This document shows, one piece after another, positions 1 to 64,000 of a stretch of 64,000 bases of DNA. The stretch comes from Chrysomallon squamiferum (taxonomy: Eukaryota > Mollusca > Gastropoda > Neomphalida > Peltospiridae): contig CM022671.1 in assembly GCA_012295275.1 (NCBI GenBank), positions 1,450,832 through 1,514,831 of the forward strand, given 5' to 3'. Within the stretch, counting starts at the first letter, position 1, and every line of letters begins with the position of its first letter. Under the pieces are notes generated by a model that saw only the letters and a program-made list of their open reading frames with translations, did not search any database and was not told where the DNA came from. The translations under genes and the position numbers were made by a program.

Positions 1-659
1 TGTCTGGCTGTCTCTTTCTCTCTAAGCAAAACTTTTAGCAGTTTGTAAAGACAGCATATAAGTTACTGACAACTGAAGTATTTAAAACTATATACAATAA
101 ATACTAGATTTATTGCTACTTATTCTCTCTAGTTCGAAACACTTTTGCACTGCTAAGCCGTAATAATAACTGACTTTATTTGTATCTGCTTCACACTCTC
201 ATTTGGCTATGTTCTCACGACCTCTACTGTCTGAACTAATAAAAACATAAACACGCACACATATGAAGGCGCATTATAAAATCTCATAAACCTATCTATA
301 GTAGTCTTGAAAAGTTAAGTCAGTCAGTTTTTGCTGTATCAGACCTTTGTTTTAAATACTGAATTTTAACCTGTGGTAAATAGCAGTAATAAAGAAAATA
401 GTATGTACGACCACAAATTACAAGTGGCTAATCATCTTATCCTAGTGATATTTTAATATACAGCAGTGTTTTGTAGATAGCAGTATATCTCTTAATAGTA
501 TTTAGAAATTTTGCTGTAAAGTTTGTACTATTGGGAAATGACTAGGACCGGCGGAAAGCTATGATATAATAGCAGACGATAACAAAACTAGAAAAACACA
601 TTGAACATATATTGTTATATTGTCGAAAATCTGCAACAGACTAAATAAACAAATTAATT

Positions 660-696
660 AATTAAATAAATAAATTGCTAAGAAAAAAAATAAAAA

Positions 697-737
<41 letters not shown>

Positions 738-808
738 TAAAAAAAAAAAATAATAATATGTTTATTATTATGATTATGATGATGATGATCATCTTCTTCA
801 TCATCATC
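660..808. repeat. (TAA)n run and (GAT)/(ATC) hairpin
   Basis: An AT-rich stretch contains about a dozen TAA units (697-733). It is followed by GAT repeats that run directly into ATC/TTC repeats, so the segment around 777-808 can fold on itself. Confidence 0.8.
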
Positions 809-937
809 AGGGAAGTATCAGAAGAAAATATCTACTTTAGACATTTCAATGCTATAATATAAATTATTCGTATCAAAGTTACATTAATCAGTACAAAACC
901 TAAAAAAAAACAAAAACTAAATAAAAACACAACTCAC

Positions 938-1004
938 AGTCAAAAGCTTGTTCGGAATGGCTGCTTCCATCAACAGCTATCAGCACTGTTCTACCTTCAG
1001 CCAT
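938..1004 (-). CDS. Universal stress protein-like, first coding exon (partial gene)
   Basis: Reading the minus strand from the ATG at 1004-1002 gives MAEGRTVLIAVDGSSHSEQA, then F-D. After 22 codons and one extra base it meets a GTGAGT donor at 937. The block TVLIAVDGS..SE.AFD is the beta1/loop start of the USP (UspA) fold, which in animals usually reads 'xxVLIAVDGSxxSExAFxW'. The single T left at the exon end would give the expected Trp if the next exon begins GG. USP-fold proteins are small cytosolic nucleotide-binding proteins linked to stress responses. No further USP exon is visible between 1 and 937, so the rest must lie beyond the left edge. Only the N-terminus supports the family call, so confidence is moderate. 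Confidence 0.6.
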
Positions 1005-1300
1005 ACTGAGATGTGTACAAGCCTGTAAAAACCACTGACTGAGATGTTCAGCACTTCAAAGACACTTCGGTCAAATGAACATTCGACCTTCACCTCATGC
1101 AACATGAATAAGCAGACGACTAGAAGGGTATAAAAAAAGGGCGCAGATAAGCTTCTCTTTCCACTTGTTCTGCTGTCTGCTGGGTTTTTTTCCCGCGCTA
1201 GTTTGTTCAGATTGCGGCCAGTTTCGTCTTATCAAAATTAGCGATCAGTATTTCTTCTTTCTCCCTGGCTTTGTCGAATAACCATTAAACCATTAGCCAT
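1005..1300 (-). promoter_or_regulatory. Probable promoter/5' region of the USP-like gene
   Basis: This is unique sequence directly upstream of the USP start codon. An AT-rich TATAAAAA element lies at 1129-1136, but it is oriented for the plus strand; on the minus strand it reads TTTTTATA. No transcription start can be fixed. The assignment rests only on position next to the first coding exon. Confidence 0.25.
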
Positions 1301-1995
1301 TGCATGCATTCCTCAGACCGATTACGTATTGTAATAAATACAGTTGCAGGTATGTAGGTACATTCGTACGTAGGTGGGTGTGTATGTATGTTTGTATGTG
1401 TAATTGTATGTGAAATTGTATGTATGCGTGTCTGTGTGTGAATGTATATATGCATTAATGTATGTATGTATATATGTGTGAATACGTGTGTAATTCATGT
1501 AACAACTATGAGCTCATATTTGTTTTGTCATTACTTTCATTCTTGACAAATGCTGCATGGATATGTAATATTTTGGTGATATGTTTTTTTTTTTTTTTTT
1601 TAAATTTAGAAAAAAACCCCAGCCTTTTGGAAAATCACGACTTTTAGTACATGTAACAGTTTGTGCTGTCACCTAACATGTTAAAATAAATCTCATGTTT
1701 ATTTAATATTTTTCACATTATAATTATATATATATAAAAAATAATAATAATAATAATTAATTAATTAAAATGAACATAAATAAATGCAGAATACAAATGA
1801 ATTTTAATTTCACAAACTTTTTTAGAAGACGTAGAGCTTTTGTCAGCGAAATGCCATATATTTTTTAATGTTATTATTTTTAAATACTGTAGAAAATACC
1901 AGAAAAATTAAATTAAAAGCAGACTCTCCATGTTAGAGAAGATAACTTAACCAGTATTTATTTTAATATTTACTGTTTTATAATATAATAATATA

Positions 1996-2123
<128 letters not shown>

Positions 2124-2369
2124 GTAACAACAGTAACACAATCAGTGATAATAATGATGATGATGGTTATAATGATGATGATGATGGTTATAATGATGAT
2201 GATGATGACAGGCTATAGCAAAAGCTCTTCTCCTCATCTACTTTCACGTGTGGAGTGAGCGGCTTTAGCTTTAACAGTTTGTCCTACCCGTGATGTGTAA
2301 TCATGTCAAATTTTAAAGCCTTCACTCAACTGTTTGAACGTATTTAGCGCACAAACCAAGGTGGCACTA

Positions 2370-2645
2370 CAGTGGCGTGCAGAGTGGGGGTGGGTGGGCC
2401 GAAGGGGCGGTGGCCGCGGACATCCAAATGGGGGTGGGGCATTCGATCAGAGAAAAGAACTTAATAAATTTGGTTGAATTATATTTAAATCAAATAAATT
2501 ATTTATTTTATATTCATCTGTGTTTACATATTCAAAATATCTTCCTTTCTCAAAATATTTCTCAGTACTAGACCGTATACTAGAGTTTTTGGAGCAAACA
2601 ATCAAGGATTTGTCCCGGGCATCACCACACCTCTGCACGCCACTG
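2370..2645. mobile_element. Non-autonomous DNA transposon (MITE) with perfect 15-bp inverted ends
   Basis: The left end CAGTGGCGTGCAGAG (2370-2384) is matched exactly in inverse by CTCTGCACGCCACTG (2631-2645), giving an element of about 276 bp. The CAGTGGCG start resembles hAT-family ends. I cannot find a clean 8-bp target duplication: the flanks read ...GGCACTA and TTAGAAAC. A TA-type insertion is also possible. The interior has no transposase, and short open frames in it look incidental. The GC-rich interior contrasts with the AT-rich surroundings. Confidence 0.7.
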
Positions 2646-2842
2646 TTAGAAACTAATAAAAATTCCTTGAACAGATGTTTATGAAAACCAGCAATGCTAA
2701 TTTCCAAACACGAGGTCAGCCAGTACAGAGCATGCTGGCTTTGCTTCACGTAGATACTTCTAAATAAAGTATATCATAACACATGCGTGTGTGTTCATAC
2801 ATGTAAGTATAGAGATATCATTCTTACAGATCATCAGTTTAT

Positions 2843-3034
<192 letters not shown>

Positions 3035-3084
3035 ATCATAGAATGAATATTATTACAATTCTTGTTGGGGTTTTTTGGTTGTAT

Positions 3085-3115
<31 letters not shown>

Positions 3116-5931
3116 ATTTTACTTGTTTTTAATATTTTTTATTTGGTTTATCAAGGAAAACCAAATCTACTGAAGGACAGGTTTAAAGATACAAAACCGT
3201 TCCAAGACAAATAAAGTAGACATCTCTTAGCGTCTTTTATTAATAAATACATGTCTAATAGCCACTTTACCATCTGTGTCATCATCAGACTTTCTTCTGT
3301 CACTTTCCTTTCAGTCTTTTTCTTTTTCTTTTATTCAGACAATAAACTTTTAGTTAGATACAATTTAAAAAGTATTTTAATAAATCTCTCTAACTCTCTT
3401 CTGTAAATGTCTGTCCATCCCTTTCTGTCTGTCTGTCGGTCTGTCTGTCTGTGTATTTCTCTTTGTCTCTGTTTATCTCAGTCTGTCTCTCTGGTAGTGC
3501 TAACATCACTCTGTCTGTCGCACGGTGCTTACTTATGTACACATCTGTATAATAATGATGATGAAGAAGGTAAGAACAAGAAGAAGGGTCAAGACTATAA
3601 CATATGTGTTGGATTCCCCCAGCCAGTAGGTTAATTACGCGTGTGTTATCGACGCTTTCTTGTAAAAAAAAGAGATGATTCTCTACGCCACATAATGAAT
3701 AAAAATTATAAAAAGAACCAGCAGCTGCGAGAATCGGTCGAATATCGACGTGGAAAATGAATTGGTGCTCTGCGTCTGGTGGAAACGCGGAATATCCGGT
3801 TTGCATTATGACCTTCACCTTCTGAATGCTTATTTTTCTCAGTGTTTTCGTTGTTCGAGATTTCTTGCGGAACATTCGATATAGTCCCTTGTTGTTCAGT
3901 TTCTTACTATAGTTCTACTTCTAACCAGCACTGTTGTGAGTATTTACATGTTATTCTTCTTGGATATTACTGTTAACAAACATTACCTGTACGACCGCTG
4001 TCTGCTGTTACATGACAATTCATTTCTGCTTCTACTATTACAGCCGTTACCTTTATTACTGCTGCTACAACAGTATTGGTATATACTACGAGTATTGGTA
4101 CTACTACAACCACGACTATATCTACTGCTATAGAGAAACGACTCCTACACCAGCTATTATATATATATTTAGTACTTTAGTACTTGAGTGTTTCTACTAA
4201 TTTACTACTTCTAATTTTATCCTGAGTTTACAAATGTAGTCAGGGAGGGAATAATTCGATCGACCCTTAATCCGGATAAGAACCGGGATTATCAGGATTT
4301 AGATACAATGTCGGATTTGTACGGATAATTCGTCTTTTTACTTTTTCTTTCTTTTCTGAATTCCTTAGGTTACAAAGAAAAGTGCCAATCTTCCGTCTTC
4401 TGTTAAAATGAGGAAAGTGTATTTAGCTGATACATTATATTAATGTGCAAGAATGAACAACTACAGACAGTGGCAGATAATTTTCAGTGGAACCTAAGAA
4501 CGAAGGCAACGAAAATTGATTACATTGTTTAAAGGTAAAAATATGCATTGCTTTTTAGTCTTTATTACGCTGAGTAAAATTATATTGTGATAAACATGGT
4601 TGGGGATACTTTAAATCTGACGCTGAATCTGTTTGGTCAGTCTGTATAACAAACAATGAAAGGAACAAAAACCACTTGACATAATTTTTTTGGAGGGGCT
4701 GTTCGCAGTTGTAAAGTTGGTCCTAGGTAAAAGAACATAATTGACGCAACATGTACGACTCGACTGAGTGAGTTTATGAATGAGTTTATCCTGTCGTCTC
4801 GCTATTTAGGTTATCAAACATGCAGCCTTCGTTTGTGAAAGTAAAACCAAAACCTAATCTGTGTTAATGAAATGATAATGTCCAAAAAGTAGTTCTGTGA
4901 TTTGACATATGAATGAATATACAAACGAACGAATAACGAAATAACGAGAGAATAAATAAATGAACGAATGAATAACTGAACGAATGAATGAATGAATAAA
5001 CAGATGAATAAACGAACGAATTAATGAACGAATGAATGTTTGTGAATAACTTCCTATTTTGATATAATCTGTTTTATGATTAAACATATGAGTTTAACAT
5101 GGTACAGAAAACCTGAGAGTATTAACATGTACTTAGCTGGGTAAGAAAGCAGACGTTCCAGTGACTGTGTTCGTTTTAATAAAAAAAGTTAGCAGATGCT
5201 CAGTCTGTCAGGCTTCAATACGTTTCTAAGTTTGAAATAACTGGTGAATGTTTTGTTCGTTTGTTTATTTGTTTTGTTGTTGTTTATTTGTTTATTAATT
5301 AATTTTATTATTATTATTATTATTATTTGAAATGTTGGCGTTTTTACATCCTCACGACATTGTTATTAATTAACAAACATCAATCGCTAGAAACTAAACA
5401 TTTATGCTGGAAGTCTACAAAAGGTATTCATTGAGTGTATCAGCTTGTTACGTCATCAGTTAAATTTAAGCAATCCACAGATAGTAAATTTATAATCTTC
5501 TAATTCCAGTTATGTGTTTGCCAGAAACACTTTTCCTGAACATTTTATAGTCAGTGGAATAATAATAATAAAAAGTTTCATATAAAAAAAATGTGATTAC
5601 ATGGAATATGTTATAGCAATCTTCTTTTTTTTTTTTTTTTTAATATTTATTTATTTCGTGTTTCTTTGTGTTTCATTTCATTTCATTTTATTATGTCCAG
5701 TTAATGGAAACATTAGCTAGGCAGGACAAGAAATACTGTAGCAAGGTCAGCGTGACTGAGTTCAGAATGAATGTTCCATACAGTGTAACCAATGGCAACG
5801 AAACGTGGCCGACATTCCTTTAATTATTCATGAACTGGCAACGAATGATTCCAGGTCATCGAATTAAAAATAAAAAATGCTGTTAGCTTACGATTTATTA
5901 CCACAAACATAAACACACACATGTACATAAA

Positions 5932-6018
5932 ACCCGCGCGTGCGCGCGCACGCATACACACAGAGAAGAAAAAGACAACACAGGCGGTCACAAACGCATA
6001 TGTATATATATATATATA
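5932..6018. repeat. Alternating CG/CA purine-pyrimidine tract followed by (TA)n
   Basis: An alternating CGCGCGTGCGCGCGCACGCA stretch (about 5935-5954) leads into CACACA and then an ATATATAT run near 6001-6018. Such strict alternation is the classic Z-DNA-prone composition. Confidence 0.7.
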
Positions 6019-6065
6019 CATACATTCATAACTCTCATTAGCATTAGTCGTACGGAAAACATATA

Positions 6066-6271
<206 letters not shown>

Positions 6272-6445
6272 TTAATAAGACGAGTCAGTCATCCTGAGCC
6301 TCGTGAACACGGGCTGTTCTACTCACGTTCAAAGCGGTTTTAGTCGTCTAAAACTCACAGTACTATTACTGTTACATTACTATTACTGTTACATTACAAA
6401 TCGGAAGATTTCTTGTTATTGTAGTTTTTATTATTATTATTATTA

Positions 6446-6480
<35 letters not shown>

Positions 6481-6923
6481 TAAGCAAAAACTTTCGATGT
6501 TTTTATCTGTTCTTGATTGACGTGTCTTTAGCTAAAGAATTTTATCTTTAATTCTATTTATTTTTGACTTATTTTTCGCACTCGACTGATACTGTCTAGA
6601 GCAGACATCCCAGAGTCTTTGTTTGTGTGCAAAAAAGAAACAAAAACGAATAATGTGGTTCAACGTGGATTGTTCTGAATAGCGGGAGACACTATTGTCA
6701 ACTGAAATCCACGGACTGCCAGTGTCACGTGATCCTTTACAAGCAGCCATCGTTAACGTCTGGTTTTATTATCAATATTTAAAACGAGTCAGCGGACTGG
6801 AAATACGGGGTCGGTATTCTCTGAAGTGGAAGATGGTAACAGAACCTGTATAAGTTATCGCTTTCTCGTCTGTATATGTACGTACGTGTGTCTATGTGTA
6901 TGTTTGTATGAGTATATGTACGT

Positions 6924-6992
6924 GTGTATGTATGTTTGAGTATTTGTATGTGTGTATGTATGTATGAGTATATGTATGTGTGTGTATGTATG

Positions 6993-7052
<60 letters not shown>

Positions 7053-7070
7053 GTACGTACGTATGTATAT
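6924..7070. repeat. (GTAT)n/(TA)n microsatellite
   Basis: Imperfect GTAT/GTGTAT repeats (about 6890-6996) are followed by about 27 TA units (6997-7051). Confidence 0.95.
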
Positions 7071-7440
7071 ACAGATAATTCATATTTTCGATTTGATAAT
7101 TTTATTTGATTTTGTTTTTTTTGCCTAATTGTGTATGTTTGCGAGAATGTACATGTATTTATACCTACACACACATACACAAAGCGTGTGCCACACAGAG
7201 AACTATTTAGTGATTAGAATGAAGTCACACTGTATCTCCATCCACCTTGCTATAAGCTCCTGACATGACGTAGTGTGATACAACAGGAGTAGAACAGCGC
7301 GCAGACGGGAACTGTTCTTTGTAACCACTGAACCAGAAAGCGTTTATCGATTAAATAATTAAAAAAAAGATATTTTATTTTTAATTTATTTTATTATTAT
7401 TTTTATTCAATCTAACTTTCTTGCTTTTAGCCTGTAGTTA

Positions 7441-7641
7441 CAACAGCTGCACCGCCCGATAGCAGACTTCTGCATCATCCCTGGAAACAGGATCTTAACT
7501 GCGCATGCGTATATGACGGCTGTATTCGGCACGCTAACCCTTTAACGTACTCGATTTTTATTTCCGTTTGCTCTCAGTCGCGTTAGGAATTGTATTACTC
7601 TTCTCGCTGTTTCTGAAATTGTATTAGCTTACACTGCATAG
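7441..7641 (+). promoter_or_regulatory. Candidate alternative promoter / first exon A of the SLC22 gene
   Basis: The sequence is more GC-rich than its surroundings and contains GCGCATGCGT (about 7501-7510), which matches the NRF1 palindrome core. It ends in a donor-like CATAG|GTAAAT after 7641. The same order of elements is kept in the duplicated copy at 9421-9638. The SLC22 start-codon exon begins with a 3' splice acceptor (TATTAG at 11906-11911), so non-coding upstream exons must exist, and this is a plausible one. No transcript evidence is available. Confidence 0.35.
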
Positions 7642-7695
7642 GTAAATACGATTTTGTTGTTTTTTTTCTAAAATCTATATCTATATCTTTATCTG

Positions 7696-7699
<4 letters not shown>

Positions 7700-7773
<74 letters not shown>

Positions 7774-7797
7774 TGTGTGTGATTGTGTGTGTGTGTA
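7700..7797. repeat. (TG)n microsatellite inside copy A
   Basis: Interrupted TG repeats with occasional TATG and GATT. They are absent from the equivalent place in copy B. Confidence 0.95.
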
Positions 7798-8811
7798 ATT
7801 TAATTTACGTAATATTTTGATTATGAAAGAAAATGGTATTAGCATACGTAAAATATGATTTCTTCATTAAATGGATGTTTTCTTTATTCTTACTTCGTGT
7901 GTGTTAGTTCTGTGTTTTTATGTGGTACACATAATTACGTGTTCGCGTAGCACGTGAGTTCGTGTAAGTGTAAGTTACATGGTGCGTGTATTTATATGAG
8001 TATACATATGGCGTCTGTTCATTATCTGTGTAATCAATAACTGTGACGCAGTATGCTGACTACATCGCGACGTCTGTGTATTCTGCATCACACAAAACAA
8101 TCGATGGAGACGTACAAACGTGCACAACGTACTCTGTGCAGTGATCTTACATACCTTACAGAAGGTTAATGTACTTTAATAAGCAAAATGTATACTACGA
8201 TACTCAAATGCTGTTTTATTAATTGTATAACACATTCGTATTAAGGACAGGGATTATGTAGGTCAGTGGGTTCTGTAAGTCAGAGCAGTGTAGTGTAGGC
8301 TTTAATACTTTAATAAGCCGAGTTACAGTCTTTGGTCAAAATGCTTTAATAAGATCAATCAGTAAAAAAATGAAAAGGCTTTAGTAAGAGCCACAAAGAA
8401 GGATGTATAAGTCAAAAATGATTTAATAATGACAAATATTCCAACCAAAAAATTGAAATATTTTAATAAAGCCAAAGAAATATGTAAATACTTTAACAAG
8501 ATCAAAATATCTTATTTGTCTAGGAGGACGTGCTTGAATGTCATCGAAATTGATATTTGTGTTTAAATAATTGTAGACCGTTTGTCGTTTTATAAACTTC
8601 AGCATTTCAAAAACTTGATTAGTTTCATCGTTCATGGTATAAATATATATTGTTTTAATTTGTTGTAATATATAATATATATATATATTTATTTATTTAT
8701 GTGTGAATACGTATGTATGTATGTGTGTGTATCCTCTCTCTCTTCTCTGTTTTTCTTTCACTCTGTAAAACTGCAGAAGTACTGAGTAAATGAGCTGACA
8801 CACACACACAC

Positions 8812-9028
8812 ACACATTCACAAAACAAGCATAAACACAAAAAGAAATATTAATATTTTAAACGACATTCATTTTTTTTTCGTAAGACTGTGAATGTACA
8901 CATATTTGTACCTGCAAACATATAACATATACACATTCACAAAACAAGCATAAACACAAAAAGAAATATTAATATTTTAAACGACATTCATTTTTTTTTT
9001 CGTAAGACTGTGAATGTACACATATTTG
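8812..9028 (+). repeat. Tandem pair of ~97-bp direct repeats
   Basis: The segment 8812-8908, starting ACACATTCACAAAACAAGCA and ending CATATTTG, recurs nearly unchanged at 8931-9028. Only the homopolymer T run differs. Its near identity shows it is far younger than the flanking copy A/copy B duplication. Confidence 0.9.
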
Positions 9029-9228
9029 ATGTTTTGTTTTTATTTTATTTAACAGACAGTAGCCGCTGTCTGATTCGCAGCATGACGTCTGCTGCATCCA
9101 CTTTTACACAGACAGGAAAGTAGTCGTGGAACACTAGCTGGAACGGGAAAACATACACTGAGTAGAACTGTGCATATCTCATAACGCGCCTCATACATGT
9201 TTTATACCGCTGAACCAGAGCGCGCTTA

Positions 9229-9231
9229 TCG

Positions 9232-9298
<67 letters not shown>

Positions 9299-9309
9299 TG
9301 ATGATGATG
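9229..9309. repeat. (TAA)n-(TGA)n microsatellite
   Basis: About 21 ATA/TAA units are followed by four TGA units. Confidence 0.95.
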
Positions 9310-9420
9310 AAAAAAACAAAAATTTCAGTATTAAATAAAAAAAATAAAAAATAAAAAAAAGTAAAATAATAAATACATTTTTCAAAAAAACGCTTTCCGC
9401 CGTTTCCCGCTGTTTTCCGC

Positions 9421-9638
9421 CAGTTAACAGCGGCTCCGTCTCGTAGCAGACGTCGTTATCGTACTGGAACAGCGAGCTTCCAGCGCGCATGCGTGCGAGG
9501 CAGCCTGACTCACCTCGCTAACCCTTTAACGCGTTCAGTCTACGCCAAGTTTTCATTTTCCATTTGCTCTCAGACGTGCAGGAACGTATCGCAGAAAGTG
9601 TGTTCTCCTCGCCGCTTGCCTTAGCTTTCATTTCTTGG
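9421..9638 (+). promoter_or_regulatory. Candidate alternative promoter / first exon B of the SLC22 gene
   Basis: It has the same element order as copy A: GCGCGCATGCGTGCG (about 9482-9496, NRF1-like), GCTAACCCTTTAACGCG, TTTGCTCTCAGACG, and then a donor-like TTGG|GTAACT after 9638. Conservation of both the NRF1-like motif and a donor in diverged duplicates argues for function. The link to SLC22 is inferred from strand and position. Confidence 0.35.
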
Positions 9639-10650
9639 GTAACTACAACATTTTTATACATTTAGTTTAATTATGTGTGACATTTTGATTTAGAATGAAA
9701 GTGGTACTAGCGTCCGGAGACATCGTTTTGGCATTAAACAGATGTTTTCTTTTATTCTTACTTAACTTATTCCAGGTTAGTTAAGTGTAATTACGTGTTG
9801 CATGTGCGTGTTCGTGAACGTGGTGCGTTTGTTTGTCTGAGTTGCGTGGTGCGTGTATTTGTGTGTGTGCAGATTGTGCTTGTGTGTCTGTCTCTGCGTA
9901 ATCAATAAATGTGAGGCATAATTCTGATTATATCGGATTTTTATCGATTCTGTGACTGGATGTCACAGAACAGCAGACTGAATATTATAACCATGCACAA
10001 AGTATGTGTTATTTTCAATGTGGTCATAACACGTAGCTTACTTAAGTGAAACATATTTTAATAAAAAAAAGTTATATTAATTTCTTTATTTGAGAAAACA
10101 AGAAATATTCGTAATTCTTTATTAAGGACAGAGAAACATGAGTTACTTTATGTAGGTCAGTGGGCTGTAATAAGTGTAAGAAACGTAGTATAGGCTTGAA
10201 TGCTTTAATAAAGTTACTTACATATACTTTGGCCAGAATTCTTTGATACGGTTAACCGGCATAGGCAGGCAGGGTGAAAAATAGTTTAATAATAGTAACA
10301 AACAAGCATTTATAGGTGAAAATACTATTATAAAGATAAATATACTTATATAGGTCCAAAAAAAAAGAAAAAAAAAAAAAAAAGTGAACATATTAATAAG
10401 GCCAAAGAAATATCTAAATGCTTTAATAAGTCCAAAATATGTTATTTGTGTGGGTGGAATACTTCAATGTTATCAAAGTTAACATTTGTATTTAAATAAT
10501 AAAGACCATTAAACTTTTTATAAATTTCAGTATTTCAAAATCTTGATTTGTTTTTCCGTTTATATGTATTTCTTTACTTGTTTTTTGTTTTTTTTGGCAT
10601 CGTGAAAGTATGTACATATACATTTATTTATTTATCTGTCTCATACACAT

Positions 10651-10713
<63 letters not shown>
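10651..10713. repeat. (CA)n microsatellite
   Basis: A run of about 30 CA units with one CG interruption near the left end. Confidence 0.95.
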
Positions 10714-11718
10714 AGTCAAATATAAACTAGCATAAACAGTAATATTATAATCTAATCTTGTTTTATGGGGTATTAACCTGCTGTACAGAGGTTTTAACAA
10801 TAACAACGACTGGTGTTGTTTGGCATACGTCTAATACCTACGTGTTATTTATCTACGCACAATGAACACAGTGTCGTGCTTTCAGAAACATTTACTTTTT
10901 ACATGTGGATCGTTTGACACAGAGTAATTTTATCTTTCAAACACAATTACATATGTATATATATATATATACACACACATATAATTAAATACATACATAC
11001 ATACAAATAATATAATATATATATGTATAGGTCACTGTAAGAAACTGTATTTTCATCGTATAAAAAAACTAAATTAAACCCCAGATGCATGAATAAATGG
11101 ATCGGTCTCTTAGCGAGCAGAATCCTAGGATGTTTTCTATTTGTTTCACCTTAGGCAACTTTAAATAATTTAATTTATAACAATAATAACACTTGGTGCA
11201 TGTCTGCCGCTCTTAAGCCTAACGATGCTCACTCGAGCGTGAAATGATATACACACACAAGTGTATAGGAATTCGTGTTCACAAAACAGTAAAATAGGTA
11301 ACGGTACTGCGAGGAAAGATTTATTTAATACAGATAATGGAATGTTCTGAACTGTAAGACCTTTAATACGTCGCAGCTTCGCGTCATTTAAACCAGAGTC
11401 AGGGTTAAGTGTAAGTTGAAATGAAAAATTATTCATATATTCAGTGTTCTGCGTGCTTCTTTGAATTCTGAGTTTCTTTAAGATATTATTAATATTAAAA
11501 CTTATTGAAATGTCGTGATATATATATATAGATATAAAAGATATTCTGAAAATATCAATATATTTACTCTAAGATAATCTAGTTAATATTTAATGGCACG
11601 GACATTATTATTATTCAAACGTCAATTCTTTATTTTTCTTTTTTTTCCCCTGTAATTCATGTACATATTGGTATGTGTTATAGCAATAACATATTTATTA
11701 ATTGTTTAATGCTGTTTA

Positions 11719-11741
11719 AAATAATAATAATAATAATAATC

Positions 11742-11794
<53 letters not shown>

Positions 11795-11815
11795 TATTTA
11801 TTATTATTATTATTT
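11719..11815. repeat. (TAA)n / (TTA)n microsatellite
   Basis: A long TAA run with one CATAATAA interruption flips into a short TTA run, giving a small hairpin. It lies about 100 bp upstream of the SLC22 start-exon acceptor. Confidence 0.9.
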
Positions 11816-11911
11816 TGAATGTACGTAGTTCTATCAATATTTGTAATAGATCATTGTAGTTTTTAGTATATTGCTGCTTTTAAATTCATTATTTTTATTG
11901 TATTGTATTAG

Positions 11912-11933
11912 ACGAAGACATCGAACTGCCATC
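11912..11933 (+). other. 5' UTR part of the SLC22 start-codon exon
   Basis: An acceptor TATTGTATTAG ends at 11911, and the ATG follows 22 bases later in ATCATGAAA. The upstream non-coding exon(s) are not located with certainty. Confidence 0.6.
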
Positions 11934-24519
<12,586 letters not shown>

Positions 24520-25345
24520 CCTGTCACTAACATTTTCATCAAACCACCACGTGATCTCAGGACCGTACTTCCCAGCAGATTTCTGAAGACACCACATGTA
24601 AAACCTGGTGCATTTACGTACAACAGATAGGACTGTTTTAATTAAGAACAGTAATTAAGAGCTGAGAATGACTGAAACGAACAGTATTAAATGAGGATAA
24701 GAACATGTAATCGTGAATTCGTAAATAGTACTTAAGTCAAAGCTCATCGTGTAATCTTGGAACTGTTTTAGTGGAGTCATATTCGAATCAGGCTCATATC
24801 CTTTTCCATCGGCCAAATCAATGTTTTATTACGGTAACAAAACAAATATTAGCTTCTGTCTTAATTCGCTTTTACTGTTTTAATTTCACACGCAGACAAA
24901 CGCACATACACCTAAACACGTTCACTACTGCTGCTCCGTAACTAAATGGAAAACACATGTTTTTGAAGACTGGCTGCAGATTTAGCTCAACAGACTAAAA
25001 TCATACCAGCTGTGAATCTCGAATATGTAAATATATAGTGTGCTTCAAGTAATAATTAGTAGACAGTAGAAAATTATAGACTACATAAGCTGAGCTGTAC
25101 ATATTTTATCTTTGTTTTGCGTAGCAGTTGTTACTATGTTCAGAACATGACGTATGATGCTTGTGCAAATATTAAAACGGATATATTTTCTGTCTTTGTT
25201 TTTATTTTTAACTGTCATTCTGATTATGTGTTTTAGTGATGTTGTACTGCTGTTTTACATTTTCTACATCCGCAGTTATAAGTGAATGGAATTTCAGTAA
25301 GTTTTTGATATGGGAGATGTCAAATAAAAATACATAAAAGATGAT
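24520..25345 (+). other. Probable 3' UTR of the SLC22 gene
   Basis: AT-rich unique sequence ends near AATAAA at 25323-25328. The signal is followed by an (AAAT)n run (about 25349-25395). The exact cleavage site cannot be set. Confidence 0.45.
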
Positions 25346-25352
25346 GATGAAA

Positions 25353-25395
<43 letters not shown>

Positions 25396-27865
25396 ACCTG
25401 CCAATAATATGTGGTTATCTTGTGTATGAAATGTTTTTTTTTTTTTTTTTTTTTAATCTTTTTGGTGTTTGTTGTTGTTGTTGTTTGTGAGGGAGTGATA
25501 ATTCACTGGTTCAGTATTTTTTATGTCGGTGAACTCGCGGGTGACCTAGATTACCCCTCCCCAGCAACATCTTAGATCTTCTCCTGAATACGTAGTCAGT
25601 GCAACCATTCTCTGATTTTCGTGCTCTCGTTTCGTTCTTCTCGCTCCAACGCGTTCACGCGCACTTACAAACTGAGCGTTTTGTGTGTATTTGTGTTCAT
25701 CTTCAGTCACGTTCATAATTCGTTTTCCTTATTATTGAAAATATTCTTGGCACGCTGATAAAAGAAAGTAAAAAAAAAACAGAAACAATTACAAGGATGA
25801 ATGTTAACTGTACGTGAACATTCTAACACGGTCATCTGGAAGATGGGGAAAAGAATGGTTCACATTTTTACTAAACAGGTATTTTAATACGTATGTTGTA
25901 CCAAGGTGTGTTGTACCAAGGTATATTGTACCTGTGTGTGTATTTGTTTATGAGTGCATTTCTGCGTGCAAGCGAGCTTCTGTGCTAAATTATTAATCAT
26001 TATGTAAAAATAAACGAAGAAATAAGACAAACAAAAATCAGTGATAACATAGTTTGAAAATATTAATAGTTTCAGTGAAGGATACGATGGTTTTGGATCA
26101 TATGTGCAAAGTTTATCTTAAAATAATCTTTAAAAAGAAAATAGAAGAACGGCTCTGAATTAACAAGCGGTATTACATGAACTGTTTCTTATTATGTGGA
26201 GGTAGGCGTTTGTTTTATTTTTGTTGTTTATTTTTTAATGCCTATCAGAATTTGGTATCGGCGAATACGTTGATTTTCAAAAACTTCATACTTTAAAAAC
26301 GACACTGACGCCTCATTGCGATAGTCTACTTGCTTTCGATTCGCAGTAAGGGATCTTTAATTTGCTCCTTCCCGTAAACAGGAAAGTAGGGTGTGGTGCT
26401 GAGAAAACTTCAAACTTCGCTAATCTTAAGAGGTTTCACCCGTCTTGGAACATCTGCCTTAGTGACGCCATTAGAATTATCGAGACTACTTTGTCATTTG
26501 CTTTTCTTTAGGAAGATAATTATACTGGGAAAATGTATTTTCCGAACCGATTTCTGAAGACAGAAAAACTCTGCAACGAAATGAAGCGAAACGATAATAA
26601 TATTAAGATCATCATCACCACCATTATCAGTTTTAAAATAAATTAAAATGCATATTAAAAAAACCCCACCCATAAACGGATAACTGGTAGTATTGGTGAC
26701 ATCATGTTCTTGACTACCGACAACAAGACGGACTTTGTGCAGTTTTAAATATTTGTTTTTATTAAAGCACCATTTTTATTGTATGAAAGAAGAAAAACAA
26801 TTATAAACCGATTAACAAATTATATAAGAATTTACTTACGGAAAATTGTAAGATTTCACTGTAGTGTAATTTGTTGTTATATTTCATTTGTTAACATCAC
26901 ATACATTTAGTAAGAGACTTAAATGTTTAATATTAATGTATCATTTTTCTTTGACTAATAGTGTGTTGTACTGTGGTGGGGAGGGGGAAGAAAAACGTTA
27001 ATCCGAGTAGCTCTGTTTATATTAAAACAGTGACCAAGTTTTTCTACTGATATTCAGTTTTAGTAATTCGTTCGTGCGTGTGCGTGCATGCGGTAAATTT
27101 GATACACTAAATCGGCGGTGTAAATATGTGGGAAAAATTATCAAGTTACACAATTTTTACAAGTAATTTTGAGGGTGGGAAGTGTTTTGAACGCAAACAC
27201 GTTTTAAAATGGTTAGGGTTGGGTTTTAATTGTAAGATATCTTTTCTGTAATGAAATTAATATTTAAGAAAAAATCCGTGGAATTTTCCGCAATATGCAA
27301 TATTTACTTCGTTTGTGACAGGTTAAAATAGTGATATAAATTCGTACAAAATGATTAAATACGGAATATTAATAAAAATATTTTAATATGATTTATTAGC
27401 ATTAAATCAGAATTTAAATTTGTCACGATTAACTGTCATAAAAAGATGTTCTCAAAAATAAAGAAAAATGTAAATCTATTGCTCGATTTTTGTTCTAAAT
27501 TTGGAAAATATTAGTGTAAGAACTGGTTAATAATGAACAGTAATAAATGCTGTCATCTGAAAGTTAATGAAAACATTAGTAAAATATAGATATATATATA
27601 TAAAACCTTCATACAAGAATGATTTTAGACACACCAGACATTAATGTAGAGTTAATTTATGAGCATATATCTGACAAATTTTCCCCTTCCAACCAAAAAA
27701 TGTTTTAAAGAAAATATAAACAAACAAATAAAAATAATGCAAGAGAACCGAAAATGGACCAAATTATGAAAATCCACTGAAAGATGATTTACTCAACATA
27801 GCAAATTTAGTTTCAATAAGCATCGTCACAATTGACATTAGAAACGAGTCCAGTCAACACACGTG
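25346..27865. other. Spacer between convergent SLC22 and gelsolin genes
   Basis: It starts with an (AAAT)n run and a poly-T tract, then AT-rich unique DNA. I find no exon or recognisable element. Possible polyadenylation regions of both flanking genes meet here. Confidence 0.5.
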
Positions 27866-27871
27866 TTTATT
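27866..27871 (-). terminator. Polyadenylation signal AATAAA for the gelsolin gene
   Basis: On the minus strand AATAAA lies 24-29 bases after the TGA at 27897-27895, in TTTAATAAACACGTG. Confidence 0.5.
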
Positions 27872-27894
27872 AAATGTGTCGAGTTCTGTGTCTC

Positions 27895-27990
27895 TCAGGC
27901 TGCAATGGCTGCCTCAAAAGACTGGCATTTCTGGTTTTCACCGACACAAGTCACTGGAATCAGTGGATGTGTGGTCGTCATCAGGTAGTT
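27895..27990 (-). CDS. Gelsolin gene, probable last exon (end of G3)
   Basis: After the acceptor GAATTCTTTCAG, one frame reads [15 protein letters not shown]..., then [14 protein letters not shown] and TGA (27897-27895). This looks like the closing helix and strand of a gelsolin repeat (..YL....P..PVT...EG.....F). The alternative frame, entered if exon 9 is extended to 29079, reads [17 protein letters not shown] and stops at 27938. I prefer the first frame. Confidence 0.45.
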   Translation of the reverse strand, partial: NYLMTTTHPLIPVTCVGENQKCQSFEAAIAA

Positions 27991-29356
27991 CTGAAAGAAT
28001 TCAGAAAGACATCAGTAATAACATGGACTGCTGGTGACAAGAATCTCACATTTTAATTACTCATGTGAAAACATGGAGACTATACGTTTTATACGAGTTT
28101 TAAAAACAACCTTGTTTTGAAATAAATTAACTCAAGTCTGATAAAATTGAGGATACTGCTATATGTGTGTGTGTGTTATTACTTTAATATTTATGAATTT
28201 TTATTAAACACATGATGAAGATGAAACGTACATCCTCTCAAGCCTTTTGTTTACTGTCATATTTTTACATTTGAGAAATAAACTTAAAAATGTACAAAAA
28301 ATAATATTCGTTTTTTTTGTGGGGAAGGTATAAATCAAGTGTATGCTTTTTAACATTCCAATCCAGACAAACAGACCAGTTTTAGAACCATCCAGGACAA
28401 AAACAGTTTTAGTTTTTACACGTCCTGAAAACAGATCCTGTTTTTGAGAAATGTATTCTTATTAAAACATCTAACAGATCTACAGACAGGTATTCAGAAC
28501 AAATACATCCTCAAACAACAGCATGTTGATGTAGAACTCATTCTAAAAAACAATTTCATACATATAGAATTTCTGAAGAAAAATGAATCAAGAAATTTTG
28601 TTTTTTTTTTTGTTTTTTAATTATTTTTTTCCCCTGAAACAATAAATTAAAAGGTATCATAATTCGGTATTAGTAGAATTTTGGATTCTATTAGAAAAGT
28701 TCGAAACTTTTCTTATAAAAAAGATTTTAAGTTAAGAAAACTAATAGCCTTCAAAGCAGTCCACCCATAGCTCTCATGCATGGATGACCAATCCAGTCTG
28801 GTGACCAAGAGACTAAGCACATCTTCAGCAGAAATCATTCAGTAATTACTTTTTCAATTAACGCCATTGGATGGGGGAAGGTATCATAGTCTGGTAATGA
28901 GTAGAATTTTGATTCTATTAGAAAAGTTCGAAACTTTAGAGTATAAAATACAAAAATAATTATATTTAAAAAAATATGTATATACAATATCAAACAACTT
29001 CGTATCAATGAAATTAAATATTTTAATTATTTTAAATTGTAAATTAATCAAGTATTATTATTATTAAACGTGTATTACGAATCTCAAAGTTCCATACAGA
29101 AGAGTCTACATCATCTTCATCCAACACCTCAGTACTGGCTTTCCCTCTCTCAGACTCCAGCTGCTGACAAAACTGTGCAGCCTGCAAGGAACAAGTGACA
29201 CACAGTGATCACAAAGACATCATATTGTTACAGTGACATGTTAGAATGGTTTAGTGTTTGTTGTTTCAGGCCCCTGCTTCTATTTTCAAAACCCTTTGCA
29301 TGGTTCCCCTTGCTTGAAGACACTATGCTTTGTATGTAATGTATGTAATGTATGTA

Positions 29357-29400
<44 letters not shown>

Positions 29401-32400
29401 CAACTGCTTTCTCAGCTATGCAGTTTCAAATTTGTAGCATCATAAAACTGGTTATATATGGTCTAGCAGATATTAATCACATCTATCTAAAAAAAATATA
29501 GCTACACTTCATAGAGAGTTAAAAATCATACAGATGAATCTGATGAAAGCTGCTGTTATACAAAACATTTTTCTAGTGAGCAGTAAAGAAATTGTGACAC
29601 AGAGCTTCTTGTAATAAACAACAGTGCAGGGTTGTGAACGAAGGGAGATAACTGGTCAAAATAATCAACTAAACTCAAAAGTATGTGTAGATATGTGTAC
29701 ATAACATGGCAAGTTGATGTAAAATATTTATATATTTGACATTTACTAATTATCAGTTTTTTTGAAGTCAGCTGTTTAAAGTCAACCATTTCAGTTTCAG
29801 TTTTTTAACAGTTGTGCTACATTTATTAAATAAAATAAAACATTTTAGAAGAAATCTTTAACATTCACTTTGGTTTATTACAGTTTATTATTTTTTTTAC
29901 CTTAAATTTTTCATCTTTGTTAGCATTTTTCCCATTGAACTGGTAGATTTCCAGTCCCAAGTCCAGAATGAACACATCGTCTGAGTTCAGTGACGACTTA
30001 CTCAGCGACACCTGCAAAACATCAAACTACAATTAGTGGAAACTTCATACACACTATTTCACAAGTTCAAAATGTTGTCATCACATCTGTATTTCACTGT
30101 AAATTCATGCATGCTGTATGACATCTACATAATCGTTCAAATGTGAGGTGTTGAAAGTGTTGAGTAACAAACCTCTTTAACGACGATGCTTTTCCTGGTT
30201 CCTGAGAAGTGAAGCAGTCGTGGTTTGTACTTCTCCGGCTCCACATGACGGAAGCCAGAATCAGCTCCTCCTTTTAGCAGCCTGGAAATGAAGAAACAGA
30301 GAAAATAATAAAACAGAACAGCATCAGGAACAGGTATTTGTAAAATAACAAATGTACCAGCATAAACACCAGTAACAACAGAGTCAACAGCAACAATAAC
30401 AAAAACTATAGCATCAGTTGTCTTTAGACAGGCAAAACTTTCTGAAGTACTGAAAATAGATCTAAAGTCTAAAGCATTTACAGTCTGATGTTAATATTTA
30501 AACAGTGTATATTTCTTACAATACTGAATTACATGTGTTTCAGTATTTTTCAAATAGAGTAGTTAAGAGTAAAACCAGTTTCACCTGATGGTTTTGAAGT
30601 AACTGAGAGTAACAGTGGTTTCACCTGATGGTTTTGAAGTAACAGTAAAAGCAGTTTCACCTGATGGTTTTGAAGTAACATTAAAAGCGGTTTCACCTGA
30701 TGGTTTTGAAGTAACTGAGAGTAAAAGCGGTTTCACCTGATGGTTTTGAAGTAACAGTAAAAGTGGTTTCACCTGATGGTTTTGAAGTAACATTAAAAGT
30801 GGTTTCACCTGATGGTTTTGAAGTAACATTAAAAGCGGTTTCACCTGATGGTTTTGAAGTAACAGTAAAAGCGGTTTCACCTGATGGTTTTGAAGTAACT
30901 GAGAGTAAAAGCGGTTTCACCTGATGGTTTTGAAGTAACTGAGAGTAAAAGCGGTTTCACCTGATGGTTTTGAAGTAACAGTAAAAGCGGTTTCACCTGA
31001 TGGTTTTGAAGTAACAGTAAAAGCGGTTTCACCTGATGGTTTTGAAGTAACAGAGTAAAAGTGGTTTCACCTGATGGTTTTGAAGTAACAGTAAAAGTGG
31101 TTTCACCTGATGGTTTTGAAGTAACAGTAAAAGCGGTTTCACCTGATGGTTTTGAAGTAACAGTAAAAGTGGTTTCACCTGATGGTTTTGAAGTAACAGT
31201 AAAAGCGGTTTCACCTGATGGTTTTGAAGTAACAGTAAAAGCGGTTTCACCTGATGGTTTTGAAGTAACTGAGTAAAAGCGGTTTCACCTGATGGTTTTG
31301 AAGTAACAGTAAAAGTGGTTTCACCTGATGGTTTTGAAGTAACAGAGTAAAAGTGGTTTCACCTGATGGTTTTGAAGTAACAGTAAAAGTGGTTTCACCT
31401 GATGGTTTTGAAGTAACAGTAAAAACGGTTTCACCTGATGGTTTTGAAGTAACAGTAAAAGCGGTTTCACCTGATGGTTTTGAAGTAACAGTAAAAGCGG
31501 TTTCACCTGATGGTTTTGAAGTAACAGTAAAAGCAGTTTCACCTGATGGTTTTGAAGTAACTGAGAGTAAAGTGGTTTCACCTGATGGTTTTGAAGTAAC
31601 AGTAAAAGCGGTTTCACCTGATGGTTTTGAAGTAACTGAGGAAGAGCTGTGACTCGTGACCCTGCACTTCGCGGTGCTGCACTGGGAGGTCGTCGAGCAG
31701 CGTGTCCAGCTCCACAGTCTTGTACGCAGCGGTTCCATACTCGTCCTTGACAAACAAACCAAACAGTGAACACTGAGACATGAACAATGACAGAAAAACA
31801 GTGATAACAGTGAAAGAGCTATTTGATATTTGATTTAATTATGAAAGACTGGAATGTAAAATAATCATCCCGAGTTATCAAGTAACTGGAACATTTTTGT
31901 TAATTCATAGTGTCATAGCTAACATTAAAACATTATATATATAGATATCTATGTACATGTGTGTGTTAAGTAAGATAATGCACAGTGCCTGTGTGCTGTA
32001 TTTTCCAATCCAGAAGTGCACATCATACATCAGCTTGTCTTCCTCTTTGTAAGTCTGCAAAGAAAGTGGTATGAAATACACCTACCACAAAATATCTCAA
32101 ACCCAAAACTGTATCATAATTCTAAAACATTACACAGTGTAAACAATATATTTGTTTTGTTTAATAATGTTCCTCTTAATATTCTGTTAGTATGCTCTGC
32201 AATGTATAAATCACGACTAATATTTAACATTTCAGAAGCATTTTAATGAAGAAGCATTATAATTAAAACTAACAATCTGATAGGTAAACATTAAAATGTT
32301 ATAAACAGTTATCTCCCCTGAAAGATTTTTATGCCAACATGATTATCAATCTCATCACCATAAACAAACTTACATTAAGAATTATGTAAGAATCTCCCTC

Positions 32401-33530
32401 AAAGAACTTGCCATAATCTTCTTTTGGCCAATGCTTCACTTTAAATTTCTGCCAATGAAAATAAAACTATTTTATTTTACTGCTTTATCTTTAGGCAGTA
32501 TTACATTTAAAACAAGTTTCAATACAACTCAACTATAATTATATGCAAATGTAAATTCAAAATATACCCATTTCCCTTCATAATTATCCAATATTAAATT
32601 AATTACAGATGTAATACATACTGAAAACCATATTTTAATGTTTATCTTCAACAAAATAAACTAACATTTACTTTTTCTGTCTCACTATAGATCCATACTG
32701 TCATTCCACACCCTCAAGTTCAGTTAATCAAAATATATAATTTATTATTTATTATAAAACTGACCTCAATTCTCCAGATTTGCAGACCAACTTCTTTTCC
32801 TGCCCCTTTCCAAGCTGGTTCTGTCTCTGCAGATTCCTCTGAAATAGGAATAACAATAATACTGGCAGTTACATTATTAACTATTATTAACAATTTTGCT
32901 GTCACTAAAGTGTAATAATAAAACACTAAGTTTACAAGAAAATTAGTAGTAATAATAGTAGTGAGGGAAGTGACTGTAGTAGTAGTAGTAGTAGTGTAGT
33001 AGTAGTAGTGGTGGTAGTGGTGGTGGTGGTGGTAGTGGTGGTAGTGGTTGTGGGGGTGGTAATTGTAGTGGTATTTTTGCAAGTAAGACTTATTAATTAG
33101 CTTACTAATGGAAGCAGTTATGTGGTAACAGTAATAATTGTTTTAATTTAAGCATATCCATTAAAATGAAAATAAACTAAACTGTAAAGTAAAATTGTTT
33201 TAAAAGTTTTAGTTGGACTTGATTATCTACAACAATTCTGTTGATAAAGCACCTTAAGAAGCTGAATGTTTCAAGTGATCTGCTTACACAGAATATTTAC
33301 TTTAGCTTTGTTATCACCTGGATACAGATAAGCTATCATTTATACAAGGAGACACACTGAACGTGTTTAACAGAGACAAAAAGTAAAATACTAATACCAA
33401 CAGCAACACTAGCAGCAGCAACATAAATATTTCTATTTCAACTGTTTATGATTACCACTGAGTAACTCAATCAGTTTATTGTTGCTTTATTACTACTTTA
33501 TTTTTGTTCATATTATTTATTTATTTTTTC

Positions 33531-33578
<48 letters not shown>

Positions 33579-33722
33579 TTATTTATTTATTTATTTATTT
33601 ATTTTGTTGTTGTTGTTGTTAAAATAAGATTTACTTTTCACAGTTTTCTCTGTGTCAGATCCAAACAGAGCCAGGTTGGAGTCTTTCCAGTTGTACTTCT
33701 TTGGTTTAACCAGTCCTGACAT
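27895..33722 (-). CDS. Gelsolin/severin-family actin-binding protein (gene span)
   Basis: Clean coding segments, 5' to 3' on the minus strand, are 33722-33635, 32838-32765, 32448-32374, 32054-31989, 31745-31618, 30281-30173, 30011-29901 and 29181-29098. They encode about 245 residues. There is a short leader ([20 protein letters not shown]). Gelsolin repeat G1 follows: [18 protein letters not shown] at 37-54, [10 protein letters not shown] at 69-78, DVHFWIGK, and the helix ending [10 protein letters not shown] at 144. G2 then has [10 protein letters not shown] at 148-157, [17 protein letters not shown], and [20 protein letters not shown]. Such proteins sever or cap actin filaments under Ca2+/PIP2 control. 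Third-domain pieces lie at 28437-28357, 28269-28228 and 27990-27895. Assembled length would be about 330, near the 360-370 aa of three-repeat severins but short at the start of G3. The 3' exon joins are uncertain. Confidence 0.85.
28228..28269 (-). CDS. Gelsolin gene, possible G3 exon piece
   Basis: The frame reads [13 protein letters not shown] and meets a phase-0 donor TAC|GTTTCA, which joins directly to the last exon (..RMY-NYLMTT). It resembles the K-A-T-x-x-E-R helix start of gelsolin repeats. No AG acceptor precedes it at the expected place (..TTTCTCAAA), so the exon may be broken or mis-delimited. Confidence 0.25.
28357..28437 (-). CDS. Gelsolin gene, G3 core exon
   Basis: After an AAAAACAG acceptor the frame gives DLFSGRV and then [20 protein letters not shown]. 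This is an unmistakable gelsolin-repeat core (..VFILD.....+FVWIG). The 3' boundary has no GT at the codon expected; the nearest is AT|GTTAAA two bases on, in a different phase. Confidence 0.5.
28507..28542 (-). CDS. Possible micro-exon at the G2 end
   Basis: Between TTTTTTAG and a GTATTT sequence lies a 36-nt frame reading [12 protein letters not shown], phase 0 on both sides. It could follow ...DEDDVDSS of exon 9, where gelsolins have '..SEFWKLL'. This is speculative. Confidence 0.2.
28651..28937 (-). repeat. Pair of ~60-bp direct repeats in the gelsolin 3' intron
   Basis: AAGGTATCATA..TCTGGTA/TTCGGTA..AGTAGAATTTTG.ATTC, ending TTAGAAAAGTTCGAAACTTT, occurs at 28651-28710 and again at 28879-28937. 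About 170 bp of unique DNA lies between. Confidence 0.75.
29098..29181 (-). CDS. Gelsolin gene coding exon 9 (end of G2)
   Basis: After CTTGCAG it encodes [14 protein letters not shown], then [15 protein letters not shown] end it at the phase-0 donor TCT|GTATGG. A phase-1 donor further on (ATTC|GTAATA at 29079) is the alternative. Confidence 0.75.
29339..29397. repeat. (TGTAATGTA)n-(GT)n microsatellite
   Basis: Three TATGTAATG units lead into about 20 GT units, within the intron between gelsolin exons 8 and 9. Confidence 0.9.
29901..30011 (-). CDS. Gelsolin gene coding exon 8 (G2 core)
   Basis: Encodes 37 codons including [20 protein letters not shown] and [11 protein letters not shown]. 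The acceptor is TTTTGCAG and the donor AAG|GTAAAA; both ends are phase 0. Confidence 0.92.
30173..30281 (-). CDS. Gelsolin gene coding exon 7 (G2 start)
   Basis: Encodes (R)[20 protein letters not shown] and [23 protein letters not shown] is the conserved G2 entry motif of gelsolin and villin, near the phosphoinositide/actin side-binding surface. The acceptor is TTTCCAG and the donor GAG|GTTTGT. Confidence 0.92.
30575..31640 (-). repeat. Minisatellite made of the exon 6/intron boundary: 29 tandem splice donors
   Basis: On the minus strand every unit carries TTACTTCAAAACCATCAG, identical to the last 18 nt of coding exon 6, followed by the donor GTGAAAC and a CGCTTTTACT tail. I count 29 copies; the first (31618 end) is the true exon border. 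The usual spacing is 36 bp, with 38-40 bp variants. Longer variants restore a CTCTCAG before TTACTTC, which is also the exon's own upstream sequence (CTCAG). Every copy carries TGA straight after the AGG that spans the donor. Both strands have long open frames (such as [12 protein letters not shown] repeats on the plus strand), but these are repeat translations. Confidence 0.95.
31618..31745 (-). CDS. Gelsolin gene coding exon 6 (end of G1)
   Basis: Encodes [20 protein letters not shown], then [13 protein letters not shown] and LFLSYFKTI, with AG of the next Arg. This is the long G1 helix and the family's 'HES..F.SYFK' signature. The acceptor is TTTGTCAAG. Its donor CAG|GTGAAA is the first of the 29-fold array. 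Confidence 0.93.
31989..32054 (-). CDS. Gelsolin gene coding exon 5
   Basis: Encodes [22 protein letters not shown] (22 codons) after TTTGCAG. The homology-supported end is ACACAG|GCACTG, a GC rather than GT donor, because the next exon begins DEYGTAA exactly as the family requires. Confidence 0.88.
32374..32448 (-). CDS. Gelsolin gene coding exon 4
   Basis: Encodes [20 protein letters not shown] and YIILN, the second and third strands of G1. The acceptor is TTGGCAG and the donor AAT|GTAAGT; both ends are phase 0. Confidence 0.92.
32765..32838 (-). CDS. Gelsolin gene coding exon 3
   Basis: Encodes (K)[19 protein letters not shown] and IWRIE, the start of the G1 fold. The acceptor is CTATTTCAG and the donor GAG|GTCAGT. 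Confidence 0.92.
32940..33075. repeat. (TAG)n/(TGG)n trinucleotide repeat
   Basis: AGTAGTAGT passes into GTGGTGGTAGTGG in the intron between gelsolin exons 2 and 3. Tyr/His/Thr-rich minus-strand frames arise from it. Confidence 0.9.
33536..33604. repeat. (AT)n-(TTTA)n microsatellite
   Basis: About 18 AT units and then 8 TTTA units lie directly downstream (minus sense) of the gelsolin exon 2 donor. Confidence 0.9.
33635..33722 (-). CDS. Gelsolin gene coding exon 2 (start codon)
   Basis: After the acceptor TTATTTCCAG (exon starts 33725), ATG at 33722-33720 opens [20 protein letters not shown], then GSDTEKTVK and the phase-1 donor A|GTAAAT. This hydrophilic leader before the first repeat is common in invertebrate gelsolin-like proteins. 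The ATG is the first in the exon. Confidence 0.88.
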
Positions 33723-33989
33723 GATCTGGAAATAAATCAAAATAAATAGGCATGCATGTGTGTGCACTTGCACATGCAGACATGCATGCACACTCCCCCA
33801 TCTCCACACACATGCACCCACACCCCACACCCCACTTGCTTAAGAATCTGATCCTTAGTAACTAAATGTTTTAAAAGACCAAAATCATTAACTGTGGATC
33901 AATGTGTTTTTGTGTAAAACAAAAAACATTTACAAAACTGCTGCATGTTATAGGTTCAGCAAAAAAATGTGAAGATATAACAAAAATGT

Positions 33990-33995
33990 ACAATC

Positions 33996-34028
<33 letters not shown>
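33990..34028. repeat. Poly(A) tract
   Basis: About 30 A residues on the plus strand (T on the gelsolin sense strand), inside its first intron. Confidence 0.85.
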
Positions 34029-34030
<2 letters not shown>

Positions 34031-34251
34031 CCTCTGTTTATAGTTTCACATTCTCTTTACATGAATGCAGGATTGCAGTGACACTGAGAAATTAGGTCAT
34101 TTCCAAACAATAACAGATTTAGCTGCAAACAAGGAAGCTGATTCACCAAGTGGGTGAAGGATAATAAAAGTATCCCTTGTTACTACACACCAATTTGTCC
34201 TTTTATCCTCGACTGTATATGCTAGAAACATTTCAGTCCTTTCATAAATTA

Positions 34252-34272
34252 AATCATATATATATATATATA

Positions 34273-34336
<64 letters not shown>
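34252..34336. repeat. (TA)n-(TG)n-(TA)n-(CA)n compound microsatellite
   Basis: TA, TGTG, TA and CA runs follow one another. The TG and CA arms are mutually complementary and flank TA, so the segment could extrude as a hairpin. Confidence 0.9.
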
Positions 34337-35956
34337 TTACATACATACATATGCATATATAAACTTATTTAATTGTCAGATTATTATGGACGTGGTTTAT
34401 GATACAAATAAACAGCAGTTGTAAATATTTAAAATTTATTCAGGCCATTTGGTTGTATGACGATAAAACTGAATGTAAAGCACACCACAGATTACAAATG
34501 ACATATCTCTTTATCTTGAAATACAGCAGCCTTGTAATGCTAGAATTATCTAAAGATAAAATATACCAGGATGCAATACTCAGATTAAAGTCAAAAGAAT
34601 TATTTTTCCTTTTTTGAATAACATAATTTTTTTTTACATTTCTACAGTTATAATAACACTTCTCACTGCTATAGAATGAATTCTATGTTATTTTATGCTA
34701 GCTTAGACTTTATGCATTTTATTCTATAAGGTTATGGTGCAGCAAATGTGCAATTTATCTTTTCAAATTTATGGTAATGTGTTGTGACACATTTCATATG
34801 TATAAAATAGGTTTTAATCATATGAGGTTCTAGTTGGGTAGTGTTTATTTTTGTTTATATATATTTATAGCCAATTAAACCATTTCTGTTGTGTGGTGTT
34901 TCTGACCTGAAAAAAAATGTTTTAACAAAACAATGGCATCAAGACCAGGCAGTGATGAATTTGTTTTTATCAGCTCTGATCTTTTAACTTAATGCATTCT
35001 ATTTTTTGTCCATGAGAAAAACCAAAGAAAATTTATTTAAAAATAGAAATAATCTTTCAAATTCCTTCCTTGTTTAAAAAAGAAAAAAGAAAAAATATAT
35101 CATGAAAACCTTAAGTAAGATAAAAAGATAAACAATTACTCATACTCAGTGTCATCTGTATTTACTTTATTAATGATAATCTTGTTTCTGGTGCTGAATT
35201 AAAGTGAATATACAATACATCTACTAGCAATGATCAAATGTATTATTCAATATTTAATTCCTTAAATGATTACTCAACCTATCATTCACATTTGCATGTT
35301 TCAATACATAGGCAAAATCAGTTAATTATCATAAAAACCATTTGAAACCTAATTTTCTTAAACAATATTCAATTTGTTATTATTATATTTTAATAATTTT
35401 CAAACTTTAAATTTAAAAATGAAATAATCACTTTTTCAAGTATATCTTAAATACTTGTTACATGAATTAACTAAAGCAACACTGGATAAAAAAAAAAAAA
35501 AAAAAAAAAAAATGCTTTTATGCTTTTTTTAATCCTATAACCATTTGACAAAACCCCAAACGAACCCTCACACAAACACTCGTTATCTTAGATAACAAAG
35601 GGCAATAATCACCAAGTGTATTCGTAATTTCTGAAAAAATAAAGAAAATAATAACAAAACAAATAGAACTCAAAATCTAATTATTTCTTTTCATAACGTT
35701 AATTAATAACATTAATACACTACACTTTTACACCATTTTCATATTTAAAAAAATATAAAATAAAATATCCCCACCCCTCCACCTACTTCAATAAACCCCG
35801 CAAAACCCGATAATCTAAAAACTATCAAATTACGCTGGGTCGGAGTAAACTGAGTGGTTTACATCGTCTGCTGTGTCTGAATTAAACCAGTCTGGTGAAG
35901 AAAACACGTTGTTGTCTCAGAGACGGGGTACGAAGTAAAACAAAGACGCTACTTAC

Positions 35957-36060
35957 AGAGATGTTATTGGCAGCAGGAAGGAAGAAGAATATCGCGACAG
36001 TTCTCCACCGCACGAGACACAGAAGACTTCGCGACTGCGATACAGAAATCCGTTATCGGC
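35957..36060 (-). other. 5' UTR exon of the gelsolin gene
   Basis: The minus strand shows a GC-rich exon-like stretch ending CATCTCT|GTAAGTAG, a near-consensus donor at 35956. It lies upstream of the start-codon exon, which begins with an acceptor. No ATG-led frame of length is present, so it is likely non-coding. The 5' end is an estimate. Confidence 0.55.
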
Positions 36061-36200
36061 TGAAATAATGTCCGCGTTCAGTCACGTGACGGCATCGAAT
36101 GGCACGTGCGACATATTTCTCATAAAGTGGCGTCTGATACATAAGTGGAAAATCTATTATTTGAAATTAACTGACTATAAATGAGCAAGTCCTGTTATTG
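36061..36200 (-). promoter_or_regulatory. Gelsolin gene promoter region with two CACGTG E-boxes
   Basis: GTCACGTGAC (36081-36090) and GGCACGTGCG (36101-36110) lie just upstream of the putative 5' UTR exon. The first is the perfect 10-bp palindrome bound by bHLH-Zip factors of the USF/MITF-TFE type. There is no obvious TATA box. Confidence 0.4.
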
Positions 36201-37682
36201 TTATTATTTATTTATTGTAACTATTCATACGTATGTTCTTTTCGTTTTCTTTTTCTGTTTGCAAATTTCAAATGTTATTATAGTAATATAAATTTTGTAT
36301 ACCTGTAAGGGCATGGGTGTATAACAGTTGTTTATCCTATTTTTGTTACAGCTAAAATTTGTTTTTTTAAAGCATCCATTTCAACTAATCGATATGGTTG
36401 AAATACAAAACTATATGTTTGCCGTGATATATATATAAAACCCAGTTTATTCAATCGATCAGTGTTGTATTTTATTATACTGGTAACAGTAAATACATAT
36501 GCGTGAGACAAATAGCGTGTGTGTTGACTGAAATACAGAGAATGAGAGAGAAGTAGAGATACTCTGATAACACTCTGGTTTTCAACCTTTTTCTTACCTC
36601 GGCCTATTATGGCAGATGACCCCCTTTAAAAATTTTGGTTCAGTAATATCTAGGGTTGCCATATTTTCATCAACCAAAGACAGTACAAAAGGAATCTGTA
36701 TTCACTATGACGGTTCCCAAACCTATCTACACATTTTTATTTGTTCTTGCTTCCAAGTCAAGTTGAAAAAAGCTATAACATACCCTCGTTCAAGAACGAT
36801 CTCGCGACCCACAGAAAAAAGGCTGGTTCAGTTAAAAACCTATGTGACAGCAGACAGATACACAGAGAGACAAAGAGAGAATGGACAGTCAGAAAAGCAC
36901 AAACGGAGAAAGAGACACACTAGCTGTTCAATCACTGAAGCAACATCAGTAATATTAATAGTACTGGTGGTGGTAGCAGTAAACAGAGTAAGAATTGCAG
37001 CAATAATGTTGGTAATAGTAATGGTGATAGCAGCAATAGTAATAGTAGTGTTAGTTGTTGTAGCGGGAATGAAAAGAAAACTAGCTGACGTAACAGTTTT
37101 ACATGATTATTGTAATAGTAATAATAGCAGCAGCAACAACAAATATAATAATGTTTTAAAGAAATAATAAAAACAAAAATTAAAAATTAAATTAAAGAAA
37201 AAATTTAAAAAAATTAAATTAGAGAAATATATATTTTTTTAAAATAGCTATTAGTAAAAATTGTCAAATCAGACTGAGGTACTACAATCGTAGGAATTTA
37301 ATACTTTGCCAAAATGGAAACAAAAAACCTTTTCAGACCGAGGCACTAGCTATTTCTATAATTACGAAGACGTGATTAAAATACAATCGCTACAAAGTCA
37401 CATATATATGTATATGTGTGTGTATATCACTGTGTTTTATCACTTAAAATAGTTAACAAAATATGTACAAAAGCAAAATTATGGTGTTTAATAAAGAGTA
37501 AACTGGAGAATTATCGCCGCGTCTTTCAAGAGATTTCAGTTTGTGATAGGAAACTTGAAAACCGGTAGTTTTATACAAGGATTGAATCTTTATTGCCTGC
37601 TTGCTTATTTATTTATTTATTTATTTATTTATTGTTTATTTATTTAGTTGTTTGGTTTGTTTGTTTGTTTATTTATATTTTC

Positions 37683-37717
<35 letters not shown>

Positions 37718-38046
37718 TGCTATTATTTATTTATTTATTTATTTATTTTTTTTAGATAAACGCATTATTAAATGTATTATTTGATTTTCATTTGATGTAT
37801 TTTGTTTTGAAGACAGAGATAAATGTTGTTCACACGGAGAAAAAAACATCATGTTCTGTTAAACTATAATGTGCAATTTTAGGTCGGATTTTCAGCTCGC
37901 GAAAAACTCTCAGAGGGCGTGTCTGATTTATTTAACCGTTTTATTATGATGATGATGATCATTATTATTATTATTATTATTAAAATTATTATTATTATTA
38001 TTATTATTATTATTGTTATTATTATTATTAAAATTGTTATTAACCG

Positions 38047-38082
<36 letters not shown>

Positions 38083-39700
38083 AATTGTTACTTTAATAAT
38101 ATTATTATAGTTATTATTAGTAAACTGTTGTTGTTGTTTGTTTATTTTTTTTTTTTTTTTTTTCTAAAATAAAACAAAGTTTAACTGATAAAGTTGAAGT
38201 TTCAAAAGAATTTGTAAAATTGTGTGTTAAGATGATGGCACATATTAAATTATAGTGTGTTTTTTTGTTGTTTTTTAAAATTATTTTTATATAAATTAAT
38301 CCAGAAATATTTGTTTTGTAGTATTATTCTGATTCTGATTATTATTATTATTATTGTCGTTGTCGTTGTTGTTGTTGTGTTGTTGTTGTTCTTAAATGTA
38401 CCATATATTCAACAAGACCAAATTTAAAATAATAGTAATAATAATAACTTGTATATAAATAAGTTAATAAATACAAATTTTAAAATCTTGTAAGAAATGA
38501 TCCAAATATTTTGTTCTGCAAACATTTCCTTTGAGCTTCATTTCTACTTATATCATTAAGTTATTTATTTATTTATTTATTTATTTGTTTATTTGTTTGT
38601 TTATTTGTTTGTTTATTTATTACTATTTTTAAAGTTGTGGTCTCAGATATTTTTATTGTCAGTGTTAAATGTGCAATATATATCAATATGATTACCATTT
38701 TTGGTATTACTGACATCATTAATACTGTTACTATTCTTTTTTATTTTATTTCCATTTTATTTTTTAATTGTTTCCAGTCTTCATCCTCTTCTTTTTAATA
38801 TTGTTATTTTTATTTGTATTACTGATTCTACTGTTGTTATTGTTATTGCATTGTATGGTAGCACTTTGCAGTCTAATTTTATCTTCGTAACTCTACAACA
38901 ACAACGACATCTATAATAACGAGAACAACATCAGCAGAACAATAAACACTACTACTACTACTACTACCATTACTACACTACTACTACCATTACTACACTA
39001 CTACTACCACTACTACTACTTATATACTGATACTACTACTACTACTACTACTACTAATAATAAAAAATTAAAAACATTTACACCGGACAAACTGAAACAC
39101 AACTAACACTCGCTCTTTTATTCTGTATAGCTCATCACAAAGGGCAGTTAATTCAGTTTACACCGGAACGTCAGTAACCCACCAACAGACGGCGCTTAAT
39201 CCCTGGCGGCAAGTGTCACGTCTGCGCGCGCACGCTTTTCGGCTATTTCCGTGGCGCACCGACTTCGCGAGAGGGAAGCAAAGCTTTAAAAATGTCCATA
39301 AGTGTAGTTTCACCTTATTAAATTTCAACTGACTGTCCCACTAAATTAAACTGCGAGCAATCGAGTCGAAACTGTATCTGCCGGTTTAAAGGCAAACCGA
39401 TAATTAGTGATACCTAAGTATAGCGAAATAACCCGTCTGCTTGCGAAGTAGCTCGAGACGTTCACGTGCCAGTGGAAGCAGCGCGTGCTCGCAAGACATT
39501 CATATAATTACGATTCTGTTTTAGAAACGAAAGGTGATTCGGCAAATGGTGGTGAAACGACCAGTATTTTACATTTCATTGGCGTGTTAATATTTATTTA
39601 AATTTTATTTTATTTTGAATTTTACAACCTTAATTTGGTTTGTGTTGTGTTTTCTTCTTTTTATTTTATTTTATTTCATTTCATTTTATTTTATTTCATT

Positions 39701-39735
<35 letters not shown>

Positions 39736-41551
39736 TCTTCGCACCAAACTGACCCTGAAAGAAAATAAAGGAACTAAAAGTTTTTTTTTTTTTTTAAAAC
39801 AAGCAAAAAAATGAAAAACCACAAACGAATTGATACATTTTATAGTGAAATAAATGGAAAAGTCTATTAATGTTCGTTTATGTCGTAGTCATACGTCGTT
39901 GCTTAGCATCACGTCATTTGATTATGGGTCATGGTTCGTGGGGTATCGTCAAACCAATAAGCAGCAAATAAAAACTAAGATTTCATTGGTGCAAAATATA
40001 CCAAAAAGAAAAAAAAAACCTATTTTCTATAGCACTACATTAATATATTAAAAGATTCACGTTATGGCCGAACTGAATAGTGCACAAAGTATAATAAAAT
40101 TATAAGGAAATGATACGATGTTTGTCGGTAAGGTTTGTTAGTGTTACAGAATGATTATATACTATAAATTATTGTCAGCATCCATTCTTTTTTTATTTTA
40201 TTATTATTATGTTTTTGATATGACCGTGAAAGAATGTTTTACAATTACTGAATATGTTTTAAGTAGTCCTTTGACGAATGTAACATGCTTTTATCTAGGA
40301 ATGCATCAACTCTTTTCATCCATTAGCAGCGAGCAACGTTTATACACTGGTTACTTCCCAGACTGATAACTGATACGTTTATGTTGTTGTTGTTGTTGTT
40401 GTTGTTATTATTTAGAGGTTAACTGGGAAATAAATTTTTAGCGAATTAATAAGATCTGTTGTTTTGCTTTTGTTTCTTAGATTTCATACAATACTTATGT
40501 TGTTCATTTTATTTTTTCATTATTAATTTTAAATTTTTTATATTTATTTTATTTTATTTTATTTTGAAGAAGCTCTCTGATACTTCAGCTCACTTGTTTT
40601 TTTGTTTTTTTTTATTAACATCAAGTGATATTTTTATTTACTCATTCAAACAATATAATATATAATATAAAATAATTTTTAAAAATTACATTTTTTTTTT
40701 TATTAAAAAGTAATGATGGAAAAGAAAGGTATTTTTAACTTATTGTTTAGCAGAATAAACACAAATTAAAACTTATTGAAGAGAAAGCGGAGAGGCCCAA
40801 AGAGGGTTTGCTTATTGTCTGTGTGCGTGACACGTAGATAACATAATTATGTATCAACACGCCCGGGCACGTGAGCAGAACACGCCATGAAACAAACAAC
40901 CAGTACATTTAAAACAACTTCTCTATAAACAACAAAAACATTCTCAACATAACGTGACCTCTTTTCAACCCAAACACGACCATTTTTCCAGCACAGAACA
41001 CGCCAACAATGACTGGCAGTGAACGACAGTCCCCGGAAAAGAGCCGAGGTTTACCGGGATGAAAGAAAATTGCACCCTCCACCCACCCGACTAACGTTCA
41101 TTAAGTTCGCGAGCGATCAGATGGTCGATCATGTTACTAGAAAACTGACACGACAACAAGGAAGCGAGACTTTCCCTCTTCAGTCCGCGAAGATCTTCAT
41201 CGCTAATGCGTGCGCGTCCCGTCTGCGAGAAATCACTGTCATTACTCCGCACTTTTCACGTCCGCTGATTTATGTCGCTCGGTCGCGTGCTTCTAATGCA
41301 CGTGAAGCGCGCGCTGATGAAAGGTAGGCGTAGCGAAAGTGGTGGTTCCAGTTCAGCTACAGATGTAGCAGCTTCTGTGTTTTGAGTGATCTAGTACCGT
41401 TCTAGTCTCCAACAACATCCCAGTGCAATGGAGATAGCCGTGTATTTAGTTGACTGGAATTTTGTTTAAAACAAATATAAAAATAATGAAAATTTCTTAG
41501 ACGTTTCTGGATCTTTTGTCTTTCTTTGTATATCAATTATCTGTTCAGCTT

Positions 41552-41640
<89 letters not shown>

Positions 41641-41826
41641 CCCCTACTTACCTATCATTCTTGCATTTCTCATCTCTCTGACTTGTATATTATGTGGGGT
41701 TTTTTAATAATTTTCAGCGAATTTTCAGTTTGCTTCAGTTTTAATTATCATATCAGTGCTAGAAACAAACAAACAATAACAAAAGAAAAAAAAAACACCT
41801 AACATCATCATCGTCATCATCATCAC

Positions 41827-41870
<44 letters not shown>

Positions 41871-42400
41871 GAGTCTTTGGGAAGGCGCATGTAAAATATA
41901 TTTTGCTGATGATCGATACAAATGTGTTTTGCTTGACGATATACATGAGACATGAAACCAAAGCTGAAAATACCTTTTGTACAAAGTTAAATAATGTTTT
42001 CCTTATTAATTTTTACAAGTCAGAAGTTCTTATCATTTTCACTATTAATGGATTGGCTGTCAGGATTGAACATGAGTGAGTTTAGTGAGTTAGCAAGTTA
42101 GTTTAGCTAAGATTAGTATATTATGTTCCGTTAAAATGAACCCTAATGGAAAACCTAAAAAAAAAAACACAATCAAGTTCATGTCGTTCCTTTGAAACGT
42201 TTACTGAAAGATCTTAAAAAAATAAATAAATAAAAAAATAAACCAAATCATTCTTTTATTCTGGCATGTCTGCTCTAAATTGAGAACAAACCTTTTAACT
42301 CAATTCACGTAAAAATAAAAAAAAAAAAAAAAAAAAATGGGGAGGGTAAACAAAAAAAATATGTATATATAAAATAAAAGAGAGAGACATGAATCGTATC
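36201..42400. other. Intergenic; microsatellites plus two CpG-richer patches
   Basis: TTTA/TTA runs (37600-37760, 37950-38080, 38575-38625), a CTA run (38946-39062), poly-T (39703-39734) and a (CT)n (41561-41637) dominate. Patches at about 39170-39500 and 40990-41330 are unique and rich in CG dinucleotides (GCGCGCGCACGC at 39224, for example). They could be promoters. I see no convincing protein in the frames they contain, including a 102-codon plus-strand frame at 41019. Confidence 0.45.
41561..41644. repeat. (CT)n microsatellite
   Basis: About 38 CT units ending in CCCCCC. Confidence 0.95.
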
Positions 42401-42419
42401 TCTTCCTATCAAAACTTTG

Positions 42420-43140
42420 AACTGTCTTTTTTCGTGATGTCAGAGGATTGTGTGCCAGCGACCCAGCGATCTGGGCCGAGCTTCGGTTGCCGTTTGATAG
42501 GCAATAACGTTTTTAATTCCATGCAGCCATGCCAGTAAGTTCTATTTCCAGGCCAAGAATAACGTCATACGGCGAAAGAAGCGTGCTTCCAAATGGAAGT
42601 ACTAATAGAATAATGGTTTCGAACGCGTGACGCCTCAGTTGAGACGAGCCCACTGCTAAAGACTGGATAATTACTTAAATGGACAATGTTTTATTAGAAT
42701 ATTCGACAATATTGCCGAAAAGGTCGACAAGACCATGCCCGTCTGCTTCGACAAAGCGATGAAATGTGTACGGCTTTCGAAGCAAGTGCCATGAACAGAC
42801 GTGTAATGAGAGTTTAAGTGCTGGTACATTCTTCGCGGCGATCCCTCCTTGTTTTCGACCTTGCCGTCTAACCGTTACTAATTGTTATTCCATTATCTAA
42901 TTTGCGGAGAGAAAAAAGACAAATTGGTGCGTTATTGTGCAAAACGTTTTGTTCGTCTGCTTGAAACAAGAAATGTCGTCACGTGACTTGTAAAAAAGTG
43001 ACCTGGCGCAGGGATCCGAAGCGGAAGACGGAAATGTGGGTCACGCCGGTGACTGGTGCATCAGGGTAGTGTTTGAAGTGAAGGGGGAATGAGGGTGACT
43101 GAGTGGATAGGGGCGAGGGGATGTGAAATACAACGATTTC
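42420..43140. other. High-complexity island 1, no gene recognised
   Basis: About 700 bp without simple repeats and with many CG dinucleotides, between AT-rich microsatellites. It includes GCAATAACGTTTTTAATTCC-like homeodomain-type cores. No frame resembles a protein. It may be regulatory. Confidence 0.3.
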
Positions 43141-43852
43141 GCTGATGGTAACGAGATAACATTTTCTATCGAAGGAGAATTTTGTTGTTCTTATTTTCTT
43201 TTTGAAGGTGGTACATTATCATAACTAAAATTTAATTTTATTAATTGGTATTAATTAAAAATGTAACCCAAAAAAAAAAAAAAAAAAAAAAAAAAGAAAA
43301 GAAAAAAAAATAAAAAAAGAAGCCTTTAAATAAATAAATAATGGACGAAGTTCGTAGATGTCTTTACAACGACTCTCTAAAACAGCTCTGTGTATGATTT
43401 AAACAACTGCTGTGCACTGTTACAGTTTATCACACTTTAAACGTTATTTTCTTTCAAAGCAACAGTTTCCGCGCAGACCATATTTTGGGGAATTTTATTA
43501 CTGCGATGTTATTTTCTTTATAATTTACTCGTATTTAGTTAACGCGCACACAACCCATGACAACTGCGGTACACCCAATCGTGACGTCATACTGAAACAA
43601 AAAACACTGGTCCAGAGCAGTCGTCGCTTCTTGCAGCGTAGTGTGATATCAAATATCAATCTACGAAATTGAACTGCGAATCATATTTGGCGATTTATTC
43701 CATGCGGGGGGCGCATAGGAATGATAACCGAAACAACAGTTCTCAGAGTTGCTTCCCCTGGGGTCGCTGGTTGCTGATTGCGCAGCGAATTGTAACTGAT
43801 ATAAAAAGCTTTAATGAATCGCCGATGGTTAAATTAAAAGTCTGATTCATAA

Positions 43853-43854
43853 TG

Positions 43855-43915
<61 letters not shown>

Positions 43916-43995
43916 GCAACTTAGGGATTGTTCATGGCTAAAGTTTGGAATGCGTTTGCACCAAAATGTTGTTGTTATTATTATTAATAATATTA

Positions 43996-44060
<65 letters not shown>
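43853..44060. repeat. Inverted pair of (TAA)n and (TTA)n runs
   Basis: About 20 TAA units (43853-43914) face about 20 TTA units (43999-44060) across an 84-bp unique loop. The arms are complementary, so a long stem is possible in single-stranded DNA or RNA. Confidence 0.9.
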
Positions 44061-44061
<1 letters not shown>

Positions 44062-44389
44062 CTCTTAAAGTCTAACGACAAGACTTCCCAATGGTTATCC
44101 ACCTAATAACAACATCATCATTACTTCAGTTATGATGATCATCATCACCATTACAACTTGAGAACCTTCCCCTTAATCATTTCTGCTAACAACAGGATCA
44201 TTATCATTACATACCATATATTAATCATCATCGTCATCATTAGCACCTACAATCATCTTTCAGCTAAACCATAACCATCATCATCATCATCAACACCATA
44301 ACCATCATCGACATCACTGCCACAGAAACCTTTTACAACATCAACCGTTTCCAACAGAACAGAAAGAGATAAGATTTTTTAAAAAGTTA

Positions 44390-44960
44390 GGAAAACGATT
44401 CCTCGACGTCAACGCGATAAGCCAGCGCGATCGTGTTTCCTCTCAGATCTGCGAGATCTGAAAAACGATCGCTTCCTGCAGTGACGTTTCGGAACCTCAC
44501 GTTTCGAGTTATCGAGAGCCGCGAGGCCAAGCAGAACGTATTAAAACTCGAACTCAGCGGTACCCGCAACGTCCGGCATCGCCATTTTCATCGGGAACGC
44601 TAGCGTAATCGCCGTTCGAGAAATCGTAAACCGTAAGCATCATTACGAACATCAGCGAACAAGAACTGATCCCCGCGACAAACGATCGCTCGATTATCTG
44701 GCGCGAAATCGGCACTTTAGGCCCTGCGGCCATTTTCCAAATTAATTTACAAAGCATTTATCGAGCAGGGGATCTCGCCGGCTACGCGAGTCAATTACAG
44801 CGACAGCACTGTTCTGTCTTTACGACTCGAGCTGACAGCGATAACTCGAAATTAGACGTCCGGAGAACAGTATCAGAGAGATCGCCCGTTGTAAGGGGAA
44901 ATAATCGATTGTGTCTCGTCTTTGGGAATCATGTTAAATAGAGAGGCGTGCGGGTAGAGT
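44390..44960. other. High-complexity island 2, no gene recognised
   Basis: GC-richer unique sequence with CGATCG, GCCATTTTC and many CG pairs. Overlapping minus-strand frames of 60-67 codons look incidental because they share no family features and lie in different frames. Confidence 0.3.
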
Positions 44961-45147
44961 GCTTTCCGGTGAGGGTTAGAGTTAAACTGTTAAAGAAAGT
45001 AAATTATATTCCTTATCTGTTTATCTGTTTGTGTGTGTCTGTCTATGTACCGACATAATATTACAGTTATATGTGACATACATACACATATAACAAACGG
45101 GTATTATATATCTAACTATCTATCTATATGTAATAAAATGTATCTAG

Positions 45148-45167
45148 ATGATGATGATCATCATCAT
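45148..45167. repeat. 20-bp perfect palindrome of GAT/ATC units
   Basis: ATGATGATGATCATCATCAT reads the same on both strands. Confidence 0.9.
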
Positions 45168-45303
45168 AATGACAAGACACTAACTCCATATGACTGTCTA
45201 TAATAATTTACATGTATTTGTGTTCGTGTGCATATGAAAGAAAACAGCAGAACAACACCGACAACACCATCAACACCACCAACAACGACAAACACAACAA
45301 CAG

Positions 45304-45334
<31 letters not shown>

Positions 45335-45630
45335 AATAATAATAATAAAGAGGAAGAAGATGATTTATAACGTGTAGGAGGAAGAACAAATAATGTCGAC
45401 AGTTCTCTCTCGTAAATACGTTTTTTTTTTTTTTTATTGAACATGGTTGTTTCTCGTTCAAACCCGAATAGGTAACATGGTTACCCCTACCAGTGTTTTC
45501 AGGCTGTATGGTTATAGATGGATGAATGAATAGTGATGATAACATCATTGTATTAACAACGAGAATAATCATAATGACAATAATGATCAACATGAAAGGA
45601 AAATAAAATAAAACAGAACATATTATATAT

Positions 45631-45663
<33 letters not shown>

Positions 45664-46020
45664 ATTCATAAAAAAGTCGAAGGGTTTAATTCCGTTATAT
45701 AAATCAGATACAATCAGATATAAAGAAATATAGCCATCGTATTAAACGATTGAAATAATAATTATAACGTTATTAAAAATATATGCGGTCTATTACCTTA
45801 TCAGATAAATGATTTATATAACAAAATGTCCTTCGGTTCTATTTTCGGCTGCTGTTATATATATAATACATATAACTTAGTGTGTTTTGTGTGTAGGGTT
45901 TCAAGTAGGCTTGTTAGGGATGTGATGGTGTTAAATGTCTGGGTTTGGTAATTTGCCTACAAGTGTTTAATAATAATAATAAAAATATATATTCGCAAAA
46001 GGAACGAATAAATAAGTATA

Positions 46021-46452
<432 letters not shown>

Positions 46453-46958
46453 TCAAACAATTATTATAATTTTAAAATTTAAAAATTACAAGCCGGTGAA
46501 TTATTTAAAGAGAGATAAAGGAAAAAGATAATCTGAGAAATGAAAGAAGGATTAACTAAATCCGTGTACCGTCACACACACCTGAGGCGCTTTAGACCTA
46601 ATCCAGTGACGTGAATAAATAAAACTGAATAATCCTCACTTGAAGTGATTAAAATAATAACACCGGAGTCTATTAAAAATGTATGCAGTTTTATTACCAC
46701 TTCAAAAGCGTTATCCTGTTTTAATCTGGTTTTCTTTCAGTTTCGAGTTTTATTCTTTCGGGTATTCAAGTGTGAATGCAGGATGTAAGCAAGTTTCTGG
46801 CAGGTCAGTGATACAACTGATCAAGTGGTATTGTGAAACGTGTATTTATTATTATATACTACAGTGAAGTGAAGAAATAAATAAATAAACGAATGAAGAA
46901 ATATCGAACGGAATAAATGAATGAATGAATGAAAACCTAAAACAAATAAAGCATTAGC

Positions 46959-46959
<1 letters not shown>

Positions 46960-46999
<40 letters not shown>

Positions 47000-47122
47000 T
47001 ATAATAATAATATTGATAAGGATGATAATAATAATAGTCATAATGATGATGATGATAATAATAATAATTATATAAATAAATAATCCATTAATAATAATAA
47101 GAAGAAGAAGAAGAAGAAGAAA
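46960..47122. repeat. (TAA)n, (GAT)n and (GAA)n mosaic
   Basis: A series of trinucleotide runs interrupted by ATTATAAT. It produces Ile- or Leu-rich frames that are not genes. Confidence 0.9.
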
Positions 47123-47439
47123 ACCCACTAATGTTAAGGAATTGTTTGCCTAAACACGGTAAAGGAAACACATTAAAATCAATATCTAGTAAAAAATCAC
47201 AAAAATACATTTTTTTAATATCTGTGTTCACGCCTGAAGAAAACCAATTAATAAAAATTGAAAAAAATTATATTAAATTAAAAGAATTAAAAGATGAAGA
47301 AATAAAATAATATCGAAATTACAAAGCGTTAAAAATTAATTACTGTAATAAGTAATAATTAAGCCTATGTTTCACGCAGTATTACGGGTATAAAACTCCA
47401 ACAACAAAAAATGTAATCAGAATAGAATCGGGTACATCT

Positions 47440-48780
47440 GTCCATACAGCTTCTAGATGTAAAGAGAAACCCGTGCATGCGTGCGAGGTGAGAACATATT
47501 GTGCACGTGTCGAAAATAAGCTAACTGCTTTTAGTGCAAGCGGCATTTAGTCGAAAAATGCTCCTCTGCAAACAGCATCTCGCTGTTTAATTATATCGTG
47601 TGTTAACTTTTAAACTCGACAAAGGCAGCTTTTGCTTTGTGAAGAAGAATGTACAACCAACACCATTTCAACAGGACAGCGTCAAATATAAAGCGCCACC
47701 TTTTGTGCGAATGTGCCTGCTTTGTCATAAGGGAAGTAACTCTAAGATGTTAATGGTAAAGTCGGGTTGAAATCGCTGCTTAAGACCACAAATCATTCCA
47801 GTGATGCATGCGAACGCCTGCGCCAGTGAAGCGAAGCGTGAAAAGATAAATAGTTGTTGGTTTTTGGTCGCTTATGTACATGAGAAACGATAACTAAAGA
47901 GGACTGGAGTTTTCGTCGCTTGTGCGAAGATCTAATAACCCTTTTAAATCACCGTGACTCATGTTTCCCGCTAATGAACACCAAAATCTTCTCCTCGGTC
48001 CATACAGGTGTGTCTTTTTTTTCTTTCTTTCTTTTTTTTTTAAAGAAAAGAATAATATAAAAAAGCCGAAGTCAGTCATGAGAAAGGATCCTCCCTAGCC
48101 ATCATACGACCGCTCGCCCCTCGGGCTCTACGCCGTATTCCGTGATGGTAATTATCGGTGGAAAAATGCGCCATTTTTTGGTCACGGTTGGAAAAAGAAC
48201 ATTCGCCGCTCGATAGCTAGCATCATGAAAAATTTGTTTAGTTAATCTGCCTCCAAGACGATTAGCCCTGACAGGGAACCTCGGCAGACGACAATGCCGC
48301 TTCGCAGGGGGTCTGTTGCTCCAATTGCAGCAATAAAATCATCCCGAAGATTAAGAATAGAAAAATCTGAGTCTTTTCGCAGGAGATTGCTTCCGTTCAC
48401 TCGGAATTTTAAAGACCATCGCCCGCAACTCTTTTCTTGCCGTTAAGAGTTACTCTTTAATTTCGCTCCGGCGTCCCGTAGCGCTATTTGGCTTTGGGAA
48501 AAAGCAGTTATTATTGGCGTTGCCTCTGGCCACAAGCGCGGGATATTTAAAGTGAAAGGGACACAAAGCCGAGTTTTTACGTCAGTGAGCCCGCTAAGTC
48601 GACCCTGCGCGAGATCCGCGCCGTTTCGATGATGTTCTATCGGACGCCATCTCAATTGATGCGATTAAGCATGTCTTGTTGAATCACACACATCAAAATG
48701 TCGACTCGATGCGCCGAGGATGATAGCGTTCTCCAAGTCCGACTCTTTAAATTCGGTGAGGAAGAAAAAAAAAAAGTTCG
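47440..48780. other. High-complexity island 3 (largest), no gene recognised
   Basis: About 1.3 kb is nearly free of simple repeats and richer in GC and CG than its flanks. Motif-like content includes GCCATTTTT (48170), CAATAAAATCATCC (48332) and a CTCF-half-like AAGCGCCACCTTTTG (47691). No frame on either strand resembles a protein family; the 70-codon minus frame near 48443 is unconvincing. It could be conserved non-coding regulatory DNA. Confidence 0.35.
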
Positions 48781-49086
48781 AGGACTACGTAAAGGCTAAG
48801 GTTTTTGTGAACTGCGTTATGGGAACTGAGTAATATAATTACTAAATCTTGCTTGTGATAATTAAACAGGTTTTCTTTATTTCATAGAAACAGGCACACG
48901 TCCAAGGTTACTTAATTGTATTACGTTAACTAAATAAAGACAATGAAAATTAAAAACGAAAGAGCAAGTAAATGTTAACGGATTTATTACAACTGCATAT
49001 AAATTGAAAAATAATTATAATAAAAACATCATTTATTACAAGAATAAGAAACAAAAAAGAACAACAATAAAAATAACACAATAACA

Positions 49087-49138
49087 AGAATAATAATAAT
49101 AATAATAATAACAATAATAATAATAATTATAATAATAA

Positions 49139-49169
<31 letters not shown>

Positions 49170-49230
49170 AAGAAGAAGAAGAAGAAGAAGAAGAAGGACT
49201 ATAACAATAATATATGAATAAATAAATAAT
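49087..49230. repeat. (TAA)n-(GAA)n microsatellite
   Basis: TAA units are followed by about 19 GAA units (49140-49196). GAA runs of this type can form triplex structures. Confidence 0.9.
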
Positions 49231-49529
49231 AGTAATAATAATAATAAAATGGCGATGACGTTGGTGAGGTTAATGAAGAACTAAAACAAAGAAGATAACT
49301 TGACGTATAATCTTGGTGACTTGTTTCTCTTAGTCTATTAATTTTGCAAACAGAGAAAACAGATAACTAGTGTATTACATTTTCTCTCGATTTTATGGAC
49401 CTCGGCTTTCCGAATATCGGGAAACCTGGACAAAATATCGAAAATTAAAAAAAATTTAGAACTGCATTCATAACTGGTTCATATTTTTATTAATTATTAT
49501 TATCATTACTATATTGTTGTATTTGTTGC

Positions 49530-49530
<1 letters not shown>

Positions 49531-49584
<54 letters not shown>

Positions 49585-49630
49585 TTGAAGATGATGATGA
49601 TGATGATGATAATAATAATAATAATAATAT
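49531..49630. repeat. (TAA)n-(GAT)n microsatellite
   Basis: About 18 TAA units, then GATGATGAT, then TAA again. Confidence 0.9.
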
Positions 49631-49969
49631 TTATAATTAATAATGTATTTATTATTATTATTACTGTTGCAGTTTTTGTTGTTAAACGAGATTTAAATGA
49701 AATGAATATTTAACTCTACGTGACACATTTCAGGTATTTTATTCGTTTCTAATAAATATTAGTTTTCTCTTTGTGTAATTGCGTTAAAACTGAGAAAGAA
49801 ATGTGAATCACTTTGAATCAGGGTTTTTTTTTTTTTTTTTTTTTTTTTTTATCTTTGCTCTGATTTAATGAATAAAGTGATTTAATTTAATTATGCAGAA
49901 GTGCGCATGTAATATGTTTCATTTTATTTTTTAATTTACGGCGACGAAAAGTAAATTAAACACAGTATT

Positions 49970-50730
49970 ACGTTTCTCGGGGGAGATCAATGACGTCATC
50001 AGACCTTCCGGAATCCGACAAATGACGAGTGACAAACGAAACATGTTTATGTTATGAGATTCAATTTAGCGATCAAAGTCAACGTCCAGTTTTGATCCTA
50101 CAACGCCTGAGGTAGCAAATAGATACGAAAAAATTCATAATTAACCGCGCAAATAAAAGAAAACACGCAATTGAAAAAAGAACTATCGTGTTTGCTGTTT
50201 TCCATAACCTTGCCGGAAGTGAAGTCTAAATCAACGCCATGAAACGGAAACCAGCGTCATCGCAGAAAGACGACCACGTTAATGAGATAATGGGACGAAA
50301 ATCGGAGTTTACGACATCGTGCCACGAAGGAAAACAAAAAAGAGTGCAAACTAAAGTAATCGAACCCGGCTATCTAAATATTTCACCGAAAGAACAATGT
50401 ATCTGAACATCGCGGAAAACCGGGCCTTTTTATCGAGGCGGGAACGCATCCGGCACGAAAGCCGCGCATGAAGCGATGGGCAAAAACGAAGATCAACATG
50501 GACGCCATTTTTGTCAGCGGAATCACTTAGCAGGCGATAAGCGATGTAATAATACGCGAGCGAGCGGATCGATTAACTTACGTTGTTTGTTGTTTTAGCG
50601 GTGTCGTCTGAGTTTGAGCGACACGCACCGCTGTTAAGTGCTGTGCTGAACTGTTTTGTTATCCTGTTGTGCGTGGACGTGCGGCTTTGTTTCTGTGGTC
50701 TACGCAAACACGTTCATTGAAAAGAACAAA
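49970..50730. other. High-complexity island 4; possible non-coding exon on the minus strand
   Basis: Unique, CG-richer DNA. On the minus strand the segment 50720-50582 ends AACAAC|GTAAGT, a consensus donor. It could therefore be a 5' non-coding exon of an unseen minus-strand transcript, but no partner exon is recognised. Confidence 0.3.
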
Positions 50731-50900
50731 AGCCAAATGGGAGAGGAAAATAATACAAATATTTTTGTATATTAACCTACATATTCTTTGATTTGATTTG
50801 ATTTTTTTTTTGTTCTTTTGTTTTAAAATGAATGAACTGAAAGGATGGATTTGATTGCTTGTTTTACTTTATAGTATATACCTCTAGTTATTGTAGAATG

Positions 50901-50902
<2 letters not shown>

Positions 50903-50953
<51 letters not shown>

Positions 50954-50992
50954 TTAATAATAAGAATATTAATAATAATAATAATAATTAAA
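50903..50992. repeat. (TAA)n microsatellite
   Basis: A TAA run with TAAGAATATTAA interruptions. Confidence 0.9.
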
Positions 50993-51223
50993 GGGATTAA
51001 AACAAGTTTAAAAAAAAGAAAATTAATTAACGAACACAGGAATGAATGGATTAATAAATAACACAATACTTAAGAAAGAAAGAATGAATGAAAATTAAGA
51101 ACTACAGATGAAGATTATTTATTTATTTATTTAAAAAGGAAGATTTGCCACCAGAAAACAGATTTGTCCGTTTTGTTGACGACATTCAGAATAAAACAGG
51201 AGAATAAATAGAAATAACTAAAG

Positions 51224-51226
<3 letters not shown>

Positions 51227-51277
<51 letters not shown>
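51227..51277. repeat. (TAA)n microsatellite
   Basis: About 17 uninterrupted units. Confidence 0.9.
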
Positions 51278-51278
<1 letters not shown>

Positions 51279-51958
51279 GACAAAGAAATATCATTCTTTC
51301 TGCTCATTGTATTCGACTCCCCTGAAGAAGAACCTAAATTATAAGTCCGTTTTATTTTTTTCATTCTTTTTATTATTTCCTGCCTTTTTATTGTTTGCGA
51401 ATTTTTTTTTTTAAAATTTATTTCATAATTGTAAAGGAACAACTGTTAAGTCAGATAGTTTTATTCCAAACTGATCTTACGGAAATATTAGGGAAAATCT
51501 TTTTTTTTTTTTTTTTTTTTTTTCTTCGTTTTTTTTTTTTTTTTCTTCGTTCCATAACTTGAGTTACTGTGATGCTCCAAAAATGATGGCTGGAAATCAA
51601 ACATATGTTTGTTAATGATCGCGCACAAAAGTTAAACAAAACGCGTCCCTGGGCCAGCTTGTAAAGTCAAAAGCAGGACCTCCTTCAGCCAAATTAGCAA
51701 TCATATTAGTGGTTATTTACCGACTTCGATTAGCAACTGGCAATGTTTGAAGTTCTCGAGAGCCATCGATCCCTGCAGCAAATTAGAAATTAATCTATCG
51801 AATAATTATGACGAGTGTTTTCAAGCAATCTTCTTTCGCACACCGAGTCTGATAGACTGACAGCTGTTGGCTGGGTTACGCCACTTCGGTTCTGTAAGCA
51901 GACACTGTGAGTCAGTCTAGTGAAAATGACGGTCAAAAAGTTTTTCTTTTATATATGT

Positions 51959-51961
<3 letters not shown>

Positions 51962-52017
<56 letters not shown>

Positions 52018-52084
52018 TGTGTGTGTGCGCACGCGCGAGTTTGTGGTGTATCCTTTTAAATTGATATATTCAATAATAAATAAT

Positions 52085-52126
<42 letters not shown>

Positions 52127-52147
52127 AGAAAGAGAGAGACACACACA
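51962..52147. repeat. (GT)n-CGCACGCGC...(GA)n compound repeat
   Basis: About 33 GT units continue into GCGCACGCGCGAG, then about 45 bp of unique DNA, then about 25 GA units. Confidence 0.95.
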
Positions 52148-52689
52148 CACAGATAAAATATTTAAAAAAACCACACACACACATCTCAATACTGAAACTA
52201 TTATTTCTGTTTGTAAACTGATGGCAGTTGAGATTAACTAACAAATTATTATGTGTATTTATACATATATCTGCATTTAATATCGTGAATTACTATGCCA
52301 GAAAATTATCATCATTATCATAATAACAATAAAAAAAAAAAAAAATAAAAAAACAAAAAATAAATAAATAAATAAAGGAAGGAAGAAAGAAAAAGAAAGA
52401 TTTTTTTTTATTTTATTCATTTTAATTATTTTTAAATATACAAAGTTTTAGTTAATTCTAATACATACATATATATATATATATATACTCTCTCTGAAAT
52501 GAAGACAATGGATGTTTTTCCGGGGTGAGTTTCGGAGAAATAACATTTATTTGTCATTACGCATTTTCTCTTAAATTTGAACTGGATCTGAAACATCATA
52601 ATTAAAAATATTTAAATGTGTAATATAATACAATATAATACAATATAATATAATATAATACGACTTCCACAACAACATTAACAAACTGC

Positions 52690-53230
52690 AGTCACCTTAA
52701 AAAACGTACAGCGTTACGCACCAGTCGACAGCGTTTGTGTTCAAAGACAATTGCGGCTGTTGAGATAAAATCTAATTGTTTTTGTTTTCTTACAACCATC
52801 GAGCGCCCTTTCAGACATCAACCCCTCACGTTCCGCGCCTTCCACGGGCTGATCTATCACTACGCTTGTTGACCAGCAGCAGCACGTGCTACGTCTTTAA
52901 CGAGCACGTGGCGCGTGCACCACGTGACGACTGTTTTGAATGTACCTGCTAATTGCACACTTGGTGCATCGATAAAACGTGCAACGAAAGCAAAACTCAA
53001 GATGCATGAATATTAAATGACGCGCCTATAAAGTAACATCGATTAATGGTGAAAATTATATTTTTTCCTGTCCTTTTTTTATTTTCCTTCTTCTTCTTCT
53101 TCTCATTTTTTTCTTCTTCGCTCTTTTGTTTTCTTTAAAAACTCTCCATGCTCTTTTGTCCCTACCTGTGTAGCTCCCTCTAGCGAGCCTACTCTCCGTC
53201 TTTATTTAACGTCAGTAATAAAAAAAGATA
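52690..53230. other. Unique CG-richer stretch with E-boxes and a CTCF-like motif
   Basis: GCACGTGC, GCACGTGG and CACGTGAC lie close together (52882-52930), and GCTCCCTCTAGCGAG at 53173-53187 resembles an inverted CTCF core. No protein-coding signal. Confidence 0.3.
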
Positions 53231-53314
53231 AAAACGTCGTTGTTTTATTTCCAATTGTTTCCAGTTTTACCAGCAAACAATAGACGTTCCGAGCAACATG
53301 GTGGCCGTTCATCT

Positions 53315-53651
53315 TCAGACGAGAGGTAATATTTTCTGAATCACTTCTGCCACAAAGCGGCTCGGCTCTCCAGAGGTTGATTGTCGCAATCGCATTCTCG
53401 TGAAGAGCGAATTTAACTCTTGATTCTCGTCTGGAAGACTGCAGGTCTTTTGTTCCCCTCCAGAAACATGCACAACTTCGTAGATGCTCTGCTGGCTTAA
53501 AAGAGAATCCTCTGTGTTCAGCCCCTTCAGTTCTGTGTGCGTGACAACGCTGCGCTGGGTGAAACGGTGTCTGCGATATAGGTTTTCCATGTAGCTCGCG
53601 CCTGAGTACTTCAGGGGGTTTAACTCGAGGCGAAAACGAAACTCTTCACGA
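53315..53651 (-). CDS. Weak exon candidate, unknown protein
   Basis: On the minus strand a long T-rich tract ends in TTACTTAG, an acceptor-like signal. The following frame stays open for about 110 codons to a TGA at 53317-53315: REEFRFRLELNPLKYS, ENLYRRHRFTQRSVV, ELKGLNTEDSLLSQQSI, ending VAEVIQKILPLV. Composition is protein-like and free of simple repeats, unlike other frames here. I recognise no family and see no upstream exon, so it may be chance or a terminal exon of an undetermined gene. Confidence 0.2.
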
Positions 53652-54117
53652 CTAAGTAAAAAAAAAAAAAAAAAAAAAACACGACAAAAGACAGCTTGTT
53701 TAAGAAAATGCATTTAACAGGTAGCAGTTGGCGTCAAAGTGTCTTTGTAGGACTTTTTGTTTTCCTCGCAGTACAAAGGTTTTTAAACGACTTTCAATAG
53801 AGAAACATAATGTTTTTCTTCTTTTTTTTTTTCTTTCGTATTTTCTTTTTACTGTTAAGAAAAAAATCGTTATCGTTAATTAAAAGTGTTGACAAGGTTA
53901 CACACCTTTGTTGCCGCTGAACGAGGCAAAGCGCCTGTATATGACTTGTTAATATAGTGTACAGAAATTAATATAATGAATATATTGAAATTAATATAAT
54001 GAATATTATATCTTTATAAAGAAAAAGAACTGAAACTTTTCAGAAAGAGTATCAAACACATATACATACGCAATCAAGATTCCATTCACAGGCACATATA
54101 AAGACACACACACTTAC

Positions 54118-54159
54118 ATGCATACATACATACATACATACATACATACATACATACAG
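54118..54159. repeat. (CATA)n microsatellite
   Basis: About ten CATA units. Confidence 0.9.
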
Positions 54160-54769
54160 AAACAGATATTTTTATTATTTAGCTATTCCTGAGTTATCGT
54201 TCTTCAGAAGAAAGTGTTGAGCCTTTTTTGGAGGAGAACAGTTTCATAGTTTGTGATACGCAGTTTGAATTTGATTTTACCTAAATTACCAAATGACCCG
54301 TCGTTCTTCTGCTTCCATTAGTTCTTCACATGGTTAGAGGTTCATCCAGCATTTCGGGAAAACGTGCTGGGCGCAAACGAAATAAGTTTGATAGTAATAA
54401 TATTCATAAAAACGACGATAATAGCAACAACAATGACAGTAATAAAATTACTGTAGAACTAGCTCTTGACAGGTAAGTGTATTCATCTAACTGTTTCGTG
54501 CCACAGCCTGTGTCCCGTGATTTCTTTCTTCTCAAAGATCTGCTGGCCTGTATTCCGAAATTAAATGTAAAAAAAACTACTGCAATAACTCTAAACAGAG
54601 AAGCCCATTGTGCGATAGCAGCTAGTGTTTTCCGTTTTCGTTTTGAAAACAGTCTTTAACCATAATTTATTTATACATATGATACCTGTACACTGCGCAT
54701 TTAAAATGTGTTTGTGGTCGTTAATTATATATATATATATATTATTTAGTGTAATTTTTTGTTCTTTTA

Positions 54770-55250
54770 TATTATAACAAAATTCACTATTTGAGGCAAG
54801 CAGTCAGCCAGAGCGAGGTTCGTTATGCGCGAGCTAAATGCGCAATCGACCTGGGAGACAGCGGATTCAAGTGACTGCTCTTGTTCACGTGAGATAAATA
54901 AATTGCTCATTAATAGTAGATGCCCTTGTTTGGTTCTGTCGATGTGGCGTTCCCACAGGTATCTCCCTGATTGTCGTATCGTTTTCATTTCATTACGGAT
55001 ATTGAAAATTGTGTACATTGCTAGAGCTTTCACGAGCGATCGCTGTTCGCCATTCTCAGTCAGCCGATTGATATGCATAAGCAGTGTCACAACGAGTATT
55101 CTCCGGCAACGCTCGGCAATTCCCGGAGGTGTGCGCCAATCCCCGGTGGGCTATAAACTTTTCCGAGTTCGCTTCGAACAAACGGATGTAATGTTTGTGA
55201 GTCATGATCATGTCAACAGAGAAGAAAATACCTCAACTCTGGTTACTGAA
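54770..55250. other. High-complexity island 5, no gene recognised
   Basis: Unique sequence in which both strands happen to be open (154 codons plus, 107 codons minus). Neither translation has family features, membrane segments or conserved motifs that I recognise. Simultaneous openness on both strands is more consistent with non-coding DNA of low stop density. Confidence 0.3.
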
Positions 55251-55490
55251 TGTGAAAAAAGAGAGAATAATAATAAAAAAAAAAATTAGAAAGAAAAAGA
55301 CCGAGTGAGTTCATTTATGGGAATTAAATGGGTTAGTTTACGTGTGGGTTAAGAGATTGGAATACAGCCCGCCTAGCCATCTGCCGAACAAAGACGAGAT
55401 CAGGTTCTTTTTTTTTTCATCCGAAATGTATCGAACGTAATTAATATTGTAGGTGCATGCAAACACAGGCTCGGTTTGTGGCATCGCCTG

Positions 55491-55493
<3 letters not shown>

Positions 55494-55535
<42 letters not shown>

Positions 55536-55603
55536 TATTATTATTATTGTTGTTGTTATTATTATTATTATTATTATCATTATTATTATTATTATTATTA
55601 TTA

Positions 55604-55647
<44 letters not shown>

Positions 55648-55696
55648 GTTATTATCATTATTATTATTATCATTATTATTATTATTATTATTATTA

Positions 55697-55742
<46 letters not shown>
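55494..55742. repeat. (ATC)n-(TTA)n microsatellite, ~250 bp
   Basis: ATT/ATC units with occasional TTG. It generates poly-Leu, poly-Ile and poly-Tyr frames on both strands. Confidence 0.95.
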
Positions 55743-55743
<1 letters not shown>

Positions 55744-56907
55744 GCGGCTGTAAAAGCATTTGCAGGAGTAATAACAGTAGATGAAGGCAAATATGCGAGT
55801 GTGTGTGTGTGAATGTGAGATAGTGGTGGGTGGGAGTGGAACGTTGGGGAGAAAGAGTGTACACGCTTGTTTCGACTACGTACGCAGTGCATATTAATTT
55901 TATTTGATTAATAACAGGAGTCTGTACCTTGGTGTTACAGGGTCAGATTTGTTACTCTAATTAAAAACACGTTAAATCAGCTATCGTTATTTTATTGATA
56001 TTCGGCCCGCATCATTATCTTTACTATCCTCAGAAAGAATCAATTACTGAGATTGCATGCTAACAGTTTACGCGTTCTTAGGCAGCGCTAGCCACGGAAA
56101 CGTGGATAAACCTGCATTTACACAGAGTGCTTTGTTTTATTTCTGAGCTAACCGCCCAGCCGTACCCGATTTTTCAGTTAATTTTCTGGCGCATCTTTTA
56201 CTTATTTATTTATTTACTTGCTTATTTATTTATTTATTTACTTATTTATTTATTTGTTTTTTACGTTGTACGTAGATGTTTGTAATGTGGGATGAAAGAC
56301 ATTTTATTACTTCTACTGCTGATGACAACTAATATGATGATGATCAGCGTCTTGCAATTACGTAATGATGACGACATTGATGACGATGTTCAAAGTGATC
56401 TGGAATGCGACGAAGAGTGCAAATATGTCATTTACGACGTGAACGACGTCAAGAATGAAAATGGACATTTTGACACTGTATTATAAATATGAAATCGATT
56501 TCTTTTTTATGAAATAATAATATTTTTGTGAAATCGTTATATTTGTACATACTGACATGTGTTTGTGTTGTTGGCTTTGTTTTTGTACGTTTGCACATTT
56601 TTTATGACTGGTTACCTGACGTACTCGTTAACATGTGCGTATGTGTGTCTGCCTACGATGCGTGCATGTGTTAGTAAAAATTCAGTTTAAAAATGTATAA
56701 GAAGAAAATAAGAACAACATAAAAATTTTGTTAAACAAAAATTTAACCTTTCTAAACTATTTAACATTTAAACTTTAAACCCAACACCTCTACCTTTTTT
56801 ATTCTTTTTTTTTTTTTTACTCAAGAGTTACCACCCTTTCTGAGCTCTTTAACTAACTTCTCTTTCTAGAAAGTGCACAGCGTGAAGGAGGTGTGTAATT
56901 TTGGGGC

Positions 56908-56925
56908 GGTCTTTTTTTTTTCTTT

Positions 56926-56958
<33 letters not shown>

Positions 56959-56959
56959 C
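56908..56959. repeat. Poly(T) tract
   Basis: T runs with single C interruptions, about 50 bp. Confidence 0.9.
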
Positions 56960-57426
56960 TTCGTCATTGCAAAAAGGAACAACTTTATTTTTTTCAATTA
57001 AACTACCAAGTCGCAATCTTTCTTACCAAAAGACCATTTTAATTCTGTTTCTATTAAGCTGGTTACTCGTTGTAAAGGCTAACACTCAACCTCACGGTCT
57101 TTTCACTGCAATTTAAATGGACGGGAAGGCAAGCATTATAGAAACTCTCGCAACAAAACGCTACATAATTATTATTGGCCTGTTGTTCGCGTTTATCCAT
57201 ACATATTCTCTACACTTTAAGTTTCTATACAGTAGACTTTTAACCAAAACGGCCTGTCATTTAAAGCCTACAAAACACAAGTTAGCGGGGTTTTCCTATA
57301 CATACACTGAAGAGCGGCTCGGTTTATAATGGAGTGCGACAAATGAAACGTACTGAGTTCATTCATCGCGCATCGACCGGCATTACACCGCCATTGTGCT
57401 CAGCGTTCACGGAGTGTTTTGTTAGC

Positions 57427-57440
57427 CCAGCAGGGGGCGC
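57427..57440 (+). promoter_or_regulatory. CTCF-type binding motif
   Basis: CCAGCAGGGGGCGC fits the established CTCF core consensus CCASYAGRKGGCRS at every position. Occupancy cannot be judged from sequence. Confidence 0.5.
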
Positions 57441-58004
57441 AATCTCGCGGTTGTTTCCGTGATACACGAAGCTGCGCATTTGAGTGTTTAGTACTGTCTA
57501 ACCGAGTCGAACACCTTTTCATAAACAACAGCAATGAATTTTTAATGACGCGGTGTATTGAGAGACACACTGGCGTGGCTTGAAATACAGTACGGGTGCA
57601 AAGAATTAAAAAATATAAAATAAAATAATAATAATAAAAAATAATAATAATAAAATATAATAATAGTAATAAAAAAAAAAAATAAATAAAAAAAATAAAA
57701 ACCTTAGTAATTGATGTTACAAAAGTGTAGTCTGTGTTATCAAGTTAGGTTTTGCTTTGTTTTTTGTTTTATTTTTCGAGAACTGCACAAATTGGTATTT
57801 CTGATTACAGAACCATTTTAATATATGTTCTTTTGTCTTCTCGTTTGTGTTTATTTACTTATTTCTTTCCTTACTGTTTGTTTGATTATTTATTTTATTT
57901 TACGTTTTCACATGAGTACTACCAGTAACATAACAAATAACAAATTATAATCCTAATACTTTTTAAAGATTTATTCTTGTCTAAATTAATCTTGTATATA
58001 TTTG

Positions 58005-58390
58005 TATATAGCTACCTAGTCTGGTATACCTTTATATGACTGTCTACTCTGTATCTCTGCATTTGATTATCTAGTCTGTGTATAAATTAATATGATTATC
58101 TCGTTTTGTATATCTTGTATAATTATCTTGAACACCTTTATATAATTACCTGGTCTTGAATAACTACCTGTGTGAAAATAACTACATTGTCCATGTATAT
58201 CTGTATACAACTTCTTAGTCTTGTGTATCTGTATATGACTACATAGTTTTATATATCTGCATATGACTGTATAGTCCTGTATAACTTATACATTGCTACC
58301 TAGTTTTGTATATCAGTACGTAACTACCATGTCCAGCTGCAAATGACTTCTGTATATGAATACCTAGTCTGTGTCAACATGAATATTAGT
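58005..58390. repeat. Decayed flank of the 58.4-kb satellite
   Basis: Degenerate ~30-33 bp units such as TATATCTGTATATGACTACC plus TAGTCTTG line up with the clean satellite (TACACCTGTGTGACTGTCTGGTCT...). They have accumulated many C-to-T and G-to-A type differences. Confidence 0.7.
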
Positions 58391-58394
58391 TTTG

Positions 58395-59910
58395 TATATT
58401 TGAATGCAGTGTGTGACTGTCTGGTCTCTGTCTGTGTACACCTGTGTGACTGTCTGGTCTCTGTCTGTGTACACCTGTGTGACTGTCTGGTATCTCTGCC
58501 TGTGTACACCTGTGTGTGACTGTCTGGTTTCTGTGTACACCTGTGTGTGACTGTCTTGTCTCTGTCTGTGTACACCTGTATGACTGTCTGGTATCTGCCT
58601 GTGTACACCTGTGTGACTGTCTTGTCTCTGTCTGTGTACACCTGTGTGTGACTGTCTTGTCTCTGTCTGTGTACACCTGTGTGACTGTCTGGTATCTGCC
58701 TGTGTACACCTGTGTGACTGTCTGTGTACACCTGTGTGTGACTGTCTGGTTTCTGTGTACACCTGTGTGTGACTGTCTGTGTACACCTGTGTGTGACTGT
58801 CTGGTCTCTGTCTGTGTACACCTGTGTGTGACTGTCTGGTTTCTGTGTACACCTGTGTGTGACTGTCTGTGTACACCTGTGTGTGACTGTCTGGTCTCTG
58901 TCTGTGTACACCTGTGTGTGACTGTCTGGTATCTGTGTACACCTGTGTGACTTTCTGGTCTCTGTCTGTGTACACCTGTGTGTGACTGTCTTGTCTCTAT
59001 GTACACCTGTGTGACTGTCTGGTCTCTGTGTACACCTGTGTGTGACTGTCTGGTATCTGTCTGTGTACACCTGTGTGACTGTCTGGTATCTGTCTGTGTA
59101 CACCTGTGTGTGACTGTCTGGTCTCTGTCTGTGTACACCTGTGTGTGACTGTCTGGTATATGTCTGTGTACACCTGTGTGTGACTGTCTGGTCTCTGTCT
59201 GTGTACACCTGTGTGTGACTGTCTGGTATCTGTCTGTGTACACCTGTGTGTGACTGTCTGGTCTCTGTGTACACCTGTGTGACTGTCTGGTCTCTGTGTA
59301 CACCTGTGTGTCTGTCTGGTATCTGTCTGTGTACACCTGTGTGTGACTGTCTGGTCTCTGTGTACACCTGTGTGTGACTGTCTGGTATCTGTCTGTGTAC
59401 ACCTGTGTGACTGTCTTGTCTCTGTGTACACCTGTGTGTGACTGTCTGGTATCTGTCTGTGTACACCTGTGTGACTGTCTGCTCTCTGTGTACACCTGTG
59501 TGTGACTGTCTGGTATCTCTGTGTACACCTGTGTGTGACTGTCTGGTATCTGTCTGTGTACACCTGTGTGACTGTCTGGTCTCTGTGTACACCTGTGTGT
59601 GACTGTCTTGTCTCTATCTGTGTACACCTGTGTGTGACTGTCTGGTATCTGTCTGTGTACACCTGTGTGACTGTCTGGTCTCTGTCTGTGTACACCTGTG
59701 TGACTGTCTGGTCTCTGTCTGTGTACACCTGTGTGTGACTGTCTGGTCTCTGTCTGTGTACTGTGACTGTCTGGTCTCTGTGTGTGTACACCTGTGTGAC
59801 TGTCTGGTATCTGTGTGTGTACACCTGTGTGTGACTGTCTGGTCTCTGTCTGTGTACACCTGAGTGACTGTCTGGTCTCTGTCTGTGTACACCTGTGTGT
59901 GACTGGTGAA
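58395..59910. repeat. 1.5-kb satellite, about 45 monomers
   Basis: Monomers are built from GTGTACACCTGTGTGACTGT, CTGGTCTCTGTCT and short TG insertions, with lengths of roughly 24 to 37 bp. Insertions of 2 or 8 bp (TG, CTGTCTGT) alternate, so reading frames shift along the array. On the minus strand frames stay open for up to 529 codons (T-E-T-R-Q-S-H-T-G-V-H-R type), simply because the monomer lacks stops. Confidence 0.95.
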
Positions 59911-60497
59911 TGACCCTGCATGTTTTCTGAAAGCCTACTTCTACACAATCCACACTTGAGATGTCGTTGTAACAAAACGGTTGTCAGGCTTTCACTCTCC
60001 GCTGAACAGTTTTACTAGAGGCGGGTTTGGGAGGAGACACTTTTTTCTCGTTTCTCTTTTGTTTCTTCAGTTGACACTTACGAGCCATATTGCGTCTTTT
60101 TCACGCATTTCGGCTCAATAGACATTCTCCAGCGCTCCTTTTTCAGTACTTCGTAACCCCGTTTTAAATAATTTGGCATAATGTTTCGAGTAATTAGGCC
60201 CTCATTTTTCCATTTTCTGGTTCTGTGTTTGTAGTCGTTTTTTTTTTTTTTTTCGTGAAGTATTTTGATATTTCTAGTTTTAAGAGCTGTTCATTTTTAA
60301 CAGAATTATGATTAAGTCGGATTCAATAGTTTGGTTATAAAATAGATTGTCAAATACAGGCGAGTGTCAAGTACTCTGAAACACACAGCTACACAAATCA
60401 GGTTCACACATATAGATCTGTAGATACCAGACAGTCATAGAAAACACTAGGTATGTCTCAGGTAATCACAGGTCCCCACAAACCGAAAAACATAGGT

Positions 60498-60635
60498 ATA
60501 TTTATTTATTTATTTATTTATTTGTTTATGTGTTTGTATGTTTGTTTGTTTGTTTTTTATTTATTTGTTTGTTTGGTTGTTTGTTTGTTTATTTATTTAT
60601 TTACATATTTACTTACTTACTTATTACTTATTTTT
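60498..60635. repeat. (TTTA)/(TTTG) tetranucleotide tract
   Basis: TTTA, TTTG and TTAC units in blocks. Confidence 0.85.
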
Positions 60636-62369
60636 TCTGGAAAGATGGGGGTATTAATTATTGATTTATTAATTCGTTAATCTATTTATTTCATGGTATA
60701 TTCCTGATTGTTTATTTGTTGTTGGTTTTGGGGGAGTTTTTTTGGTTTCTTCTCTCGTTTTTTTCTTCAGTATATTTCTTTAATTTTACAAACCTTTTTT
60801 ATTTTCATATTTTTTTTTGTAAAACAAAACTAATTTTGAAATTACTCAAAAAATAACACTGTCTTTTTTTATCCATCGATTATATTTCTTTAATTTTTCT
60901 GTATTTAAACTTCTAACAATGAAATATATATATATATAACTTTTTTTTTAACCTTTAGCGATGATTACAGAAAACTAAATAAATAACTACACAACTGAAA
61001 AACTTATTGACGATGTTAAATCGAAAGTTTATCTTTTTCTTCCCTCACTCACTGTTCAAGAAAAACCTAAATAAATCAAAGTGTGAAGGAAAAAGTACAC
61101 AAAGGTCGACCAATAACTTAATCATACAAATCGATCGTATGCACTCGAATTTACGAAAGCATACAAATAATAAACATTATTGTGCTATATTGCTTTAAAA
61201 TGTCAGAGTATCGCAGCGTCAACTACGCATGTCAGAAGAGTGACGCCGCGGTAGACGTTGCTCAAAAGGTTGCAGTGACGAGGACGTCCGGTGTTCAACG
61301 GTTTTAAATTCAGACGGATTGTTTCTTTCTTGTCTTCACTTAAACCTGATCGCTTCTTAACAGTTTGAGATAAACACTGAGACGTTTTTCTTCTTCATCT
61401 GTCCCACGTTCAGCCTGTCCGCCTCTTCTTTGTCTTCTAAATTGTTGTTTAATAATTCAGTCGAGCTTTTATTTGTTTGTTTCTTCTTCTTCTTCTTCTT
61501 TTTTCTTTCTTTCTGAAATCTCACTAATGTGATATTTTGACTGCAAAACATAATTTTTTATATTTTATTTTATTAATCTGCGCTAAGTTGGAATTTAAAT
61601 CAAAATTTCTGTCTGAACGTACGTCTGTCGTTGTGTTTTCAAACGGCAGTTTAATAATTATTGTTTAGCTTGTAAAGGATTTAATTAAAATAAATGCATC
61701 TGTCTGTTTATCTGTCTGTCCTTATTTTCAACTCCTAAGAGTCCACGCTCAAGGGCAACTACTCTGTCACTGGTTCTTTAAACAGTTATTTGTATTTCAA
61801 CCATACTTTAAAATTATATATAAATAAATAAGTAGAACTGGACCACATATAGCAGTCTGTTGATATAATAATACAAATGTGCTGTAATGAAGCTTTGTGA
61901 TTAATGTGATATGATATAGCATTGCGTATCACAGAATAATAACAGTACGGCACTGCAAAGTATAGTATGGTATGGTTGGTTTGCTATCATAGCCGAGGCA
62001 CAGTACAATTCAGTGCTGTATAGTGCAGTATGATACAGTACAGTACAGTACAGCAGTATAGTGCAGCATTGTATTGTCATGTATATGTATGACTGTCTCA
62101 CTTGTGTGTGAGTATATATTTACATTTGAAGTTGCTGTACTATGACATTTTATAAAACATTTGTGTTTATTATTTTTTTTTGTTTTTTTTTAACTTACAC
62201 ACCAACATATATATACAAATTATATTTATTGATACATGATCAGTATTTTTACTTAATCTAACGGATATGACTAATCATCTTCATCAGATTAGCGTTTATT
62301 AGCTCACAGATCAGTTGTCTAACATTAACTTGTATTCAGAAGCCATCATCATCTAGATCAACCTGACAC

Positions 62370-62560
62370 GCCCTTAATCCTCGGATTATCTCTAGGATTA
62401 TCCACAACAGTTTCGGTGTTGAAAAGAAAGTGAGATTATCGCCTCGTAAACGATTATTGGTTTGGCTTTATACATTAATCTCGCTTATCATTGTGTTTTA
62501 GGCTAATCGTGAGGATAATCGTGTGGGTTTTGGTAAAACCATGCTGATCATAATCAACGT
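62370..62560. promoter_or_regulatory. Cluster of TAATCC/GGATTA homeodomain-type sites
   Basis: TAATCCTCGGATTA (62375-62388) is an inverted pair of K50-homeodomain (Otx/Gsc/Pitx-type) cores. Another GGATTA is at 62395, and related TAATC/GATTA cores follow to about 62560. Binding is inference. Confidence 0.3.
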
Positions 62561-62670
62561 GTATACAGACGTCACACTTCAACTGTTGACATTTATTGGA
62601 TTTGCCTTTCCTAAAGCGCTCGAAAGTAAACCGTAACATGTGTGTTTGTTAACAGTATGGAAATAGCCAA

Positions 62671-62671
62671 T

Positions 62672-62721
<50 letters not shown>

Positions 62722-62770
62722 GATAATAATAATAATAACAACAACAGCAAAAAATAATAATAATAATTTT
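62671..62770. repeat. (TAA)n microsatellite
   Basis: About 16 TAA units, then imperfect ATAATAACAACAGC units. Confidence 0.9.
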
Positions 62771-62884
62771 AATTAAAGGAACAACAACAAAAACAAAACA
62801 AGTAATTATAATAATAATAATAAGTAACTAAAATAAAGAGAGAAAGAGGAACAGTAATATTAAAAAAGAAAGACAAGTAATTGT

Positions 62885-63118
62885 ACACTGGCAGAAAGAC
62901 AGACAGAGAGAAGTACAATGAAAATAAAGAGAGACAGAGTGAAGTACACTTATTGGGAGGCAAAGAGAGACAGAAAGAAGTAGAATCATAACCTGAAAGT
63001 CAAAGAGAGACAGAGTGAAGTACACTGAAAAAAAAGAGAGACAGAGAGAAGTACACTGAAAGTAAAGAGAGACAGAGTGAAGAAGAGTGAAAGAGTAAAG
63101 AGAGACAGAGTGAGTTTA
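62885..63118. repeat. Degenerate ~32-bp GA-rich minisatellite, ~7 copies
   Basis: Units share AAAGAGAGACAGAGTGAAGT followed by ACACTGAAA. Spacing varies and edge copies are diverged. Confidence 0.85.
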
Positions 63119-63589
63119 CAAGTGACATGAATCAAGTGGTAAGAAGTAAAAAATAAAGAAGAAATAAATTATTATTCTGTGCTGTTTTTGTATTTTCTTA
63201 TTATTTTTAAATGTACGTTTTCCCTTATTTCGCTGTCTGTGAAAGAAGATAACACAAACAACATTTGCTTGTGAACTGTTTGTCTTAATACTTATCTCCT
63301 TCCCCGACATTTATCTTCTTGTCATTTTCATATTAAACAATAAATATATCATGCAGCTAAATCGCCATTTTTTACGTCTATAAAGAATCAAGATTTAATC
63401 CTTTATTATTACGTTTATAGACCTCTATTTCTTGTCTATATTCTTCCTCTTACTCTTTTTATTTTCTCAAAATTTCTTATGACTGTGTCCTTAATCAGAT
63501 AATATTAAATAATTCTATTGTTTGTTTTTTTTTTTTTTTTTTTTTTTGTGATTTGAACGTCTGTCTGTCTGACTGTCGACGTGTTTGTT

Positions 63590-64000
63590 TTTTCACTTCG
63601 CTTTACACGTCCTGAAATTTCGTGTCGCTCTCTCTAGAATCAGTCGATATTAAATCCTTCGCCTGTTTGCCGACTCTTTGCAACATGCAGTAATCTGTCG
63701 ATTCTGCCGCGTATTAACTACAAGTATTGGCAAACACTGCGAGCGTGCTTAGCGCTAAACTTCTCAAAGAGAGAAAATTAATTTTTAACCTTTCAGCGAA
63801 CCGAAACACATATAAGTGGAGGAGAGCCGGGAGTCGATCGAAAATCCCAACCTTTGAACTGTGCGGAAAAAGGAATTGATTTTTAATTACGTCGCGAATG
63901 TTTCAGACAGTAAAGATGATATTGAAATTATTATTTTATAATCTTCCGGGTTTAATCAGCGCTGGTCCGGAGAGCAGGATCGATCTTCTTCACAGAACTG
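63590..64000. other. High-complexity island 6 at the right edge, no gene recognised
   Basis: Unique, CG-richer DNA with TTGGCAAACACTGC, CATATAAGTGG and CCGGGTTTAATCAGCGC. It lacks simple repeats and any long frame. It may be regulatory DNA, or 5' sequence of a gene beyond the window. Confidence 0.3.

Follow-up and report, generated by a model that had tools for sequence, protein, structure and literature searches.

The window analysed, a 64,000-nucleotide stretch of Chrysomallon squamiferum DNA with a G+C content of 33.4%, carries on its minus strand a gelsolin-like gene in which the end of coding exon 5 and its 5' splice site are present in 29 tandem copies, beginning at the exon border and continuing into intron 5 (Table 1). 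The array is probably a neutral minisatellite of the type termed 'mirage' in amphioxus, with copy 1 serving as the splice donor and copies 2-29 being spliced out together with the intron.

Table 1. Coordinates within the window of the splice-site array, the gelsolin-like gene that contains it and a neighbouring gene. A slash in a motif marks the exon-intron border.
Feature	Position	Strand	Evidence
Probable mirage-type minisatellite, 29 copies of exon end and donor, 36-40 nt units	30564..31640	-	motif search, TRF, unit alignment
Coding exon 1, start ATG	33635..33722	-	tblastn with homologs, spliced frame, profile
Coding exon 2	32765..32838	-	tblastn with homologs, spliced frame, profile
Coding exon 3	32374..32448	-	tblastn with homologs, spliced frame, profile
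Coding exon 4, donor CAG/GCACTG (apparent GC donor)	31989..32054 (donor 31988-31989)	-	tblastn, donor scoring, frame, profile
Coding exon 5, 128 nt, last 23 nt are array copy 1	31618..31745	-	profile, open frame, acceptor TTGTCAAG/GACGAG
Authentic donor, copy 1, CAG/GTGAAA (last exon base 31618, first intron base 31617)	31617..31618	-	reading frame
Intron 5, 1336 nt, ends ATTTCCAG	30282..31617	-	splice model
Coding exon 6	30173..30281	-	120 tblastn pieces of at least 28 bits (120 homologs as queries); profile 145-185
Coding exon 7	29901..30011	-	tblastn with homologs, spliced frame, profile
Coding exon 8, 3' limit uncertain	29079..29181	-	profile 218-248; donor as placed scores -6.87
Probable part of third gelsolin domain (exon 9), limits uncertain	28357..28437	-	17 tblastn pieces of at least 28 bits; profile 292-323, i-E 0.0043
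Last coding exon, ends ...FEAAIAA-stop	27895..27990	-	tblastn with homologs; profile 334-367
SLC22-like organic cation transporter gene	11934-23837	+	protein search

Exons 1-8, spliced together, yield an open frame of 251 amino acids. The protein search returned 4517 matches at E ≤0.001, and the best 120 of these 4517 (58-76% identity) are gelsolin-like ('actin-modulator') proteins of molluscs, echinoderms, sponges and others. The product contains the Pfam domain Gelsolin (PF00626), and its structure matches are villin, gelsolin, fragmin and macrophage capping protein. The gene named gelsolin in the first-pass annotation is thus gelsolin-like, but of the invertebrate actin-modulator type, matching proteins of approximately 360-370 amino acids, rather than the long vertebrate gelsolin, and the exon counted there as coding exon 6 is the fifth coding exon of the present model, a number that a non-coding exon could shift. 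A profile built from 113 homologs places positions 103-145 in exon 5 and resumes in exon 6 at position 145, so that the authentic end of exon 5 coincides with the first array copy; joining at this copy reproduces the homologous proteins, and the earlier claim that the array starts at the real exon border therefore stands. The same profile left positions 249-291 and 324-333, which belong to the third gelsolin domain, without a match on the minus strand of the 27895-29181 region, and no GT donor was found where the end of exon 9 was placed. With its third domain incomplete as read, this may be a gene in decay, in which case the argument on splicing would be moot, or one with unmodelled exons. 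That the locus is a decaying paralogue, where relaxed selection on splicing let the array grow, would be compatible with a neutral mirage-type array and would account for the absent third-domain segments, the GT donors that are weak or missing where exons 8 and 9 were placed and the GC donor at exon 4; it appears doubtful, however, with an open frame maintained through exons 1-8 and with the five best protein matches, at 71-76% identity, coming from more than one phylum.

A motif search of the window with CCATCAG/GTGAAAC (CCATCAGGTGAAAC) found 29 exact matches at 30578-31624, all on the minus strand, a strand that the first-pass annotation did not state. Shuffling the sequence 100 times and tolerating as many as two mismatches yielded 0.30 matches on average and never more than 3. 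TRF called the array at 30564-31636 (period 36) and at 30564-31640 (period 292), and the copies are spaced at 36-40 bp, confirming both the copy number and the spacing first proposed. By length, the 28 full units comprise 20 of 36 nt, three of 38 nt, one of 39 nt and four of 40 nt (three identical and one variant), and they fall into 11 sequence types. The repeat unit straddles the authentic exon-intron boundary, with 23 nt derived from coding exon 5 and 17 nt from intron 5, and the first 1033 nt of this intron, up to just before the donor of the last copy, consist of the array. The exon-derived part, previously given as 18 nt, is 19 nt long in 28/28 full units and 23 nt long in the six that retain CTCAG. 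These 19 nt and the adjoining GTGAAAC are perfectly identical across all 28 units, so that the conservation described as near-perfect is in fact complete, and the 29 donors described as near-identical are fully identical (CAG/GTGAAA in 29/29 copies), each unit thus carrying AG/GT splice signals. In its anatomy the first-pass annotation was essentially correct. An ordinary intronic minisatellite, lying wholly in the intron, is ruled out by the 23-nt overlap with the exon. Within the window there are no other copies of the exon-derived 23-mer outside the array at up to five mismatches, and no known RNA families at the gathering score.

The 40-nt unit is composed of CTCAGTTACTTCAAAACCATCAG (exon) and GTGAAACCGCTTTTACT (intron); ahead of copy 1 the exon reads ...CTCTTCCTCAG, and beyond the last copy the intron reads GTGAAACTGGTTTTACTCTTAAC. 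These flanks, together with the 40-nt units, place the founding seam at a shared CT, where intron position +17 meets exon position -23, suggesting from this one sequence that the array was founded by tandem duplication of a 40-bp segment (23 nt of exon 5 up to the border and 17 nt of intron 5 beyond it), with 2-bp CT homology at the join. Unequal exchange, slippage or conversion would then have raised the copy number to 29, and most units would have been shortened to 36 nt. Columns 20-21 of the unit are absent in 22/28 units, a loss at the seam, while substitutions occur only in columns 8, 9, 10, 12 and 16 and small indels are located at or near the seam. Columns 8-9 represent a CpG for which both decay products are observed (CG in 16, CA in 10 and TG in 2 of the 28 units). 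The five substituted columns lie within 9 of 36 (P 0.0066), the three non-CpG columns giving P 0.075, in a test for which the columns were picked after inspection of the data. The recent expansion or homogenisation suggested earlier fits the array, but clustering of the variable columns is weak evidence for it once the two CpG-decay columns are removed; at P 0.075, no claim is made that the 19 exon-derived nt are under selection in the intronic copies. Identical neighbours occur at 4/27 positions against a shuffle mean of 3.71 (P 0.54), the first full unit being of the commonest type and the last a singleton type. Neighbouring units are therefore no more alike than shuffled ones, a point against the mirage-type reading as far as its history of expansion is concerned. 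Assembly may in principle have made or altered the copy number or the whole array, as tandem arrays are generally error-prone and the BflGb6 mirage in the amphioxus draft genome appears aberrantly assembled according to its authors (PMC3087553, PMC3902484, in the portions available); this is very improbable for an array whose eleven unit types occur in irregular order, with no exact block repeat.

Each of the 29 donors scores 3.15 when metazoan frequencies are applied, compared with -0.45 for the next-best GT in intron 5. Among the seven GT donors placed in the gene (4.58, 3.15, 3.09, 1.19, 0.65, -1.49 and -6.87, the last uncertain), the array donor ranks second. As the 29 donors are identical and score above every other GT in the intron, site strength cannot decide the choice between them; with strength constant across the copies, only position, exon definition or the order of transcription can do so. 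The site itself therefore favours copy 1 in no way, which speaks against the neutral mirage-type array. The spliceosome would nevertheless most likely pick copy 1, favoured because exon 5 would then be defined as an exon of 128 nt, with copies 2-29 removed as intron, and its location downstream of the donor in use would explain why the array is tolerated. Donor 1 alone of the 29 keeps the reading frame into exon 6. Splicing at any of donors 2-29, which would lengthen exon 5 to 164, 203 and so on up to 1161 nt, brings an in-frame TGA straight past the natural junction (28/28), with the stop falling after residue 144 (...SYFKTIR). Solved single-domain gelsolin constructs align to query residues 36 or 37 through 154-161, so that the 144-aa product would approximate a single gelsolin domain. 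Transcripts with such an early stop should be open to nonsense-mediated decay.

A minisatellite with multiple splice donors was reportedly described for the human 6-16 (IFI6) gene by Turri et al. in 1995. In the available portion of a later source, two downstream repeat units of IFI6 are said to act as donors, giving three mRNAs (PMC4526556), and this precedent argues against a neutral array and for one in which donors 2, 3 and further are used at some rate, the TGA leading to nonsense-mediated decay or a 144-aa fragment and the copy number tuning output. In both genes a minisatellite would supply multiple donors for one exon, with the difference that the repeat donors of IFI6 give rise to three mRNAs, whereas the downstream donors of the gelsolin-like gene meet an immediate stop. 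The equal donor scores, well separated from that of the next GT, and the stop reached from all 28 alternative donors are consistent with such multiple use; it is nonetheless unlikely, since exon definition would favour the short exon and the amphioxus mirages are said, in the sections seen, to produce no aberrant mRNA (PMC3087553, PMC3902484). A heritable, perhaps somatically variable splicing rheostat, whereby each added copy adds an identical donor leading to decay or to a one-domain fragment and the expression of an actin regulator depends on the number of copies, would be quite improbable. Neither this rheostat nor a U1 buffer, nor the length-variable splicing or U1-buffering function suggested in the first-pass annotation, is supported here, and three short RNA folds gave no structure signal, being no better than shuffles (z 0.18, -1.00 and 0.40). 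RNA structure hiding donors 2-29 was set aside as evidence, since in the folds a donor pairs with a UUUUAC further downstream, a partner that copy 1 has as well; a fold of 1101 nt was run without a shuffle control.

Self-erasing recursive splicing, where every AG/GT would act as both acceptor and donor and stepwise removal of the array would regenerate the same junction, is very improbable. Each unit does end in CAG/GT, the form of ratchet sites, and the junction sequence would stay unaltered whichever two units were spliced together, but the steps between units would be 36-40 nt, whereas the seven introns placed in the gene are at least 161 nt long, and pyrimidines make up 13/21 positions before the unit AG compared to 18/21 at the exon 6 acceptor. 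The unit is not weaker in this respect than other acceptors of the gene, with 12 (exon 3), 13 (exon 7) and 9 (exon 9) pyrimidines of 21. A coding role for the array also appears unlikely from its sequence, the frame of the exon being shut by a TGA as soon as the first unit begins. Two other minus-strand frames and one plus-strand frame are open over stretches of the array, 36 being divisible by three; translation out of exon 5 could enter them only by shifting frame, and a coding role was rejected on this basis.

The SLC22-like gene in the same window matched at least 279 proteins at E 0.001 among 7993 candidates scored, with a query containing two flaws; among the 120 matches listed (33-43% identity), those named to organism are all from molluscs. 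A 26-bp minisatellite of 13.4 copies (TRF; 23827-24174, plus strand) starts in the last 11 nt of the SLC22-like frame as read, stop codon included, and most of its units repeat the stop-codon region. Among eight hand-picked longer-period TRF arrays, this one and that of the gelsolin-like gene are the two that overlap an exon. Further minisatellites were called by TRF between SLC22-like exons (12773-14458; 65-bp period, 26 copies) and at 58410-59905 (35- and 64-bp periods). ARAGORN called a tRNA-Gln (TTG) at 28647-28719 on the plus strand, and a similar stretch of ~60 nt lies ~230 bp further on, suggesting that the call may belong to a small repeat.

Mirage minisatellites of amphioxus are described, in the available portions of two reports, in Adh3, in the globin genes BflGb6 and BflGb9, and in TnC and PGBD5 (PMC3087553, PMC3902484). 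Those of troponin C and PGBD5 were added by the second report (PMC3902484), while those of Adh3 are traced to work of 2002 and described as unstable in length, also somatically (PMC3087553). They may occupy 5' as well as 3' borders, and the data are said to suggest that they leave regular splicing undisturbed (PMC3087553, PMC3902484); by analogy, these reported arrays of the same architecture (Adh3, globin, troponin C) argue for a neutral array in the gelsolin-like gene. Apart from the host, a mollusc rather than a lancelet, the two differ in scale, with 29 copies at 36-40 bp in the gelsolin-like gene compared to haplotypes of six and three units of 150-160 bp in BflGb6 and units of 10-72 bp in Adh3. 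They also differ in the donor, which is identical in all gelsolin-like copies, whereas many but, as far as the excerpts indicate, not all amphioxus units carry AG/GT. As the amphioxus mirages and IFI6 have been published, this kind of array is already known, and the earlier argument for novelty, that a functional splice site is absent from ordinary intronic minisatellites, fails against these reported cases. The notable features of the gelsolin-like array are its 29 copies, the perfect identity of its donors and its mollusc host; in the openly licensed literature, as partly available, no mollusc case of an exon-border or splice-donor minisatellite was recognised, which does not prove that none exists.

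Tandem duplication of a segment containing AG/GT is also reported to underlie intron gain, as in ATP2A1, the 24-bp repeats of fission yeast and the potato RdRp (PMC4974935, available in part). The gelsolin-like array shares the duplication of such a segment with these systems but differs in that the duplication took in an exon/intron border, in that its units contribute nothing to the coding sequence and in that no new intron position is evident. Human segmental-duplication paralogs are described, in the section available, as having variable internal tandem repeats at exon-intron boundaries (PMC2812944), and in these, as here, minisatellite units at the boundary alter gene structure. The human repeats average four units of 30 bp and are tied to putative new introns, whereas the gelsolin-like array has 29 copies and would leave the coding frame unchanged if copy 1 is used.

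The array of the gelsolin-like gene provides a natural test of how the spliceosome chooses one donor among 29 identical ones. It suggests that exon-border minisatellites, reported in the excerpts available from lancelets and a few human genes, are also present in a mollusc and can reach a large size, and it has a bearing on the movement of intron borders and the origin of introns from tandem duplications.
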